Assembly (NCBI RefSeq): GCF_001657485.1
Contig: NZ_LXFU01000031.1
Location: 65,485-129,484, forward strand
DNA: 64,000 bases
Direction of reading: 5' to 3'
Origin: Rhizobium sp. WYCCWR10014
GTDB taxonomy: Bacteria > Pseudomonadota > Alphaproteobacteria > Rhizobiales > Rhizobiaceae
This document shows positions 1 to 64,000 of the stretch, one piece after another (the stretch's first letter is position 1; every line of letters starts with the position of its first letter). The translations under genes were made by a program, and so were the position numbers. A model generated the notes under the pieces. That model was not told the DNA's origin. It ran no database searches and worked only from the letters and a program-made list of their open reading frames with translations.

Positions 1-189
1 CTGAAGGCATGGACTTCCGACCGCCAAAGCGCCGAAGACCGCGAGAAGCTTCTCAATGAAGCCTCCGACGCCGTCTGGGCGTTTTTCATCCAGCGTGAGA
101 TCTGCGGGTTGCGGAACAACCGCGACGCCATTCAGCGCTACGGCATCCCGAACGAAGTGCTCGCGAGATTGGGCGCGATGCGGAAATAA
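1..189 (+). CDS. C-terminal fragment of a small conserved hypothetical protein (DUF6665-like)
   Basis: An open frame enters from the left edge and ends at a TAA at 187-189, giving the last 62 residues. The visible part is hydrophilic and ends with a stretch of the type DAVWAFFIQREICGLRN followed by YGIPNEVLARLG. This resembles the end of the short DUF6665 proteins of Rhizobiales, in which a helical region precedes a 'YGVP-E-V' tail. Start codon and N-terminus lie outside the window. No function is known for the family. About 100 bases separate it from the next gene on the same strand. The family assignment is from memory of the motif. Confidence 0.6.
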   Translation: MKAWTSDRQSAEDREKLLNEASDAVWAFFIQREICGLRNNRDAIQRYGIPNEVLARLGAMRK

Positions 190-292
190 CGCGGCGATGG
201 CTGGAGTGGCTGCCGTCGCGACCTCTATTGGGTGGCAATCCCCGGTTCGGAACGGTATGGCTGGGTGCCGAACCAATGCGAAAGGAAACGCG

Positions 293-1159
293 ATGCCAAT
301 CTCAATCCGGATCGGGAATCAGGATCTCACCGTCGATGTCTCCTCCCTCGGCGCCGAGATGCAGGCGCTTACGTCAAGCGACGGGCGCCCTTGGTTATGG
401 ACCGGCGACGCAGCCTTCTGGACCGGGCGGTCGCCGATCCTGTTTCCGATCGTCGGCAAGGCGTCTGACGACAAGATCACGATCGACGGCACGGTCTATC
501 CGATGGCCCAGCATGGTTTTGCCCGCCGCAGCGAATTCACGCTTGCGGCATCCACCGAGACGATGTGCCGGTTCGAACTGACCGCCTCAGAGGCGTCGCG
601 GGCGGTCTATCCCTTCGAGTTTCAGCTGGCCGTGGTGCATGCGGTCGAGGGCCGGGTGTTGACTGTCACGGCGGAGGTCACCAATCGCGACCAGAAGCCG
701 ATGCCCTTCGGTCTCGGCTTCCATTCGGCCTTCGCCTGGCCATTGCCCGGCGCTTCCGGGCGCGACCATATCGTGACGCTCGACAATGAAGGCGAGCCGG
801 CGCTTGTGCGGCTGGGAGGCGGTCTCATCAACCCTGCGGCCCTGCCCTCGCCGTTCAAGGCCGGCCGGCTGGTGCTCGATCATTCGATGTTCGAGCAGGA
901 TGCAATGATTTTCCCTGATGGTGCGGGCGAAGGCTTGAGTTACGGCGCCGAAGGCGGGCCGACCATGCAGTTCCATTTCGAAAACCTGCCCAATCTTGCG
1001 CTGTGGACCAAGCCGGGTGCACCCTTCCTCTGCGTCGAGCCCTGGCATGGAACGGCCGCAGAAGCTGGAGGATCGAACGAGCTTTCGGCGAGGCCGTCCA
1101 CCACGATCCTGGCCCCGGGCGCTGTCGCCCGCTTCGCCTTTACGGTCGAAATTCCGTAA
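293..1159 (+). CDS. Aldose 1-epimerase family protein
   Basis: A 288-residue galactose-mutarotase-like beta-sandwich protein. Members interconvert alpha and beta anomers of sugars or hexose-6-phosphates, or bind related sugars in the cytoplasm. Supporting signs are the N-terminal strand 'LTVDVSSLGAEMQAL', the 'PILFPIVGK' segment, 'QHGFAR' with the family histidine, 'GLGFHSAFAWPL' with a second conserved histidine, and 'FLCVEPWHG' near the C-terminus with the catalytic-type glutamate region. The start at 293 is preceded by AAAGGAAACG. The frame is open further upstream, but the upstream part is not family-like. Its substrate is unknown. It converges on the efflux operon across a short hairpin. 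Confidence 0.85.
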   Translation: MPISIRIGNQDLTVDVSSLGAEMQALTSSDGRPWLWTGDAAFWTGRSPILFPIVGKASDDKITIDGTVYPMAQHGFARRSEFTLAASTETMCRFELTASEASRAVYPFEFQLAVVHAVEGRVLTVTAEVTNRDQKPMPFGLGFHSAFAWPLPGASGRDHIVTLDNEGEPALVRLGGGLINPAALPSPFKAGRLVLDHSMFEQDAMIFPDGAGEGLSYGAEGGPTMQFHFENLPNLALWTKPGAPFLCVEPWHGTAAEAGGSNELSARPSTTILAPGAVARFAFTVEIP

Positions 1160-1165
1160 TAGAGA

Positions 1166-1196
1166 AAGCGCCCGCCGGAAAGCCGGGCGAGCGCTT
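1166..1196. terminator. Bidirectional terminator-like hairpin between convergent genes
   Basis: AAGCGC (1166-1171) pairs with GCGCTT (1191-1196), with further CCGG/CCGG pairing inside. It fills the 48-bp gap between the epimerase stop and the end of the efflux gene. The T-tract is weak on both strands, so it may be only a partial terminator. Confidence 0.5.
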
Positions 1197-1207
1197 CTGT
1201 CTCCGTT

Positions 1208-2797
1208 TCAGTGGGCGCCGGCGCCACCACCGGCCCGCGGTTTTTGGGTGAGCAGCAGGGCGACGGCGGCAATGGCAAGAACCACGCCGATGACGGCGAA
1301 TGTATCGGCAAAACCCAGGATGAGGGCCTGGCGTTTGACGACCTGGCCAAGCGCCACGATGGCCTTCTGGGTTGCGACGGCAGGGTCGGAAACACCATGC
1401 TGCATGAAGTAGCCTGTCAATTGGTCGAGACGGGTGCGGACTTCGTCACGGCCGAGCGTCACCGACTGGCCGATGATATTCGAGTGGAACTGCTCGCGTT
1501 TGGTCAGCACCGTGCCGAGTGTCGCCGTGCCGACGGCGCCGCCGAGATTGCGCAGCATGTTGGTCAGGCCCGAGGCGGCGGCCGCATCCGAAGGCGCAAT
1601 GCCGGCAGTGGTGATGGCGGTGATCGGCGTCAGCACCAGGGCTTGGCCGATGGCGCGGACGATGTTCGGAATCCAGAACTGGTCGCCTGCCGTGTCGGCT
1701 GAAAGCGTGATGTTCATGAAGCAGCTGATCGCGAAGATCGAGATGCCGAGGAAGCCGATGTAACGCGCATCGAAGCGCTTCATCATCATCGGCACGAGCG
1801 GGATCAAAAGCAGCTGCGGCAGGCCGGTCCATGCCAGCACGTTGCCGATCTGCTCGGCATTGTAGCGCTGCACCTGGCCGAGATATTGCGGCAGGATGTA
1901 GACGGTGCCGAAGAGGGCGACGCCGACCAGCACGTTGACGGCAACGCCTATGCCGAAATTGCGCTGTTTCAACAGGCGCAGCTTGACCAGCGGCTTTTCC
2001 ACCGTCAGCTCGATCCAGATGAAGGCGACGAGGAAGACGAAGGCGACGATGCTGAGCTTGATGATGAAGGGCGAGGAGAACCAGTCTTCCTTGTTGCCTT
2101 CTTCAAGCACGGTCTGCAAAGCCGAGAGACCGATCGCCATGGTGAAGATGCCGGCCCAGTCGCCTTCTCTCAGCAGGCCAAGCTGCATCGGCTGCTTGTC
2201 GAGCGTCAGCGCGAGGGCGACCGCCATGATGGCGCTCGGGATGGCGTTGATGAAGAAGATCGTCTGCCAGCCGTAGTTTTCGGTGAGGTAGCCGCCGATG
2301 GTCGGGCCGATCGCCGGGGCGAAGGTGACCGAGAGCGCGAAGATCGCAAGACCCAGCGGCTGCTGCGATTTCGGCAGCTTGGTCAGCACCATGGTGAAGG
2401 CCATGGGGATCAGCACGCCGCCGGCAAAACCCTGCAGGCCGCGCAGCACTATCATCGTACCGAGATCATGGGCGAAGGCACAGGCAATCGAAAACAACGG
2501 GAAGAGGACGGAGTTGACGAGGATAAAGCGGCGAAACGAGAAGACGTTGCTGAAATAGGCCGTCAGTGGAATGACGACGATTTCGCCAATGAGGTAGGAG
2601 GTGGAGATCCAGGCGCCGTTGTCGACGCCCGTTCCGATGCCGCCCTCGATGTCTAGCAGCGAGGCATTGGTGATCTGGATATTGAGGATCGCCATGAAGG
2701 CGCCGATCATGCCGGCGAGAACGGCAATCCATTCCCGGGTGCTGGCGCCGGTTTTCGGCTGCGGAGCGGCGATTGATCTTGCTGCGATGGTGGACAT
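1208..2797 (-). CDS. EmrB-type MFS multidrug exporter (DHA2 family, 14 TM)
   Basis: A 529-residue inner-membrane drug:proton antiporter of the DHA2/EmrB class. The length and the run of about 14 hydrophobic segments fit. The N-terminal 'LAGMIGAFMAILNIQITNASLLDIEGGIGTG' is the classic EmrB helix 1 with its motif D1 region; 'WISTSYLIGEIVVIPLTAYFSNVF' and 'LRGLQGFAGGVLIPMAF' match helix 2 and helix 4 (motif C region). It lies 24 bases downstream of the membrane-fusion partner on the same strand, so the two should be co-transcribed and form an EmrAB-type pump with an outer-membrane channel encoded elsewhere. The drug specificity cannot be read from sequence. A TetR regulator is divergent. Confidence 0.93.
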   Translation of the reverse strand: MSTIAARSIAAPQPKTGASTREWIAVLAGMIGAFMAILNIQITNASLLDIEGGIGTGVDNGAWISTSYLIGEIVVIPLTAYFSNVFSFRRFILVNSVLFPLFSIACAFAHDLGTMIVLRGLQGFAGGVLIPMAFTMVLTKLPKSQQPLGLAIFALSVTFAPAIGPTIGGYLTENYGWQTIFFINAIPSAIMAVALALTLDKQPMQLGLLREGDWAGIFTMAIGLSALQTVLEEGNKEDWFSSPFIIKLSIVAFVFLVAFIWIELTVEKPLVKLRLLKQRNFGIGVAVNVLVGVALFGTVYILPQYLGQVQRYNAEQIGNVLAWTGLPQLLLIPLVPMMMKRFDARYIGFLGISIFAISCFMNITLSADTAGDQFWIPNIVRAIGQALVLTPITAITTAGIAPSDAAAASGLTNMLRNLGGAVGTATLGTVLTKREQFHSNIIGQSVTLGRDEVRTRLDQLTGYFMQHGVSDPAVATQKAIVALGQVVKRQALILGFADTFAVIGVVLAIAAVALLLTQKPRAGGGAGAH

Positions 2798-2821
2798 GAC
2801 ACGAACTCCTCGTCCCCCGGC

Positions 2822-4006
2822 CTAGCTGCGGTCGTTCTTGGTATCGATGCTCGGCTGGACGGACATGCCGGGTCGCAGGTCGCCATTTGCGGCGGCGTCG
2901 CCGTCGAGCACGATCCTGACCGGAATACGCTGGACGACCTTGGTGAAGTTGCCGGTAGCGTTATCGGGCGGCAGCAGCGCGAATTCCTGGCCGCTTGCCG
3001 GCGCGAGGCTGTCGACATGGCCGTGATAGACGCGGCCCGGGAACATATCGACCTCAATATCGACAGGCTGGCCGGCCCGGACGTCGGTCAGCTGCGTTTC
3101 CTTGTAGTTGGCGATGACATAAGCAGCCGTCGTCGGCACGACCGACATCAGCTGGGTGCCGGCCTGGACATATTGACCGACGCGCAGCGTCCGGTTGCCG
3201 ACGGTGCCGTCGACGGGGGCAGTGATCGTCGCATAGGAAAGGTTGAGCTCGGCCTGGTGCTGGACGGCCTGGCTGCGGGCAAGGGCCGCCTTCGCCTGGG
3301 CCAGCTCGGCATTCAGCAGGTCGACCTGCTTGACGGCGGCGTCGAGCGAGGCGGTGTCGCGGACGATCGAAGCCTGGGCGGCAGCGATCTGCGAGGCGGC
3401 CTGCTGCGCCGTCTGGACCGGGGCATAGCCGCTGGTGGCAAGGTTCGAATAGCGCTTGTTGTTCTGCTCGGCGAAGGTCTCGTTGGCGCGGTCGACATCG
3501 ACGGTTGCGCGGGCGGCGGAAATCGTTGACTGCTGGATATCGAGCGAAGCCTGCTTGGCGTTGACGGTGGCCTCGGCTGCGGCGACGTCGGCCTTGGCCT
3601 GATCGAGGGCCGCCTTGAAGTCGCGATCGTCGATGCGGGCAAGCGGCTGTCCGGCCTTGACGGTCTCGTTGTCCATGACCAGCACCTCGGCGAGATAGCC
3701 TGATACCTTGGGGGCAATGGTGCTGCTGTCGGCCTTCACATAGGCGTCGTCGGTCGAGATATGGAAGCGGCCGACCGTCCAGTAATCATGGCCGTAATAG
3801 GTGCCTGCGGCGATCAGCACGAGGGCGGTAGCGCCGAGAAGCAGGGAGCGGCCACCGCGCCTGCGAGTGGGCGTTTCCTCGGCAACGGGGGCGGCAGCTT
3901 CCGCGATGCGCGGCGGCTGGCCGGCGTCCAGGCTTGCCGGTGCGGCTTCGGCGGTGTTTTCAACGGCAGTATTGTTGTTCAAGGCATGCAGCGTCTTGAT
4001 TGTCAT
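2822..4006 (-). CDS. EmrA/HlyD-type membrane-fusion protein
   Basis: A 394-residue periplasmic adaptor with one N-terminal membrane anchor ('LLLGATALVLIAAGTYYG', about residues 60-78), a biotinyl-lipoyl-like half-motif ('STIAPKVSGYLAEVLVMDNETVKAGQPLARID'), a long alanine/glutamine-rich coiled-coil hairpin (about 130-240), the second lipoyl half ('ATITAPVDGTVGNRTLRVGQYVQAGTQLMSVVP') and a beta-barrel domain. I chose the ATG at 4006 because AGGAGA lies just upstream; the frame continues 10 codons further to a poorer start. It connects the MFS exporter to an outer-membrane channel. It is expected to be controlled from the operator region at 4084-4135. Confidence 0.92.
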   Translation of the reverse strand: MTIKTLHALNNNTAVENTAEAAPASLDAGQPPRIAEAAAPVAEETPTRRRGGRSLLLGATALVLIAAGTYYGHDYWTVGRFHISTDDAYVKADSSTIAPKVSGYLAEVLVMDNETVKAGQPLARIDDRDFKAALDQAKADVAAAEATVNAKQASLDIQQSTISAARATVDVDRANETFAEQNNKRYSNLATSGYAPVQTAQQAASQIAAAQASIVRDTASLDAAVKQVDLLNAELAQAKAALARSQAVQHQAELNLSYATITAPVDGTVGNRTLRVGQYVQAGTQLMSVVPTTAAYVIANYKETQLTDVRAGQPVDIEVDMFPGRVYHGHVDSLAPASGQEFALLPPDNATGNFTKVVQRIPVRIVLDGDAAANGDLRPGMSVQPSIDTKNDRS

Positions 4007-4083
4007 TGTCTTTCTCCTGATGACGGTCGCCGTCACTTGGGCTGCGGCCTCTGAATTCGAACGAATGCACTTTAGGAAACTTG

Positions 4084-4135
4084 ATATTTTCCAAAATATG
4101 CATTAGAAGATAGATGTCAACGAGAATTTGGAAAA
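4084..4135. promoter_or_regulatory. Candidate paired operators for the TetR regulator / efflux operon
   Basis: ATATTTT-CC-AAAATAT (4084-4099) is an inverted repeat with 7-bp arms. Its core TTTTCCAAA (4087-4095) recurs in inverted orientation as TTTGGAAAA at 4127-4135, just before the TetR start. Both lie in the short divergent intergenic region between the membrane-fusion gene and the TetR gene, the usual position for a TetR operator. Binding is inferred, not shown. Confidence 0.6.
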
Positions 4136-4140
4136 TCAGC

Positions 4141-4788
4141 ATGGTCCAAAATCACGAAATCGAGAAGAAGCCGCGAGGACGCCCGCAAGTCCGCTGCGAC
4201 GAGGATACGAGAAGCGTGATCATCGAGGCGGCGAACAGGCAGTTCCACGAGAATGGCTATGCCGCGGCAAGCATCGCTGCGATCGCCCAGGAGGCCGGTG
4301 TTTCGACCAAGACGCTCTACCGGCTGTTTCCGACGAAAGGAGATCTCTTTTCAGAGATGATCACGGAGCGCACCGGGCGCTTTTTGATCGCGCTTGACCC
4401 CGGCACACTCGCCGTGGCCGATCTCAGGCAGGGGCTGGAGCGCATACTGACGGCCTATGGCATGCTGACGCTCTCGGTGGATACGATCACCTTGACCCGG
4501 CTCGTCATCAGCGAGTCTGATCGTTTCCCCGAGATCGCCAACGCCTTCTATGAAAAGGCGATCGTCAGAACCAATACGCTGATGGAGAACTGGCTGCACA
4601 AGCAGATCGATCGTGGACTGATTGCGCTTGATGATCCGCATGCGGCCTGCGGCATGCTGCGCGGCATGATGATCATGGAGCCGCAGCGTGCCGCGATGCT
4701 GCGCCAGGAGCCGCCGCCGAAAATCGAGACGATTGCGGCGCGCGCGAAGATGTGCGCCGATCTGTTCTTGAAAGGTTGCGCGCTCTGA
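4141..4788 (+). CDS. TetR/AcrR family transcriptional regulator
   Basis: A 215-residue repressor. The N-terminal helix-turn-helix is clear: 'VIIEAANRQFHENGYAAASIAAIAQEAGVSTKTLYRLFPTKGDLFSEMI' (about residues 22-70). The remaining three-quarters is a helical ligand-binding domain of AcrR type. It is divergent from the emrAB-like pair and most probably represses that pair and itself. The start at 4141 is preferred to the in-frame ATG at 4114, because the N-terminus 'KKPRGRPQ' follows directly and 4114 lies in the operator region. A strong terminator hairpin overlaps the stop codon. The effector is unknown. Confidence 0.9.
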   Translation: MVQNHEIEKKPRGRPQVRCDEDTRSVIIEAANRQFHENGYAAASIAAIAQEAGVSTKTLYRLFPTKGDLFSEMITERTGRFLIALDPGTLAVADLRQGLERILTAYGMLTLSVDTITLTRLVISESDRFPEIANAFYEKAIVRTNTLMENWLHKQIDRGLIALDDPHAACGMLRGMMIMEPQRAAMLRQEPPPKIETIAARAKMCADLFLKGCAL

Positions 4789-4822
4789 AGCATCGCTCGG
4801 GCTTCAGAGCGCACTGATTTTC
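4780..4822 (+). terminator. Rho-independent terminator of the TetR gene
   Basis: GCGCTCTGAAGC (4780-4791) and GCTTCAGAGCGC (4801-4812) form a perfect 12-bp stem with a 9-base loop, followed by ACTGATTTTC. The left arm contains the last codon and stop of the TetR gene. Confidence 0.75.
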
Positions 4823-4825
4823 GCT

Positions 4826-4866
4826 AGAGCAATTCCAGCAAAAATGCGCGGCGGTTTTGCGTCCAC
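4826..4866. repeat. Truncated RIME-like intergenic repeat
   Basis: The segment begins AGAGCAATTCCAGCAAAAAT and continues with GCGGTTTTGCGTCC. It matches the first half of the longer element at 47776-47862 but lacks the second palindrome. It sits between convergent genes. Confidence 0.6.
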
Positions 4867-4868
4867 CC

Positions 4869-6056
4869 TCAGTTTGGCGGCGCACCGAGCGCATGCAGGA
4901 TGCCCCGCAATTCGGCAAGGCCGCGCATGCGGCCGATGGCCGGGTAGCCTGGCGTGACGACCTTGTCGAGGTCATCGAGCATGCGATGGCCATGGTCCGA
5001 TCGGAACACGATGGTGTCCTCGGGACTGCGGCGGCGGTCTTCCGCAACCAGTTCGCTGAGAACCGCCACCATATCGACGTCGCCTTCCAGATGCGCGCTT
5101 TCATGGAACGTCCGACCGTCACCCTCGCGCGTCGTAGCGCGCAGATGGGCGAAGTGGATGCGCGAGGCGAAGCGCCGGGCGATCGCCGGCAGGTCGTTTT
5201 CGGCGCGCACGCCGAGGCTGCCGGTGCAATAACACATGCCGTTCGCCGCCGATGGCACCGCATCGAAGAGAGCGGCATAGTCGTCCGCCGTCGAGGCGAT
5301 GCGCGGCAGGCCGAACAGCGAACGCGGCGGATCGTCGGGATGCAGCGTCAGCTTCACGCCACGGGCTTCGGCGGCCGGCGTCACCGCCTCCAGGAATTCG
5401 ATCAGGTGCCGCCGCAGTCTTGCGGTATCGATACCGCTATAGGCGACGAGCTTGTCGCGGAAGGCCGGAATGGTCAGAGGCTCAGTGGTCGACCCCGGCA
5501 GAGCCGAGGTGATGATGCGCGTGATGTCGGCGATCTCGTCGTCCGTCATCGCTTCGAAGACGATGCGCGCCCGTTCGCGGTCTTCGCTAGAATAATGCTG
5601 CGCCGCATCCGGCCGCTCCAGGATGAAGAGATCGAAGGCTGCGAAACGCTCGTGGTCGAAACGCATGGCGGTGGCGCCGGTCGGCGTCACGAAATCGAGG
5701 TCGGTGCGGGTCCAGTCCACGACAGGCATGAAATTATAGCAGACGATCGGAATGCCGCAGGCGGCGACCGCTTCCAGGCTGGCGATCCACGCCTCGATTT
5801 CGGCCTTCGCCTCCCCGCCCTTGCGCTTGACGGCGTCGGGGATCGGGATGCTCTCGACGACTGACCAGACGAGCGGCGAGCGGTCGCCGGGCGTCGTCTC
5901 GATCAGAGCCTGGCGTTCGCGCACTTCTCTCTCCGTCCAGGCCCTGCCGATCGGTACCTGATGCAGCGAAGAGACGATGTTCGTCGCGCCCGTCTGGCGG
6001 ACATCGTCCAGCGTCACCGGCGCTTCCGGTCCGAACCATCTCCAACCCTGTCGCAT
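4869..6056 (-). CDS. uxuA: Mannonate dehydratase
   Basis: A 395-residue cytoplasmic enzyme that dehydrates D-mannonate to 2-keto-3-deoxygluconate in hexuronate (glucuronate/fructuronate) catabolism. The N-terminus 'MRQGWRWFGP' with 'TNIVSSLHQVPIGRAW', the TIM-barrel stretch 'CGIPIVCYNFMPVVDWTRTDL', 'LTLHPDDPPRSLFGLPRI' and the C-terminal 'RSDHGHRMLDD' are UxuA signatures; the His/Cys/Asp residues in these segments are the metal ligands of the family. Full length. GGAAGGAAGAAGG directly precedes the ATG. It lies 44 bases downstream of a GntR gene on the same strand, which suggests an operon. No uxuB or uxaC is seen in the window. Confidence 0.95.
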   Translation of the reverse strand: MRQGWRWFGPEAPVTLDDVRQTGATNIVSSLHQVPIGRAWTEREVRERQALIETTPGDRSPLVWSVVESIPIPDAVKRKGGEAKAEIEAWIASLEAVAACGIPIVCYNFMPVVDWTRTDLDFVTPTGATAMRFDHERFAAFDLFILERPDAAQHYSSEDRERARIVFEAMTDDEIADITRIITSALPGSTTEPLTIPAFRDKLVAYSGIDTARLRRHLIEFLEAVTPAAEARGVKLTLHPDDPPRSLFGLPRIASTADDYAALFDAVPSAANGMCYCTGSLGVRAENDLPAIARRFASRIHFAHLRATTREGDGRTFHESAHLEGDVDMVAVLSELVAEDRRRSPEDTIVFRSDHGHRMLDDLDKVVTPGYPAIGRMRGLAELRGILHALGAPPN

Positions 6057-6100
6057 CCTTCTTCCTTCCCTCTCGCTTTTCGTTTCGTGTTGGCCTGCCG

Positions 6101-6823
6101 TCAGCAGAAATAATCGGGGTAGCGCGCGCGCAACTCGTCGACATCGGGAATGACGGCACTCAGATGATGGGTCATCGCGCTGCGCGCAACCGCCGCATCA
6201 TGGGCGGCGAGCGCATCGCGGATGATCATGTGTTCCTGCACCACATTATCCATGCGCCCGAGCACCGGTAGCGTCAGGCGCCGTGCCCGGTCGATCTGCA
6301 CCTTGACCGTTTTCAGGATTGCCCAGATGCCGGGATAACCCGATATCTGCGTAATCGCCTCATGGAAGGCCTCGTCCTCCTCATGGAAGCTCGAGGCATT
6401 GCCGGTCGCTGCATGCACCTGCTGGCGGGCAATGATGGCGTCGAGACGGGCGATATCAGCGGCCGTCGCGGTCAGAGCCGCAGCTTCGACGGTTGTGCCT
6501 TCGAGCGCCTTGCGCACGACGACCGCCTCAGGGATCGCCGAGACCGGCACCCGCGACACGACAGTGCCCGACTGCGGGTAGATATCGACCAGTCCGCCTT
6601 CGGAAAGCCTAAGCAGCGCCTCGCGTACCGGCGTGCGGCTGACGCCGAAATCATCGGCGATCCGCTTTTCCTGCAGCAGCATGCCGGGCGGCATCCGCAG
6701 CGACACGATGTCGGCATAGAGGCGATCGTAGATGGCGCCGGCCGTGGTGATACGGCGCAACCTGCCCCCGACCTCCCGCGACGTCGGGACGACCAAAACC
6801 TCTGTTTGTGATGCCTGCCGCAT
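6101..6823 (-). CDS. GntR family (FadR subfamily) regulator of the mannonate dehydratase operon
   Basis: A 240-residue regulator. The winged helix-turn-helix lies at about residues 30-95 ('GAIYDRLYADIVSLRMPPGMLLQEKRIADDFGVSRTPVREALLRLSEGGLVDIYPQSGTVVSRV'). It is followed by an FCD ligand-binding domain with the metal-site motif 'FHEEDEAFHEAI' and 'HMIIRDALAAHD'. The frame runs open far upstream, but homology begins near the ATG at 6823, so the longer version is rejected. Position and family suggest that it senses a hexuronate or its keto derivative and represses itself and uxuA. Confidence 0.9.
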   Translation of the reverse strand: MRQASQTEVLVVPTSREVGGRLRRITTAGAIYDRLYADIVSLRMPPGMLLQEKRIADDFGVSRTPVREALLRLSEGGLVDIYPQSGTVVSRVPVSAIPEAVVVRKALEGTTVEAAALTATAADIARLDAIIARQQVHAATGNASSFHEEDEAFHEAITQISGYPGIWAILKTVKVQIDRARRLTLPVLGRMDNVVQEHMIIRDALAAHDAAVARSAMTHHLSAVIPDVDELRARYPDYFC

Positions 6824-6852
6824 GACATACCGGGACGTTGAAACTTTGCGGC

Positions 6853-6862
6853 ATACTAGTAT
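6853..6862. promoter_or_regulatory. Palindromic operator candidate ATACTAGTAT
   Basis: A perfect 10-bp palindrome lies 30 bases upstream of the GntR start. FadR-type GntR proteins typically bind short AT-rich palindromes of this kind near their own promoters. No binding data. Confidence 0.45.
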
Positions 6863-7102
6863 ATCAGTTTTGCCACCTCGCCAAGAGGCACCGCTGAAGG
6901 CTCTGGCGCATCGCGACTTGAGCATGTCGAGCTCGGCCGCAGGCTCGGGGCGGAATCGAAAACATGGAACGGATATTGCAGTGTAAAAGCGGGGTGAACG
7001 GCGGCAGAGGGCCTCGCGGAATCGGAAGCCCGATCTTTGCGCCGCACTCTTTGTTTGGAACTTAGATCGGCCGAGTTGGTTGAGATCCGCAAGGAGACAC
7101 TC

Positions 7103-7507
7103 ATGAAAAACCCAGCACGACGCAAGACAAGCGAAAGGAAAGCTGACGGCGGCCGGCCGGAAGCTCCACCCGCCGCGGACGATGGCGGACGGAAGATGGC
7201 TCGGCGAGCCGCAAACGAAATCGACAGGCCGAGCGGCGGCTTGCCAGTACCCAGCCGCGAGGAGGAGATCCGAAGAAGGGCTTATTCCCTGTGGGAGAAC
7301 GAAGGGAGGCCGGAAGGCAAGCACGGGCATCACTGGACCGTGGCCGAACATGAACTCGATGCACAGCAGGGCGAAGCCGACAATCCTCCAAACCTCGCAG
7401 CACTGCGAGAGGCTTCGCGCCAACATACGGATGCATTTCTCGTCAAGACCGATCTCGAGGACGCCGACCAACGCGAAGCCTCCCCCGGCACACGCGAGCA
7501 GGATTGA
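7103..7507 (+). CDS. DUF2934 domain protein, small and hydrophilic
   Basis: A 134-residue, charged, probably disordered protein with a short DUF2934 motif at about residues 51-73 ('REEEIRRRAYSLWENEGRPEGKHGHHW'). Such proteins are common on rhizobial chromosomes and plasmids; their role is unknown. The start has AAGGAG eight bases upstream. The gene is followed after 56 bases by a small membrane-protein gene on the same strand, perhaps co-transcribed. Confidence 0.75.
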   Translation: MKNPARRKTSERKADGGRPEAPPAADDGGRKMARRAANEIDRPSGGLPVPSREEEIRRRAYSLWENEGRPEGKHGHHWTVAEHELDAQQGEADNPPNLAALREASRQHTDAFLVKTDLEDADQREASPGTREQD

Positions 7508-7563
7508 ACTTTCCGGCTCGCGCCAATCTCAGACCTCTTGCCAATTTCAGAAAGGTCCCCGAC

Positions 7564-7815
7564 ATGACCGACAAACAGAACTTGAACGCCGGATTCACCG
7601 GAACGCCCACCGAGCAGCCGGAGGGATTGACCAAGGTCGCGAAGTCGGCAGCCAATGAGATGAAGCGTGAGGCTTATGCCGTCGTCTCCGGCGTTAGAGA
7701 GCACCCACACACCGCAAGCGCACTGTTGCTCACCACCGGCATCGTCGCATTCGGGCTTGGCTATCTCCTTGGTCGATCATCGGCGGAAGGTTCGACACGC
7801 CCATATTGGCGATAG
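7564..7815 (+). CDS. Small single-pass membrane protein (ElaB/YqjD-like layout)
   Basis: An 83-residue protein: a hydrophilic N-terminal half with 'KVAKSAANEMKREAYAVVSGVREHP', then one membrane helix 'ASALLLTTGIVAFGLGYLLGRS' near the C-terminus. This amphipathic-helix-plus-anchor layout resembles the DUF883/ElaB stress proteins, but I see no decisive family motif. The ATG at 7564 follows AGAAAGG. It shares strand and spacing with the DUF2934 gene. Confidence 0.65.
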   Translation: MTDKQNLNAGFTGTPTEQPEGLTKVAKSAANEMKREAYAVVSGVREHPHTASALLLTTGIVAFGLGYLLGRSSAEGSTRPYWR

Positions 7816-8149
7816 CAGCAGCCATTTTATATCAACGGGGCGCATGCATCGTTCTTCGACCAGCCGTGCCGATCCCGACGTTGCCGCCTTCTCTCCCGGC
7901 GGTACGCTCGTCGGCCGCTGGAGGAGCAAACCTTCAAATTGAGCCCGCACCTCAAACGTGTTTTCTGTTGAAGCCGGCCTTACCGTCGCACCCACTTGCC
8001 ACCCATCATCGAACAGAACCACGTCTGACCCGACGCCTGTTGCTGGAATACCACGTCGAATAAAGCCACAGATTGCATCCCCATCACAGCTTGACAGCTG
8101 TGATCGCGATCCTTAGCGAGGCAGCATCGACACGGTCAGGACCGGCAAA
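7816..8149. other. Intergenic region without a supported gene
   Basis: 334 bases between the small membrane protein and the polysaccharide ligase. Short open frames exist on both strands but lack ribosome sites or recognisable motifs. A short tandem repeat ACAGCTTG ACAGCTTG lies at 8087-8102. The promoter of the downstream gene is presumably here. Confidence 0.5.
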
Positions 8150-9424
8150 GTGAATTATTTTAGACAACTCAAGATGGCAGTCCTTTGTCCGGGGGATGAG
8201 GCCGGAAGCGCACTCGACCGAAACAACCGCATTGCCGTCTTTCTCTTTGCAATCCTTCCAGGGCTTTCGCCGAACTTTAACTCCTTCATCCTCCTCGCGT
8301 CGATGGTGTGGGGCGTCTACTGTCTGGCGACGGGCCGCCTTGTCTTGAACCTATCGAAATCCGACCGGCTGGTTGCCATTTGCATGTCGATCTACCCGTT
8401 AGTGATGATCGCCAGCATTTTCATCAATCCCCCTTACTCGGAAGTATCTGACTGGATATTCCGGCTCCTGCCCTTCTTTTCCATCTGGCTGATATTGCCG
8501 CGGATGCGCCAATCTCCCGATGGCCGTCTTGTGCCGCTCTTTATCCTCGGCGCAGGCATTGGCATGATCGTCACCTTTCTTTTCAGTCTTTTGCAGATCA
8601 TCTTTTTGATGGAGAGGGCAGAGGCTGGGACTTCGAACGCTGCACTCCTCGGCGTGATAGGTATTCTGTTCGGCGGCATTGCGCTTCTCAACATTCAATC
8701 TCCCAGAAGCGTGGAGCAAAGAATTGCGATATTGGGATATGCCGCGGGTCTAGGTTGCGTTCTGCTTTCCGGAACGCGCTCGGCCTGGCTGGTCATTCCC
8801 ATCCATATCATCATCTTTCTCTGGTATTTTCGTAAACACAGCTTCCATCTGAGTTTGCGCAGCCTGGTTATTACCAGCTCCTTGCTGTTGGCGGGACTTA
8901 TCACCCTGGGCAGCGGCCAGATCCTCCATCGAATCCAGGCGCTTCAGGAAAATCTGACATCGCTCGAACGCACCGACGGCGAGATCACGTCGCTGAGTGC
9001 CCGGTTCGCCTTGTACAAAGGCGCACTATCAGCAATCAGTAAGGACCCGTTGACTGGTTATGGCCCGCAGAACCGGATGGCTTCGGTTTTGGCAGAGCTG
9101 CCCGATAACATAAGGCCACAGCTGCCTTACTCGCATGTCCACAACGGCTTTCTGACGGCAGGTATCGACGCCGGCGTTTTCGGCATTGCAGCGCTTTCGC
9201 TGCTGCTGCTGACGCCCGTGATAGGCGCGTTGAGAAAAGAAGCGGGGCCGGGCCGGGATTTAGCGATTGCGCTCGCTCTTCTGCTCGTCAGCAGTTACGT
9301 CATCACGGGCAGCTTTGGCATTATGTTCAATCAGAAAGCTTTGGATCCGATTTTCGCCTACATGGTCGCCCTTATTTGTGCGGACCGCGGCAGCACGGGC
9401 TTTGCGCCGGTCGTTCGGAGCTGA
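8150..9424 (+). CDS. O-antigen ligase / polymerase family membrane protein (Wzy/WaaL-like)
   Basis: A 424-residue polytopic protein with about 10-12 hydrophobic segments. A large extracytoplasmic loop falls at about residues 255-340, containing 'SARFALYKGALSAISKDPLTGYGPQNR' and 'PYSHVHNGFLTAGIDAGVFG'. This R/H-bearing loop and the 'H-N-x-F-L' motif are typical of the Wzy_C/O-antigen ligase superfamily, which joins or polymerises undecaprenyl-linked glycans in the periplasm. The start is a GTG at 8150; an ATG at 8174 is an alternative. It converges on a nucleotide-sugar dehydratase gene, and with the next two genes forms a surface-polysaccharide group. Ligase and polymerase activities cannot be separated by sequence. 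Confidence 0.82.
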   Translation: MNYFRQLKMAVLCPGDEAGSALDRNNRIAVFLFAILPGLSPNFNSFILLASMVWGVYCLATGRLVLNLSKSDRLVAICMSIYPLVMIASIFINPPYSEVSDWIFRLLPFFSIWLILPRMRQSPDGRLVPLFILGAGIGMIVTFLFSLLQIIFLMERAEAGTSNAALLGVIGILFGGIALLNIQSPRSVEQRIAILGYAAGLGCVLLSGTRSAWLVIPIHIIIFLWYFRKHSFHLSLRSLVITSSLLLAGLITLGSGQILHRIQALQENLTSLERTDGEITSLSARFALYKGALSAISKDPLTGYGPQNRMASVLAELPDNIRPQLPYSHVHNGFLTAGIDAGVFGIAALSLLLLTPVIGALRKEAGPGRDLAIALALLLVSSYVITGSFGIMFNQKALDPIFAYMVALICADRGSTGFAPVVRS

Positions 9425-9454
9425 CGTCTGGCCTCCCATGAGCCTGCAACCCCC

Positions 9455-11470
9455 TTACAGCGTGCTTTGAATTGTCTGGGGCACCCTAACTGGCTCGGCA
9501 CCAGTGAAAGCCAGATCCGAGACCTCACCCGTTGACGAATAGCCGGAAACAAGCTCCGCCAATGTCGCACGTGCAGCGATCATATCGTTCCGGTCCAATA
9601 CCGCGTTGAGCGCGTTGAGCCTTCGCGACAGCTCGGGCCATGACAGGAAATCCTCGCGCGCCTTCATAATCCGAGGATGTTCGGTTGTTTCCGGATTATC
9701 CCCGATCAACAGCTCTTCAAAGAGCTTCTCGCCGGGCCGAAGACCGGTAACGGACAGCTCGATATCGCCTTCGGGATTGTCTTCGTCGCGAACGGCCAGC
9801 CCGGAAAGCTCTACCATCTTGCGGGCGAGATCGGCGATGCGAACCGGCTCACCCATGTCGAGCAGGAAAACATCTCCGCCCTCGGCCATCGCGCCGGCCT
9901 GTATGACGAGTTGGGAAGCCTCCGAAATGGTCATGAAATAGCGGGTTATATCAGGATGTGTCAGCGTCACCGGGCCGCCGTCCTTGATCTGCTGCCGGAA
10001 AAGCGGCACGACGGATCCGGAGGAGCCGAGGACGTTTCCGAAACGGACCATGGAGAAATTCGTTCGGGTTCTGTCGATAGCCGATTCCGCCGCAAGCGCC
10101 TGCAGAACCATCTCCGCCAGCCTCTTGCTGGCGCCCATCACATTTGTTGGACGCACGGCCTTGTCTGTGCTGATCAGCACGAAATTCGAGACGCCGCATT
10201 TATTCGCCGCGCGTGCCGCGACCAGCGTACCCATCACATTGTTCTTGATGCCTTCCACGGCATTATGTTCGACAAGGGGCACATGCTTGTAAGCGGCTGC
10301 ATGATAGAGCGTCTGAGGTCGCCAGCTCTGCATGACATGTTCCATGCGATCCTGATCGCGGACGGAACAGAGAATCGGGACGATCTGCATATTTTCATGC
10401 TTGTACAGTTCGGCCAGCTTCTGCAATTCAGCATGGATATTATAAAGCGCAAACTCGTTCTGATCGATGAGGATCAGGCTTGAGGGCCCGGTGCGCAGAA
10501 TCTGACGGCATAACTCGCCGCCGATCGAGCCGCCGGCACCGGTGACCATCACCACCTTGTTGCGCATCGACTTGTCGAGTAGGTCCTGGCGCGGCGCGAC
10601 CGCTTCTCTCCCCAGCAGATCTTCGATCTCCAGCTCTCGGATGTCGGAGACGGCAATGCGTCCCTGAGCCAGGGCAGTGAGATCCGGCAACGTGCGAACA
10701 TTGACCCTGGCTTTACGGATGTGCTCCAGGATTTCGTTGCGACGCTGCCGCGATGCGGAGGGAAGAGCAAGAAGCACGTTGTGCACGCCGAGAGATTCGG
10801 CAAGCACCGGAAGATCCGAGGGGTCGTAGATCGGCAAACCACCCATGACGCCGCCCTTGAGACGCGGATCATCATCCAGATAGCCGACGACATTGAGTTC
10901 GGCACTGTTGATCAAGGCACCGGCCAGTTGCCGCCCGGCCGTCCCTGCCCCATAGATCAGCACCTTGGCGAGCATATTCTTGTGAAGGATGCGCTGGTAG
11001 GCATCCCCGAGCCAGTAGCGGATACTCAACCTCGACAGCCCAATCGCAATCAACAGAAGGAAGGGCTGGAGGATGCCGACGGTTCTTGGAACACCGGGGA
11101 CGCTGAGGGCTGTAAATATCGTCATGAAGGCGACGCCGTAGATCGCAATCGCCTTCAGAACAGTAATGAAAGCAGCCATATTGGCATAACGGAAGATCGC
11201 CCGATACATGCCCATGACGATGAAGATGGGAAGGGCCATGCACAGTGAAACGAAGACCGGCAGCCACTGCACACCTGTCAGCACCGTCCATTCGTTTAGG
11301 CGGAAACAATAGGCCAGCCAGATCGTCAGAACACAAAAGCTGGAATCCAGCAGCAAGGCCAGAGCGCGTTTGGCAACCCGCGGCATCGCCAGCAGAGGGG
11401 CGACGAGCGCTTGCATCGGCATTAAGAACCATCCTGAGCGCGGCGTCTCAGTGGGAGAATTTTCGGGCAT
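9455..11470 (-). CDS. WbpM/CapD-type membrane-anchored nucleotide-sugar 4,6-dehydratase
   Basis: A 671-residue protein. Four membrane helices occupy about residues 25-145, followed by a CoA-binding-like Rossmann domain ('VLIYGAGTAGRQLAGAL', about 170) and a short-chain dehydrogenase domain starting at 'VVMVTGAGGSIGGELCRQI' (about 310). The catalytic region 'STDKAVRPTNVMGASKRLAEM' has the M-x3-K arrangement seen in large UDP-HexNAc 4,6-dehydratases. It should act at the inner face of the membrane on UDP-GlcNAc or a related sugar, making a deoxy-sugar precursor for LPS or EPS. It is 123 bases downstream of the sugar-transferase gene on the same strand. Confidence 0.92.
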   Translation of the reverse strand: MPENSPTETPRSGWFLMPMQALVAPLLAMPRVAKRALALLLDSSFCVLTIWLAYCFRLNEWTVLTGVQWLPVFVSLCMALPIFIVMGMYRAIFRYANMAAFITVLKAIAIYGVAFMTIFTALSVPGVPRTVGILQPFLLLIAIGLSRLSIRYWLGDAYQRILHKNMLAKVLIYGAGTAGRQLAGALINSAELNVVGYLDDDPRLKGGVMGGLPIYDPSDLPVLAESLGVHNVLLALPSASRQRRNEILEHIRKARVNVRTLPDLTALAQGRIAVSDIRELEIEDLLGREAVAPRQDLLDKSMRNKVVMVTGAGGSIGGELCRQILRTGPSSLILIDQNEFALYNIHAELQKLAELYKHENMQIVPILCSVRDQDRMEHVMQSWRPQTLYHAAAYKHVPLVEHNAVEGIKNNVMGTLVAARAANKCGVSNFVLISTDKAVRPTNVMGASKRLAEMVLQALAAESAIDRTRTNFSMVRFGNVLGSSGSVVPLFRQQIKDGGPVTLTHPDITRYFMTISEASQLVIQAGAMAEGGDVFLLDMGEPVRIADLARKMVELSGLAVRDEDNPEGDIELSVTGLRPGEKLFEELLIGDNPETTEHPRIMKAREDFLSWPELSRRLNALNAVLDRNDMIAARATLAELVSGYSSTGEVSDLAFTGAEPVRVPQTIQSTL

Positions 11471-11593
11471 CGCTTACCAGCGTCTCGCAGATCAATAGAC
11501 AACCACCTTCTTGTCGCTTTCTGCAACGAGCGCAACTGAAATAATCGGAAATCACGGTCTTCCGCACCGACTTATCTATCAGAAGTAGGTAGC

Positions 11594-12277
11594 TTAATGC
11601 CTTATTCCCTTACGGCGGATGACCTTCCCGGCCGTCATAAACAGGATGCTTATGTCGAAGCCGAACGAGCGGCGTTCGAGATATTCGACATCGAATTTTA
11701 CCTTCTCCGGAATCGGCAATTCGTCCCGGCCATTGATCTGCGCCCATCCCGTCAGTCCGGGCAGGAGCTTGTCGACACCATGGGCCGTCCGCAACTCTAT
11801 CAGATCATATTGATTGTAGAGTGCCGGCCGCGGGCCGACGAAACTCATCTTCCCCTCGAGAATGCACCAGAGCTGCGGCAGTTCGTCGAGGCTGGACTTG
11901 CGCAGAAACGAACCGATCGGTGTCAGAAAGCGATCCGGATCTTCGAGCAGATGCGTGGCAACCGTCGGTGTGTCGACGCGCATGCTGCGAAATTTCGGCA
12001 TCAGGAAGATCTGATTGAAACGGCCGACACGTTTTGACCAATAGAGGATCGGTCCCGGCGAGGTAAGGCGAACACAGAGAGCGACGGCAAGGATTGGAAC
12101 GAGCAGGATCGCCGCCGCAATCAAAGCCAAGAAAAAATCCACCGCCCGTTTCAAACCCATGCTCCGCAGTTCCGCCTTACTGGCGGTCTTTTCGCCATTT
12201 GCACCATCGCCCTGCCGTATCGTCAAAAAACGTTTCGCGTCAACTACGAGGACGTGGTGTTCTCCATCGACCGACAT
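11594..12277 (-). CDS. Polyprenyl-phosphate sugar-1-phosphate transferase (bacterial sugar transferase family)
   Basis: A 227-residue initiating glycosyl-1-phosphate transferase with only the catalytic domain. It has one membrane-associated helix ('[22 protein letters not shown]') followed by 'KFRSMRVD', '[27 protein letters not shown]' and '[17 protein letters not shown]', the conserved blocks that include the D-E catalytic pair. It transfers a sugar phosphate to undecaprenyl phosphate to start a glycan chain. I chose the ATG at 12277 (AGAGGG nine bases upstream) rather than a TTG at 12358. It is probably co-transcribed with the downstream dehydratase. Confidence 0.9.
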
Positions 12278-12446
12278 AGTCGCCCACCCTCTTGCAGGTG
12301 CCGCATCACCTCGCAGGTTTTCGTCAGGTTCCCTAACCCACTGATCCAAAAGCAACAAGACACCAGTCAGAAGTTATCTCGACCTTTATTTCCGTTACAT
12401 TCCGTTAACCATAACAACTCACGTCAGCCAGACCACGACGCGAATT

Positions 12447-13739
12447 TCATCCCGTCTTCGCTCTCATCGGCGAATTGCTGCGGGCAAGGGCCATCAACAT
12501 CGGTCCGATGGCGAATTCCCCTTTCTCGGCGCGTCGTGTCAGGTCGCGCAGGTAACCGCCAGCGGAGTTGATGTGCCCTGCCCTTTCGAGAACGCAGGCC
12601 ATGACGGTGGCCGCATTTTCAGGTCCCATGATTTCGCAGGCCTGCTCATAGGCCGATGGGCTGACGCCCAGCATCGAACGAACGACCACAGCCGCGGCCA
12701 TCAGCTCGCGCCATGTGCCGACCGAGCCCTGCGGTCCATAGGCTGCGATTTCCGGGCAGGCCTGCAGCACCAGCCCCAGCGGGAAGGATTTGAGCGCGGC
12801 GTTGGCAGCGGGGGCAGAACTTGTGGCCGGCACACGCCCGTTCTTCTCTTCATCTTTCTGGATTCGGACTGTCGGTTCGGCCCGCCCCCCCAATCGGTCG
12901 TCCGCCGTTGCGCCCTGCTTCTTTTCTGAAGCTGGTTCAAGTTCAGTAATGGATTGTGGGTTTGAATTCTGTATGTGCCGCTCATAATGTTGGGCATTGC
13001 CGCTATGATTCTGAGTTTTAACCTGCATTTCCAACTGATTGGTGATTTCTTCGCGCAGCATCTCCAATTCGTCGAGTGCAGCTGCGACCTGTTCGGCGGA
13101 AGGCGACCGCGGCAGCCGCTCGACGACATCGCGAAAATGCAGGTGAATCCCGCTCCAGTCGCCGGCGGCGCCCTCCTCCAATGCCATCTCGATGAGCTTG
13201 GCGACATCGCGTCGGCAAAGCGTCAGGCGTTCTCTCAGCCGCTGCAGGTGCAACCGTTCCGCAACCACCTCCGCCGCCAGCCGCCCGATCTCCTCAGCGC
13301 GCACCAGCAGCGGCGCCAGTGAAAAACCGAATGCCTCGCGGATCTCCCCACCCTGCTCCTTGCGGGCGTAGCGCTTGCCGTTCGGGCTATCCTTGCGGAT
13401 CAGCAGCCCGGCCTCGATCAGGGTCGCCAGGTGGCGACGGATCGTCTGCTCCGCCATTCCATGTGCACGCAGCGAGAGCTGTGCATTGGAAGGGAACACC
13501 ACGAGCCCGTTTTCCTCAGAGAGCTCCCCCTTGGGATAAAAGCTCAGCAAGGCGTTCAGGATAGCGAGCGCCCGGTCGGTGATGCCGAGCAGCGGCTTGG
13601 CCTCGCACAGAGCACGATAGAGTCTCCACTTGTCGATAGATTGGCCGGGCTCGATTTTTCGAGCAGCCGCCTGGCTTGCTAACATGCCAAGCGTCATTGG
13701 CCGCCGCCCAAAGGGCGTCGTCACATTTCCGCTTTCCAT
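12447..13739 (-). CDS. repC: Replication initiator RepC
   Basis: A 430-residue initiator of the repABC family; RepC binds the origin, which in characterised plasmids lies inside repC itself. Visible features are the N-terminal 'MTLGMLASQAAARKIEPGQSIDKWRLYRALCEAKPLLGITDRALAILNALLSFYP', the winged-helix region 'VFPSNAQLSLRAHGMAEQTIRRHLATLIEAGLLIRKDSPNGKRY', and the C-terminal 'PSAYEQACEIMGPENAATVMACVLERA...SAGGYLRDLTRRAEKGEF'. The ATG at 13739 is preceded by GAAGG; six codons earlier is a TTG. It is the third gene of the operon, separated from repB by the antisense-RNA region, which normally limits its translation. Confidence 0.95.
   Translation of the reverse strand: MESGNVTTPFGRRPMTLGMLASQAAARKIEPGQSIDKWRLYRALCEAKPLLGITDRALAILNALLSFYPKGELSEENGLVVFPSNAQLSLRAHGMAEQTIRRHLATLIEAGLLIRKDSPNGKRYARKEQGGEIREAFGFSLAPLLVRAEEIGRLAAEVVAERLHLQRLRERLTLCRRDVAKLIEMALEEGAAGDWSGIHLHFRDVVERLPRSPSAEQVAAALDELEMLREEITNQLEMQVKTQNHSGNAQHYERHIQNSNPQSITELEPASEKKQGATADDRLGGRAEPTVRIQKDEEKNGRVPATSSAPAANAALKSFPLGLVLQACPEIAAYGPQGSVGTWRELMAAAVVVRSMLGVSPSAYEQACEIMGPENAATVMACVLERAGHINSAGGYLRDLTRRAEKGEFAIGPMLMALARSNSPMRAKTG
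12945..13030. other. AT-rich segment inside repC, candidate origin of replication
   Basis: This part of repC, encoding a low-complexity N/Q/S-rich linker, is visibly richer in A and T than its surroundings (for example TTCTGTATGTG, ATTCTGAGTTTTAAC). In studied repABC plasmids oriV maps to the AT-rich centre of repC. The placement here is by analogy only. Confidence 0.4.
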
Positions 13740-13798
13740 TTTCTTCGCCTTCTTCAAGGCAAAAGATCACGGCTCACCAAATTCGGTGCCAAAGACTC

Positions 13799-13827
13799 TT
13801 GACTATGATTCGCGGAAATGTGATTCT
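13799..13827 (+). promoter_or_regulatory. Promoter of the repABC antisense RNA
   Basis: TTGACT (13799-13804) followed after 17 bases by GATTCT (13822-13827). It faces against repB and repC, as expected for the ctRNA promoter of repABC cassettes. The -35 is good and the -10 weak. Confidence 0.65.
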
Positions 13828-13833
13828 CTGGGT

Positions 13834-13884
13834 GTCTAGATCAGAGAGGGCTTCCGCGACGGCAACGTTCGGGGGCCTTTTCTT
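13834..13884 (+). ncRNA. Counter-transcribed RNA (ctRNA/incA) between repB and repC
   Basis: A roughly 50-nt antisense RNA is predicted from the promoter above to an intrinsic terminator: GGCTTCCG (13849-13856) pairs, with two G-U pairs, to CGGGGGCC (13870-13877), then TTTTCTTTT. Location, orientation and size match the ctRNA of repABC plasmids, which blocks RepC production and determines incompatibility. Ends are estimated. Confidence 0.75.
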
Positions 13885-13886
13885 TT
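13849..13886 (+). terminator. Intrinsic terminator of the ctRNA
   Basis: An 8-bp stem with a 13-base loop, and a T-rich tail at 13878-13885. On the opposite strand the same sequence forms the repB-repC leader hairpin that is the antisense target. Confidence 0.7.
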
Positions 13887-13888
13887 GC

Positions 13889-14941
13889 TTATTGATCTCC
13901 GTTCTTCGTCAAATCCTGTGTCTTCTCGAACGCCTCGTAGAGACGATCCAGATTGCTGGCGATGTAGGCTCCAAAGGCAGACGCCTTCTCCGCCTTCAGC
14001 GCGATGGTGAACTGTTTCCCGTCATCCTTGATCTTCGCCTTGATCGCACCGTCCTTGCGCTGCCAGGCTTGAGCGGCGGGCTGAAGCGCCGCTATGGATG
14101 AGGCCTGTTGTTGCCTCCTGCTGATGAAGGCGACCAGCATATCGAATCGGGCATCCGGCTCAGCCGTTTCGAATTCCGCCGATCTGGTGAACTCGATCGT
14201 TCGTGGGCCAATGTTTTCGGTCTCGAATTTCACGGACAGATCGTGCCACCGATCACGGCCGGTGGTCTTGGCTGCACCGATCGCGGTCAGGACTTCGGCT
14301 GGGATCCGCTTGGTGACGGACAGCATCTTGGATACCGTCGTCTTGTCGGCGCTGAGCGCGGACATGATCGTTTCCCTGTCGAAGCCCAACGTGTCGAGCT
14401 TGTCGGCAAACATCGTCCTCTCGATGAAAGAGAGATCGGCGCGTGCCGAATTCTCCTGGCCCTGCGCAATGACATGGTCGCGATCGTCGAGTTTCTTGAC
14501 CACGGCGCGGACAGGTCGGCCGAGTTCCTTGGCGGCCCGGGCGCGACGGTGGCCGAAGGCGATCTGATATCGGCCGTCCTTCTCAGGATGTGGACGGACG
14601 AGGATCGGTGAATCCTGGCCACGCAACCGGATCGCCTCGACCAGCTCGCGAAACTGTTCGTCGGTATGCGCCAGCCGGTCAGTCACGAAGGAATCTTCGA
14701 TCAGGGAAGGGTCGAGATCAATCACCGTCTCACCGGTCGCCAGCTTTTCCTCGATCGCTTTGGCGGCATCGGCCTTGGCAGCCAGCGCATCGATACTGCG
14801 CGTCACGGCACCGAGAGCGCCGATCCCCTTATAGGTGATCTGCTGCTTCTCGTCTCTGTGGAGCGGTTCGTCCTCATTGTTTACCGCAGTAAACTTCTTG
14901 GAATCGTCCATCAGACCCGAAAGGAGATTCTTACGCGCCAT
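13889..14941 (-). CDS. repB: Partitioning protein RepB (ParB family)
   Basis: A 350-residue ParB-type DNA-binding protein for plasmid segregation. The N-terminus 'MARKNLLSGLMDD' is typical of RepB. The ParB/Srx box is at about residues 90-150 ('ILVRPHPEKDGRYQIAFGHRRARAAKELGRPVRAVVKKLDDRDHVIAQGQENSARADLSFIERTMFA', including the GHRRxRA motif). The helix-turn-helix is at about 180-210 ('IMSALSADKTTVSKMLSV'). It binds the parS sites at 14879 and 14961, the first of which lies within its own coding sequence. It lies between repA and repC in one operon. Confidence 0.95.
   Translation of the reverse strand: MARKNLLSGLMDDSKKFTAVNNEDEPLHRDEKQQITYKGIGALGAVTRSIDALAAKADAAKAIEEKLATGETVIDLDPSLIEDSFVTDRLAHTDEQFRELVEAIRLRGQDSPILVRPHPEKDGRYQIAFGHRRARAAKELGRPVRAVVKKLDDRDHVIAQGQENSARADLSFIERTMFADKLDTLGFDRETIMSALSADKTTVSKMLSVTKRIPAEVLTAIGAAKTTGRDRWHDLSVKFETENIGPRTIEFTRSAEFETAEPDARFDMLVAFISRRQQQASSIAALQPAAQAWQRKDGAIKAKIKDDGKQFTIALKAEKASAFGAYIASNLDRLYEAFEKTQDLTKNGDQ
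14879..14894. other. parS centromere site 1 (within repB 5' end)
   Basis: GTTTACCGCAGTAAAC, matching the repABC parS pattern GTTnnCnGCnGnnAAC at every fixed position. It encodes part of the RepB N-terminus. Confidence 0.88.
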
Positions 14942-14960
14942 CAGCCAGCCTCTCGTCCCA

Positions 14961-14976
14961 GTTTACCGCAGTAAAC
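14961..14976. other. parS centromere site 2 (repA-repB gap)
   Basis: A second identical GTTTACCGCAGTAAAC lies in the 42-bp repA-repB spacer, 82 bases from the first copy. Two sites with identical central bases indicate cognate RepB specificity. Confidence 0.9.
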
Positions 14977-14983
14977 TTCTCGG

Positions 14984-16198
14984 TCATTTCCGCCCCCAAG
15001 CCTTGTGGATGAGATCGGCGATCTCGGTGTTGACGGCATCCATCGCCTCCATGGCGCGGTCATAGGTCGCGCGGGTAAACTGGTTCCGCTCGACTTCGTA
15101 AAGCGTCTGATTGGTCATCGCCGCATCGGAGATCGCGACGCTGCGCAACATCGGATTGGTGAGCACATGGTTCTTGAACATCGAACGCATAAAGGCGACC
15201 ATTTGCGTCTGCGGCCCGTCCTGCGGATCGTAGCGGGTGACGAGATATCGCAACCAGTCGAGGTTCATGTTGCCGCCGGCGCCTTTCAGTGTGTTCAACA
15301 CCTCGCCGAGCATCTGCAGGAATTGGCACATCGACATGACGTCGAGCATCTGAGGATGAACGGTGATCAGAACTGCCGTCGCGCCGCAAATGGCGCTCAT
15401 GGTCAAAAAGCCGAGCTGGGGAGGGCAGTCAATGATGACCACGTCGTAATCGTCGGCGACTGAGGACAGCGCCTCGTCCAGCCGCGCGAAGAAGACGCGT
15501 CCATAGTCACCTGCCTTGCCCTGAGCAAGGACGCGCGGCGTATCGTGCTCGAATTCCATCAGTTCGAGATTGCCCGGCACCAGATGAAGGTTCGGGAAAT
15601 TTGTCGGACGGATGATCTCTCTCAGCGGACGCCGCTGATCGTCATAACGAATGGCGGCGTAGAGCGTCTCATTCTCGTTGACGTCGAACTCCGGCTGAAA
15701 ACCGTGGATGGCGGAGAGAGAGGCCTGCGGATCGAGGTCGACGGCAAGGACGCGGTGACCCGTCAGGGCAAGATGCTGGGCAAGGTGTGCTGCACTCGTC
15801 GTCTTGCCGCTGCCACCTTTGAAGTTGACGACGGCAACGACCTGCAGATGTTCGTTGCCGCGGCGATGACGCATATAATGCGTTCCAGCGCGGGCATTGT
15901 GCTCCAGGAAGCTGCGCATCTCTTCCATTTGCTCTGCCGTATAGGAGCGACGGCCCGACGGCGTAACCTGGGGAAGGGCGCCTTTGCCTTCCAGCGACAG
16001 GTTGCGAAGATAGCCGCTGGTGACGCCGAGGAAACGCGCCGCCTCGGCAAGCTGGAATTCCCTCAGACCCTTCAATGCACGCGGCGGAAACATCTCGAGC
16101 CGATGCTGCTTCAGCTTGTCGGACAGTTCCTGCGCCTGACCAATAATCAGCTGATCGACATCAGAAATTGCTTTTTCTATCTGCGGTGCCATATTCAT
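14984..16198 (-). CDS. repA: Partitioning ATPase RepA (ParA family)
   Basis: A 404-residue ParA-type ATPase that positions plasmids with RepB/parS and represses the repABC promoter. The N-terminal 'AARFLGVTSGYLRNLSLEGKGALPQVTPSGRRSYTAEQMEEMR' is a MerR-like DNA-binding segment (about residues 50-100). The deviant Walker A is 'VVNFKGGSGKTTSAAHLAQHLA' (about 127-148), and the Walker A' and B regions are 'VLAVDLDPQASLSAI' and 'YDVVIIDCPPQLG'. Full length. It is the first gene of the operon; the upstream inverted repeats at 16210-16300 are candidate auto-operators. Confidence 0.96.
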   Translation of the reverse strand: MNMAPQIEKAISDVDQLIIGQAQELSDKLKQHRLEMFPPRALKGLREFQLAEAARFLGVTSGYLRNLSLEGKGALPQVTPSGRRSYTAEQMEEMRSFLEHNARAGTHYMRHRRGNEHLQVVAVVNFKGGSGKTTSAAHLAQHLALTGHRVLAVDLDPQASLSAIHGFQPEFDVNENETLYAAIRYDDQRRPLREIIRPTNFPNLHLVPGNLELMEFEHDTPRVLAQGKAGDYGRVFFARLDEALSSVADDYDVVIIDCPPQLGFLTMSAICGATAVLITVHPQMLDVMSMCQFLQMLGEVLNTLKGAGGNMNLDWLRYLVTRYDPQDGPQTQMVAFMRSMFKNHVLTNPMLRSVAISDAAMTNQTLYEVERNQFTRATYDRAMEAMDAVNTEIADLIHKAWGRK

Positions 16199-16209
16199 GG
16201 AAATCTCGA

Positions 16210-16300
16210 AAATGCGATTTAAAAGCCCCAGGCGCTGTGAAACCGCATTTAGCGCCGATTCTGGAGGGGTGGCAAGGCAAATAGGGTTAACAAGACCCTA
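16210..16300. promoter_or_regulatory. repABC promoter region with nested inverted repeats
   Basis: AAATGCG (16210-16216) pairs with CGCATTT (16244-16250); GGCGCT (16231-16236) pairs with AGCGCC (16251-16256); TAGGGT (16282-16287) pairs with ACCCTA (16295-16300). These lie just upstream of repA, where RepA normally represses its own operon. I cannot fix the -10/-35. Confidence 0.5.
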
Positions 16301-16799
16301 CCGCGAGGTTGTCCAATCTTTTTCAAAGGCTTGAACATGCCGCCCGGTGCCGCTGTCCGGCGTGGCAATCGCGCATTCACTGGCCGAATCGCAAGAGCAA
16401 GACTGCACAACCAGCACCATAGCCGATTGGATACGTCGGAATCGAGATATCGAGCGTGCCCAGCTTTTTGAACTACGTCCGTGACAGCAACGTACTTGGA
16501 CAGTCAGTGGCCGTTCAGCGCCGCGTGGCGGCGACCGTCCTGATTGCTTGCGCGGGGAGGGAGACGCCGCTTCCGTCGAGGTCCTGCAGCAGAGCTGCCG
16601 AGCGCAAGATCCAGGCGATAGGCGGAGAATTCAGCGCCCAGCTCGGCACCGTCCGTCGGATAGCGATTCAGCAAATGCCAATCGCAAGCAGACCCTTTCG
16701 AGAAATGCCAACTGATTGTCCGGTCGGCTCGCCAGGCGCAACGCCCCAAAATGACTCGCGCCTGAGCTTCAAGCGGATATTGCCTGCCGATATGCCTGG
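16301..16799. other. Intergenic region without a supported gene
   Basis: About 500 bases between the repA control region and the XRE regulator. Open frames exist on both strands, but they have no ribosome site, no recognisable motif and unusual composition (many Ser/Arg/Ala). They may be non-coding or a decayed gene. Confidence 0.5.
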
Positions 16800-17258
16800 C
16801 TATTCCCCGCGCGGCAGGGTGATATCCGCTACCGAGGCCCCCGATGTCGTACCGCGACTTTCCGCCTGCGCCATCGCCTTCACCAGCGCGATGACGGTCT
16901 CGCGGATATTGCTATCAGCGATCTTTAGAAAGGCGCGATTGAGCACCAATCCCTCTTTCGTTCGGAGGAATTCGACGACCGGATCGGTATTCGCGGACAG
17001 ATCCAGCCCTTGCAGCGTCAACGGCTCGGAACTCTCCTGTTCGAAGAAGAAGCTAGGCGACGTGTGTAGCACCTCGGCGATCCGCTGCAGCCGGCTCGCG
17101 CCGATGCGGTTGATGCCCTTCTCGTATTTTTGAACCTGCTGAAAGGTCACGCCGATCTGCTCGGCAAGCCGTTCCTGGCTCATCCCGAGCAACTGCCGGC
17201 GCATTCTGATGCGCGCTCCGACATAGCTGTCTATTGCATTCGCTGTCTTGACATTCAT
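16800..17258 (-). CDS. XRE family helix-turn-helix regulator
   Basis: A 152-residue protein with an N-terminal Cro/C1-type helix-turn-helix ('GARIRMRRQLLGMSQERLAEQIGVTFQQVQKYEKGINRIGASRLQRIAEVL', about residues 13-64) and a short C-terminal part without a known domain. This layout is common on rhizobial plasmids (PraR/SinR-like small regulators). The target is unknown. It is divergent from the MFS gene at 17617; a CGTGA-AA-TCACG inverted repeat at 17403-17414 lies between them. Confidence 0.88.
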   Translation of the reverse strand: MNVKTANAIDSYVGARIRMRRQLLGMSQERLAEQIGVTFQQVQKYEKGINRIGASRLQRIAEVLHTSPSFFFEQESSEPLTLQGLDLSANTDPVVEFLRTKEGLVLNRAFLKIADSNIRETVIALVKAMAQAESRGTTSGASVADITLPRGE

Positions 17259-17616
17259 CGCGTGTTTTCAGCCTCGATCGCATTTTCAATCGGCGCAGCT
17301 GTAGTGCCCCCCGCCACGGTTTTCCATGGTTGTTTTTATATAGCATAGTGGATATGGAGACGATCGCGAGTGACTGTGATATGAAAGCCCCGTCCAAAAA
17401 GACGTGAAATCACGCAGAAATCACTCAGCGGGAGCGGAAATCGAACAAAAGCCGTACCAATACGGCTAAAACTGGGCTGTAATTGCGTCCCGGCTTACGC
17501 TAAATGCAGGTCAGCGACCGTCGCACGAGAGTCTTCCCAGCCCCGATCGCCCGAAAATCCATCGAACAAAAGCGACGTCGCACGGCACCGGCCGTGCCTG
17601 TGCAGGAGAAGTATTG
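17259..17616. other. Divergent intergenic region, XRE regulator / MFS transporter
   Basis: 358 bases with no supported gene. It holds the promoters of two divergent genes, an inverted repeat CGTGAAATCACG (17403-17414), and GGCAC/GTGCC pairing at about 17583-17597 just before the AGGAGAA ribosome site of the MFS gene. Confidence 0.5.
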
Positions 17617-18819
17617 ATGGCAACCGTCGCCGAAAGCGCGCCCCGTTTCGAAAAAACAACGATGTCTATCCTCATGGCGGTCAGCTTCTGCCACATGCTG
17701 AACGACATCATGCAGTCGCTGCTCGCCTCGCTCTATCCGCTGTTCAAGGCGAACTATGATCTCGACTTCGTGCAGATCGGTCTCCTCACCATGACGTTCC
17801 AGGTCACCGCTTCGCTGCTGCAGCCGCTGGTCGGCATCGTCACCGACCGCTGGCCGATGCCCTATTCGCTGCCGGTCGGCATGGCGAGCACCTTTTGCGG
17901 CCTCATTCTACTCGGCAATGCCGGCAGTTTCACCCTGCTGCTGGTTGCAGCAAGCCTGATCGGCTTCGGCTCGGCGGTCTTCCACCCGGAATCATCGCGC
18001 GTTGCCCGTCTTGCCTCCGGCGGTCGCCACGGTTTCGCGCAATCCTTCTTCCAGGTTGGCGGGAATGCCGGCCAGGCGATCGGTCCGCTGCTTGCCGCCT
18101 TCATCGTGCTGCCGCTCGGCCAGCACAGCGTCTCCTGGTTCGCCGCCATCGCCATGGTCGGCATGGTCGTGCTGAGTTGGGTCGGCAACTGGTACATCAG
18201 CCACAGGCGCCAGAATGCCAGTAAGCCGGCAATAAGCCGAACCCTGCCGCTGCCACAGAACCGGGTCATCTGGGCGCTGCTGATTCTCGTGCTGCTGACG
18301 GCAACGAAGAATGTCTACATGGCCAGCGTGTCGAGCTACTTCACCTTCTATGTCATCGACAAGTTTGCCCTCAGCGTGCAGCAGGCACAGCTGATGCTCT
18401 TTCTGTTCCTCGGCTCGGTGGCCGTCGGCACGTTCCTCGGCGGGCCGATCGGTGACCGCTTCGGCGCGCGTTTCGTCATCTGGTTCTCGATCCTCGGCGT
18501 CATTCCCTTTGCGCTCTTGCTTCCCTATGCGAACCTTTTCTGGACGGGTGTGCTCAGCGTCGTCATCGGCCTGATCTTCGCTTCGGCATTCTCTGCAATC
18601 GTCGTCTTCGCACAGGAACTGGTGCCTGGGCGCGTCGGGCTGATTGCCGGCGTCTTCTTCGGCTTCGCATTCGGGGCAGGGGGGCTTGGTGCAGCACTGC
18701 TCGGGAGTTTCGCCGATACCCATGGCATCGATTTCGTCTACCGCATCTGCTCCTACCTGCCGCTGCTCGGTCTCCTGACGGTTTTCCTGCCGCGTATTCC
18801 GAAGCAGAAACCAGTCTGA
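17617..18819 (+). CDS. MFS exporter, fosmidomycin-resistance (Fsr) type
   Basis: A 400-residue, 12-helix inner-membrane transporter. The N-terminal 'SILMAVSFCHMLNDIMQSLLASLYPLFKANYDLDFVQIGLLTMTFQVTASLLQPLVGIVTDRW', 'FGSAVFHPESSRVARLASGGRHGFAQSFFQVGGNAGQAIGPLLAAF' and 'SSYFTFYVIDKFALSVQQAQLMLFLFLGSVAVGTFLGGPIGDRFG' match the Fsr subfamily of drug/organic-anion exporters. The start at 17617 has AGGAGAA upstream; the in-frame TTG just before it is less likely. The substrate is unproven. It precedes the FMN-reductase/metQNI-like group on the same strand but is separated from it by a hairpin. Confidence 0.88.
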   Translation: MATVAESAPRFEKTTMSILMAVSFCHMLNDIMQSLLASLYPLFKANYDLDFVQIGLLTMTFQVTASLLQPLVGIVTDRWPMPYSLPVGMASTFCGLILLGNAGSFTLLLVAASLIGFGSAVFHPESSRVARLASGGRHGFAQSFFQVGGNAGQAIGPLLAAFIVLPLGQHSVSWFAAIAMVGMVVLSWVGNWYISHRRQNASKPAISRTLPLPQNRVIWALLILVLLTATKNVYMASVSSYFTFYVIDKFALSVQQAQLMLFLFLGSVAVGTFLGGPIGDRFGARFVIWFSILGVIPFALLLPYANLFWTGVLSVVIGLIFASAFSAIVVFAQELVPGRVGLIAGVFFGFAFGAGGLGAALLGSFADTHGIDFVYRICSYLPLLGLLTVFLPRIPKQKPV

Positions 18820-18844
18820 AGCGGCATCGCTTACGGACAATCGA

Positions 18845-18877
18845 TCGGGCCGGAATGTCACCGACACTCCGGCTCGA
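18845..18877 (+). terminator. Terminator-like hairpin after the Fsr-type exporter
   Basis: A 15-bp stem (18845-18859 with 18863-18877) with one mismatch and one G-T pair and a 3-base loop. The T-run is not directly adjacent, so it may also be an mRNA 3'-end stabiliser. Confidence 0.5.
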
Positions 18878-19038
18878 TGCATCATGCAGTTTTGCACGTC
18901 GCGATCGCTCATAGGCCCGAACGTATTTTTCTCCCCATGTGGAGAAGAGGGATCGCCATTCCTTTAATCCACTATTTTTATAGATAATATTCATCCAACA
19001 ACGACGTCGGTCTCGGCACGATATTGGAAGGAAATGGC

Positions 19039-19599
19039 ATGTCTGCTCATAAATTGGTCGGCCTTGCGGGTAGCTTCAACCGCCCCTCGAAAACCTTTGC
19101 GCTTGTCGAAAACGTTGCTGGTCTCGCCGGCGAGCAATACGGCTTCGACAACACCATCTACGACCTGACCGACGTCGGCCCCTCGCTTGGCCAGGCGCTG
19201 CGCCGTGACGATCTCGACAGTCGCGCCAGGGAAGTCATTGACGACATCGTCAGCGCCGACGTGCTGGTCATCGGAGCGCCGACTTACAAGGGTAGCTATC
19301 CCGGCCTCTTCAAGCATCTGATCGACCTGATCGACCCGCATGAGCTGCGCGCCAAGCCGATCATCATCACTGCGACCGGCGGCGGCGACCGGCATGCGCT
19401 GATGGTCGAGCACCAGCTTCGCCCGCTCTTCGGTTTCTTCATGTCACACACGCTGCCGACCGCCGTTTACGCGTCCGACCGCGACTTCACCGATTACCGT
19501 GTGTCGTCCGATCCGCTTTCCAAGCGGATCGGGGAGGTCATCGGCGAGCTCGCAGCCTTCTTTCCCAGCCGGAATCAGGCACTTATCGCTGCCGAGTGA
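19039..19599 (+). CDS. NAD(P)H-dependent FMN reductase (MsuE/SsuE-like)
   Basis: A 186-residue flavodoxin-fold reductase. 'KLVGLAGSFNRPSKTFALVENVA' is the FMN phosphate-binding N-terminus, 'ADVLVIGAPTYKGSYPGLFKHLIDLIDP' is the conserved P-T-Y-K-G-S-Y-P block, and 'KPIIITATGGGDRHALMVEHQLRPLFGFF' completes the family pattern. It supplies reduced FMN to flavin-dependent monooxygenases. The ATG at 19039 is preceded by GGAAGGAA. The nearby flavin monooxygenase at 22494-23852 is its likely partner. A strong terminator follows, so it is probably monocistronic or the end of a unit. Confidence 0.9.
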   Translation: MSAHKLVGLAGSFNRPSKTFALVENVAGLAGEQYGFDNTIYDLTDVGPSLGQALRRDDLDSRAREVIDDIVSADVLVIGAPTYKGSYPGLFKHLIDLIDPHELRAKPIIITATGGGDRHALMVEHQLRPLFGFFMSHTLPTAVYASDRDFTDYRVSSDPLSKRIGEVIGELAAFFPSRNQALIAAE

Positions 19600-19619
19600 A
19601 GAGCGTCGGCATAGGCTTG

Positions 19620-19652
19620 AAACGGCGCCACGGAGGCGCCGTTTTCATTTTT
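19620..19652 (+). terminator. Rho-independent terminator after the FMN reductase
   Basis: A perfect 10-bp stem, AAACGGCGCC (19620-19629) with GGCGCCGTTT (19635-19644), a 5-base loop and a T-rich tail. Confidence 0.88.
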
Positions 19653-19843
19653 GGACCATGCTCACGAGCCGCAATTAATCCACAAATTTGATGGAAATTT
19701 ATCCTGCCGATATCGATGGCAGGGCAAGAGTTTTTCCGGCCCTCCCTCCACATCAGACATTCGTGCTTCGCTCGCGATCCGCCCATTTGCCATGATCAGC
19801 CTGCTCGGGGCGTTCGGCCTCATTCAGTCAGACGGGATATAAA

Positions 19844-20683
19844 ATGACCAAGAACAAAAATCTTCACGGCTTCAATTTTTCGCGCCGCGCGGCTCTTGCC
19901 GCCATCGCCGTTTCCACGGCCGCAGTCTTTTCCTTTGCAGCACCCACTCCTTCCCATGCCGAGGACAAGTCGATCAAGGTCGGCATCATGTCCGGCGAGG
20001 ATGAGGATGTGTGGCGTGTCGTCACGAGCGAGGCGGGCAAGAAGGGTCTCAAGATCGAGACCGTCATCTTCAACGACTACACTCAGCCGAATGAAGCGCT
20101 GGAGCGCGGCGAAATCGATGCCAACGCTTTCCAGCACCAGCCCTATCTCGACAACCAGATCCAGCAGCACGGCTATCACATCGTTCGCGTCGGTTATACC
20201 GGGGTCTGGCCGATCGGCCTTTACACGAAGAAATACAAGTCCGTCGCAGAGATTCCGGAAGGTGCCGTCATTGGCGTGCCGAACGATCCCTCGAACGAAG
20301 GCCGTGCGCTGCGCGTTCTCCAGAACGAAGGCCTGATCAAACTGAAGGACGGTACCGGTATTCTCGCGACTGTCGCCGACGTCACCGACAATCCGAAGAA
20401 GATCGAGATCAAGGAACTCGACGCGGGCATCGTCGGCCGTTCGATCGACGATCTGGATGCCGGTATCGTCAACACCGACTGGGCGTTGAAAAGCGGTCTT
20501 TCGCCGGCCGAACGCATTGCCCAGGAGCCGATCGCCGACAATCCATACCGCAACTTCATCGCCGTCAAGGACGACAACAAGGATGCCGAATGGGTCAAGA
20601 CGCTTGTTTCTTCTTATCAGAACGACACCGTGAAGGCCGAGTTCGAAAAGGTCTATAAGGGAACGGGTCTCAGCGCCTATTGA
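19844..20683 (+). CDS. metQ: MetQ/NlpA-family substrate-binding protein
   Basis: A 279-residue periplasmic binding protein of the NlpA (methionine-type) family. A signal peptide is clear (residues 1 to about 40, ending 'APTPSHAED'); it begins with 'FSRRAALAAIA', so Tat export is conceivable. No lipobox cysteine is seen, so it is probably soluble. The mature part has 'KVGIMSGEDEDVWRVV', 'IFNDYTQPNEALERGEIDANAFQHQPYLDNQ', 'YTKKYKSVAEIPEGAVIGVPNDPSNEGRALRVLQNEGLIKLK' and 'DDLDAGIVNTDWAL', all typical of MetQ. With metN and metI it forms an ABC importer. Genomic company (FMN reductase, flavin monooxygenase) leaves open another sulfur compound as ligand. Confidence 0.88.
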   Translation: MTKNKNLHGFNFSRRAALAAIAVSTAAVFSFAAPTPSHAEDKSIKVGIMSGEDEDVWRVVTSEAGKKGLKIETVIFNDYTQPNEALERGEIDANAFQHQPYLDNQIQQHGYHIVRVGYTGVWPIGLYTKKYKSVAEIPEGAVIGVPNDPSNEGRALRVLQNEGLIKLKDGTGILATVADVTDNPKKIEIKELDAGIVGRSIDDLDAGIVNTDWALKSGLSPAERIAQEPIADNPYRNFIAVKDDNKDAEWVKTLVSSYQNDTVKAEFEKVYKGTGLSAY

Positions 20684-20716
20684 TCCGAGGCAGGGCTGGG
20701 GTTAAGGCCTGCCGAG

Positions 20717-20749
20717 AGGCGGTCCGGGCGTTCTTTGCCCGGGCCGCCT
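20717..20749 (+). other. Intercistronic hairpin after metQ
   Basis: A 13-bp stem, 20717-20729 with 20737-20749 (one T-G pair), and a 7-base loop, lying between metQ and metN. There is no proper T-tract, so it probably protects the upstream message and lowers expression of the transporter genes. Confidence 0.6.
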
Positions 20750-20772
20750 TCAGTATTTGTAAGGAAAAACAC

Positions 20773-21858
20773 ATGAATTCCTTTGTTTCCACCACGGCGA
20801 TCGAGGCAGAGCCGCAAGCGGCGACCGAAGAGGTGGTGAGGCTGACCGACGTGAAGCGGCGGTTCGGAGCCACTGCGGCCCTCGACGGTGTTTCGCTAAC
20901 GGTGAAGAGAGGCGAGATCCTCGGCATCATCGGTCGCAGCGGCGCCGGCAAATCGACACTGATCCGCTGCCTGAACGGCCTTGAGCGCGCCGATAGCGGC
21001 GAGATCCTCATTGAAGGCCGAGATATCACCGGCCTTTCAGAACAGGACCTGCAGCCGCTGCGCCGCCGCATCGGCATGATCTTTCAGCACTTCAATCTGC
21101 TTTCTGCCAAAACCGTCGAAGAAAACGTCGCGCTGCCGCTGAAGATCGAGGGTCTTGCAAAGAGCGAGCGCCTGAAACGGGCGCATGAGCTGCTCGATCT
21201 CGTCGGCCTTGCAGACAAGGCGAAGGCTTATCCCGCATCGCTGTCCGGCGGCCAGAAACAACGCGTCGGCATCGCCCGGGCGCTGGCCGCACGCCCGGCA
21301 CTGCTGTTGTCCGACGAGGCGACATCGGCGCTCGATCCGGAAACGACCCGGTCGATCCTGGCATTGCTGAAGGACATCAACCGTAAGCTCGGACTGACCA
21401 TTCTGCTCATCACCCACGAGATGGAAGTGGTGCGCGGCATTGCCGATCGTGTGGCGGTCATCGATGCCGGGCGGATCGTCGAGGAAGGGCAGGTCTGGTC
21501 GGTCTTCGCCAATCCGCAGGCTGAAATCACCGGGAGCCTGCTCGGCGGCATCCGCCCGCAGCTTCCTCAGCATATCGCCGGCCGGCTGTCGGCAACGGCG
21601 GGCAGCGAAGCGATCCTCAGCGTCGATCTCGCCGGGCCACAGGCGCAGGGCGCGCTGTTTGCTGAACTCTCGGCAGCATTGCCGCATTCCTTCCGCCTCG
21701 TCCATGGTGGCATCGACCACATCCAGAACCAGCCGGTGGCCAGGTTCTTCATCGCCGTTCCCGCGCGTGACCCCGCGCTTGCCGGAAAGGTCGAACAATT
21801 TCTGATGGCCCGGTCCGCCCGGGTGGAGGTGCTTGGTTATGACACCGATCATGCTTGA
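20773..21858 (+). CDS. metN: Methionine-type ABC importer ATPase with NIL domain
   Basis: A 361-residue ATPase. Walker A is 'GIIGRSGAGKSTLIRCLNGLE', the Q-loop 'GMIFQHFNLLSAKTVEENVALPL', the signature 'LSGGQKQRVGIARALAARPALLLSDEATSALDPET', and the H-loop 'LLITHEMEVVRGIADRVAVI'. The C-terminal about 90 residues match the NIL (ACT-like) domain that senses methionine in MetN. The ATG at 20773 has AAGGAAAAAC upstream; the open frame before it is not homologous. The 3' end overlaps metI by 20 bases, indicating translational coupling. Confidence 0.93.
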   Translation: MNSFVSTTAIEAEPQAATEEVVRLTDVKRRFGATAALDGVSLTVKRGEILGIIGRSGAGKSTLIRCLNGLERADSGEILIEGRDITGLSEQDLQPLRRRIGMIFQHFNLLSAKTVEENVALPLKIEGLAKSERLKRAHELLDLVGLADKAKAYPASLSGGQKQRVGIARALAARPALLLSDEATSALDPETTRSILALLKDINRKLGLTILLITHEMEVVRGIADRVAVIDAGRIVEEGQVWSVFANPQAEITGSLLGGIRPQLPQHIAGRLSATAGSEAILSVDLAGPQAQGALFAELSAALPHSFRLVHGGIDHIQNQPVARFFIAVPARDPALAGKVEQFLMARSARVEVLGYDTDHA

Positions 21859-22492
21859 ACTGCTTTTTCGCTCCCTTTGGGAGACGATCCTGATGACCGT
21901 CGCCTCGGGAGTGATTTCGCTCGTTGCCGGCCTGCCGCTCGGCCTTGCACTGGTCGCGACGGCGCGCGGCGGTATCGCCGAAAACCTCTGGATCAACCGC
22001 GTGCTCGGCGCAGGCATCAACGGTTTCCGCTCGGTGCCCTTCATCATCCTGCTGGTGGCGCTGATTCCGCTGACGCGGCTGATCGTCGGCACAGCGCTCG
22101 GCACCTGGGCGGCCATCGTGCCGCTCGCCATCGCCGCAACGCCCTATTACGCCCGCATCGCCGAAGTATCGCTGCGCGAGGTCGACCGCGGGCTGATCGA
22201 TGCCGTGCGCGCCATGGGCGGCAATCGCTGGACCATCATCCGCGAGGTGCTGGTGCCTGAAGCGTTGCCAGGCATCGTCGCCGGTTTCACCGTCACGCTG
22301 GTGACGCTGATCGGCGCCTCGGCCATGGCGGGCGCGATCGGCGCCGGCGGCCTCGGCGATCTCGCCATCCGCTATGGCTATCAGCGTTTCGAAACCAGCG
22401 TGATGATCGCGGTGGTGGCCGTCCTCATCGTGCTCGTCTGCGGCATCCAGTGGCTTGGCGACCTGCTGGTTGCCAGGCTGGACCACCGATAA
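21839..22492 (+). CDS. metI: Methionine-type ABC importer permease
   Basis: A 217-residue permease with five hydrophobic segments. The EAA loop 'IAEVSLREVDRGLIDAVRAMGGNRWTIIREVLVPEALPGIVAGF' docks on MetN. The preferred start is the ATG at 21839, with GGAGG nine bases upstream inside the metN coding sequence. It ends one base from the stop of the convergent monooxygenase gene, so the two transcripts must overlap at their 3' ends. Confidence 0.92.
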   Translation: MTPIMLELLFRSLWETILMTVASGVISLVAGLPLGLALVATARGGIAENLWINRVLGAGINGFRSVPFIILLVALIPLTRLIVGTALGTWAAIVPLAIAATPYYARIAEVSLREVDRGLIDAVRAMGGNRWTIIREVLVPEALPGIVAGFTVTLVTLIGASAMAGAIGAGGLGDLAIRYGYQRFETSVMIAVVAVLIVLVCGIQWLGDLLVARLDHR

Positions 22493-22493
22493 A

Positions 22494-23852
22494 TCAGCGC
22501 CGGTACTGGGCGGCGGGATGAGCGGCGGGTAACCTGCCGTTCCCGCCGCCGAAAAGCTTCTGCCGCAAGGGTCCTGCAGCATAGTCCGCCTTGAAGACGC
22601 CGCGCTCCTGCAGCACCGGCACGACCAGGTCGACGAAATCGCGCAGGCTTTCCGGCGCCACTGTCCGCGCCAGATTGAAGCCGTCGATGCCACCCTCTTC
22701 GATCCATGTCGCGAGATGATCGGCGATCTGCTCCGGCGAGCCCACCATTGGCTTCATCCGGCTGCCGAGTACCATCTGGTCGATGATGTCACGCAGCGTC
22801 ACCGGCTTCGCTGCCTGTTTCGTGATGGCCGCAAGTGCGGATTGATTGGCGTTGGTCGAGTTCCGGTCGATGACGTCGTCCAATCCATACTTCGAAAAGT
22901 CGATACCGACGGAGGCGGAGTAATGCGCAAGCGAGGCCTCGACGCTCGCATGGCGGCGATAGTCCTCGAGCTTCTCCTGCGCTTCCTTCTCCGTGCGGCC
23001 GACGACAACAGTGATCAGGCTCAGGATCTTCAATGCGTCGGCGCCGCGGCCGAATTCCTCCGCCTTCACCCGCAGCGCATCGACGGTCGGCCTGGTCGCC
23101 TTGGGATGAGGCCCGGCGATGAAGACGCATTCGGCGTGGCGGGCGGCAAAGTCCTGCCCGCGTGCAGAGGCGCCGGCCTGAAAGAGCAGGGGCGTGCGCT
23201 GCGGCGAGGGTTCTGAGAGATGGATGCCCTCCATCCGGTAATATTTGCCGTCGTGACTGATAGTGCGCACTTTGGACGGATCGGCATAGGTGCCGCCCGC
23301 CTTGTCGCGCAGCACCGCATCGTCGTCCCAGCTCCCTTCCCAGAGCTTGTAGAGTATTTCGAGATATTCCTCGGCTGCGTCGTAACGCGCATCATGTTCC
23401 GGCAGTTTGTCGAAACCCATGCTGCGGGCCGCACTGTCGAGATAGCCGGTGACGATGTTCCAACCGATCCGTCCCTTGGTCAGGTGGTCGAGCGTCGACA
23501 TGCGCCGCGCCAGCAGGAAGGGTGGCTCGTAGGTGGTGTTGACGGTGACGCCGAAACCCAGATGTTTGGTGACATAGGCCATCGCCGAAATCGGAATCAG
23601 CGGATCATTGACCGGGATCTGCGCGCCCGTCTCGATCACCGGCGCCGGACTACCCTTGTAGACATCATAGACACCGACGATATCGGCCAGGAAGATGCCG
23701 TCCAGCTTGCCACGTTCGGCAGTCTTGGCAAACTCGGTCCAGTAGTCGAGATCGGTATAATGTGCTGAGCAATCGCGCGGATGCGTCCACAGTCCGTGGT
23801 TGATGTGCCCGACGCAGTTCATGTCAAAGGCATAGATCTGCATGGTCTTCAT
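22494..23852 (-). CDS. FMN-dependent monooxygenase of the NtaA/SnaA/DszA (LLM) family
   Basis: A 452-residue luciferase-like monooxygenase using FMNH2 from a separate reductase. The N-terminus 'MQIYAFDMNCVGHINHGLWTHPRDCSAHYTDLDYWTEFAKTAERGKLDGIFLADIVG', 'GFGVTVNTTYEPPFLLARRMSTLDHLTKGRIGWNIVTGYLDSAARSMGFD' and 'PLLFQAGASARGQDFAARHAECVFI' are characteristic of NtaA/DmoA-type enzymes, which attack organosulfur compounds, chelators or dimethylsulfide. I chose the ATG at 23852; an ATG three codons on is also possible. The convergent metQNI-like importer and upstream FMN reductase suggest a sulfur-scavenging role. The substrate is unknown. Confidence 0.9.
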   Translation of the reverse strand: MKTMQIYAFDMNCVGHINHGLWTHPRDCSAHYTDLDYWTEFAKTAERGKLDGIFLADIVGVYDVYKGSPAPVIETGAQIPVNDPLIPISAMAYVTKHLGFGVTVNTTYEPPFLLARRMSTLDHLTKGRIGWNIVTGYLDSAARSMGFDKLPEHDARYDAAEEYLEILYKLWEGSWDDDAVLRDKAGGTYADPSKVRTISHDGKYYRMEGIHLSEPSPQRTPLLFQAGASARGQDFAARHAECVFIAGPHPKATRPTVDALRVKAEEFGRGADALKILSLITVVVGRTEKEAQEKLEDYRRHASVEASLAHYSASVGIDFSKYGLDDVIDRNSTNANQSALAAITKQAAKPVTLRDIIDQMVLGSRMKPMVGSPEQIADHLATWIEEGGIDGFNLARTVAPESLRDFVDLVVPVLQERGVFKADYAAGPLRQKLFGGGNGRLPAAHPAAQYRR

Positions 23853-23908
23853 GAGGCGGGTCCCAAAGCCGGCAATAGAAATCAAGGATTTGCCGCATTA
23901 ATTATCCT

Positions 23909-23958
23909 AGAGCATGATGCCGAAAAGTGTGAGCGGTTTTAGCACGACATCATGCTCT
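23909..23958. repeat. RIME-type palindromic repeat
   Basis: AGAGCATGATG at the left and CATCATGCTCT at the right are inverted repeats enclosing the GAAAAGTGTGAGCGGTTTT core, a motif recurring in rhizobial intergenic regions. Confidence 0.75.
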
Positions 23959-23972
23959 AACTATATAATATG

Positions 23973-24019
23973 GAACAGGATTCAGATTTTAGGCCGGCTC
24001 GGCCTAAATCATCCTGTTC
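23973..24019. repeat. Long imperfect palindrome next to the RIME element
   Basis: GAACAGGAT (23973-23981) pairs with ATCCTGTTC (24011-24019), and TTTAGGCC with GGCCTAAA inside, giving a hairpin of about 20 bp between the monooxygenase promoter and methylmalonyl-CoA mutase. It may be a second repeat-family member. Confidence 0.6.
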
Positions 24020-24084
24020 GGGCTCTATCGCACGAGGAGCCGGTAAAATGGTAGGGTGGGGATGAAAAAAGCCGGAGGAACCGC

Positions 24085-26223
<2,139 letters not shown>

Positions 26224-26224
26224 T

Positions 26225-27385
26225 TTATAGAAGCCCGCGCTTTGCGAGGTTGCTCATCAGCGCCGAAATGCCGAATGTCCAGGGCGGGCATTCGGTGGAA
26301 AGGCGCACGGTGTTGACGAGCGCGCCGAGGCCCGCCGAGGAAATCTCGACGACATCGCCGATCTTGTGGGTGAAGCCTTGCTTCGGTGCGTCGCGGTCCT
26401 GCGTCGGCGCAAACAGCGTGCCGAGGAACAGCATGAAACCATCGGGATACTGATGATGGGCGCCGACCGTCTGCTTGACGAGATCGGTCGGGTCGCGGCT
26501 GATCTGCGACATCGAGCTTTTGCCGTGCAGCACGAAACCGTCTTTGCCCGACACCTTCAGGTCGAGTTCGGCTTTGCGTACATCATCGAGGCTGTAACCG
26601 GCATCGAACAGGCGGATGAAAGGACCGATCGAGCAGGAGGCGTTGTTATCCTTGGCCTTGCCGAGCAGCAGTGCCGAGCGGCCTTCGACGTCGCGCAGGT
26701 TGACGTCGTTGCCGAGCGTCGCCCCCTTGATTTCGCCGCGGCTGTTGACCGCGAGCACGATTTCCGGCTCGGGATTGTTCCAGGTCGAGATCGGATGCAG
26801 GCCGACATCCGCACCCCAGCCGACGGAGGAAAGCACCGGCGACTTGGTGAAGACTTCGGCATCCGGCCCGATGCCGACCTCGAGATATTGCGACCACATG
26901 CCCTCGTCGATCAGCGCCTGCTTGACCTTGGCGGCCTCCGGCGAGCCCGCCTTCAGATTGGTGAGGCTGCCGCCGATCAGCGTGCTGACTCGCTCGCGGA
27001 TCGAGGCCGCACGCTCCGGACTGCCGGCCGCCTTCTCCTCGATGACGCGCTCGATCATCGACTGTGCAAAGGTGACGCCGCAGGCCTTGACTGCCTGCAG
27101 GTCGACGGGCGCAAGGAGATAAGGGCGCGCTTGATCCGGAGCTCCGGTACTGTTGGCGGCAATGTCCGCCAGCGAGCCAACCGCCTTGCCACTTGCTGCA
27201 CGGACGAAGGCGGCGGCATCCTGCCGCTCGAGCAGGGCGCTCAGCGTCGGCGTCTCGCGCGACGTGATGTCGACCAGCATGCCCTCGCGTAACGTCACAA
27301 TGCTCGGTCCCTCCGCTTCGGGGTTCCAGATGCGACCGACAAAAAGACCATCCGAAGCGGCGACATCGAGAAGAGCTTGAGACAT
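26225..27385 (-). CDS. Fumarylacetoacetate hydrolase family protein
   Basis: A 386-residue FAH-fold hydrolase or decarboxylase. The C-terminal catalytic part shows 'VFTKSPVLSSVGWGADVGLHPISTWNNPEPEIVLAVNSRGEIKGATLGNDVNLRDVEGRSALLLGKAKDNNASCSIGPFI', with the E/D metal ligands of the family, and an N-terminal domain of about 120 residues. Several rhizobial homologues of this length occur with sugar-acid dehydratases and may act on 2-keto-3-deoxy-acids. The start is backed by GGAAG upstream. It is convergent with methylmalonyl-CoA mutase, so the two need not be functionally linked. Confidence 0.85.
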   Translation of the reverse strand: MSQALLDVAASDGLFVGRIWNPEAEGPSIVTLREGMLVDITSRETPTLSALLERQDAAAFVRAASGKAVGSLADIAANSTGAPDQARPYLLAPVDLQAVKACGVTFAQSMIERVIEEKAAGSPERAASIRERVSTLIGGSLTNLKAGSPEAAKVKQALIDEGMWSQYLEVGIGPDAEVFTKSPVLSSVGWGADVGLHPISTWNNPEPEIVLAVNSRGEIKGATLGNDVNLRDVEGRSALLLGKAKDNNASCSIGPFIRLFDAGYSLDDVRKAELDLKVSGKDGFVLHGKSSMSQISRDPTDLVKQTVGAHHQYPDGFMLFLGTLFAPTQDRDAPKQGFTHKIGDVVEISSAGLGALVNTVRLSTECPPWTFGISALMSNLAKRGLL

Positions 27386-27751
27386 GGTGATCTTCCATCA
27401 AGGCGAGCGAGAAGAGCTCTTTTAAAAATTGCGGGGTGTTGCCGCCCTCCGACCCGGCGACGACCAAAATCGATCACATTCATGAAGACGGGGCAAGATG
27501 CGCGGGGGAAAAAGACCTTTGCCTGATCGGCTCAAGCGGCGGGATTCCTCGGGAATCCAATTGCAAAAGCCTACAAAATAACTATTTAGATACAAAATAA
27601 CTGTTATATTTCAAATATTTAAATACAGGCCGCGACGATTTTGCCCTCCATCTCGCCTTGACAGGAGCTGGCTTTCGTTATCTGTTTTGCGCGACATGGA
27701 GGAGGCTGGCGTCAGCCGGCCGCACGAGAATCCCAGGAGGATATTGCAGCG
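27386..27751. other. Divergent intergenic region with AT-rich promoter/operator segment
   Basis: 366 bases with no supported gene. An inverted repeat GGATTCC-TCG-GGAATCC lies at 27542-27558, and an AT-rich block at 27560-27625 carries a tandem 12-bp repeat and an AAATATTT palindrome (27613-27620). It should hold the promoters of the FAH gene and the oxidoreductase operon. Confidence 0.55.
27572..27602. promoter_or_regulatory. Tandem 12-bp direct repeat, operator candidate
   Basis: TACAAAATAACT occurs at 27572-27583 and again at 27591-27602, a 19-bp period (about two helical turns). It lies roughly 150 bases upstream of the Gfo/Idh/MocA operon in an AT-rich block. ROK- and LacI-type sugar regulators often use such sites. 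No regulator gene for it is in sight. Confidence 0.5.
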
Positions 27752-28762
27752 ATGTTGAGATTTGCCGTCGTCGGAATCGACCATGGGCATACGTTCGATC
27801 ACGTGAAGGGATTGCTTGCTTCAGGCGGCGAATTCGTCGGCTATTGCCCGCAGACCTCGGTGTCGGCACTGCGCGAGGCCTTTGAGAAGACCTATCCTGA
27901 CGCGCCGCAGATCGACCGGGAAAAGCTGTTCGACGATCCGTCGATCGACGTCATCTGCATTTCCGCGATCCCGCGTGACCGCGCCGGGCTTGCGATCCGC
28001 GCGATGAGATCGGGCAAGGATGTGATGACCGACAAGCCTGGCGTGACGACCTTCGCCCAGCTCGAGGACGTCAGGCGCACCGTTGCCGAGACCGGCAAGA
28101 TCTTCTCGATCTGCTTTTCCGAGCGCCACTGCGTGCGCTCCGCCGTCAAGGCCGGCAAGCTCGTCGCCGAAGGCGCGATCGGCAAAGTGATCCAGACGCT
28201 CGGCGTCGGTCCACACCGGCTGCAACTGCCGACCCGGCCGGACTGGTTCTTCGATCCTGAAGCCTTCGGCGGCATCATCGTCGATATTGCTTCACACCAG
28301 GTCGACCAGTTCCTGTTCTATACCGGCTCGACCACAGGCGAGGTCATCGCAAGCTCGATCGGCAATTTCGGCATGCCCGACAAGCCCGCCTTCGAGGATT
28401 TCGGTGAAGTGCTTCTGCGCTCCGACAAGGCGGCGGGTTATGTCCGTGTCGACTGGTTCACGCCGGAGGCGCTGCCGACCTGGGGTGACGGGCGCCTGAC
28501 CATCCTCGGCACCGAAGGCTACATCGAACTGCGCAAATATATCGACATTGCCGGCCGACCGGGCAAGGATCATCTCTTCCTGGTCAACGGCAAGGAAATG
28601 ACCCATATCGATTGCAGCGGCGAAAAGCTCGATTATTTCGACGCGTTCACCGCCGACGTCGGCAACCGCACGCAGACGGCGATGACCCAGGATCACGTTT
28701 TTGAAGTCTGCCGTCTTTCGCTCGAAGCCCAGGCTAAAGCCGCGCGCATCGGCGCTCGCTGA
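27752..28762 (+). CDS. Gfo/Idh/MocA family oxidoreductase
   Basis: A 336-residue NAD(P)-dependent dehydrogenase-like protein. It has an N-terminal Rossmann fold ('MLRFAVVGIDHGHTFDHVKGL'), and 'VMTDKPGVTTFAQLEDVRRTV' stands at the E-K-P position (here D-K-P). The C-terminal GFO_IDH_MocA_C-like sheet includes 'FGGIIVDIASHQVDQFLFYTG', with the conserved D-x-x-x-H pair. Family members oxidise or epimerise sugars and polyols such as inositol. AGGAGG lies upstream of the ATG. It forms an operon with a second family member 10 bases downstream and a glyoxalase-fold gene. The substrate is unknown. Confidence 0.88.
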   Translation: MLRFAVVGIDHGHTFDHVKGLLASGGEFVGYCPQTSVSALREAFEKTYPDAPQIDREKLFDDPSIDVICISAIPRDRAGLAIRAMRSGKDVMTDKPGVTTFAQLEDVRRTVAETGKIFSICFSERHCVRSAVKAGKLVAEGAIGKVIQTLGVGPHRLQLPTRPDWFFDPEAFGGIIVDIASHQVDQFLFYTGSTTGEVIASSIGNFGMPDKPAFEDFGEVLLRSDKAAGYVRVDWFTPEALPTWGDGRLTILGTEGYIELRKYIDIAGRPGKDHLFLVNGKEMTHIDCSGEKLDYFDAFTADVGNRTQTAMTQDHVFEVCRLSLEAQAKAARIGAR

Positions 28763-28772
28763 GGAGGAAATC

Positions 28773-29870
28773 ATGACCAGGAAATTGCGCGTCGGCGTCA
28801 TCGGCGCAGGCATCGCTGCGCGGCATCTGGCCGGCTTCGGCTGGAACAAGGAGCTTTTCGAAGTCCCCGTGCTCTGCTCGCTCGACGAGGAACGCGGCAG
28901 GGCGCTGTGTGAGGAATACGGCATTGGCGAATATATGCAGGATGCGGATGCGCTGTTTGCCCGTGACGATCTCGACATCATCGACATTTCGACGCCGCCG
29001 AGCTCGCATTTCGAACTTTGCCGCAAGGGCATCGAATCCGGCAAGCACGTGATCTGCGAGAAGCCGCTCTTCGGCTCGATCGCCGAGGTCGATGAGATGG
29101 GGCGCATCCTCGATCGTTACCCCGGCAAGAAGCTGATGCCGATCTTCCAGTATCGCTACGGCTCCGGCCTGCAGAAGCTGAAGTTGCTGATCGAGCGCGG
29201 CCTGGCCGGCAAGCCGTTCCTGACAACGATCGAAACCCATTGGTGGCGCGGTCCGGATTATTATGCCGTGCCGTGGCGCGGCAAATGGGCGAGCGAACTG
29301 GGCGGCGGCCTTCTCGGCCACGCCATCCACGCTCATGATATGCTGAACTATGTGCATGGCCCCTGTGCCGAGGTGTTTTCCTATGGGGCGACGCTGGTCA
29401 ATCCGATCGAGGTCGAGGATACGGCAGCCCTTTCGGTGAGGATGCAGAATGGCTCGCTGGCGACGCTGTCGATGACGCTGGGTTCGCGCAAGGAGATCTC
29501 GCGGCTGCGCTTCTGCTTCAACGACCTCGTCGCCGAAAGCATCATCGAACCCTATACGATGGGCCGTGATCCGTGGACGTTCGTCGCCGGGACAGAGGAA
29601 CATCAGGCGCGGATCGATGAAGTGCTCGCCGCCTATGTGCCTGGCGAGGATGGCTACACCCGTCAGTTCGAGCTCTTCCACAAGGCGATCGTCGAGGACA
29701 CCGACCCACCGGTGACATTGCAGGATGCCCGCAATTCGCTGGAACTGGTAACGGCCGCTTATTTCTCGCAGCGAACCGGACAACCGACGCCGATGCCGAT
29801 CGCTGCCGATCATCCGCTTTATCGTTCCTGGCTTCCGGCAGGGGAATGGCGTGCTGCGGCCACCGTCTGA
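28773..29870 (+). CDS. Gfo/Idh/MocA family oxidoreductase (second copy)
   Basis: A 365-residue family member distinct from its neighbour. The Rossmann motif is 'RKLRVGVIGAGIAARHLAGFGWN'; the catalytic lysine is in 'HVICEKPLFGSIAEVDEMGRIL' (canonical E-K-P); the C-terminal domain has 'WRGKWASELGGGLLGHAIHAHDMLNYVHGP', with the family's His and Asp. AGGAGGAAA precedes the ATG. Two different Gfo/Idh/MocA enzymes in tandem suggest successive or paired steps, for example keto-sugar formation and reduction, on one substrate. Confidence 0.9.
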   Translation: MTRKLRVGVIGAGIAARHLAGFGWNKELFEVPVLCSLDEERGRALCEEYGIGEYMQDADALFARDDLDIIDISTPPSSHFELCRKGIESGKHVICEKPLFGSIAEVDEMGRILDRYPGKKLMPIFQYRYGSGLQKLKLLIERGLAGKPFLTTIETHWWRGPDYYAVPWRGKWASELGGGLLGHAIHAHDMLNYVHGPCAEVFSYGATLVNPIEVEDTAALSVRMQNGSLATLSMTLGSRKEISRLRFCFNDLVAESIIEPYTMGRDPWTFVAGTEEHQARIDEVLAAYVPGEDGYTRQFELFHKAIVEDTDPPVTLQDARNSLELVTAAYFSQRTGQPTPMPIAADHPLYRSWLPAGEWRAAATV

Positions 29871-29889
29871 ACCGGGAAGGGCTCTCCCC

Positions 29890-30300
29890 ATGCTGAAATC
29901 CTTCGAGCATGTCGGCATGACGGTCAGCGACATGGACCGCACCGTCGATTTCTACTGTGGCCTGCTCGGCCTCAGCCTCGTGCTGCGCAAGATGATGGCG
30001 AATGGAATGCAGGTAGCGTTCCTCGATGCAGGCGGCGGCATGCTGGAGGTCTTTGCGCCGCCCGGCGGCGCGTCGAGAGCGGTCGACGTGCCTGACGATA
30101 CGGCCGGTGTCCGGCACCTCACCTTCCATTTCGACAATGTCGACGAGGCCTTCACCCGCCTTGAACAGGCGGGCGTCGAGATCAAGGAGCGGCCGCGCTT
30201 CGCCGTCCACTCCGAGATGTTGAACAAGATCGCCTTCGTTCGCGATCCCGACGGCATCATCGTCGAGCTTGCCGAACGCTCTCAGGACCGCCAGGGCTGA
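29890..30300 (+). CDS. VOC/glyoxalase-fold protein
   Basis: A 136-residue protein with the vicinal-oxygen-chelate fold. 'LKSFEHVGMTVSDMDRTVDFYCGLLGLSLVLR' gives the first metal histidine; 'GVRHLTFHFDNVDEAFTRLEQAGVEI' the second half with its histidine; 'KIAFVRDPDGIIVELAE' the metal glutamate. It may be a lactoylglutathione-lyase relative, an epimerase or a dioxygenase. It is third in the oxidoreductase operon (19 bases after the previous stop), so it may epimerise or cleave an intermediate of that pathway. Confidence 0.85.
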   Translation: MLKSFEHVGMTVSDMDRTVDFYCGLLGLSLVLRKMMANGMQVAFLDAGGGMLEVFAPPGGASRAVDVPDDTAGVRHLTFHFDNVDEAFTRLEQAGVEIKERPRFAVHSEMLNKIAFVRDPDGIIVELAERSQDRQG

Positions 30301-30385
30301 CACAGGTACTGCCGATCGCTTCGCTGCGGGCGGTCAGACCGTCCCGCAGCAGATCGATCAGGCGCTGGACGAGCTTTGCCGCCAT
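30257..30385 (-). CDS. Short open frame after allophanate hydrolase, possible regulator remnant
   Basis: A 42-codon frame begins with an ATG at 30385, with GAGGAGAG just upstream, directly after the allophanate hydrolase stop. It begins 'AAKLVQRLIDLLRDGLTARSEAI', reminiscent of a helix near the end of TetR-type regulators, then runs antisense into the glyoxalase gene's 3' end. It may be a decayed gene end or chance. Product unknown. Confidence 0.25.
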   Translation of the reverse strand: MAAKLVQRLIDLLRDGLTARSEAIGSTCVSPGGPESVRQARR

Positions 30386-30397
30386 GCAAGGCTCTCC

Positions 30398-32203
30398 TCA
30401 GCTCGCCAGCTTGGCGCTGATATAGTTGCGCCAGCCGCCAAGAGCGGTGATTTCCTCGGCACCTTTCACGGCATGGGCTTCGCAGACGAAGCCGGAGACG
30501 CTGGAACCGTCTTCGAGCGTCAGCTTACCGATGCCGAGGGGTGCCGGAATCTTCTGGACGAACCTGCCGAAAGAATCGGCCGGCAGTGCCCAGACCTCGA
30601 CCTCCAGCCCCTGACCCTTATGGCCGGGTTCGCGCAGCAGTCCCGGTTTGGCCGGCGTGGTATTGGGCAGAACGAAGAGGCGATAGTCGCCGGCCGTGCA
30701 GCAGGTCTTGACCAACCGTCCGCCCGTGCCTGCCAATTCGTGATTGAGCGGCATGCCGGTCAGATGCGCACCGACGACCGCGATTTCGATGAAACCGTCA
30801 TCGCCAGGCACAACACGGCTTGCTTCGGGAATCGCAGCCTGCCGGTCGATGCCCATGCCGGAGCTTGCTGCGCGGTGCAGCGCATCGGCAAGCGGCGCCA
30901 GCGCATCGTCGGTGAAGGCAGGTGCAATGACGGTCACGCCGCCCGGCAGCCCACCTTTTCCGAATCCCGCCGGAACGGCGATCGCCGCGCAATCGAGCAG
31001 GTTGACGAAATTGGTGTAGCGGCCGAGGCGGCCGTTGAGCACGACGGGATTGGCCTGCATGTCGGCGACCGTGTAGGTGGTCGGCGCCGTCGGCAGCAGC
31101 AGCACGTCGGCCTTTTCCCATTCGGCCTCGGTCTTGCGGCGCAGTTCCTCCAGCCGGTAGCGGCCGTTGAAGGCCTCGACCGCGGTCTTGCCCTTGGCGC
31201 CTTCGATGATCCCTCTGACCGTCGGATCGAAATCGGCGGCGTTGGTGGCGAGGAAGGTCTCCACCGCCGCCAGACGTTCGGCAACCCACGGCCCGTCATA
31301 GAGAAGGGCGGCAGCCTCGCGGAATGGCGTGTAATCGAAGGGCACGATGGTCGCCCCGAGCGCTTTTGCCCGCTCGATCGCCTGATCGTAGAGCGCCTCC
31401 ACCTCCTTGTCCCCGAAGAATTCCCGTTCGGCGTCGGCGAGGACGCCGATGCGCAAGCCCGATACCGGCAGCTTCGCCGGCACGGCGCGACGCGAGAAAG
31501 GATCGGCGGCATCGAAGCCTTCGGCGACCTTGCGGATCGCAACACCGTCAGAGACGGTCGCGGCGAAGATCGTGATGCAGTCGACGCTCTTGCAGGCCGG
31601 AACCGCGCCGGTATTCGGCAAGAGACCCGGCGTCGGTTTGATGCCGACCAGATTGTTGAAGGCAGCCGGCACCCGGCCGGAGCCTGCCGTATCCGTGCCG
31701 AGCGCAAAGGCAGCAAGGCCGGAGGCCACAGTGACCGCCGATCCGGAACTCGAACCGCCTGAGATATAGGCCGCATCGAAGACCGAACGCGGCGCGCCAT
31801 AGGGCGAGCGCGTGCCGTTGAGGCCGGTCGCGAACTGGTCGAGATTGGTCTTGCCGATGACGATGGCGCCGGCCGCCTTCAACCGGGCAACGACGGTGGA
31901 GTCCGCCTCCGGCCGATATTCATAGGCCGGGCAGGCGGCCGTTGTCGGCAGGCCGGCGGCATCGATATTGTCTTTCACGGCAAAGGGAACGCCCCAAAGC
32001 GGCAGGCTGTTTGCCTCAGGCGCGCGTGCCATCAAAGCTTTGGCGGCAGCGCGCAGCTCCTCATCCGGCACCGGGGTGATGAAGATTGCCGGATCCTTCG
32101 AGGCGGCACGCCGCGCGATCACCTCTTCGATGGCGTCGAGCGGCGTCAGGCCGGATTGATAGGCGGCGCGAAGGCTTGAGAGATCCAGGATGGTCGGCAG
32201 CAT
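30398..32203 (-). CDS. atzF: Allophanate hydrolase
   Basis: A 601-residue amidase-signature enzyme hydrolysing allophanate to ammonia and CO2, the last step of urea- or guanidine-derived nitrogen release. The amidase domain (about residues 1-440) has the catalytic Lys in 'GVPFAVKDNIDAAGLPTT' and the Ser triad in 'AAYISGGSSSGSAVTVASGLAAFALGTDTAGSGRVPAAFNNLVGIKPT'. The C-terminal domain (about 480-601) is of AtzF_C type. I chose the ATG at 32203, with GGAGGAA upstream inside the end of the carboxylase gene; the stop and start are one base apart, so the two are translationally coupled. Last gene of the operon. Confidence 0.95.
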   Translation of the reverse strand: MLPTILDLSSLRAAYQSGLTPLDAIEEVIARRAASKDPAIFITPVPDEELRAAAKALMARAPEANSLPLWGVPFAVKDNIDAAGLPTTAACPAYEYRPEADSTVVARLKAAGAIVIGKTNLDQFATGLNGTRSPYGAPRSVFDAAYISGGSSSGSAVTVASGLAAFALGTDTAGSGRVPAAFNNLVGIKPTPGLLPNTGAVPACKSVDCITIFAATVSDGVAIRKVAEGFDAADPFSRRAVPAKLPVSGLRIGVLADAEREFFGDKEVEALYDQAIERAKALGATIVPFDYTPFREAAALLYDGPWVAERLAAVETFLATNAADFDPTVRGIIEGAKGKTAVEAFNGRYRLEELRRKTEAEWEKADVLLLPTAPTTYTVADMQANPVVLNGRLGRYTNFVNLLDCAAIAVPAGFGKGGLPGGVTVIAPAFTDDALAPLADALHRAASSGMGIDRQAAIPEASRVVPGDDGFIEIAVVGAHLTGMPLNHELAGTGGRLVKTCCTAGDYRLFVLPNTTPAKPGLLREPGHKGQGLEVEVWALPADSFGRFVQKIPAPLGIGKLTLEDGSSVSGFVCEAHAVKGAEEITALGGWRNYISAKLAS

Positions 32204-32204
32204 G

Positions 32205-35200
32205 TCAGCATTCCTCCAGAACGACGATGATATCGCCGGCTTTGACGTTTCTTCCCGGCCCGGCGCGCAGATCGCGGACGCGGCCTGGCGCATGGGCGGT
32301 GACGTTGATTTCCATTTTCATCGATTCGATGATGGCGAGTGTATCGCCGGCCGCAACCGGGGCGCCCGGCTCGACCATCAATTTCCAGATATTGCCGGGC
32401 ACGGCGCTGGCAACACCGAAGCAGCCGTCGGGGATATCCCCATCCAGACTTTCGCCCGTGCCTTCATCGGTGACGAAGCTGTCGAGCCCGGCCTCCTTCC
32501 AGCGCTGGCGCTCAGTATCGAAGGCCGCCTGCTGCGTTGCCTTGAAGCGGCCGATCGACGCCGAATTCGCCTGCAATTCCTTCTCATAGGCGGCATAGGA
32601 GAATTCCGTCTCCTCGATCCTGATTGGATAACCGCCATGCGGGAAGGCGGCGCGCGCCTCCGTCAGCTCCTGATTGCTGACCGGGAAGAAACGGATTTGG
32701 TCGAAGAAGTTCAGCAGCCAGGGTTTGCCCCTGGCAAAGGCCGGTGTCTCCCGCCATGTGTTCCAGACCTGAATAGTACGGCCGAAGAGCTGATAGCCGC
32801 CCGGTCCTTCCATGCCGTAGATGCACATATAGGCGCCGCCGATGCCGACGGCATTTTCCGGCGTCCAGGTGCGGGCGGGATTATACTTCGTCGTCACGAG
32901 GCGGTGGCGCGGATCGGTCGGGGTCGCAACCGGCGCGCCAAGATAGACATCGCCGAGACCGAGCACCAGGTAGCTCGCATCAAAGACGATATTGCGGACG
33001 GCCTGTTCGTCGGGAAGACCGTTGATGCGGCGGATGAACTCGATATTCGACGGGCACCAGGGCGCATTCGGGCGCACGAGCTCCTGATATTTGCGCATCG
33101 CAAGCTCCGCATCCGGATCGTTCCAGGAAAGCGGCAGATGCACGATACGGCTCGGCACCGTGACCTCCTGGGCTGCCGGAAGCGTCGCCTCGATCTCGGA
33201 GAGCAGCCCGAGCAGGCGCCGGCGCGTCAGTTGCGTGCCGTCATAATGGATCTGCAGCGAGCGGATACCGGGGGTGAGGTCGATGACGCCGGGAAGGTGG
33301 GCCTCGATGACCGCCTGCATCAGCAGGTGCACCCGCAGCCGAAGTGCGATGTCGAGCGTCATCGGCCCATATTCGACGAGCAGGTTGTCGTCACCCTGGC
33401 GGCGATAGACGACGGAAACCGGGCCGTCATTGCTGATGCCGACGATCGGCGAACCGGTCTCTTCCGTGGGCCGCCGCACCACCGGGCCGGCGATCGGGTC
33501 TTCCGGCCGCACTACTGCATGAAAACGGATACGGTCGCCGGGCTTGAACTGGCCCATCTTCCACTGCTCGTCGCGGGCAATCACCGCCGGGCAGACGAAG
33601 CCGCCAAGGCTCGGGCCGTCAGGGCCGAGGATAATCGGCATGTCGCCGGTGAAATCGATCGCCCCGATCGCATAGGCATTGTCGTGCAGGTTGGATGGGT
33701 GCAGCCCCGCCTCGCCGCCATCGCGGCGCGCCCAAAGCGGGGCCGGGCCGATGAGGCGAACGCCGGTGCGGGCGCTGTTGAAATGCACCTCGTAAGCCGT
33801 CGAAAATAGCGTCTCGATATCACTATCCTCGAAGAAGTCAGGTGCACCGTGCGGGCCATAGACAACGCCGACATCCCACTCACGTGTCAATGTGGCGGGC
33901 TCCGTCGCAGGCGTTGCCGGTTCGGCCGCCGCCTGCCGGGCAAAATGCAGCACATGCCCTGTCTTCAGCGTGCCAGTGGCGTTACCGCCGAACTGGCCGA
34001 GGCCGAAGGTCGCCCGCGAGCCGAGCACGACGGGGGCGGAAAAACCGCCCGCGACGGCGAGATAGGCGCGTTGCCCCGGTCCTTCGATTGCGCCAATCGA
34101 CAGCACCTGACCAGCCCGGATCGTTACCGGTTCGTCATGCAGCAATTTTGTGCCATCGCATGTCATCGGCATCCGCGCGCCGGCAAGCGCGATCGTCTGG
34201 TCGGCATAAAACCGCAATGTCGGACCGGAAACGGTCAACTCCAGCGCAGCCGTCACATCGTCATTGCCGACCAGCCGGTTGGCATGGCGGAAGGAGCGCT
34301 CGTCCATCGGCCCGCTCGGCGGTACTCCGACATGCCAGAGGCCGAGCCGGCCCGGCAGTTCCTGGATGCTCGACTGGGCGCCTGGCGCCAGAACCTCAAC
34401 GACATCGGGAACGAAGGCGAAGTCGCGTAGAGCCGTCGTTGCCACCTTGGCGCTGGCCAGCAATTCGGAAGCGGCGATCGTCCTGAGGTAAGCGAGATTG
34501 GTCTCGATGCCCGATATCGACGTTTCGGCGAGTGCTGCCTTCAGTTTCTCGATCGCCGCCGGCCGGTCTTCCGCCGCAACGATCAGCTTGGCAAGCATCG
34601 GGTCGTAGAAGGGCGTCACCTCGGTTCCCGTCTCGATCCAGCCGTCGACGCGCGCACTTTCCGGAAAAATGACTTCGGTCAAAAGGCCGGCACTCGGGCG
34701 AAAGTCGGCATGCGGCATCTCGGCATAGATCCGCATCTCGATCGCCGCACCCTTCGGCGTCAGGGCGTCAGCACCCGAGAGCACGTCCTCGCCAGCCGCC
34801 TGCCGGATCATCCATTCGACGAGATCGATGCCAAAGACGGCTTCCGTGACGGGATGCTCGACCTGAAGGCGGGTGTTGACCTCGAGGAAATAGAATTCCT
34901 GGCGCTGAGGATCGTAGATGAATTCGACGGTGCCGGCCGATTCATAGGAGACCGAGCGTCCCAGATCGACCGCCGCCTTGTGCAGCTGCGCTCTAGTTTC
35001 GGCGGAGAGGCCGGGGGCAGGAGTCTCCTCGACGACCTTCTGGTTTCGCCGCTGCAGCGAGCAGTCGCGTTCGCCGAGCGCAATCACGCCGCCCTTGCCG
35101 TCGCCGAAGATCTGTACCTCGACATGGCGCGCTTCGGCAACGAAACGCTCGATGTAGACGCGCGCATCGCCGAAGCTGGCGCGGGCGGTCCGCTGCACGC

Positions 35201-35744
35201 TTTCGAAGGAGGCCTTGAGGCTTGTGGCGTCGGCGCAGAGCTGCATGCCGATTCCGCCGCCGCCGGCCGTGCTCTTCAGCATGACGGGATAACCGATGGT
35301 TTCGGCGGCCGAAAGCGCCTCGTCGACGCTCTGCAAGAGATCGGTGCCGGGCAGTAGCGGCACGCCGCTCGCTTTCGCCAATTCGCGCGCCGTGTGCTTC
35401 AGGCCGAAGGCCGACAGATGCTCCGGCCGTGGGCCGATGAAGGCGATGCCTTCGGCGGCGAGCCGCTCGGCAAAGCCGATATTCTCCGAGAGAAAGCCGT
35501 AGCCCGGGTGGACGGCTTCAGCGCCCGTCGCCTTGCAGGCGGCAATGACGGCGTCGACGTCAAGATAACTTTCGGCAGCAGGCGCCGGGCCGAGGCGGAC
35601 GGCCTCGTCAGCGGTCAGCGCCGGCTTCGCGAACCGATCGGCATCGGAATAGACGGCAACGGAGGCAATGCCCATCCTCTTCAATGTGCGGATGACGCGG
35701 ACGGCGATTTCGCCGCGATTGGCGATAAGGACCTTGGTGAACAT
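32205..35744 (-). CDS. Urea/guanidine carboxylase (biotin-dependent), probably guanidine carboxylase
   Basis: A 1179-residue biotin carboxylase. Biotin carboxylase domain at about 1-450 ('KVLIANRGEIAVRVIRTLKRMG', 'KSTAGGGGIGMQLCADATSL', 'EFYFLEVNTRLQVEHPVTEAVFGIDLVEWMI'). Carboxyltransferase halves follow: an AHS2/KipA-like part from about 460 ('LGLWHVGVPPSGPMDERSFRHANRLVGNDD') and an AHS1/KipI-like part from about 770 ('ISNDGPVSVVYRRQGDDNLLVEYGPMTLDIALRLRVHLLM'). A C-terminal biotinyl domain has the biotin lysine in 'IIESMKMEINV' (about residue 1143). It carboxylates urea or guanidine using ATP and bicarbonate. The riboswitch and DUF1989 partners favour guanidine; I did not resolve the specificity residue. 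Confidence 0.93.
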   Translation of the reverse strand: MFTKVLIANRGEIAVRVIRTLKRMGIASVAVYSDADRFAKPALTADEAVRLGPAPAAESYLDVDAVIAACKATGAEAVHPGYGFLSENIGFAERLAAEGIAFIGPRPEHLSAFGLKHTARELAKASGVPLLPGTDLLQSVDEALSAAETIGYPVMLKSTAGGGGIGMQLCADATSLKASFESVQRTARASFGDARVYIERFVAEARHVEVQIFGDGKGGVIALGERDCSLQRRNQKVVEETPAPGLSAETRAQLHKAAVDLGRSVSYESAGTVEFIYDPQRQEFYFLEVNTRLQVEHPVTEAVFGIDLVEWMIRQAAGEDVLSGADALTPKGAAIEMRIYAEMPHADFRPSAGLLTEVIFPESARVDGWIETGTEVTPFYDPMLAKLIVAAEDRPAAIEKLKAALAETSISGIETNLAYLRTIAASELLASAKVATTALRDFAFVPDVVEVLAPGAQSSIQELPGRLGLWHVGVPPSGPMDERSFRHANRLVGNDDVTAALELTVSGPTLRFYADQTIALAGARMPMTCDGTKLLHDEPVTIRAGQVLSIGAIEGPGQRAYLAVAGGFSAPVVLGSRATFGLGQFGGNATGTLKTGHVLHFARQAAAEPATPATEPATLTREWDVGVVYGPHGAPDFFEDSDIETLFSTAYEVHFNSARTGVRLIGPAPLWARRDGGEAGLHPSNLHDNAYAIGAIDFTGDMPIILGPDGPSLGGFVCPAVIARDEQWKMGQFKPGDRIRFHAVVRPEDPIAGPVVRRPTEETGSPIVGISNDGPVSVVYRRQGDDNLLVEYGPMTLDIALRLRVHLLMQAVIEAHLPGVIDLTPGIRSLQIHYDGTQLTRRRLLGLLSEIEATLPAAQEVTVPSRIVHLPLSWNDPDAELAMRKYQELVRPNAPWCPSNIEFIRRINGLPDEQAVRNIVFDASYLVLGLGDVYLGAPVATPTDPRHRLVTTKYNPARTWTPENAVGIGGAYMCIYGMEGPGGYQLFGRTIQVWNTWRETPAFARGKPWLLNFFDQIRFFPVSNQELTEARAAFPHGGYPIRIEETEFSYAAYEKELQANSASIGRFKATQQAAFDTERQRWKEAGLDSFVTDEGTGESLDGDIPDGCFGVASAVPGNIWKLMVEPGAPVAAGDTLAIIESMKMEINVTAHAPGRVRDLRAGPGRNVKAGDIIVVLEEC

Positions 35745-35747
35745 CGA

Positions 35748-36401
35748 TCAGTCCTCGCCGTCCCAGATCAGCACCCGGATCGGCGTCGGATCAAAGCCGT
35801 TGCAGGGATTGTTTATCTGCGGGCAGTTGGAGATGACGCAGAGCACGTCCATCTCCGCCACCAGTTCGACGTAGTCGCCGGGCGCGGAGATGCCGTCGAC
35901 GATCGTCATCTCGCCGTTCGGCTTGATCGGCACATTCATGAAGAAATTGATGTTCGGCACGATGTCGCGCTTGCTCATGCCGTGTTTGGTCACCTCGATC
36001 ACGAAATTGTCGCGGCAGGCATGCAGGTATTTGGTGCCGTGGCCAAAGCGCACCGTGTTGCTCTCGCAGGAGCAGGCGCCGGCTGATGCATCGTGGCGGC
36101 CGCAGCTATCGGCCGTCATGACAAGCATGACGTTGCCTTCGTTCGAGATGATCTTCGTGCCGGTGCCGATATAGGCGCCACCCTGCGCCCGCATCGTATC
36201 CTGGTTGGAATAACGCTCGCCAAAATCATCGGCGCGATAAAACAGCGTGTCGATTGCCTGCTGGCCGTAGCTGTCCTCGATGCGGATCGTCTGGCCCTTG
36301 CGGACGATGCCGGACCATGGCGCTTCGGCCGGGATGAAGTGATCCTGCACGGCGTTTTCGAAGCCGCGCGAAGCTGAAGTCTTGATGAAATCGGTCATCA
36401 C
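35748..36401 (-). CDS. DUF1989 'urea carboxylase-associated' protein, small subunit of a probable carboxyguanidine deiminase
   Basis: A 217-residue DUF1989 protein. Typical blocks are 'PAEAPWSGIVRKGQTIRIEDSYGQQAIDTLFYRADDFGERYSNQDTMRAQGGAYIGTGTKIISNEGNVMLVMTADSCGRHD' and 'KRDIVPNINFFMNVPIKPNGEMTIVDGISAPGDYVELVAEMDVLCVISNCPQ'. A cluster of cysteines and a histidine ('DSCGRHDASAGACSCES') could bind zinc. The two DUF1989 proteins next to these carboxylases have been reported to form a heteromeric carboxyguanidine deiminase (CgdA/CgdB) that yields allophanate and ammonia. I do not assign which subunit is A or B. The stop lies three bases from the carboxylase start. Confidence 0.88.
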   Translation of the reverse strand: MMTDFIKTSASRGFENAVQDHFIPAEAPWSGIVRKGQTIRIEDSYGQQAIDTLFYRADDFGERYSNQDTMRAQGGAYIGTGTKIISNEGNVMLVMTADSCGRHDASAGACSCESNTVRFGHGTKYLHACRDNFVIEVTKHGMSKRDIVPNINFFMNVPIKPNGEMTIVDGISAPGDYVELVAEMDVLCVISNCPQINNPCNGFDPTPIRVLIWDGED

Positions 36402-36410
36402 AATCCCTCC

Positions 36411-37232
36411 TCAGGCCAGCATCGCGGCGTTGTTCTCGAAGCCGCGAAGGGCTTCGGCGGTCGCCGTGCGCGAGAGGTCGTCGGCTGCGGGCGCGGCTGC
36501 TCGAAAGCGGGTGACGATGACAGGCTTCGGCGTATAAACAGGGTCGGGATCGAGCGGATGCGGGCAATTGGAGAAGCCGACGATCATGTCCATCTCGGCG
36601 CGCAGCTCGGCATAGTCGCCGCTGTTGGAAAGCTTGCCACGCCAATGGAAGCCGCCCTCATCATCGACGCGGACGGGGGCGAAGAGATTGAGAATCCCAG
36701 GGATGTCGCGCCTGGTGAGACCGAGCTTGCCGGCGACGAGCACGAGATTGTCGCGGGTGTTGCGGGTCTTGACGCCGGGATATTTCCCGGCATTCGAAGC
36801 TGCCGTCGAGCCACCCATCAGGCAGTCATGCGCGCCGGAACTGTCCTCGATCAGCGAAAACATCACCCGGCCCATATCCGAGAAGATTACGCGTCCTTTG
36901 CCGAGGGCGGTCGTCCACTGCACCTTGACCGTATCGACGAGATTGAGCCGCTCACTGGTGTCAGCGGCACTCCAGGCGACGAGCGCGACCGTCGACCCGC
37001 CTTCGCCCTGATCGATACGGAGCGCCTCGCCGCGCTTCAGCGCGGTCGACCAGTACCAGCCGCCGGGGATGGTTTCCTGATGGATGATCGCAGCCGCATC
37101 GATTGCGGGGGCGGGAAGGGGGCTCGGCGCCGGCAAGGCCTTCGGCGCAAATTCCAGCCCCTTCTTCTGATGTTCCTCATAACGCTGCCGGTTGGCGGCG
37201 ATTTCCTCGGGCGAACGTCTGATATGCATCAT
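36411..37232 (-). CDS. DUF1989 'urea carboxylase-associated' protein, large subunit of a probable carboxyguanidine deiminase
   Basis: A 273-residue DUF1989 protein, paralogous to its downstream neighbour. Recognisable parts are 'RRSPEEIAANRQRYEEHQKKGLEFAPKALP' (family N-terminus), 'IPGGWYWSTALKRGEALRIDQGEGGSTVALVAWSAADTSERLNLVDTVKVQWTTALGKGRVIFSDMGRVMFSLIEDSSGAHDCLMGGS' and 'LTRRDIPGILNLFAPVRVDDEGGFHW'. The potential zinc ligands H and C are in 'GAHDCLMGG'. Its start codon overlaps the ATPase stop (ATGA), so translation is coupled to the transporter. The role in guanidine breakdown is inferred from published work on the family and from the riboswitch. Confidence 0.88.
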   Translation of the reverse strand: MMHIRRSPEEIAANRQRYEEHQKKGLEFAPKALPAPSPLPAPAIDAAAIIHQETIPGGWYWSTALKRGEALRIDQGEGGSTVALVAWSAADTSERLNLVDTVKVQWTTALGKGRVIFSDMGRVMFSLIEDSSGAHDCLMGGSTAASNAGKYPGVKTRNTRDNLVLVAGKLGLTRRDIPGILNLFAPVRVDDEGGFHWRGKLSNSGDYAELRAEMDMIVGFSNCPHPLDPDPVYTPKPVIVTRFRAAAPAADDLSRTATAEALRGFENNAAMLA

Positions 37233-38059
37233 GGTTTTTCTCCTGACGGACTGGAAGCCGGGTCGTCCCGGCGAAGGCCCAGAGAAATGACCGGGCCGTC
37301 CCGGTCGGGGCTGAAGACGGAGGGCGCGCCGGCAAGCCTGGGCGGCCAGATCGAAATATCCTTGGTGATCGTCGCGCCGTAGCGCTCCTTTTCCTCCGGG
37401 CGATCACGCTTGCGCTCGAAGGCGACGACCCGCGTCGCCAGCGTGAAGGCCTCGCGCATGTCGTGCGTCACCATGACGACGGTCATCTGCGTTTCGTGCC
37501 AGAGGCGCTTCATCAATGTGTGGATTTCGGCGCGGATGCCGGGGTCGAGCGCGCCGAAGGGCTCATCGAGCAGCAGCACCTTCGGCTTCATGATCAGCGC
37601 CTGCGCCAGTGCCAGGCGCTGCTGCATGCCACCGGAAAGCTGCGCCGGATATTTGTCCTCGGCGCCGGAAAGGCCGACTTCGCCGATCAGCCGCCGTGCC
37701 TCGTCGACGGCGCTGCGGCGGGCAGCGCCAAAAAGCTTGGCCTTGTAGCGGGACGCCGAGAGTTCGCGCCCGAGCAGCACGTTTCCGAGGACCGTCAGAT
37801 GCGGGAAGACGGAGTAGCGCTGGAAGACGACGCCGCGATCCGGGCCTGGCTCCTGCGGCAGCGCTTCGCCGTCGAGCAGGATCGTGCCCCGCGTCGGCCG
37901 CTCCTGGCCGAGCAGCATGCGCAGGAACGTCGACTTGCCACAGCCGGACGGTCCGACAAGGGCGACGAAGGCGCGCGAAGCGACGGTCAGCGATACGTCC
38001 TCAAGCACGATCTGGTCGCCATACTCCTTCCAGACCTTTTCGATCACCAGTTCGCTCAT
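37229..38059 (-). CDS. ABC importer ATPase of the guanidine operon
   Basis: A 276-residue ATPase of the nitrate/sulfonate/taurine (SsuB/TauB) class. Walker A is '[22 protein letters not shown]', the Q-loop 'GVVFQRYSVFPHLTVLGNVLLGREL', the signature 'LSGGMQQRLALAQALIMKPKVLLLDEPFGALDPGIRAEIH', and the H-loop 'VMVTHDMREAFTLATRVVAFERKRDRPEEKERYGATITKDISIWPP'. The tail after the nucleotide-binding core is typical of carboxylase-linked transporters. It overlaps the permease stop by four bases (ATGA). It energises import of guanidine or a guanidino compound. Confidence 0.92.
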   Translation of the reverse strand: MSELVIEKVWKEYGDQIVLEDVSLTVASRAFVALVGPSGCGKSTFLRMLLGQERPTRGTILLDGEALPQEPGPDRGVVFQRYSVFPHLTVLGNVLLGRELSASRYKAKLFGAARRSAVDEARRLIGEVGLSGAEDKYPAQLSGGMQQRLALAQALIMKPKVLLLDEPFGALDPGIRAEIHTLMKRLWHETQMTVVMVTHDMREAFTLATRVVAFERKRDRPEEKERYGATITKDISIWPPRLAGAPSVFSPDRDGPVISLGLRRDDPASSPSGEKP

Positions 38060-38874
38060 GCCTGCTTCTCCAGCTCCGACCAGGGGAAGACGGCGATGCG
38101 GATGCGATCGAGGATATAATTCATGATCACGGCGAGCAGCGTGATCCAGACGACATAGGGAAAGATGACGTCCATCGAGAGATAGCGGCGGACGAGGAAA
38201 ATGCGGTAGCCGAGACCGGAATCCGACGAAATCGCCTCGGCCGCGATCAGGAACAGCCAGGCGGGACCGAGCTGGAGCCTCAGGCAGGTGATCAGCCGCG
38301 GCAGGACCTGCGGCAGCACGACCCGAAGCCCGATCTGCCAGGAAGAGCCGCCGAGCGTCTCAGCCTTGACGATCTGTTCACGCGGCAGCTCCAGTGCCTT
38401 CAGCGCAAGGTCGCGGATCATCGTCGGCGCTACGCCGATGACGATGAGCGCGATCTTCGAGGCTTCGCCAAGCCCCATGGCGATGAAGAGGATCGGCAGC
38501 AGCGCCAGCGGCGGCACCATCGAGATGACGGCGACGAAGGGCGAGAGCAGGGCTCGCAGATATGGCAGCATGCCGATCAGCATGCCGATGACGAGCGCCG
38601 TGATCGTCGAGATGCCAAGGCCGGCAAACAGCCGGACCAGGCTCGCGCCGGTATCGGACCAGAGCAGATATTGGCCGGTGCGCGGATCGGCGATGAAGGC
38701 CAGGCGGTCGATCGCATCGGCAAAACCGGCAAGACCGGGCAACAGCTTGTCGTTGGCATTTTCCGCCAGCCGCGCCGCCGAGCCGAACGTGTAGGCAACG
38801 ATCAGCAGCACGAAGGGCAGCAGCGTCAAGGCAAGCTGCGCGCCCCGGCTCGGTCTGGTGTTGATCCAGCGCAT
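38056..38874 (-). CDS. ABC importer permease of the guanidine operon
   Basis: A 272-residue BPD_transp_1 permease with about six membrane helices and the EAA loop 'LALKALELPREQIVKAETLGGSSWQIGLRVVLPQVLPRLITCLRLQLGPAWLFLIAAEAI', which contacts the ATPase. It is close to SsuC/TauC. A periplasmic stretch between the first two helices contains 'ADPRTGQYLLWSDTGASLVRLFAGLG'. It is followed without a gap by the ATPase gene and preceded by a hairpin in the gap after the binding-protein gene, consistent with stepped-down expression. Confidence 0.92.
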   Translation of the reverse strand: MRWINTRPSRGAQLALTLLPFVLLIVAYTFGSAARLAENANDKLLPGLAGFADAIDRLAFIADPRTGQYLLWSDTGASLVRLFAGLGISTITALVIGMLIGMLPYLRALLSPFVAVISMVPPLALLPILFIAMGLGEASKIALIVIGVAPTMIRDLALKALELPREQIVKAETLGGSSWQIGLRVVLPQVLPRLITCLRLQLGPAWLFLIAAEAISSDSGLGYRIFLVRRYLSMDVIFPYVVWITLLAVIMNYILDRIRIAVFPWSELEKQA

Positions 38875-38902
38875 GAGGAAAGCTCCACTGATGAAGGTCG
38901 GA

Positions 38903-38924
38903 CGGCGCGGTCAAAGCCGCGCCG
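38903..38924 (-). other. Intercistronic hairpin after the binding-protein gene
   Basis: CGGCGCGG (38903-38910) and CCGCGCCG (38917-38924) form a perfect 8-bp stem with a 6-base loop in the 65-bp gap between the binding protein and the permease. No T-tract, so an mRNA-stability or attenuation element is more likely than a full terminator. Confidence 0.6.
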
Positions 38925-38939
38925 CTGCTTTGAGATCGC

Positions 38940-40013
38940 TCAGAGCGAACCGTCGGCGGCTGCCTTCATGTAGGTCTCGGTGAAGCGCAGCTTGACGTTG
39001 CCGCTGTCGCCGAGGATCTTGCCGTCCGGCATTTCGATGCCGATGACATCGGCGGAGGGCGCGCCATTGCCGAGCAGGCCCTTCTCGAACAGGAAGTTGC
39101 GGACAAGATCCATTGTCTTCGGCAGGCTGCCCGAGGCAGTGAAGGCAACGGCATCGGCCGGCTTGGCAAACAGCTTGGTGGCGGCAAGCTGGGATTCGAA
39201 GCCCTTGAGATCGGTGCCCGATGCCTGGCCCATCGCCTCGCGGGCGGCCTTGCCGTCGGCACTGTCGGCAGTCAGCAGTGCTGCGGTTTCATACCAGATG
39301 CCGGCGAGCGCCTTGCCGAAATTCGGGTTGTCCTTCAGCACGCCTGAATTGGCGACCATCAGGTCGATGATCTCGCCCGGCACCTGCGAGCTATCGAAGA
39401 CCTTCTTGGCCGTGGGATCCTCGAGGATGGTCGAGACCAGCGGATTCCAGGTGACGACCGCGGTCACGTCTGCCGTCTTGTAGGCGGCGACCATATCGGC
39501 ATCGGAGGTGTTGACCACTTTCACATCGCGCTCGGTCAGCTTGATGCTCTCGAGCGCGCGGGCCAGCAGATAATGCGAGACGGAAAATTCGACGAGATTG
39601 ACGTTCTGTCCCTTGATGTCGGCAAGGCTCGCCTTGTCCTTGAGGATGACGGCATCATTGCCGTTCGAGAAGTCGCCGACAATTACGGCCGTGGTATCGA
39701 CGCCGCCGGCAGCCGGGATCGACAGGCCGTCCATGTTGGTCAGCGTCACGGCGTCGAAGGCGCCTGCGGTATACTGGTTCATCGATTCGACGTAGTCGTT
39801 GAACTGGGTGACCTCGATCTTGATGCCGTATTTGTCGGCCCATTTCTTGACGATGCCGTGATCAGCAGCATAACCCCAGGGCATCCAGCCGACGTAAATC
39901 GACCAGGCGACCTTGAAGTCAGTCTTCTGTTCGGCCTTGGCGATGGAGCCGAGTCCCAGCACCAGGGACGCCGTCAGTGCGGTAATCGATAGAATCTTCG
40001 AAAAAGTCTGCAT
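38940..40013 (-). CDS. Periplasmic substrate-binding protein of the guanidine operon
   Basis: A 357-residue SsuA/TauA/NMT1-like binding protein. The signal peptide runs to 'GLGSIAKA' (about residue 26); the mature protein begins 'EQKTDFKVAWSIYVGWMPWGYAADHGIVKKWADKYGIKIEVTQFNDYVESMNQYTAGAFDAVTLTNMDGLSIPAAGG'. The family usually binds small anions, but this subgroup travels with urea/guanidine carboxylases. It is the first gene after the riboswitch. The ATG at 40013 has AAAGGGG upstream; that ribosome site sits inside an inverted repeat with the terminator arm. The ligand (guanidine or a derivative) is inferred. Confidence 0.92.
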   Translation of the reverse strand: MQTFSKILSITALTASLVLGLGSIAKAEQKTDFKVAWSIYVGWMPWGYAADHGIVKKWADKYGIKIEVTQFNDYVESMNQYTAGAFDAVTLTNMDGLSIPAAGGVDTTAVIVGDFSNGNDAVILKDKASLADIKGQNVNLVEFSVSHYLLARALESIKLTERDVKVVNTSDADMVAAYKTADVTAVVTWNPLVSTILEDPTAKKVFDSSQVPGEIIDLMVANSGVLKDNPNFGKALAGIWYETAALLTADSADGKAAREAMGQASGTDLKGFESQLAATKLFAKPADAVAFTASGSLPKTMDLVRNFLFEKGLLGNGAPSADVIGIEMPDGKILGDSGNVKLRFTETYMKAAADGSL

Positions 40014-40021
40014 TGAAATTC

Positions 40022-40045
40022 CCCTTTTGCTTTTCTTCAAAAGGG
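40022..40045 (-). promoter_or_regulatory. Inverted repeat that can mask the ribosome site of the binding-protein gene
   Basis: CCCTTTTG (40022-40029) and CAAAAGGG (40038-40045) are perfectly complementary. On the transcribed strand the distal arm is the Shine-Dalgarno region (AAAGGGGAA) and the proximal arm is shared with the 3' side of the terminator stem at 40039-40076, so the two structures exclude each other. Confidence 0.6.
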
Positions 40046-40076
40046 ATCGGCAATGACCATCGTGCCGCCAATCCCT
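40039..40076 (-). terminator. Riboswitch expression-platform terminator
   Basis: On the minus strand AAGGGATTGGC pairs with GCCGATCCCTT (one G-U), leaving a loop of about 16 bases, and is followed by TTTT. It begins about 9 bases after the riboswitch core, as expected for transcription control by guanidine. Confidence 0.75.
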
Positions 40077-40084
40077 TGGCTTAC

Positions 40085-40195
40085 GAGGTCTCCCGGGCTT
40101 TTGTCCCGCCGTGCACCCGGCGGGATGTCTCCCCTGCCGGTGGTAGCTCTCGGACCAGCCACGCCCTGCGACGCCGGAACCCTAGCCACCAACTC
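40085..40195 (-). ncRNA. Guanidine-I riboswitch (ykkC class)
   Basis: Read on the minus strand, the leader contains in order CTAGGGTTCCG (from about 40185), CTGGTCCGAGAG (about 40160-40149) and GCACGGCGGGACAAAAGCCC followed by GGGAGA (about 40114 to 40089). These are the diagnostic conserved blocks of the guanidine-I aptamer. GGTGGCT at the 5' end can pair with AGCTACC after the CGAGAG block to close P1. It is followed by a terminator hairpin and then the ABC importer/carboxylase operon, the usual gene context of this class in Proteobacteria. Binding of free guanidine should prevent termination. Confidence 0.95.
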
Positions 40196-40207
40196 TGCAA
40201 CTATCGA

Positions 40208-40223
40208 AGCAAAGTGCGTGCCA
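40208..40223 (-). promoter_or_regulatory. Sigma-54 (RpoN) promoter of the guanidine operon
   Basis: On the minus strand TTGGCACG-CACT-TTGCT: GG and GC dinucleotides with exactly 10 bases between them, matching YTGGCACGRNNNTTGCW at all but one degenerate position. The -24 core TGGCAC is at 40223-40218 and the -12 core TTGCT at 40212-40208. The predicted start, about 40197, is at the 5' edge of the riboswitch. Confidence 0.88.
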
Positions 40224-40295
40224 AATTATAAATCATTGATTTTATTGAGGGTGCGATGGCACCAATTTCCTGGAAAATGCAATAGTGCATGCACT

Positions 40296-40312
40296 TGCAC
40301 AGAAAATGTGCG
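40296..40312. promoter_or_regulatory. NtrC-like enhancer site
   Basis: TGCACAGAAAATGTGCG is a 17-bp dyad with the TGCAC-N7-GTGC spacing of NtrC sites, centred about 107 bases upstream of the predicted sigma-54 start. A second palindrome, GTGCATGCAC, lies at 40285-40294. Known NtrC enhancers sit at such distances. Inference only. Confidence 0.55.
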
Positions 40313-40397
40313 TATTCTGCCGCCACCTTAGGCGTTGGTTCTTTTTTGCCCAGTTTAAAAAAAGCAGCAGGCAGAGCACGCAGACGCCGAATTGCGG

Positions 40398-41315
40398 CTA
40401 GTTCCGAAAGGTCCCGGGCGGGATCGTCGTTACCAGCCGGATATCGCGGCGGAAATTCGACGGTGACATGCCGGCGATGTGGCGGAAGGATTTGTTGAAG
40501 GCGCTGATCGAGCCGAAGCCGCTGTCCATCGCCACCTGCAGCACGTTGGCGCCCTCGCTCATCAGCATCGCCTGGGCGCGCGACAGCCGCAGCAGCGTCA
40601 CGTATTTGCTGAGCGTCATGCCGGTCGATCGCTTGAACAGGTTCATCGCATATTTCGGATGCAGGTCGGCAGCGCGGGCGATATCGACCGAATCGATGTC
40701 GTGCAGGAAATTGGCGGCGATGAAATCGCACATGCGCGCGACGCTGCGTGAGGAATGCGGATGCGGGTGATCGCCCTCGAGATTGATGGTCGCCTGCGAC
40801 GTCATGGAATAGGGTTCGAGCGCGATGCGCTCGATGCGTAGCAGCAGCTCGTCGACGGCGTGCTGGGCCTTGGCGGGATCGCCGGAATTGGCATAGCGGA
40901 ACCAGCGGGTAAAGTTCTCGTTGTCTGCAGCATCCGTTGCCGAGGTCAGCAGCGTCTCGCCCTTCATCAGCCGGCTGGAAACGCTGATCGGCAGGCGCAA
41001 CCGGAAGAAATAGACGAGCGGCAGATGGGCGCCGGCATAGAGCGAATCGTCTGAGGATTCGTCCATCTGATGCGGCTGACCACCCCAGAACAGGCACATT
41101 TCCCCGGCGTTCAGCCGGAATTCGTGATCGCTCATCCGGTAGTGCACGGTGCCGCGCATCACATAGTTGACCTCGACCTGCGCGTGCCAGTGCGGCATGG
41201 CCATGACAGGCGGATGGGCATGAAACATCTGCAGCGCCGTTGGCAATCCCTCGATGCTGCTCGCGCCGGGTTGGTAGATTGCACGTGTGCCGACCTTACT
41301 TTCCGCCAAATTCAT
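40398..41315 (-). CDS. AraC family transcriptional regulator
   Basis: A 305-residue regulator. The N-terminal cupin-like sensing domain has 'MPHWHAQVEVNYVMRGTVHYRMSDHEFRLNAGEMCLFWGGQPHQM' (about residues 40-85). The C-terminal double helix-turn-helix covers about 195-300 ('MCDFIAANFLHDIDSVDIARAADLHPKYAMNLFKRSTGMTLSKYVTLLRLSRAQAMLMSEGANVLQVAMDSGFGSISAFNKSFRHIAGMSPSNFRRD'). It resembles MelR-type sugar regulators. It is divergent, with an 86-bp gap, from the CUT1 sugar importer operon, which it probably activates. It is transcribed toward the guanidine operon but ends before that operon's promoter region. Confidence 0.92.
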   Translation of the reverse strand: MNLAESKVGTRAIYQPGASSIEGLPTALQMFHAHPPVMAMPHWHAQVEVNYVMRGTVHYRMSDHEFRLNAGEMCLFWGGQPHQMDESSDDSLYAGAHLPLVYFFRLRLPISVSSRLMKGETLLTSATDAADNENFTRWFRYANSGDPAKAQHAVDELLLRIERIALEPYSMTSQATINLEGDHPHPHSSRSVARMCDFIAANFLHDIDSVDIARAADLHPKYAMNLFKRSTGMTLSKYVTLLRLSRAQAMLMSEGANVLQVAMDSGFGSISAFNKSFRHIAGMSPSNFRRDIRLVTTIPPGTFRN

Positions 41316-41401
41316 ATTCCCTTTTTAGGAGACACCCGCTCCCTTGCAGATAGTCTAACCGCGTTCGTGAAAGATCGGCAATTGAAAAGGGAGGATTTTC
41401 A

Positions 41402-42676
41402 ATGCGCTTCAAACTTCTCGCTGCGACCGCAGCTGTCGCAGTGCTTGCTTCCGGCTCCGCATTCGCGCAGTCGGCCAATCTCACCATCTGGAGCTGGAAT
41501 ACGGCCGCGTCAGGGCTGAAGTCCACACTCGCAGGCTTCAACAAACAGTTTCCCGATATCAAGATCACGGTCGAGGATCTTGGAAACGGCCAGGTCTTCG
41601 ACAAGACGCTCGCTGCCTGCGCTGCCGGTGGCGATGGCTTGCCCGACATCGTCAGCATCGAAAACTTCGAGGCTGAAATCTTCTGGAGTCGTTTCCCGGA
41701 TTGCTTCGCCAATCTGAAGGAACTCGGATACACGCCCGAGATCCAGGCGAAATTCCCCGAATTCAAGCGCACCGAGCTCGAGGTCGGCGATGTTGCCTAC
41801 GCCATGCCGTGGGATTCCGGCCCTGTCGCCGTCTTTTACCGCCGCGACCTCTACGAAAAGGCCGGCGTCGATCCGAGCACCATCAGCACCTGGGACGATT
41901 TCATCGCTGCCGGCAAGAAGATTTCCGCCGCCAATCCCGGCGTCGTTATGGCCCAGGCCGACTTCAACGGCGACAGCGAATGGTTTCGCATGATCGCCAA
42001 CGAACAGGGTTGCGGCTATTACTCGACCGACGGCCAGTCCATCACCATCAACCAGCCGGCCTGCGTTGCCACGCTGCAAAAGGTGAAGGAGATGAAGGAT
42101 GCCGGTACGCTGACGGCGGCCAACTGGGAAGAGAAAATCCAGGCCGATACCGCCGGCAAGGCTGCGAGCCAGATGTATGGCGGCTGGTATGAGGGCACCG
42201 TGCGCTCGACCTCTCCCGATCTCAAGGGCAAATGGGGTGTCTACAAAATGCCGAGCCTGACGGCCGACGGGCCCCATGCCGCCAATCTCGGCGGTTCGTC
42301 GCTCGCCATTTCGGCGACGTCCGCGAATAAGGAAGCCGCCTGGAAATTCGTCAACTATGCCCTCGGCACGGATGAGGGTCAGATCACCATGCTGAAGGAG
42401 TTCGGTCTGGTCCCGTCGCTGCTTTCGGCCGAGAAAGATCCCTTCGTCAGTGAGGCGCAGCCCTATTGGGGCGGCCAGAAGGTCTGGGCCGATATCCTGG
42501 CGACGCTGCCGAAGATCGTACCGAGCCGCGGCACCGCCTTCCAGAGCGATGCCGATGCCATCTACAAGGCGACGCAGACGAAGTTCTTCTCCGGCGGCTA
42601 TCCCGATGCGAAGGCGGCTCTCGACGATGCCGCCAACCAGATCGCTTCGGCGACCGGCCTTCCGATCGCTCAATGA
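41402..42676 (+). CDS. CUT1 sugar ABC importer, substrate-binding protein
   Basis: A 424-residue extracellular solute-binding protein family 1 member. The signal peptide ends 'SGSAFAQ' (about residue 23). The mature part shows 'NLTIWSWNTAASGLKSTLAGFNKQFPDIKITVEDLGNGQVFDKTLAACAAGGDGLPDIVSIENFEAEIFWSRFPDCFANLKELG' and 'YAMPWDSGPVAVFYRRDLYEKAGVDPSTISTWDDFIAAGKKI'. It is closest in style to LacE/AraN-type oligosaccharide binders. GGGAGGA precedes the ATG. It heads a five-gene operon, with a hairpin immediately after the stop. The sugar is unknown; no glycosidase is encoded nearby. Confidence 0.9.
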   Translation: MRFKLLAATAAVAVLASGSAFAQSANLTIWSWNTAASGLKSTLAGFNKQFPDIKITVEDLGNGQVFDKTLAACAAGGDGLPDIVSIENFEAEIFWSRFPDCFANLKELGYTPEIQAKFPEFKRTELEVGDVAYAMPWDSGPVAVFYRRDLYEKAGVDPSTISTWDDFIAAGKKISAANPGVVMAQADFNGDSEWFRMIANEQGCGYYSTDGQSITINQPACVATLQKVKEMKDAGTLTAANWEEKIQADTAGKAASQMYGGWYEGTVRSTSPDLKGKWGVYKMPSLTADGPHAANLGGSSLAISATSANKEAAWKFVNYALGTDEGQITMLKEFGLVPSLLSAEKDPFVSEAQPYWGGQKVWADILATLPKIVPSRGTAFQSDADAIYKATQTKFFSGGYPDAKAALDDAANQIASATGLPIAQ

Positions 42677-42684
42677 ATGACGAT

Positions 42685-42707
42685 GCCGGGCGCTTCAGGC
42701 GCCCGGC
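42685..42707 (+). other. Intercistronic hairpin after the sugar-binding protein gene
   Basis: GCCGGGCGC (42685-42693) and GCGCCCGGC (42699-42707) form a perfect 9-bp stem with loop TTCAG, followed by only TTT and then Cs. It probably stabilises the binding-protein message and dampens downstream expression. Confidence 0.65.
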
Positions 42708-42764
42708 TTTCCCCCGGCTTGCAATGCGGCTGGTCATTCGTTGGTTTTGTGAGGAGGAGGCCCG

Positions 42765-43625
42765 ATGCCGTTCAGAACCCGGAGCGCCTATGCGTTCCTC
42801 GCCCCCTATCTGCTGGTCTTTGCCACCTTCTGGCTCTGGCCAATCATCAATTCGTTCCTGATCTCCTTTCAGAACACCCGCATTAACCCGTGGAAATACA
42901 GCTTCCAGGCCAATTGGGGCCGGCTCTTCTATGACCCGGCCTTCTACAACGCTCTTTACAACACGCTGATCATCCTGGTGATCCAGGTGCCAATTATGAT
43001 TGCGCTTGCAACCGTGATGGCGGTGCTGCTCAATTCACCGCTGCTGAAAGCGCGCCCGCTCTTTCGCTTCGCCTTCTTTGCCCCCGTCGTCGTCGGCGAG
43101 GTCGCCTATGCTGCCGTCTTCCGGCTGATGTTCAGTCTCGATTTCGGCATCATCAACAAAATGATTTCAGCAATCGGCCTCAGTCCGGTTTCTTGGTTCG
43201 ACAATGCGAATGCGGCAATGGCGGTGTTGATCATCGCAGTCACATGGCGCTGGGCCGGCTATAACGCCATCATCCTCCTTGCCGGACTGCAGTCGATCCC
43301 CGAGGACGTTTACGAGGCGGCAACGCTCGACCGGGTGAGCAAGACGCAGCAATTCTTTCACATCACCCTGCCGCTGCTGAAACCGATCATCCTCTTCTGC
43401 GTGGTACTGTCGGTGATCGGCACCATGCAGCTCTTCACCGAGCCCTACCTGATCACCTATCGCGGTGGCCCGGGCGGCGGCACGGAGACCCTTGGTCTGC
43501 TGCTCTACCGCCAGGGCTTCACCTCATTGAACTTCGGTTATGCCTCGGCGATCGCCTATACGATAGCTGCCCTTGCCGTGGCGATCTCGCTTTTCAATCT
43601 CTGGGTCGGGAGGGATCCGAAATGA
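42765..43625 (+). CDS. CUT1 sugar ABC importer, permease 1 (LacF/MalF-like)
   Basis: A 286-residue permease with six membrane helices: 'AYAFLAPYLLVFATFWLWPIINSFLISFQNTR' as helix 1 and the EAA loop 'GLQSIPEDVYEAATLDRVSKTQQFFHITLPLLKPIILFCVVLSV' near residues 175-215. A ribosome site GAGGAGG precedes the ATG. Its stop overlaps the next permease start by four bases (ATGA), indicating coupled synthesis of the heterodimer. Confidence 0.92.
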   Translation: MPFRTRSAYAFLAPYLLVFATFWLWPIINSFLISFQNTRINPWKYSFQANWGRLFYDPAFYNALYNTLIILVIQVPIMIALATVMAVLLNSPLLKARPLFRFAFFAPVVVGEVAYAAVFRLMFSLDFGIINKMISAIGLSPVSWFDNANAAMAVLIIAVTWRWAGYNAIILLAGLQSIPEDVYEAATLDRVSKTQQFFHITLPLLKPIILFCVVLSVIGTMQLFTEPYLITYRGGPGGGTETLGLLLYRQGFTSLNFGYASAIAYTIAALAVAISLFNLWVGRDPK

Positions 43626-44458
43626 GATCCAAATCGCAATCCCTTCTGCTGCGTCAGATCGCGTTGCATGCCGCACTGGCGCCGCTCGCGATAATCTGGC
43701 TGTTTCCGCTGTGGATGATGTTCGTCTTCTCGACAATGCCCGATAACGGGATCTTCAGCCCTGACATCGTGCTCTGGCCATCGACCAATTTCGTCGAGAA
43801 TTTCAAGAACCTGCAGGCCGATACCGATTTCATCGGTGCCATGGTGATCTCCATCGGTGTCGCGCTCATCTATACGGTCCTGTCCGTACTGCTGACTTCG
43901 ATGGCCGGCTGGGCACTGGCACGTTACCGTTTCGTCGGCCGCTCCGTCGTCATCGCCATCATCCTCGGCACGATCACGCTTCCCTTCTCCGTGGTCGTCA
44001 TCCCGCAATTCATCATGGTGGCGCGCGAGTTCAAGCTGGCAAACACCTGGGTGGCTCTGATCGTGCCGCCACTGTTCAATTCGCTCGGCGTGCTGTTCAT
44101 GCGGCAATCCTTCTCGATGATGCCGGGCGAGCTCTTCGATGCGGCCCGGGTCGAGGGCGTCAAGGAATGGCAGATCTTCCTGCGCATCGCCTTGCCGCTG
44201 GCGCGCCCGACCATGGCGGCATTGGCGATCATTCTCTTCCTGCACTCGTGGAACAATTACCTCTGGCCGCTGCTGATCAATTCCAGACCGGGGATGATGA
44301 CGGCGCCTGTGGCATTGGGAACGCTGATCGGCCTCACCAAGGTCTCCTGGGGCGGCATCATGGCCGGCGCGGTACTGCTGACGGCGCCGATCCTCGTCAT
44401 CTTCGTGGCTCTTCAGCGCCATTTCATCGCCGGCATCGCGGCCGGCGCAATCAAATAA
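43622..44458 (+). CDS. CUT1 sugar ABC importer, permease 2 (LacG/MalG-like)
   Basis: A 278-residue permease. The N-terminal 'LAPLAIIWLFPLWMMFVFSTMPDNGIFSPDIVLWPSTNFVENFKNL' and the EAA loop 'SMMPGELFDAARVEGVKEWQIFLRIALPLARPTMAALAIILFLHSWNNYLWPLL' are typical of the MalG side. It pairs with the preceding permease and the downstream ATPase (12 bases further on). Confidence 0.92.
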   Translation: MRSKSQSLLLRQIALHAALAPLAIIWLFPLWMMFVFSTMPDNGIFSPDIVLWPSTNFVENFKNLQADTDFIGAMVISIGVALIYTVLSVLLTSMAGWALARYRFVGRSVVIAIILGTITLPFSVVVIPQFIMVAREFKLANTWVALIVPPLFNSLGVLFMRQSFSMMPGELFDAARVEGVKEWQIFLRIALPLARPTMAALAIILFLHSWNNYLWPLLINSRPGMMTAPVALGTLIGLTKVSWGGIMAGAVLLTAPILVIFVALQRHFIAGIAAGAIK

Positions 44459-44470
44459 TCGGGAGGCTGC

Positions 44471-45553
44471 ATGGCAGAGCTTTCACTCAGCAACATCGTC
44501 AAGCGCTTCGGCGGTTTTGAGATCATCCACGGCGCCAATCTGGAGGTTAAGGACGGCGAATTCGTTGTCTTCGTCGGCCCCTCCGGCTGCGGCAAGTCCA
44601 CGCTGCTCAGGATGATCGCCGGCCTCGAGGATATTACATCAGGCGAGCTTCAGATCGGCGGCAGGGTCGTCAACGACGTCGAGCCGGCCGATCGCGGCAT
44701 CGCCATGGTCTTCCAGTCCTATGCGCTCTATCCGCACCTGACCGTCGAGGAAAATTTGAGCTTCGGACTGCGCATGAACGGCAATCCGAAAGCCGACACC
44801 GAGCGGCGCGTGCGCCATGTCGCCGAGATCCTGCAGATCACCGAGTTGATGAAGCGGCGGCCGAAGCAGCTTTCCGGCGGCCAGCGCCAGCGTGTCGCGA
44901 TCGGCCGCGCCATCGTCCGCGAACCACAGGTCTTCCTATTCGACGAACCTTTGTCGAACCTCGATGCCGAACTGCGGGTGCAGATGCGCGTCGAAATCTC
45001 AAGGCTGCACAAACAGCTCGGGACGACGATGATCTATGTCACCCACGACCAGACCGAAGCGATGACGCTCGCCGACAGGATCGTCGTGCTGCGCGCCGGC
45101 AATATCGAACAGATCGGCGCGCCGCTCGACCTCTACGACGATCCCGCCAATCAGTTCGTCGCCGGCTTCGTCGGCTCGCCGAAGATGAATTTCCTCAAGG
45201 CCGTTGTGGTTGAGACGCAGCCGGGCAGGGTGGTGATCGCGCTGGAAAGTGACGCCAATACCCGCCTGATGCTGCCGGTCGCCGATCCCATCGAAGCCGG
45301 CGCAAAGGTGACGCTCGGCATCCGTCCCGAACATTTCGTCGATGCGGGCACGGGCGATGCCGACCTCACCGTCACCATCGACGTCGCCGAACATCTCGGC
45401 AATACCAGTTACATCTACGCCACCATTGGTCCCGAGCAACTGATCATCGAGCGGCCGGAATCGCGCGTCGCCGGCAATCGCGAAACGTTGACAGTCGGTC
45501 TTCCCGCCAACCGCACATTCCTTTTCGACGGCGCCGGTAAGCGGCTTCGCTGA
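44471..45553 (+). CDS. CUT1 sugar ABC importer ATPase (MalK/UgpC-like)
   Basis: A 360-residue ATPase with the two-part MalK architecture. The nucleotide-binding domain is at about 1-235: Walker A '[20 protein letters not shown]', Q-loop '[25 protein letters not shown]', signature '[40 protein letters not shown]', H-loop '[19 protein letters not shown]'. A C-terminal TOBE/OB regulatory domain follows ('[14 protein letters not shown]'). GGGAGG lies upstream. Such ATPases are often shared between several sugar importers. Confidence 0.94.
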
Positions 45554-45591
45554 ACCAAATCCCAGGACAGAAAGACGAAAGAGGATTTTCC

Positions 45592-47595
45592 ATGACTTCA
45601 GATCAACCGATCCGCTGGGGCATCATCGGCCCCGGCACCATCGCCCGCACCTTTGCCGACGGCGTCGCCCATTCGCGCACGGGAAAGCTGGTGGCGATCG
45701 CTACCCGCAATCCTGCAAAGCCGGGCCTTGCCGAAAATTTTCCCGGCGCCCGCATCGTCAATGGCTACGAGGCGCTGCTTTCCGACCCCGAGGTTGATGC
45801 CGTCTATATCTCCGTGCCCCATACCGGCCATGCCGAATGGGCAATCAAGGCGGCACGCGCCGGCAAGCACATCCTGGTGGAAAAGCCGATCGCACTCTCG
45901 GCCTATGATGCCGAAGCGGTTTATTACGAGGCGAAAAAAGCCGGCGTCTTTGCCGGGGAAGCCTTCATGTACCGCGTGCATCCGCAGACGGAGAAGCTCG
46001 TCGAACTCGTCAAAAGCGGCGTCATCGGCACCGTTCGCATCATCCGCTCGAGCTTCGGCTTCAACATGGGCAGCTACAAGCCGGAACACCGGCTTTTCGC
46101 CAACGATACCGCCGGCGGCGGCATTCTCGATGTCGGCGGTTATCCGGTCTCGATGGCCAGACTGATATCAGGCGCCGCAGAGGGCAGGGCCTTCCTCGAA
46201 CCGGAGAAGGTCTCTGGCGTCGCCCACCTTGGCCAGAGCGGCGTCGATGAATGGGCATCTGCCGTGCTCAAGTTCCCGAACGAGATCATCGCCGAAGTCT
46301 CCTGCTCGATCATGGCGCAGCAGGACAATGTGCTGCGCATCATCGGCTCGGAAGGCCGGATCGAGGTCCAGGACTTCTGGTTTGCCTCCGGCCACAAGGG
46401 CGGCGTCGGCAAGATCGAGATCTTCAAGGGCGGCAGCCGAGAAACCGTCGAACTCAGGGAGGATCGCTGGCTCTATTCCTTCGAGGCCGACGCGGCAGGC
46501 GATGCCATCCGCGCCGGCAAGACCGAATTCAGCTCTCCCGGCATGAGCTGGGCAGATTCGATCGGAAACCTGCGTGTGCTCGACCAATGGCGTGCCTCGG
46601 TCGGCCTCGAATACGGCGTGGAAAAAGCCGGCAAACGCACGACAAACATTGCCGGCGGCGCGATTGCGCGCGGCAACAGCGTTCCGCAGCGTCAAATTCC
46701 CGGCATTTCCAAGCCGGCCTCGGTCGTGACCCTTGGCTTCGAGTTCTTCCCGAACTTCGCCGCCGCCTCGCTGACGCTCGACGCCTTCTACGAGGCCGGC
46801 GGCAATGCCTTCGACACGGCCTATGTCTATGGCGGCGGCAAGACGGAGGCGATCTTCGGCGACTGGCACACGAGCCGCAAGGTGCCGCGCGAGGAGATCG
46901 TGCTGATCGGCAAGGGCGCGCATTCGCCGCTCTGCTATCCCGATATGATCGCAAAGCAGCTCGACCAGTCGCTTTCCCGGCTGAAGACCGACTATGTCGA
47001 CATCTATTTCATGCATCGCGACAATACGGACGTGCCCGTCGGCGAGTTCGTCGATGCCATGGATGCCGAGGTCAAGCGTGGACGCATCCGCGGCATATTC
47101 GGTGGTTCGAACTGGACGCGGGCGCGCTTCGACGAGGCGATCGCCTATGCCGAAAGGACCGGTAAGACGGCGCCGGCAGCGCTTTCCAACAACTTCTCGC
47201 TCGCCGAGATGCTCGATCCGATCTGGGCCGGCTGCGTTGCCGCTTCCGATGACGACTGGAAAAAGTGGCTGAACGAGAAGCAGATTCCGAACTTCGCCTG
47301 GTCGAGCCAGGGTCGCGGCTTCTTTACCGATCGTGCCGGCCGCGACAAGCGGGATGACGAGGAGATCGTCCGGGTCTGGTATTCCGAGCGCAATTTCGGG
47401 CGCCGCGACCGTGCCATCGAGCTTGCCAACAAACTCGGCCGCAATCCGATCCACATCGCGCTCGCCTATGTGATCGCCCAGCCTTTCCCGGTCGTTCCGC
47501 TGATCGGGCCGCGCACCGTCGCCGAACTGGAAGACAGTCTCTCGGCGCTCGACATCAAGCTGACACCCGATCAGGTGAAGTGGCTGGAAGGCTGA
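45592..47595 (+). CDS. Two-domain fusion: Gfo/Idh/MocA oxidoreductase + aldo/keto reductase
   Basis: A 667-residue protein. The N-terminal half (about 1-345) is a full Gfo/Idh/MocA enzyme: Rossmann 'IRWGIIGPGTIARTFADGVAHS', catalytic E-K-P in 'HILVEKPIALSAYDAEAV', and 'AGGGILDVGGYPVSMARLI'. The C-terminal half (about 380-667) is an aldo/keto reductase: 'NAFDTAYVYGGGKTEAIFGDWH' with the D and Y, 'IVLIGKGAHS' with the Lys, 'YVDIYFMHRDNTDVPVGEFVDAMDAEVKRGRIRGIFGGSNW' with the His. All catalytic residues appear intact in both halves. It is last in the sugar-importer operon, so it should process the imported sugar; two linked redox reactions on one chain would suit an oxidation-reduction epimerisation. 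Confidence 0.9.
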   Translation: MTSDQPIRWGIIGPGTIARTFADGVAHSRTGKLVAIATRNPAKPGLAENFPGARIVNGYEALLSDPEVDAVYISVPHTGHAEWAIKAARAGKHILVEKPIALSAYDAEAVYYEAKKAGVFAGEAFMYRVHPQTEKLVELVKSGVIGTVRIIRSSFGFNMGSYKPEHRLFANDTAGGGILDVGGYPVSMARLISGAAEGRAFLEPEKVSGVAHLGQSGVDEWASAVLKFPNEIIAEVSCSIMAQQDNVLRIIGSEGRIEVQDFWFASGHKGGVGKIEIFKGGSRETVELREDRWLYSFEADAAGDAIRAGKTEFSSPGMSWADSIGNLRVLDQWRASVGLEYGVEKAGKRTTNIAGGAIARGNSVPQRQIPGISKPASVVTLGFEFFPNFAAASLTLDAFYEAGGNAFDTAYVYGGGKTEAIFGDWHTSRKVPREEIVLIGKGAHSPLCYPDMIAKQLDQSLSRLKTDYVDIYFMHRDNTDVPVGEFVDAMDAEVKRGRIRGIFGGSNWTRARFDEAIAYAERTGKTAPAALSNNFSLAEMLDPIWAGCVAASDDDWKKWLNEKQIPNFAWSSQGRGFFTDRAGRDKRDDEEIVRVWYSERNFGRRDRAIELANKLGRNPIHIALAYVIAQPFPVVPLIGPRTVAELEDSLSALDIKLTPDQVKWLEG

Positions 47596-47604
47596 AGCAA
47601 TAGC

Positions 47605-47636
47605 AAGGGCGCGGTTTGAACCGCGCCCTTTGCTTT
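47605..47636. terminator. Bidirectional Rho-independent terminator
   Basis: AAGGGCGCGGTT (47605-47616) and AACCGCGCCCTT (47619-47630) form a long stem between two convergent operons, followed by TGCTTTT on the plus strand; the minus strand has a shorter T-tract. Confidence 0.85.
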
Positions 47637-47637
47637 T

Positions 47638-47760
47638 CTACTTGCGCGGCTCGGAAGCTTTCTTCCTGGCCGCATCGTCCATCAACTCATACCACATGGC
47701 GTTGAGGACGGCGAAGGCAGCGGCCAGCGGCAGGCCGAGCATCCATGCAAAATACCACAT
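47638..47760 (-). CDS. cydX: Cytochrome bd small subunit CydX
   Basis: A 40-residue single-helix membrane protein beginning MWYFAWMLGLPLAAAF and containing 'AVLNAMWYELMDD', the W-Y-F-x-W-x-L-G...E motif of CydX/CbdX. It stabilises the CydAB quinol oxidase. GGGAGA precedes the ATG. It is separated from cydB by a repeat element of about 87 bp but remains on the same strand. It is easy to miss because of its size. Confidence 0.9.
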   Translation of the reverse strand: MWYFAWMLGLPLAAAFAVLNAMWYELMDDAARKKASEPRK

Positions 47761-47775
47761 CGTTTGGTCTCCCTC

Positions 47776-47862
47776 AGAGCAATTCCAGGAAAAATGCGAA
47801 GCGGTTTTCCGTCCGGAATTGCGTAAAAACAAAAGGTTAGAGCGGTTCTCCTGAATCGCTCT
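47776..47862. repeat. RIME-like two-palindrome repeat between cydB and cydX
   Basis: A first palindrome (GCAATTCC...GGAATTGC), a GCGTAAAAACAAAA linker, then a second palindrome (AGAGCGGTTC...GAATCGCTCT). The right end runs into the cydB stop codon at 47861-47863. Same architecture as 56898-57000. Confidence 0.75.
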
Positions 47863-49015
47863 AGTAAGCGTGGCTATTCTTGTCGGTGATCGACTTCTCA
47901 TCGACCTTGCCCCACAGAACCTTGTAGACCCAGGCTGTGTAGGCGAAGATGATCGGCAGGAAGATCACCGTCACCACAAGCATGATGAACAGTGTCATGT
48001 GGCTGGAGGATGCATCCCAGACCGTCAGGCTCGATCGCGGATCGAGCGAGGAGGGCAGGATGAACGGGAACATCGACAGGCCGACCGTCGAGATGATGCC
48101 AAAGATCGCCACCTTGCTGAAGAGCAGCGTCATGACCTCGCGCCTTGCCCGCATGGCAATGAAGGCCAGTGCCGCGCCGACGAAGCCGAGGACGGGCGCG
48201 ATGATCATCCACGAGTGGGTGGTGTAGTTGGTAAGCCACGCGCCTTTCTCCAGCGCCACGGTCTTCAGCAGCGGATTGGAGGGGCCGATCGGGCTGATAT
48301 CGCTGGTGATGCGATAGCCACCGACGCCGATCCACAGGAAGAGGCCGCCGAGTGCGAAAAGCACGATGACGGCAAGGGCGGCGATGCTGCCATAGCTTCT
48401 GGCACGCACCGCGACCGGGCCACTCGACTTCAACACCAGCCAGGCCGCACCATGCATCGTCAGCATGGCTAGCGAAAGCAGGCCGCAGAGCAGCGCAAAG
48501 GGGTTGAGCAGGGCGAAAAACGAGCCCTCGTAGAAGATCCGCATATCGTCGGCAAAGCGGAATGGCACGCCCTGCAGCACATTGCCGACGGCAACGCCGA
48601 AGATCAGCGACGGCACGAAACCGCCGACGAAGAGCGCCCAGTCCCAGCCGCTCCGCCAGCTGGCGCTTTCCCGCTTCGACCGGTATTTAAAGCCGACTGG
48701 GCGCAGGATGAGCGCGAAGAGGATCGCGAACATCGCCAGATAGAAGCCCGAGAAGGACACCGCATAAAGCGGCGGCCAGGCGGCGAAGATGGCGCCGCCG
48801 CCGAGGATCAGCCAGACCTGATTGCCCTCCCAGGTGGCGCCGATGGTGTTGATCGCCACGCGCCGTTCCGTATCGGTCCGGGCGACGAAAGGCAGAAGTG
48901 TGCCGACGCCGAGATCGAAACCGCCTGTCGTTGCAAAGGCGATCAGCAATACGCCGAGCAGCAGCCACCAGATGAGACGCAGGGTTTCATAGTCGATGAG
49001 TTGGTGAAGGATCAT
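47861..49015 (-). CDS. cydB: Cytochrome bd quinol oxidase subunit II
   Basis: A 384-residue integral membrane subunit with about nine helices. 'MILHQLIDYETLRLIWWLLLGVLLIAFATTGGFDLGVGTLLPFVARTDTERRVAINTIGATWEGNQVWLILGGGAIFAAWPPLYAVSFSGFYLAMF' is the CydB N-terminal signature. The C-terminal 'SLTVWDASSSHMTLFIMLVVTVIFLPIIFAYTAWVYKVLWGKV' is also conserved. The TAG stop lies inside a RIME-like repeat. Six bases downstream of cydA. With CydA and CydX it forms a high-affinity oxygen-reducing quinol oxidase. Confidence 0.96.
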   Translation of the reverse strand: MILHQLIDYETLRLIWWLLLGVLLIAFATTGGFDLGVGTLLPFVARTDTERRVAINTIGATWEGNQVWLILGGGAIFAAWPPLYAVSFSGFYLAMFAILFALILRPVGFKYRSKRESASWRSGWDWALFVGGFVPSLIFGVAVGNVLQGVPFRFADDMRIFYEGSFFALLNPFALLCGLLSLAMLTMHGAAWLVLKSSGPVAVRARSYGSIAALAVIVLFALGGLFLWIGVGGYRITSDISPIGPSNPLLKTVALEKGAWLTNYTTHSWMIIAPVLGFVGAALAFIAMRARREVMTLLFSKVAIFGIISTVGLSMFPFILPSSLDPRSSLTVWDASSSHMTLFIMLVVTVIFLPIIFAYTAWVYKVLWGKVDEKSITDKNSHAY

Positions 49016-49021
49016 GGCAGG

Positions 49022-50602
49022 TCACTCCGCGGCGGGGACGAGGGTTTCGGAAATCAGAACCGCTTCCGGCTCGTCGTCCGGCTCCGGTCCTTGCTTGATT
49101 GCCTTGATCATCAGGCCCATCTCGATGACGATCAGCGTCGTGTAGAGTGCCGCAAAACCGATGATGGTCAGAAGCACGGTGCCGGCGCCGAGGCTGGAGA
49201 CGGCGGCGGCCGTCGGCAACACGCCTTCGATCACCCAGGGCTGGCGGCCGAACTCGGCGACGACCCAGCCGAGTTCGATGGCAACCCAGGGCAGGGGGAT
49301 CGCCAGCACGGCAATCCGCAGCAGCAGCGGATATTTGTCGAGATGGCGGCGCGCCGACAGCCAGAAGAAGGTGGCGGTCAGCAGGATGAAGAAGATACCG
49401 AGGCCGACCATGATGCGGAAAGACCAGAAGAGCGTCGGCACGTGCGGGATGGTATCACGCGCAGCCTGAACGATCTGCTCCTCGGTCGCCTGGCGCGGAT
49501 CGTCGACATAGCGCTTCAGAAGAAGAGCGTAACCGAGATCATGGCCGAGATCCTCGAAGGAGCTGCGCACTTCCTGCGCAACCTGGTCCTGCACCGGTAC
49601 TGAGCGGATCTGCATCAACGCGTCGTAAGCCTTGATACCGTCCCGGATGCGGGTTTCGGCCTGCTGTTCGAGCTTGTCGATGCCGGGGATTTCGGTCGTC
49701 AGCGAGCGCGTGCCGATCAGGCCCATGACCCAGGGAATGTGCACGGCAAAATGCGTTTCGCGCGCCTCCTGGTCGGGGAAGCCGAAGGCGGTGAAGGCTG
49801 CCGGCGCCGGTTCCGTCTTCCACATGCCCTCGATTGCCGCGAGCTTCATCTTCTGGTTCTCGGTCGCGAGATAACCGCTCTCATCGCCAAGGACAACGAC
49901 CGAAAGCGCCGAAGCGAGGCCGAAGGAGGCCGCAACCGTCATCGAGCGCTTGGCAAGCTCGATATGCCGGCCCTTGATTATATACCAGGCCGAGACACCG
50001 AGCACGAAGATCGAGGCGCAGACGTAACCTGCCGATACCGTATGGACGAATTTCGCCTGGGCCACCGGGTTGAACACCACATCGAAGAAGCTTGTGATCT
50101 CCATCCGCATCGTCTGCGGGTTGAGCGCCGATCCCACCGGGTTCTGCATCCAGCCATTGGCAATCAGGATCCAGAGCGCGGAGAAGTTCGAGCCGAGCGC
50201 CACAGCCCAGGTGGCGACCAGATGGCCGACCTTCGACAGCTTGTCCCAGCCGAAGAAGAACAGCCCTACGAAGGTCGCCTCGAGGAAAAAGGCCATCAGG
50301 CCTTCGATCGCCAGCGGCGCGCCGAAAATGTCGCCGACATAATAGCTGTAATAGCTCCAGTTCATGCCGAACTGGAATTCCATGACGATGCCGGTGGCGA
50401 CGCCGATCACGAAATTGATGCCGAACAGCGTACCCCAGAATTTCGTCATCTGCCGCCAGATCTGGCGGCCGGTCATGACATAGACAGTTTCCATGATCGC
50501 CAGGAGCACGGACAGGCCGAGCGTCAAGGGCACGAACAGGAAGTGGTAAAGCGCCGTCAGCGCAAATTGGAAGCGCGATAACGCGACGATATCTAGTTCC
50601 AT
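49022..50602 (-). CDS. cydA: Cytochrome bd quinol oxidase subunit I
   Basis: A 526-residue haem-bearing subunit. 'LDIVALSRFQFALTALYHFLFVPLTLGLSVLLAIMETVYVMTGR' carries the haem b595 axial histidine (residue 20). 'GDIFGAPLAIEGLMAFFLEATFVGLFFFGWDKL' carries the conserved glutamates of the proton path. 'KFVHTVSAGYVCASIFVLGVSAWY' has the haem b558 histidine, and 'GDESGYLATENQKMKLAAIEGMWKTE' is the Q-loop start for quinol binding. Full length. It is expected to be induced at low oxygen; see the FixK-type box upstream of the operon. Confidence 0.97.
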   Translation of the reverse strand: MELDIVALSRFQFALTALYHFLFVPLTLGLSVLLAIMETVYVMTGRQIWRQMTKFWGTLFGINFVIGVATGIVMEFQFGMNWSYYSYYVGDIFGAPLAIEGLMAFFLEATFVGLFFFGWDKLSKVGHLVATWAVALGSNFSALWILIANGWMQNPVGSALNPQTMRMEITSFFDVVFNPVAQAKFVHTVSAGYVCASIFVLGVSAWYIIKGRHIELAKRSMTVAASFGLASALSVVVLGDESGYLATENQKMKLAAIEGMWKTEPAPAAFTAFGFPDQEARETHFAVHIPWVMGLIGTRSLTTEIPGIDKLEQQAETRIRDGIKAYDALMQIRSVPVQDQVAQEVRSSFEDLGHDLGYALLLKRYVDDPRQATEEQIVQAARDTIPHVPTLFWSFRIMVGLGIFFILLTATFFWLSARRHLDKYPLLLRIAVLAIPLPWVAIELGWVVAEFGRQPWVIEGVLPTAAAVSSLGAGTVLLTIIGFAALYTTLIVIEMGLMIKAIKQGPEPDDEPEAVLISETLVPAAE

Positions 50603-50680
50603 TGTCTTTCTCCCACGGTCCCACGCGGTACAGGGCGTTCCTCAGCACCGGCCGGCGCGTGAGGGCATGCGGTCTCCGCT

Positions 50681-52372
50681 CTAGTCCGGCCGAAGCCGGT
50701 CGAGCGCCTTTTCGAACGCCGCCTCTCCACGGCGCGAAACTTCTACGATGCGGCCGCCTTCAATGACGGCGATGCGGTCGGCGATTGAGGCCTCCCGGCG
50801 GATATGCGTGGCGATCACCAACGAGCGGCCCGCCGCCATGGCTGACAGGCGGCCGAGCACGTCTCGGGCGGTGACGCCATCGAGCCCCTCGGTCGGCTCG
50901 TCGAGAAGCCAGAGCGGCGTGTCGCGCAGGAAAAGCCGGGCAAGCGCCAGCCGGCGCGATTGGCCGCCCGAAAGGCCGAGGCCACCTTCGCCAAGCGGCG
51001 TATCGATCCCCCGCGGCATGGCCTCGACATCGGAAAGCAGGCCGGCGGCAGAGAGCGCCTCGAGACAATCGATCTCGCCCGCATCCGGGTTCGCAAGGAG
51101 CAGGTTGCCGCGCAGGCTGTCCTCGAAGAGTTCCGTCCGTTGCGTCAGCAGCGTTGCTCCTGCCACGGCCACGCTTCCCTTCCGCGCCGGCAATTCGCCG
51201 GAAAGCAGGGCGAGCAGGCTCGATTTGCCGGCGCCGCTGCTGCCGATGACGGCCAGTCGTTCACCCTGCTGAAGCGCGAGTTCGATGCCTTGGAGCGCCG
51301 GCACATTGGAATTTTCATGAAAGGCGGAAACCTTCGCTAGCGAGAAAGCATATCCCGGCAGCGCCGCCGCTAGGGGTTCTTGTGCTGCGACTGCGGCAAG
51401 CCGCGGTGCGATACGCCTTGCCGCAAGCAATGTCCTGCCGACTTCCAGCGCGCCGCGGCGGAGCGCTGCGAAGGGTTCGGTCGCGGCGAAGGCGACAAGC
51501 AGGCCGAGCGCGGCGACAGGGGCGGTGATCGCCTTCGTTTCGGCAAGCGCTGCGACGGCGAGCAGCGAAGCCGTCAGCAGCAAGGTCGAGACAAGGCCGA
51601 AGCCGAATGTCAGGCCGGTTTCGACCTGGTTGAGCCGGTCGTCGGCGCGGGCGGCGTAATGGTCTGCCGCGGCAATCGCCTCCCTTTGCGCGGCAAGCCG
51701 ACCGGCCATCAGCAGATCGGTCTGGCCGGCAACGAGATCGATCGTTCGCGACCGCAGCGCCTCGATGCCATGGGCGCGTCTGCGGGCGTGCTTGCGCGCC
51801 GCCCTCCCGGCGATGAACGGCAGGCCGAGGCCGGCACCGGCGAGAAAAAGGCCGAAGCACAGGCCGAACACGGGATGCATCAGCCCCAGCACGAGGCTTG
51901 CCGCCAGCGCTGCGCCAGTCGCCACCGCAGCCGGCACGAGGATGCGCAGGTAAAGGGAATCGAGCGCATCGATATCGGCCGTCAGCCGGAAGAGCAGCCG
52001 CGCGGGACGATGCAACAGGGCGCGGGCAGCACCCGGTTCGGCAAAGCCGCGAAACAGCCTTTCGCGCAGGGCGGCGAGCACGCCGAGCGTTGCGTCATGG
52101 GTTGCAAGCCTTTCGCCGTAGCGCGCGGCCGTGCGGACGATAGCGAGCAGGCGGATGCCGGCTGACGGCGCAAAGACGTCGAAGGTGATGGCGGCAGCGG
52201 CCGAAAGGCCGGCGAGCGAGGTGGCGGTGATGAACCAGCCGGACAGGCCGAGCAGGGCGATGCCGGCAGTTACCGTCGCCGCCGAAAGTGCTGCACCGAG
52301 CAGCAGCGCACGCCGGCGCTCTGCGAAGAACAGGCGCAGGATCGGCTTGAGGTCGGCAGCAAATCCACTCAT
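50681..52372 (-). CDS. cydC: Heterodimeric ABC transporter subunit CydC
   Basis: A 563-residue exporter half-transporter: six N-terminal helices (about 15-310), then a nucleotide-binding domain with Walker A 'LAVIGSSGAGKSSLLALLSGELPA' and signature 'LGLSGGQSRRLALARLFLRDTPLWLLDEPTEGLDGVTARDVLGRL'. CydDC exports reductant (cysteine/glutathione) or handles haem for cytochrome bd assembly. The correct start is the ATG at 52372, overlapping the cydD stop by four bases; the frame is open upstream but only as a shadow of cydD. It precedes cydA by 78 bases. Confidence 0.94.
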   Translation of the reverse strand: MSGFAADLKPILRLFFAERRRALLLGAALSAATVTAGIALLGLSGWFITATSLAGLSAAAAITFDVFAPSAGIRLLAIVRTAARYGERLATHDATLGVLAALRERLFRGFAEPGAARALLHRPARLLFRLTADIDALDSLYLRILVPAAVATGAALAASLVLGLMHPVFGLCFGLFLAGAGLGLPFIAGRAARKHARRRAHGIEALRSRTIDLVAGQTDLLMAGRLAAQREAIAAADHYAARADDRLNQVETGLTFGFGLVSTLLLTASLLAVAALAETKAITAPVAALGLLVAFAATEPFAALRRGALEVGRTLLAARRIAPRLAAVAAQEPLAAALPGYAFSLAKVSAFHENSNVPALQGIELALQQGERLAVIGSSGAGKSSLLALLSGELPARKGSVAVAGATLLTQRTELFEDSLRGNLLLANPDAGEIDCLEALSAAGLLSDVEAMPRGIDTPLGEGGLGLSGGQSRRLALARLFLRDTPLWLLDEPTEGLDGVTARDVLGRLSAMAAGRSLVIATHIRREASIADRIAVIEGGRIVEVSRRGEAAFEKALDRLRPD

Positions 52373-54114
52373 TCGGCGGCCTCCCTGATAACAATGCCGG
52401 CATCGACGCGCATGGCGCGATGCATGCGGGCGGCAAGTAGCGGATCGTGGGTCGCAACGATCAAAGTACGGCCCCTGGCGAGCAAAAGCAGCTTCTGGGT
52501 CACCTCGGCGGCGGTAGCAGCGTCGAGATGCGCGGTCGGCTCGTCGGCCAGGATAATCCGGAGATGCGGATTGCAGGCCGCCCGCGCGATCGCAAGCCGC
52601 AGCGCCTCGCCGCCGGAAAGCCCGATCCCGCCTTCGCCGAGCGGCCGGTTGCCATAGGCGGCGGCGACTTTTCCGAGCCGGGCGGCGCCGAGCGCATCCG
52701 TCCTGTCGTCTCGCAGGATACCGGGCCTGCCGAGCGCGATATTGCCGGCGATGGTGCCAGCAAAAATATGCGGTCTTTGGCCGATCCATGCCATGCTGGC
52801 GCGCAAGGCGTGGGCGCTGTCATCCGCAAGTTCGATACCGCCGATGACGATGCGGCCACCGGTGCAGGGCGCCAGTCCTGAAATCAGCGAAAGAAGCGTC
52901 GACTTGCCGGAACCGCTAGCGCCGAGAAACGCCAGATGTTCGCCGGCCGCGATATCGAGGTTGAAATCGTCGAGGATCAACGGTTCGTCGGCGTTGTAGC
53001 GGAAATCGACACTCTCAAGACGGATGGACGGCGCTTCGGCGACGGCAGATGCCGCTGGCGCGACGTCGGCGGCTCCTCGGATGGACAGGCCGCCGGCAGC
53101 GAGGGTGTCCAGGGCCTTCAGCGCCGCTTCGCCGGCCGCCCGATCATGCCAGACAGCCGAGAGTTCTCGTAGAGGCTCGAAGAAGGCCGGTGCGAGCAGC
53201 AGGATGAACAGTCCCTCGGTCAGGTCGAGCCGACCTACCCAAGTGCCGAAGCGAATTTCGCCGAGCAGGCTGAAGCCGACATAGACGGCAATCATCGCCA
53301 CGCCGAGTGCGGCGAAAAGCTCGAGCACCGCCGAGGACAGAAAGGCGATCTTCAGCACCGCCATGGTGCGCGCACGCAGCGACTCCGCCTCCGACCGCAG
53401 GCGCAGCGCCGTTGCATCGACTGCGTCGAGCGCACGGATGGTTGCCAGTCCGCGCAGCCGGTCGAGTAGGAAGCCGTTGAGGCCGCCGGTCGCGACGAGC
53501 TGTTTTTCGCTGGCCGCCTGGGCGCGCCAGCCGATCAGCGCCATGAAGATCGGGATCAGCGGCGCGGCAAAGAGCAAAACCAGCGCGGCGATCCAGGAGA
53601 CCGGCAGAATGAAGGAAAGGATGACGAGCGGCACAAGGCTCGCCTTCATGCGCGCCGGCTGGAAACGGGCGAGGTAGGGCACGATCAGTTCGGCCTGTTC
53701 GCCAAGCACGCTTGCGGCTTTGCCGGAGGCCGGCCGGCTGCGATCAACCGGCGACGACATGGAAAGTGCCGCGGCGGCGAGCTGCCGCCGGCGGCTGAGC
53801 TCGCCGCGGGCGGACTGAAAGGCCATGCGGCCGCCAGACGCATCGAGACAGCTTCTTGCAAATCCGAGGGCGAGGATGCCGAGGGCTGGCCAGAGAATGT
53901 CATGCAATCCGCCGCCATCAGCGATGCGGCCGACCGAGACGGCCAGCAATGCGGCCTGCGGGATCCAGACGGCGGCGGCCAGCGCTTGCAGCATTGCCGC
54001 CCTGCGCAGCCCGCCTTTGACATCATCGGGGCGGGTGACAGGCGAGACTGTATCGCCGTCCGGCACCGGCTCGGCGCACCGTCTGTCCTTCGCGTCAAAG
54101 AAAGCATTGCCCAT
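52369..54114 (-). CDS. cydD: Heterodimeric ABC transporter subunit CydD
   Basis: A 581-residue half-transporter partner of CydC. The membrane domain is at about 35-330 ('AAMLQALAAAVWIPQAALLAVSVGRIADGG', 'PLVILSFILPVSWIAALVLLFAAPLIPIFMALIGWRAQAASEKQ'). The ATPase domain has Walker A 'LAFLGASGSGKSTLLSLISGLAP' and signature 'IGLSGGEALRLAIARAACNPHLRIILADEPTAHLD'. Four bases separate the regulator stop from its start, so it is co-transcribed with the regulator gene. The product is needed for assembly of the oxidase encoded downstream. Confidence 0.94.
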   Translation of the reverse strand: MGNAFFDAKDRRCAEPVPDGDTVSPVTRPDDVKGGLRRAAMLQALAAAVWIPQAALLAVSVGRIADGGGLHDILWPALGILALGFARSCLDASGGRMAFQSARGELSRRRQLAAAALSMSSPVDRSRPASGKAASVLGEQAELIVPYLARFQPARMKASLVPLVILSFILPVSWIAALVLLFAAPLIPIFMALIGWRAQAASEKQLVATGGLNGFLLDRLRGLATIRALDAVDATALRLRSEAESLRARTMAVLKIAFLSSAVLELFAALGVAMIAVYVGFSLLGEIRFGTWVGRLDLTEGLFILLLAPAFFEPLRELSAVWHDRAAGEAALKALDTLAAGGLSIRGAADVAPAASAVAEAPSIRLESVDFRYNADEPLILDDFNLDIAAGEHLAFLGASGSGKSTLLSLISGLAPCTGGRIVIGGIELADDSAHALRASMAWIGQRPHIFAGTIAGNIALGRPGILRDDRTDALGAARLGKVAAAYGNRPLGEGGIGLSGGEALRLAIARAACNPHLRIILADEPTAHLDAATAAEVTQKLLLLARGRTLIVATHDPLLAARMHRAMRVDAGIVIREAAE

Positions 54115-54118
54115 GGCG

Positions 54119-54697
54119 CTAACTCTTGTTCGCAGGATTTGGCCGGCGGCTGCGGCCGAGCGAAACGACCCGGTCCTTGGCCTCCAGAAGCTTGGTCACT
54201 TTCGCGCCTAGCGAGAGTAGCGTTGCGAGCCTTTCTGTTTCAAGTTGTTTTACGTCTTCATACCAATGCGTCAGCTGCTCGATCAGCGTGTGCATCTCGC
54301 TCATGCGCTGCTGTGCATGCCGCTCGGCGTCGCTGGCCGGCCGCTGCATCAGGATCTCTCGCAGAACCGACAGCGTCGGATCGACTTCGCGCTTCTTTCT
54401 CTCTTCGGCAAGCGTCCTCAATATGTGCCAGACATCATCAGGCGTGGTGAAGAAATCGCGACGGTCGTCCGGCTTGTGTTTCAGGATGACGAGGTTCCAG
54501 GCCTGCAACTCGCGCAGGCTCATCGACACATTGGAGCGCGAGATGCCGAGCGACTCGGCGATCTCCTCGGCGCAGACCGGCGCGGGCGAGACGAAGAGCA
54601 GGGCATAGATCTGGCCGACCGTGCGGTTGATTCCCCAGCGCGACCCCATTTCGCCGAAATGGAGAACGAAGGACTGGACGAGAGGCGGAAGGTTCAT
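54119..54697 (-). CDS. GbsR/MarR-type regulator heading the cyd operon
   Basis: A 192-residue protein with a winged helix-turn-helix at about residues 20-90 ('GINRTVGQIYALLFVSPAPVCAEEIAESLGISRSNVSMSLRELQAWNLVILKHKPDDRRDFFTTPDDVWHILRTLAEERKKREVDPTL') and a helical C-terminus with 'MSEMHTLIEQLTHWYEDVKQLETERLATLL'. This matches the GbsR branch of MarR regulators. The ATG at 54697 is preferred; an upstream in-frame ATG falls within the palindromic operator. It is the first gene of the cyd operon and is followed by cydD after four bases; it probably autoregulates through the palindrome at 54717-54742. The signal is unknown. Confidence 0.88.
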   Translation of the reverse strand: MNLPPLVQSFVLHFGEMGSRWGINRTVGQIYALLFVSPAPVCAEEIAESLGISRSNVSMSLRELQAWNLVILKHKPDDRRDFFTTPDDVWHILRTLAEERKKREVDPTLSVLREILMQRPASDAERHAQQRMSEMHTLIEQLTHWYEDVKQLETERLATLLSLGAKVTKLLEAKDRVVSLGRSRRPNPANKS

Positions 54698-54716
54698 AGT
54701 CGTTTCCGTTGCGTCT

Positions 54717-54742
54717 GTGATTTCAGAAATTTCTGAAATCAC
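54717..54742. promoter_or_regulatory. Perfect 26-bp palindrome, operator of the cyd regulator
   Basis: GTGATTTCAGAAA (54717-54729) is followed immediately by its exact reverse complement (54730-54742). It lies 20 bases upstream of the regulator start and touches the -10 element of a candidate promoter, so a bound dimer would block transcription. Confidence 0.82.
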
Positions 54743-54770
54743 TATACTGACTTTCGCGTCTCACCGACAA
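54741..54770 (-). promoter_or_regulatory. Candidate promoter P2 of the cyd operon
   Basis: On the minus strand TTGTCG (54770-54765), 18 bases, TATAGT (54746-54741). Its start site would fall within the 26-bp palindrome, consistent with repression by the GbsR-like protein. Confidence 0.5.
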
Positions 54771-54823
54771 CCGGCAAGGCGGCCCTGCGTCAATTTGGAT
54801 GTCCGTTCGTTGATCGTAAGTTG

Positions 54824-54865
54824 GGTATACCCGGGCGCGACGAGGCTGGATTTGACCTGGGTCAA
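54824..54865 (-). promoter_or_regulatory. FNR/FixK-type box with spaced -10 (promoter P1 of the cyd operon)
   Basis: TTGACCTGGGTCAA (54852-54865) fits the anaerobox TTGAY-N4-RTCAA. On the minus strand TATACC (54829-54824) follows after 22 bases, putting the box centre about 41.5 bases before the expected start near 54817: the class II activator position. The only downstream genes on this strand are the regulator-cydDCABX operon. Confidence 0.7.
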
Positions 54866-54896
54866 GTCCGCAGCACTTTCCCGCAATGACGCGGAA

Positions 54897-54927
54897 ACGC
54901 CCGGCATGCGCTACGCATACCGGGCGT
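54897..54927 (-). terminator. Terminator-like hairpin between hupE and the cyd promoter
   Basis: ACGCCCGG (54897-54904) pairs with CCGGGCGT (54920-54927), extended by ATGCG/CGCAT after one mismatch; the loop is CTA. On the minus strand only TTT follows, so termination of hupE transcripts is plausible but not certain. Confidence 0.5.
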
Positions 54928-54991
54928 CCCGTTGGATTGGATGTCTAGGCCGCCGCTGCTGCCCAGTTTTCGTTCAGGACTGCCGTCAGGC

Positions 54992-55591
54992 TCAGATCAA
55001 GCCGGCCAGGATGCCGACGCCGGCAATGGCGGCAATGCCACCTGCCGTGCGCGTCACGAAGACGCCCTGGCGTTCACCGGCGCGGCCGATGACGTAACCA
55101 ACGGCGAGACCGGCGACATGCAGCAGCGCCGTCGCGGCCATGAAGCCGGCGGCATAGGCGGCACCGGCGGCATTTTCCGGCATTTCGGCGCCATGTGCAT
55201 GACCGTGGAAGATGGCGAAGAGGCCGACGATGCCGAGCGCTGCGGCGAGCGGCGCCTTGACATTGAGCGCAACGATGGCGCCGAGGACGACGACGGAAAG
55301 CGCGATGCCCGTTTCAACGAAGGGAACAGCAATGCCGGCAACGCCGAGAGCACCACCGAGTGCCATCACCAGAACGAAGGTCGTCGGCACGAGCCAGGTG
55401 GCGCGGCCGCCGAGCTGAAATGCAAAAACACCGACCATCACCATGGCGAGGACATGATCGAGGCCAGACATCGGATGGGCAAAGCCATGGCTGAAGCCGG
55501 CAGCTTCGCCGATCGCGGGATGGGCGGAGGCGACGGCGGGAAGCGCTGCGACAGCCAAGGCAAGCAGGCCGCTCTTGATTGCTGATTTCAT
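54992..55591 (-). CDS. hupE: HupE/UreJ family metal permease
   Basis: A 199-residue membrane protein with a signal-peptide-like N-terminus ('SGLLALAVAALPAVASA') followed by 'HPAIGEAAGFSHGFAHPMSGLDHVLAMVMVGVFAFQLGG', the histidine-rich HupE signature (HX5DH-like) implicated in Ni binding, and about six helices. 'GLFAIFHGHAHGAEMP' is the second conserved histidine block. HupE-type proteins import nickel (some cobalt) for hydrogenase, urease or cobalamin enzymes. GAGGGAATGAG precedes the ATG. No hydrogenase or urease genes are in the window. It is upstream of the cyd promoter region on the same strand. Confidence 0.92.
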   Translation of the reverse strand: MKSAIKSGLLALAVAALPAVASAHPAIGEAAGFSHGFAHPMSGLDHVLAMVMVGVFAFQLGGRATWLVPTTFVLVMALGGALGVAGIAVPFVETGIALSVVVLGAIVALNVKAPLAAALGIVGLFAIFHGHAHGAEMPENAAGAAYAAGFMAATALLHVAGLAVGYVIGRAGERQGVFVTRTAGGIAAIAGVGILAGLI

Positions 55592-55867
55592 TGCTCATTC
55601 CCTCGTGAGTTTTCGAATATCCGGCGGCGGCCGAACACCGGCATTGTTCCAAGTCGCGCGCATTACGCTAGTTCAAAGAATTCTCGCCGTCAACGAAAAT
55701 GCCGTGAAATACCGAGCCAATTCAACTGCTTATCTGATAGGCAGATGCCACTTTCGACAGCTTATCCCGACGCGCCGCGCCTCAAGATCGAACTGGAAAC
55801 AACTCCGCACAGAGGCTATCAATCGTCCGGCAGAGACGGCGCAGGCCGCCGCGATGGAGGAGACGCC

Positions 55868-56899
55868 ATGACGAATACCGAACGGCCGCTGGCGATCAGC
55901 GCGCCCGAGCCGCGCACGCTCGACCTGATCTTCAGCGACAAAGCGCGCGCCGAACTGCATGCGAAATACGAAATTGTCGAGGCCGATCCCGAGAATATCG
56001 CCGGGCTCGGCGACGACATCCTCGGCAGGGCACGCTACATCATTGGCCAGCCGCCGCTTTCGGCGGACACGCTGGGACGTATGCCGGGGTTGCGCTCGAT
56101 CCTCAACGTCGAAAGCAATCTGCTCAACAACATGCCTTATGAAGTGCTCTTCCAGCGCGGTATCCACGTCGTGACGACAGGGCAGGTCTTTGCCGAACCG
56201 GTCGCCGAAATCGGTCTCGGTTTCGCCTTGGCCTTAGCGCGCGACATCGTCAACGCGGATGTCGCTTTTCGCCAAGGCAACGAACTCTGGGGAGGGGAGG
56301 GGAATGCAAGTGCGCGGCTGCTCTCCGGTTCCGAGATCGGCATCGTTGGCTTCGGCGATCTCGGCAAGGCGCTGCGCCGGGTGCTTTCGGGCTTCAGGGC
56401 GCGCATCCGGGTATTCGACCCCTGGCTGCCGCAATCGATCCTCGAGGAAAACGGTGTCGAGCCGGCCAGCATGGAGGACGTCCTGACGAAGAGTGATTTC
56501 GTCTTCGTCGTCGCCGCCGTCACCAGCGAGAACAGGGGATTTCTCGGCGCCGAGGCTTTCGCCAGCATGCGCAGGGGCGCGGCCTTCATCCTGCTCAGCC
56601 GCGCCGATGTCGTCGATTTCGATGCGCTGATGGCGGCCGTCTCGACAGGCCACATCGTCGCGGCAAGCGACGTCTACCCTGAAGAGCCGCTGCCTTCCGA
56701 CCATCCGGTGCGGAGCTTGAGAGGTTTCATCCGCTCGGCGCATAGGGCTGGCGCGCTCGACAGCGCCTTCAAGAAGATGGGCGCCATGGTGCTCGAAGAC
56801 ATGGACCTGATGGATCGCGGCCTGCCGCCGATGCGCTGCAAGCGGGCGGAACGCGAGACGGTCTCCCGCATGCGTTCCAAACCGGTGGCGGTGAATTAG
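55868..56899 (+). CDS. D-isomer-specific 2-hydroxyacid dehydrogenase family protein
   Basis: A 343-residue NAD-dependent dehydrogenase. The nucleotide-binding motif is 'SEIGIVGFGDLGKALRRVLSGFRARIRVFDPW' (about residues 157-190). The catalytic residues fit: Arg in 'ILLSRADVVDFDALMAAV', Glu in 'ASDVYPEEPLPSDHPVRSL', and His in 'GFIRSAHRAGALDSAF'. It reduces a 2-ketoacid or oxidises a D-hydroxyacid such as a glyoxylate/hydroxypyruvate-type substrate. I chose the ATG at 55868, with GGAGGAGA upstream; the frame is open 41 codons further but not homologous. Its stop codon overlaps a RIME-like repeat. Confidence 0.9.
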   Translation: MTNTERPLAISAPEPRTLDLIFSDKARAELHAKYEIVEADPENIAGLGDDILGRARYIIGQPPLSADTLGRMPGLRSILNVESNLLNNMPYEVLFQRGIHVVTTGQVFAEPVAEIGLGFALALARDIVNADVAFRQGNELWGGEGNASARLLSGSEIGIVGFGDLGKALRRVLSGFRARIRVFDPWLPQSILEENGVEPASMEDVLTKSDFVFVVAAVTSENRGFLGAEAFASMRRGAAFILLSRADVVDFDALMAAVSTGHIVAASDVYPEEPLPSDHPVRSLRGFIRSAHRAGALDSAFKKMGAMVLEDMDLMDRGLPPMRCKRAERETVSRMRSKPVAVN

Positions 56900-57000
56900 A
56901 GCATGTCGCGCAAAAAGTGGGCAGCGGTTTTGCGATACCGACATGCGTAAAAACAAAGATCTAAAGCGCGAGCGAATCTGAAAGATTGCCACGCGCTTTA
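56898..57000. repeat. RIME-like two-palindrome repeat
   Basis: First palindrome GCATGTCG...CGACATGC, linker GCGTAAAAACAAA, second palindrome TAAAGCGCG...CGCGCTTTA. It starts inside the TAG stop of the dehydrogenase and ends 26 bases before the Tim44-domain gene's stop. It fills nearly the whole space between convergent genes. Confidence 0.8.
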
Positions 57001-57025
57001 GCAAAATGCCGATTGACGCGAAGGG

Positions 57026-58021
57026 TTAAGCGGCGCGCTGCTCCGCACCCTGGATCGCCGCAAGCTTCCAGTCGGCGCCGGACTTGCGCACGAAGGTCCA
57101 AACCTCGGTACTTTCGCTCGGACGGCGGTCGTCACCGGATACGACGCGGCCGCTGTCGCGTTCGACCATCGCATCGATCGAGGAATAACGCATGGCAAGC
57201 GTCGCATATTCCTGGCCGTCCTCGCGCCAGGCTTCGGCAATATCGCCCTGCAGCAGCTTGACGTCGGAGACGCTGTTGCGCACACCGTTGGTGGCGTTTT
57301 CACCAAGCTCCTCGGCGAGATAGGACATCGCCTCGGGCGTCGTCAGCCGGCGCAAGGTACCGTAATCCTCGGCACCGTAAGCGGTCTGCACTTGGGTCAA
57401 CAATTCCTCGAACTGATCGAGATCGGCCTGCGCCAGCCCGATCTCGTCGCTCGGCCGATTGCCGCGCGATTGCCCGCCGAAACCGCCCCCCGAACCGATC
57501 GTCGGGATCTGGAAGGACGAATTATTCGTGGCCGACATGTTATAGGACCGGCTCTGGCCCCCGACGCCATAGGAAGGCTGGCGACGGTTGGCGAAATAAC
57601 GCATGGCGAGCATGACGGCGCCGCCGATCAGCGCGATCTGCAGCAACATGCCGAGCAAGCCGAAGCCGCCGCCGAAACCGTGACCGAGCAGCATGCCGAG
57701 AAGACCGCCGGCAATCAGGCCGCCGATCATCGAACGGCCGAATCCGCCGAAGAAACCGGGGCGCTGAGCGCCGAGGGGCTGTTGCGCGGTAGCAGGTGCT
57801 GTGGTCTGCGGACGTGGCGTCATCGACCTTTCGATCGGTGCTGTGGTTCCAGGCGCGGTGTTGGTGACAGGCGGTGCCTGGAAGGTGCGCGTGCCGCGGC
57901 TTCCGAAACCGCCGCTGCCGGCGCGGCGCGCCTCGGCATCGTCAAGGGAAGCAAAAACGGTAGCGCTCGTCAGAGCGGCAATGGCCGCGATCTTGGCAAA
58001 ACGCGAAACGGCACTCGGCAT
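57026..58021 (-). CDS. Tim44-like domain protein, membrane-anchored
   Basis: A 331-residue protein: signal or anchor sequence ('FAKIAAIAALTSATVFASLDDAEA'), a Gly/Pro/Thr-rich low-complexity stretch (about 40-85), two glycine-rich membrane segments ('SMIGGLIAGGLLGMLLGHGFGGGFGLLGMLLQIALIGGAVMLAMRYF'), and a C-terminal Tim44/calcium-binding-like domain (about 185-325, 'DLDQFEELLTQVQTAYGAEDYGTLRRLTTPEAMSYLAEELGENA'). AGGAGATCAGG precedes the ATG at 58021. Alphaproteobacterial homologues are conserved but of uncertain function, possibly membrane-protein quality control. Monocistronic. Confidence 0.88.
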   Translation of the reverse strand: MPSAVSRFAKIAAIAALTSATVFASLDDAEARRAGSGGFGSRGTRTFQAPPVTNTAPGTTAPIERSMTPRPQTTAPATAQQPLGAQRPGFFGGFGRSMIGGLIAGGLLGMLLGHGFGGGFGLLGMLLQIALIGGAVMLAMRYFANRRQPSYGVGGQSRSYNMSATNNSSFQIPTIGSGGGFGGQSRGNRPSDEIGLAQADLDQFEELLTQVQTAYGAEDYGTLRRLTTPEAMSYLAEELGENATNGVRNSVSDVKLLQGDIAEAWREDGQEYATLAMRYSSIDAMVERDSGRVVSGDDRRPSESTEVWTFVRKSGADWKLAAIQGAEQRAA

Positions 58022-58105
58022 TCCTGATCTCCTGTCATGCGCAATCACGGCATGTCGAGATGTAATATAGGGACTCTTTCTGCCGTGTGAAGCTCTTCGG
58101 CGCCA

Positions 58106-58564
58106 TTACTGGCAGACGTCGACCCAGCTGGCGCCGGTCAGCTCCGCCAGCCGTCCGGTTTCGATGCGCACGGCCGAGTTTGTCGAGCCGGCGGCCGGCA
58201 CGACTTCATCGAAGCGTTTCAGCGAGATATCGCAATAGATGGGCAACGGCGAGGGCAGGCCGAAGGGGCAGACGCCGCCGACCGGATGGCTGGTGACGGC
58301 CACAACCTCTTCGGCATCGAGCATGCGCCCCTTGGCTCCGAAGGTGTCCTTGAACTTGCGATTGTCGAGCCGCGCCGTGCCGCCGGCAACGACCAGCATC
58401 ATCTGCTCGCCGACACGCAGGCAGATCGTCTTGGCGATCTGGGCCGGCTCGACGCCATGGGCTTCGGCGGCAAGCGCCACCGTCGAGGAGCTCTCGGCGG
58501 TTTCGATGATTTCGATATCGGGTGCGTGGGTGCGCAGGAAGGCGCGGACAGATTCAAGGCTCAT
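58106..58564 (-). CDS. YbaK/EbsC (Cys-tRNA-Pro deacylase-like) protein
   Basis: A 152-residue protein of the YbaK/ProX/INS superfamily that hydrolyses misacylated tRNAs in trans. Family marks are 'AEAHGVEPAQIAKTICLRVGEQMMLVVAGGTARLDNRKFKDTFGAKGRMLDAEEVVAVTSHPVGGVCPFGL', with the conserved Lys in 'AKTICLR' and the G-x-x-P-F-G loop. The closest named group is the YbaK/EbsC-type deacylases lacking the full ProRS context. It is 84 bases downstream of the Tim44-domain gene on the minus strand and has its own promoter region shared with the divergent importer operon (247 bases, including a CCACG-TTTT-CGTGG hairpin at 58722-58735). Confidence 0.9.
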   Translation of the reverse strand: MSLESVRAFLRTHAPDIEIIETAESSSTVALAAEAHGVEPAQIAKTICLRVGEQMMLVVAGGTARLDNRKFKDTFGAKGRMLDAEEVVAVTSHPVGGVCPFGLPSPLPIYCDISLKRFDEVVPAAGSTNSAVRIETGRLAELTGASWVDVCQ

Positions 58565-58811
58565 GACGCGATGCTAGCCCAGGAAATACGCAATTTGAAG
58601 CGTAAAAGACGCCTGTCAAAAACCGCCGCTTGCAAGTCGTGCGGACATCGTCATAATAATTTTGCACACGTGCTCAATTTTGTCATTCGGCCGTTACGTT
58701 CAACCCCTAGAGCGGGATACGCCACGTTTTCGTGGGGTTTCGGAGCGGTCATCATCAGCAGTGCTGACCCGTCAAGAGGCCTCACACTGCTCTTCTAGGG
58801 AGACGAAGAAG

Positions 58812-60158
58812 ATGACCATTTTGCCGACACTGAAATCGCTTGCCGTCGCGGCCGCCATCCTGGCCTCGACCTCTGCAATTGCACTTGCCAAGGATGTTCA
58901 CATCAGCGTCTGGGCCGGCGGCACCGGCCCGAACGACGTCTATCGCCTCGACGCCATCGAGATCGCAGCCCAGCAGCTGCAGCGCGAAGCCGCCCTCAAG
59001 GGCGAAGAGCTGAAGATCACCGTCGAGAAGAAGCCCTATTCGGCCTGGGAGGACTTCAAACAGGCGCTGACCCTTGCCGCCGAAGCCAAGACCGCTCCGA
59101 ATATCGTCGTCAGCGGCCATGAAGACATCGCACCCTGGTCGCAGGCCGGGCTGATCGTTCCAATCGAGGATTATGTCGATCTCGACTCTTGGCCGCTCAG
59201 CGACATCTATGAAAACCTTTTGCAGATCGCATCCTACAACGGCACCGTCTACGGTATCCCGCAGGATGCTGAATCCCGTCCGATGTTCTTCTGGAAGCCT
59301 TACATGAAGGCGATCGGCTACAGCGACGCCGATCTGGATGCGCTGCCGCAGAGCGTCCAGGACGGCAAGTACACCATGAAGAACCTGCTCGAAGACGCCA
59401 AGAAGATGCAGGACAAGGGCCTCGTCCAGGCCGGCTACGGCTTCTATCCGCGCACCAGCAACGGCCCTGATTACTGGCAGTTCTACACCAGCTTCGGCGG
59501 CACGATGGAAGAAGGCGGCAAGCTCGTTTTCGACAAGGCCGCGATGACCCGCACCTATCAGTTCTTCGCCGATGCCGTGAAGACCGGTGTTACCAAGAAG
59601 AACCACATCGGCATGCCGGGCGACCAGTGGTGGAAGGAAGTCGCCACCGGTAAGGCCGGCATATGGGACGGCGGCACCTGGCACTATGCTCGCCTCGTCA
59701 ACCAGGAAGGCCTGAAGGACTTCTTCGGCAACGTGATCTTCACGCTGATCCCCGCCGGCGAAGGCGGCAAGCCCAACACGCTGACTCATCCGCTCGTCTA
59801 CCTGCTGACCGCAGGTCACGACCAGGAAGACACCGAGATCGCCGCCCAACTGGTCAAGATCGCCTCCGAGCCGCGCACCAACGCGCTGCATGCGGTCAAA
59901 TCAGCCCATCTCGGCATCTCCAAGTCGGAATCCACCGTCGAATTCTACTCGGCCGACCGCTGGACCCGCGAAGCCACCGAGCGCCTGCTGCCGCATGCCA
60001 ATGCGATGCCGAACAATTCCGATTTCGGCAAATATTGGAACATCATGTGGAAGAACCTCGAAGCATCATGGACCGGTGCCAAGACCGTGGACGCCGCTGT
60101 CGGTGACGCAGAGAGCGAGCTGAAGACCACGCTCGGCGACAAGATCGTCATCCGCTAA
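58812..60158 (+). CDS. CUT1-type ABC importer, substrate-binding protein (second operon)
   Basis: A 448-residue extracellular solute-binding protein. The signal peptide ends 'TSAIALAK' (about 26). The mature N-terminus 'DVHISVWAGGTGPNDVYRLDAIEIAAQQLQREAALKGEELKITVEKKPYSAWEDFKQALTLAAEAKTAPNIVVSGHEDIAPWSQAGLIVPIEDYV' and 'YNGTVYGIPQDAESRPMFFWKPYMKAIG' fit family 1. It differs from the binding protein at 41402 and is a separate subgroup. It heads an operon with two permeases, an ATPase and a glycerophosphodiesterase, which suggests a glycerophosphodiester or a glycosyl-glycerol ligand, unproven. Confidence 0.9.
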   Translation: MTILPTLKSLAVAAAILASTSAIALAKDVHISVWAGGTGPNDVYRLDAIEIAAQQLQREAALKGEELKITVEKKPYSAWEDFKQALTLAAEAKTAPNIVVSGHEDIAPWSQAGLIVPIEDYVDLDSWPLSDIYENLLQIASYNGTVYGIPQDAESRPMFFWKPYMKAIGYSDADLDALPQSVQDGKYTMKNLLEDAKKMQDKGLVQAGYGFYPRTSNGPDYWQFYTSFGGTMEEGGKLVFDKAAMTRTYQFFADAVKTGVTKKNHIGMPGDQWWKEVATGKAGIWDGGTWHYARLVNQEGLKDFFGNVIFTLIPAGEGGKPNTLTHPLVYLLTAGHDQEDTEIAAQLVKIASEPRTNALHAVKSAHLGISKSESTVEFYSADRWTREATERLLPHANAMPNNSDFGKYWNIMWKNLEASWTGAKTVDAAVGDAESELKTTLGDKIVIR

Positions 60159-60173
60159 GATCGAAGCACTCTT

Positions 60174-60199
60174 CCGGGCGGCGGTAACCCGCTGCCCGG
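60174..60199 (+). other. Intercistronic hairpin after the second binding-protein gene
   Basis: CCGGGCGGCGG (from 60174) pairs with the CCGCTGCCCGG ending at 60199 (one G-T) around a small loop in the 62-bp gap before the permease gene. No T-tract. Same position relative to the binding-protein gene as in the other three importers. Confidence 0.6.
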
Positions 60200-60220
60200 T
60201 CGGTCCGCGAGGAGGCTTCC

Positions 60221-61522
60221 ATGAAATCGTCCAGAACGCTCGGACTGGTGATGATCGCGCCTGCGGCGATCATGATCGTCCTGTTCTTCCTGATGCCGGT
60301 GGTTCTGACGGCGGTCTTCTCAATGACCAACATGACCACGGCGACCGGCATTTCCGGCGGTGTCTACCAGATCGCACCCAATTCCCTGATCGCGCTAAAA
60401 TCGGCGATGCCAGACATCGCAGCCGAGATGGCCGAACCGCGCTACACGATCGACGATGCAGGCCTCAAGGCCGTCGAAGGCCTCGGGATTGCGCCGGGGA
60501 TTGCTGCGGAATTGCGCGACAAACATACAGGGGAGGTCTTCCCGACACGCCGCGACGTCGAGCGCATGATCAAGGATCTTGCCGAACGACCTTCGACACG
60601 CGAGGTCAAGCAGATCTCCGAACAGTTCAACCGCTCCGTCCTCAACACCCGCTTCGACAGCAAGGAGCAGCTCTTTTCGGCGCTGGACAGTCTGGGGTTC
60701 AAGCTGACGCCGGAACAGAAGGAAACCGTCGCCAGGGTCACCTATACCGGCTGGACCTGGACGACCGACAATTTCTCACGCATGGCCACCTCGCCCGACA
60801 TGGCGCGTGTGCTTTTCAATACCGTGCTCTACGTCGCGCTGGTGCTGATGCTCTTCAATGTCGGTTATGCGCTGTTGCTTGCCATCTTGACGCACTACAT
60901 GCCGCCGACGCCGGCCTCGATCTTCCGCGGCATCTGGCTCCTGCCGCGCATCACGCCCGTCGTCATTTACGTCATGCTATGGAAGTGGCTCGCCTGGGAC
61001 AGCGGATTCATCTCTATCCTGATGGGCAAGTTCGGCTATCCGCCGAAGAACTATCTTCTCGACAACGCCTATAACGCCTGGTTGTTCGTCGTGCTGATCA
61101 ACGGCTTCATCGGCGCCTCGATGGGCATGCTGGTGTTCTCCTCGGCGATGAAGGCCATTCCGAAAAGCCAGTTCTATGCGAGCGAGGTCGACGGCGCCTC
61201 CCGCTGGCAGCAGATCCGCTACATCATCCTGCCGCAGATGCGCTGGCCAATCCTTTTCGTCACCTGCTATCAGACGCTGTCGCTGCTTGCCTCCTTCAAT
61301 GAAATCCTGCTCGCGACCAATGGCGGACCGGGCAATGCGACTGAGGTCTGGGCGCTGTCGGCCTATCACACTGCGCTGAGGAACTATGCCGGCAATCTGG
61401 AATACGGGTTGGGTGCAGCAATGGCATTGGTGCTCGTCGTCATCGGCGTGATGCTGTCGCTCCTCTATCTGCGCGTCTTCAGCTACGGCACGCTTGTCGC
61501 CAAGCCCTTGATCGAGGATTGA
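60221..61522 (+). CDS. CUT1-type ABC importer, permease 1 with a large periplasmic insert
   Basis: A 433-residue permease, about 130 residues longer than usual. Helix 1 is 'TLGLVMIAPAAIMIVLFFLMPVVLTAVFSMTNM' (about 5-38). A hydrophilic insert of about 150 residues follows ('KHTGEVFPTRRDVERMIKDLAERPSTREVKQISEQFNRSVLNTRFDSKEQLFSALDSLGFKLTPEQKETVARVTYTGWTWTTDNF') before helix 2 ('VLFNTVLYVALVLMLFNVGYALLLAIL'). The EAA loop is 'AIPKSQFYASEVDGASRWQQIRYIILPQMRWPILFVTCYQTLSLLA'. The insert position matches the MalF P2 loop that touches the binding protein. GAGGAGG precedes the ATG. Confidence 0.9.
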   Translation: MKSSRTLGLVMIAPAAIMIVLFFLMPVVLTAVFSMTNMTTATGISGGVYQIAPNSLIALKSAMPDIAAEMAEPRYTIDDAGLKAVEGLGIAPGIAAELRDKHTGEVFPTRRDVERMIKDLAERPSTREVKQISEQFNRSVLNTRFDSKEQLFSALDSLGFKLTPEQKETVARVTYTGWTWTTDNFSRMATSPDMARVLFNTVLYVALVLMLFNVGYALLLAILTHYMPPTPASIFRGIWLLPRITPVVIYVMLWKWLAWDSGFISILMGKFGYPPKNYLLDNAYNAWLFVVLINGFIGASMGMLVFSSAMKAIPKSQFYASEVDGASRWQQIRYIILPQMRWPILFVTCYQTLSLLASFNEILLATNGGPGNATEVWALSAYHTALRNYAGNLEYGLGAAMALVLVVIGVMLSLLYLRVFSYGTLVAKPLIED

Positions 61523-61524
61523 CC

Positions 61525-62367
61525 ATGGCCGAACGATCGCAACCCTCGGCAAATTACAGCAACTGGCCTGTCATTACGGCGCTGACGATCGTCAGCCTGC
61601 CGCTGCTCCTGATGTATGTCTATCTCTTCCTTGACACCGTGACGGTGAAGCAGGCGGACGCGCTGTTGCCTTCGGGCTTGACGCTCAATCACTGGCGCTT
61701 CCTGTGGCAGACGACGGAGGGCAAGGCGAACATCTGGCAGGTGACTGTGAATACGCTGCTGTTTGCGGCCTGCACCACCAGCCTCGTGCTCATCGTCTCG
61801 TCGATGGCGGGCTACGTGCTGTCACGGCTGAACGTGCCGGCGCGCGGCTTCTTCCTTGCCGGCGTCATGGTGTTGCATGCTTTCCCGTCGGTGACGCTGA
61901 TCATCGCCATCTTCATCGTGCTGCAAATGATCGGCCTCTACAATTCGCTGCTCGGCGTCATCCTGGTGAAGGCGGCGATCGACCTGCCGCTCGGCATCTG
62001 GCTGATGAAGGGCTTCTACGACACGGTGCCCTGGGAAATCGAAATGGCCGGCGTCGTCGACGGCGCCTCGCGCTTCCGGGTCTGGCGCAGTCTCGTGCTG
62101 CCGCAGGTCAAGCCCGGGATCATGGCGCTCGGCCTCTTCTCCTTCCTCTCCGGCTGGGGCGAGTTCATCCTGCCGCAGGTGCTGGCGCCTGGTAACCAGG
62201 TGCAGGTGCTTTCGGTGTATCTCGCGGCCTTCCTCGCCGACGACAACAATTATGATTTCAACATGTTCAAAGCGGTCGGCGTCTTCTACCTCGTTCCGGT
62301 GCTGATCGTTTACGCGCTCTTCAACAAATATCTCATGAACATCTATGGCGGCGGGAGCAAAGGCTGA
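61525..62367 (+). CDS. CUT1-type ABC importer, permease 2
   Basis: A 280-residue MalG-side permease with six helices ('VITALTIVSLPLLLMYVYLFLDTVT', 'WQVTVNTLLFAACTTSLVLIVSSMAGYVLSRLN') and the EAA loop 'YDTVPWEIEMAGVVDGASRFRVWRSLVLPQVKPGIMALGLFSFLSGWGEF'. The ATG at 61525 follows the previous stop by two bases. Its own stop overlaps the ATPase start (TGATG). Confidence 0.92.
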   Translation: MAERSQPSANYSNWPVITALTIVSLPLLLMYVYLFLDTVTVKQADALLPSGLTLNHWRFLWQTTEGKANIWQVTVNTLLFAACTTSLVLIVSSMAGYVLSRLNVPARGFFLAGVMVLHAFPSVTLIIAIFIVLQMIGLYNSLLGVILVKAAIDLPLGIWLMKGFYDTVPWEIEMAGVVDGASRFRVWRSLVLPQVKPGIMALGLFSFLSGWGEFILPQVLAPGNQVQVLSVYLAAFLADDNNYDFNMFKAVGVFYLVPVLIVYALFNKYLMNIYGGGSKG

Positions 62368-63422
62368 TGCGCATCCTCCTCGACAATTTTTCGAAGAGCT
62401 TCGGCTCCACCAAGGTCATCGAGAACATGCAGCTCGAAGTCGGCGACGGCGAGATGCTGGCGCTGCTCGGCCCGTCCGGCTGCGGCAAATCGACGACGCT
62501 TTTTGCGGTCTGCGGCATTCACCGGCCGACCAGCGGACGCATCCTCTTCGGCGACCGCGACGTCACGGACCTGCCGAGCCAGGCCCGCAATGTCGGCGTC
62601 GTCTTCCAGTCCTATGCGCTCTATCCGCACATGACGGTTACCGAGAACATCGGCTTTCCGCTGAAGGTGAAGGGCATGCCGGCCGCAGAGATCCGCAAGG
62701 AAGTCGACCGCATCGCGGCCCTCGTTCAGATCGGCAACCTGATGGGCCGCAGACCGGCCGAGCTTTCCGGCGGCCAGCAGCAGCGCGTGGCGCTCGCGCG
62801 CGCGCTGATCCGCAAGCCCGACGTGCTGCTGCTCGACGAGCCGCTCGCCAATCTCGACGCCAAGCTGCGCCTCGAAATGCGATCGGAAATCCGCCGCCTA
62901 CAGCGAGAAACCGGCATCACCGCCATTCTCGTCACCCACGACCAGGTCGAGGCGATGAGCATGTGCGACCGCATCGCCATCATGAAGGAAGGCGAGATCG
63001 TCCAGATCGCCACGCCGGCCGAAATGTACAATGATCCGAAGACCGCCTTCGTTGCCGGCTTTCTCGGCAATCCGCCGATCACCTTCCTGCGCGGTGTCTT
63101 GGACAAGGGTGCCTTCACCATCCCGCAAAGCGAGATCCGCGTGCCGCTGCCGGATTCTGTCGGTGCCGCCGAGGGCACGAAGCTGATGCTCGGCGTCCGG
63201 CCGGAGCATTTTACGCCGGCAGGCGACATCGCCGTTCCCGGCAAGGTCACCTTCGCCGAAACGCAGGGCCGCGAGAACCTCTACGACGTGCATCTTGCCG
63301 GCGGGCCGCTGCTGCGCTCGATCCAGCCGGTGCGCAGTGATATCCATGTCGGCGACGACGTCCGCTGGGCGATCGACAGCCGTGGCGTGTTCGTCTTCGA
63401 CGAGAATGGCAGGAGGCTCTGA
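62367..63422 (+). CDS. CUT1-type ABC importer ATPase (UgpC/MalK-like)
   Basis: A 351-residue ATPase: Walker A '[23 protein letters not shown]', Q-loop '[25 protein letters not shown]', signature 'LSGGQQQRVALARALIRKPDVLLLDEPLANLDAKLRLEMR', H-loop 'ILVTHDQVEAMSMCDRIAIM', and a C-terminal TOBE domain ('LMLGVRPEHFTPAGDIAVPGKVTFAETQGRENLYDVHL'). Start and stop codons both overlap neighbouring genes (TGATG), so the module is tightly coupled. Confidence 0.94.
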   Translation: MRILLDNFSKSFGSTKVIENMQLEVGDGEMLALLGPSGCGKSTTLFAVCGIHRPTSGRILFGDRDVTDLPSQARNVGVVFQSYALYPHMTVTENIGFPLKVKGMPAAEIRKEVDRIAALVQIGNLMGRRPAELSGGQQQRVALARALIRKPDVLLLDEPLANLDAKLRLEMRSEIRRLQRETGITAILVTHDQVEAMSMCDRIAIMKEGEIVQIATPAEMYNDPKTAFVAGFLGNPPITFLRGVLDKGAFTIPQSEIRVPLPDSVGAAEGTKLMLGVRPEHFTPAGDIAVPGKVTFAETQGRENLYDVHLAGGPLLRSIQPVRSDIHVGDDVRWAIDSRGVFVFDENGRRL

Positions 63423-64000
63423 TGACCCGCGATTTCTCGGCATTTTTCGGGCGCTACGGCTGGCCGTCAGGCAAGGGCCGGCTCCCCTTCTGCATCGGCC
63501 ATCGCGGCGCCAGCGGCCATGAACGCGAGAACACGATCGCTGCTTTCCGCCGCGCCGCCGAACTCGGCGCGGAAATGTGGGAACTCGACACGCAACTGAC
63601 CAAGGACGGCGTGGTCGTCGTCTCGCATGACGATCACCTCGAGCGCGTTTTCGGCATCGACCGCCGCATTTCCGAAATGACGGCGGCAGAGCTCGCCTCT
63701 CTCGACGGCGTCGACGTTCCGAGTTTTTCGGAGGTGGCCGCACTTGGCCGCGAAACCGGAACCGGCCTCTATGTTGAGCTCAAGGCGGCTGGGACGGGCC
63801 TGCGCTGCTGGCAGCACCTTGCGGAGATGAACCAGCGTTTCGCTTGTCTCGGCTCCTTCGACACGGCACAGGTGCGCGAACTTAGCGACGCGGCCTGCGA
63901 TTTTCCGCTTTCGGTGCTGATCCGGGTCGGCCACGATCCGCACGCGCTCGGCGACGAGGCTGGCGCCGATATCCTGCATCTGTGCTGGGAGAGGGCAGGC
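63422..64000 (+). CDS. Glycerophosphodiester phosphodiesterase (3' end beyond the window)
   Basis: The first 193 residues of a GDPD-family enzyme. The catalytic residues are visible: His-Arg in 'FCIGHRGASGHERENTIAAFRRAAELGAEMWELDTQLTKDGVVVVSHDDHLERVFG', including the E-x-D metal pair and the second histidine. It cleaves glycerophosphodiesters to sn-glycerol-3-phosphate and an alcohol. There is no signal peptide, so it acts in the cytoplasm after import. The ATG overlaps the ATPase stop (TGATG), making it part of the importer operon. The frame is open to the window edge. Confidence 0.92.
   Translation, partial: MTRDFSAFFGRYGWPSGKGRLPFCIGHRGASGHERENTIAAFRRAAELGAEMWELDTQLTKDGVVVVSHDDHLERVFGIDRRISEMTAAELASLDGVDVPSFSEVAALGRETGTGLYVELKAAGTGLRCWQHLAEMNQRFACLGSFDTAQVRELSDAACDFPLSVLIRVGHDPHALGDEAGADILHLCWERAG

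Follow-up and report, generated by a model that had tools for sequence, protein, structure and literature searches.

A guanidine-II aptamer inside the ATPase gene of a Rhizobium guanidine operon headed by a guanidine-I aptamer

We found a Rhizobium operon for guanidine use that probably has three layers of control, namely a sigma-54 promoter, a guanidine-I (class-I) riboswitch and a guanidine-II (class-II, mini-ykkC) riboswitch. The less ordinary part is the class-II switch: it lies in coding sequence, and the operon around it begins with a sigma-54 box and class I. Earlier reports already describe the guanidine-carboxylase pathway and its class-I switch (PMC11410670, PMC12186494, PMC12508155). 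The class-I finding corrects gene labels. The occurrence of class II within a gene matters more: a conserved metabolite sensor lies inside a full-length protein gene, with signs of RNA selection at synonymous sites, and the overlap is a natural test of how translation and riboswitch folding share nucleotides.

Genes and substrate of the operon

In the window, by which we mean the whole 64-kb stretch of DNA that was analysed, the minus strand is matched at 40196-40088 by the full-length RF00442 (Guanidine-I) model (81.0 bits, gathering threshold 63, E-value 7.4e-13, model positions 1-107; cmscan of the whole window). A preliminary description had placed a guanidine-I riboswitch at 40085-40195, which is right to within 3 bases. 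The three conserved blocks by which it had recognized the RNA, CTAGGGTTCCG, GGTCCGAGAGC and AAAAGCCCGGGAGA, do not vary across an alignment of 25 Rhizobiaceae leaders. One RF00442 match was reported in the 7.4-Mb genome, among the 150 of 220 first-look candidates that were scored.

The aptamer (40088-40196, minus strand) lies ahead of genes for guanidine transport and breakdown, in the order that had been claimed and all on the minus strand. An ABC substrate-binding protein, named "putative urea" (38940-40013; TIGR03427, 551.6 bits), is followed by an ABC permease (38056-38874; PF00528) and an ABC ATPase of 276 amino acids (37229-38059), whose TGA stop overlaps the ATG of the next gene. This next gene encodes UAAP1 (36411-37232; TIGR03425, 289.1 bits), and UAAP2 follows (35748-36401; TIGR03424, 332.6 bits). 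Both are DUF1989 proteins and, by family, putative carboxyguanidine deiminase subunits. The last two genes encode a carboxylase annotated as urea carboxylase (32205-35744; TIGR02712, 1805.5 bits) and allophanate hydrolase (30398-32293; TIGR02713, 789.3 bits; these are the bounds of the listed open reading frame, and the real start is possibly further in). Among solved structures, we found only distant relatives of the DUF1989 proteins and the binding protein. UAAP2 matches structures of trimethylamine N-oxide demethylase, and its match to NF053776 is below the cut-off.

The preliminary description had also held that the ligand of the operon is guanidine, not urea. Guanidine carboxylase is told apart from urea carboxylase by aspartates at Kluyveromyces lactis positions 1330 and 1584 (PMC11410670). 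In the window, Asp697 and Asp932 of the carboxylase align with these positions (1584 was counted by eye), and the yeast protein has Asn at 1330 in the same alignment. Both aspartates are present in all 27 loci with a readable carboxylase, so we regard the enzyme as a guanidine carboxylase. The pathway of carboxylase, carboxyguanidine deiminase and allophanate hydrolase has been published (PMC11410670, PMC12186494, PMC12508155).

That the operon serves urea, and that its RNA is a ykkC relative with a different ligand, is very improbable. The database names do read urea. Against this stand the full-length RF00442 match, the class II in the same operon, the two DUF1989 genes and the presence of both aspartates in every one of the 27 readable carboxylases. 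We also rejected the idea of a ykkC-related RNA for a different ligand on the outcome of a permissive search of 37000-40400 (3.4 kb), in which RF00442 and RF01068 were the only Rfam families up to an E-value of 1. Guanidine rather than urea as the substrate of the operon is therefore well supported by comparison of sequences.

The sigma-54 box and the class-I leader

The preliminary description missed the sigma-54 promoter, the leader that masks the Shine-Dalgarno sequence and the class-II switch. The sigma-54 consensus at -24/-12 is TGGCAC-N5-TTGC. A box of this form, TGGCACGCACTTTGC, occurs at 40209-40223 on the minus strand, 12 nt ahead of the aligned leader, and it is the sole exact one in the 64-kb window, where 0.22 are expected. 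The predicted transcription start is at about 40197, which would place the class-I aptamer at the very 5' end of the transcript. An inverted repeat, GGTGC-CATC-GCACC (40250-40263, minus strand; found by eye), lies about 26 nt upstream of the box, and might be an activator site.

We assembled 60 Rhizobiaceae regions from 72 listed class-I places. The regions hold all 60 places over the cut-off (a single region has two of them) and a further place that scores 61.6 bits, and the 11 other places, which are below the cut-off, were left out. An exact box precedes 42 of 59 guanidine-I leaders in this set versus 0 of 1180 shuffled leaders. With at most one mismatch, the counts are 50 of 59 and 5 of 1180, and in all 50 cases the box is 11-17 nt ahead of the leader. 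The controls are mononucleotide shuffles, which keep base composition only, and one locus of the 60 (L112) was left out. We also surveyed the phylum (397 Pseudomonadota genomes with TIGR03425, 46 over the cut-off); the 43 survey loci are 42 of these 46, four of the window's genus being left out, plus one weaker locus. Of the 38 class-I aptamers in this survey, 32 are preceded by a box with two mismatches at most (a count with no shuffle control), and 31 of these 32 boxes are 39-76 nt ahead of the leader. Loci L170, L171 and L172 are among the six aptamers without a good box.

Sigma-54 control of such urea carboxylase-type genes is already in print. We take COG3665 to be the same as DUF1989. 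A survey of sigma-54 includes 102 COG3665 genes, of which 59% carry the name urea carboxylase (PMC12316311). NtrC dependence is reported for a "urea carboxylase" cluster of Burkholderia cenocepacia that is homologous by gene names (PMC5491218). A sigma-54 box joined to a guanidine aptamer was not found in the literature that we searched. Its position at the first base of the aptamer, in most Rhizobiaceae class-I leaders, would tie guanidine use to nitrogen shortage, and this tie opens a direct way to test what free guanidine does in the physiology of bacteria from soil and plants.

The 25 Rhizobiaceae leaders share a common design on the 3' side of the class-I aptamer. In the window, the predicted OFF helices consist of GACCUCGU:ACGA-GGUC around GCCAA:UUGGC (40055-40090, minus strand). 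GACC:GGUC and GCCAA:UUGGC are possible in every one of the 25 leaders. Their strands are nearly invariant and the covariation is accordingly weak. This pair of helices is mutually exclusive with the pairing of two further segments. Segment 1, AAGGGAUUGGCG (40066-40077, minus strand), is a predicted anti-sequestor and makes 12 bp with segment 2, UGCCGAUCCCUU (40041-40052, minus strand). Segment 2 is common to segment 1 and, at its end, to the Shine-Dalgarno strand. In the alignment of segment 1 with segment 2, 99.7% of cells are paired with one compensatory change, a result that 20 of 500 shuffles also attain. At the end of segment 2 lies the strand CCCUUUUG (40045-40038), which pairs with the Shine-Dalgarno strand of the substrate-binding-protein gene (40021-40029, minus strand), and this pairing comprises 7-10 bp in 25 of 25 leaders. 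The automatic alignment gave no covariation between segment 2 and the Shine-Dalgarno strand.

Computed minimum free energy (MFE) folds agree with a masked state. GACC is paired in all 25 leaders, as are 4 or 5 of the 5 Shine-Dalgarno bases, and across the 25 loci the folds favour masking by 6.9 kcal/mol (standard deviation 2.2) without ligand. The class-I RNA of Vreelandella binds guanidine with a KD of 44 uM (PMC12508155), which by our own arithmetic is about 6 kcal/mol, a scale that fits the preference of the leader.

These models favour the leader as a translational ON switch that acts by Shine-Dalgarno masking, rather than as a plain terminator. In a terminator switch, guanidine would block the pairing of segments 1 and 2, and the masking would be incidental. 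Termination is the usual class-I mode (PMC12186494), and the hairpin of segments 1 and 2 is followed by a run of 4-6 U in 19 of 23 leaders listed. In L083, L078, L081 and L082, however, the run is just 3 U and then C, while the Shine-Dalgarno pairing is kept. Moreover, segment 2 takes the P3 strand of the aptamer (CGGCA) in the OFF fold of the window, as it does in 17 of the 25 leader MFE folds only. Given that the P3 strand is bound to segment 2 in this fold, formation of the aptamer should favour the pairing of segments 1 and 2, not block it. We consider the terminator possible, though rather doubtful.

The class-II aptamer in the ATPase gene

The class-II aptamer occurs at 37257-37307 on the minus strand, inside the 3' end of the ATPase gene (RF01068 match at 37307-37258, 40.2 bits, gathering threshold 32). 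One RF01068 match was reported in the genome, among the 150 of 1268 first-look candidates that were scored. Thus, the single RF00442 match and the single RF01068 match both fall in the guanidine operon. The two hairpins, P1 (GACCGGG-ACGG-CCCGGTC, 37289-37306) and P2 (GCCGGG-ACGA-CCCGGC, 37257-37272), have perfect stems and ACGR loops; this riboswitch class is characterized by kissing loops that bind two guanidiniums. An outer helix around P1 (37277-37311) joins the flank GCCC (37311-37308) to GGGC in the linker (37280-37277). The aptamer lies about 2.8 kb downstream of class I. Its end is about 25 nt ahead of the ATG of UAAP1, the first of the DUF1989 (deiminase) genes, and close upstream of the Shine-Dalgarno sequence. 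The last 35 codons of the ATPase, after the residues WPPR, traverse the aptamer and end at the TGA that overlaps the next ATG. In R. leguminosarum WSM1325, the annotated ATPase gene has the same length and overlap.

The class-II aptamer is retained in most related operons. Among the 60 Rhizobiaceae regions, 27 have the ATPase followed by UAAP1, 32 are without UAAP1 and one has UAAP1 directly after class I. With a strict two-hairpin search, class II is found at the ATPase/UAAP1 junction in 24 of the 27 loci. The same search found it in none of the 32 regions without UAAP1 and not in the single region with UAAP1 directly after class I. Five of the 32 end at contig ends (L071, L074, L090, L118 and L120), and another two (L113 and L121) show no importer genes apart from a weak ATPase match. 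Rfam confirms class II in 8 of 8 positives that were re-scanned. As for the other three loci, class II is broken in L092 (remnant at L092:3440-3560), where class I and the operon are present, such that this is a natural loss. In L089 and L106, the corresponding tail of the ATPase gene retains ACGA hairpins that are weaker and score below the gathering threshold.

In 21 of the 24 class-II loci, the ATPase is coded through hairpin 1 or further: 12 have both hairpins inside the frame, and nine have hairpin 1 inside it and the stop codon at the base of hairpin 2. In the other three, the stop lies ahead of hairpin 1. (The state of L077, which has masked bases, was judged from its tail only, and this locus was left out of the tree.) The spacing of the ACG loops is 33 nt in 12 of 12 loci with both hairpins coded, and 31 or 34 nt in the nine loci with only hairpin 1 coded. 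A frame constraint on this spacing is suggestive only. As proof it fails, given that the coded loci are one clade of ten plus L096 in the tree, and that two coded-through loci outside the family have spacings of 32 (L172) and 34 (L135), a third (L171) having 33.

In the family's 30 best-scoring class-II loci, a mechanical open reading frame covers the motif in four, one of which (L010) is the guanidine operon. The covering frames of the other three (L013, L015 and L030) are candidate genes. In many of these 30 loci, the next downstream frame has 104-113 residues and resembles a small exporter by eye.

The class-II RNA shows signs of selection. P1 has a compensatory change from C-G to U-A in L095 and L101, where the second base of the change also turns a Val of the ATPase tail into Ile. 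For P1 and P2 together, the covariation score is reached by 0 of 500 shuffles and the share of cells paired by 1 of 500; the count of pairs changed on both sides is reached by 183 of 500. The outer helix of flank and linker has at least 4 bp in all 24 Rhizobiaceae loci, and its partners change together, giving GCCC:GGGC, GGCCU:AGGCC, GACC:GGUC and other variants. In ten loci the flank encodes Arg-Pro; the Arg codon is CGC, CGG or CGA, and the linker base opposite its last position is G, C or T accordingly. These changes leave the protein unchanged and represent at least two events by relatedness. Native outer-helix pairs beat swapped partners (0 of 5000 permutations reach the native value, relatedness being ignored), and only 5 of 24 loci have a helix that is better, at 0.05, than shuffles which keep its composition. 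We rejected the outer helix as a general class-II feature: at 27 phylum-survey places, it is scarcely more stable than shuffles (-3.1 kcal/mol versus -2.4).

In the window, the linker sequence UUUCUCU (37287-37281) is complementary to the UAAP1 Shine-Dalgarno sequence AGGAG (37240-37244, minus strand), and in the MFE fold of the window RNA it covers GGAGAAA there. Masking of this kind has been proposed for the guanidine-II class (PMC9561414). As a general anti-Shine-Dalgarno element, the linker is unproven, its pairing across loci being no better than chance (permutation p of 0.21, with 5 of 24 loci above shuffles at 0.05), and so is the 5' flank (permutation p 0.70). By analogy with its family, the switch would be ON with guanidine. 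The Vreelandella class-II RNA binds guanidine with a KD of 93 uM and fails to tell it from methylguanidine (PMC12508155). Therefore, guanidine as the only ligand of the Rhizobium class-II switch is not secured.

One might suppose that only class I matters, such that the class-II motif would be a relic kept unfolded by ribosomes, with UAAP1 made by termination-reinitiation. The overlap of the ATPase stop with the UAAP1 start in the window is consistent with this idea, and the TGA/ATG overlap could drive UAAP1 by re-initiation without the class-II switch. The loss of class II in 1 of 27 operons (L092), the weaker hairpins in two (L089 and L106) and the lack of general Shine-Dalgarno masking across loci (the permutation p of 0.21) also point this way. 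By contrast, class II is retained in 24 of the 27 operons, its stem covaries, and the partners in the outer helix change together, partly at synonymous codon sites. We therefore consider a relic unlikely and favour a class-II switch that functions.

Outside Alphaproteobacteria, the position of class II differs. According to Rfam, 24 of the 43 survey loci have class II between UAAP2 and the carboxylase gene, each with class I, and all of them are outside Alphaproteobacteria, the taxonomic class of the window. In 23 of 23 loci tested for overlap, this aptamer is outside the upstream gene, at least 13 bases past its stop. (The 23 are 22 of the 24 plus L168, which was found by the hairpin search alone; L136 and L146, found by Rfam only, were left out.) Five loci have class II ahead of UAAP1 (L135, L147, L169, L171 and L172), all in Alphaproteobacteria. 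These are the only class-II occurrences in the 11 surveyed loci from this taxonomic class outside the family, the loci without class II being L159, L160, L162, L165, L166 and L170. By Rfam, class II is absent from 14 of the 43 loci, which are these six and L132, L133, L137, L139, L140, L142, L168 and L173. A coded-through class II also occurs in three other families of Alphaproteobacteria (L135, L171 and L172), and in L147 the upstream stop is 10 nt ahead of the aptamer. The common layout in the survey agrees with that of Vreelandella and Enterobacteria, so the position ahead of the deiminase genes, inside the ATPase gene, is a variant. We did not find this position in the literature searched, and primary papers may already list it.

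Several loci differ in other ways. Two guanidine-I aptamers in a row, each ahead of its own binding-protein gene, occur in survey loci L134, L136, L138 and L141. In the Rhizobiaceae locus L089 there are also two in a row, the second ahead of a permease gene. A second type of Rhizobiaceae guanidine-I locus (L065, L067, L069, L071, L072, L074 and others) has importer genes with 52-68% identity but no UAAP1, and we found no class II there. Both riboswitch classes are missing from G297, a genome of the same genus as the window.

Proposed control and relation to known systems

We propose that the three layers would work as follows. Under nitrogen shortage, transcription would begin from the sigma-54 promoter, with the class-I aptamer at the 5' end of the RNA. 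Guanidine on this aptamer would stabilise the P3 helix, which would leave the strand UGCCGAUCCCUUUUG free to pair with segment 1 and unmask the Shine-Dalgarno sequence of the importer's first gene, so that the importer would be made. Further down, the class-II switch in the 3' end of the ATPase gene may control how far the two DUF1989 deiminase genes are translated and, by way of these genes, also the carboxylase and the hydrolase. Given that the ATPase frame passes through the class-II RNA, each ribosome that finishes the ATPase would have to unfold this RNA, which could report guanidine only between ribosome passages.

A further idea, which we put forward tentatively, is that in Alphaproteobacteria the class-II sensor has become coding sequence, the aptamer doubling as the protein tail of the ATPase. 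Ribosome traffic might then erase and re-arm the sensor, and the enzymes might be made only if guanidine is present at each refolding. Together with sigma-54 and class I, this would amount to a gate of nitrogen AND guanidine AND guanidine on one mRNA.

The operon resembles the guanidine carboxylase operon of Vreelandella boliviensis (PMC12508155). Both begin with class I, have class II further inside, and encode an ABC importer, the deiminase (cgdA/B in Vreelandella), a carboxylase and an allophanate hydrolase. In Vreelandella, both RNAs have been probed. Class II of Vreelandella is between cgdB and the carboxylase gene, whereas that of Rhizobium is inside the ATPase gene, ahead of the deiminase genes. 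Unlike in Vreelandella, the hydrolase gene in the Rhizobium window comes directly after the carboxylase gene, without mgdH/mgdL between them (PMC12508155). Enterobacterial operons (Raoultella, Erwinia and Klebsiella) similarly have class I ahead of importer and deiminase genes and class II further down, but there class II controls the carboxylase and hydrolase only (PMC12186494).

An open reading frame through or next to an aptamer, with an AUGA stop-start overlap and re-initiation, is reported for B12 riboswitches of Mycobacterium tuberculosis (PMC11260477). Those frames are short leader frames with an OFF switch, while the Rhizobium frame is a full-length operon gene with a predicted ON switch of another riboswitch class (PMC11260477). 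As in tandem riboswitches, two sensors of one ligand would share one mRNA (PMC9481103). However, the Rhizobium sensors are about 2.8 kb apart and belong to two classes, and that review reported none of the four guanidine classes in tandem (PMC9481103).

The surroundings of the operon include further elements. A gene for an AraC/MelR-type regulator lies directly upstream on the same strand (40398-41315, minus strand), and R. leguminosarum WSM1325 has a helix-turn-helix gene in the corresponding place. The operon sits on a Rhizobium plasmid. The same 64-kb window contains ctRNA_p42d at 13845-13888 (plus strand) and an S-element at 13804-13737 (minus strand), which we take to be marks of a repABC plasmid replication region.
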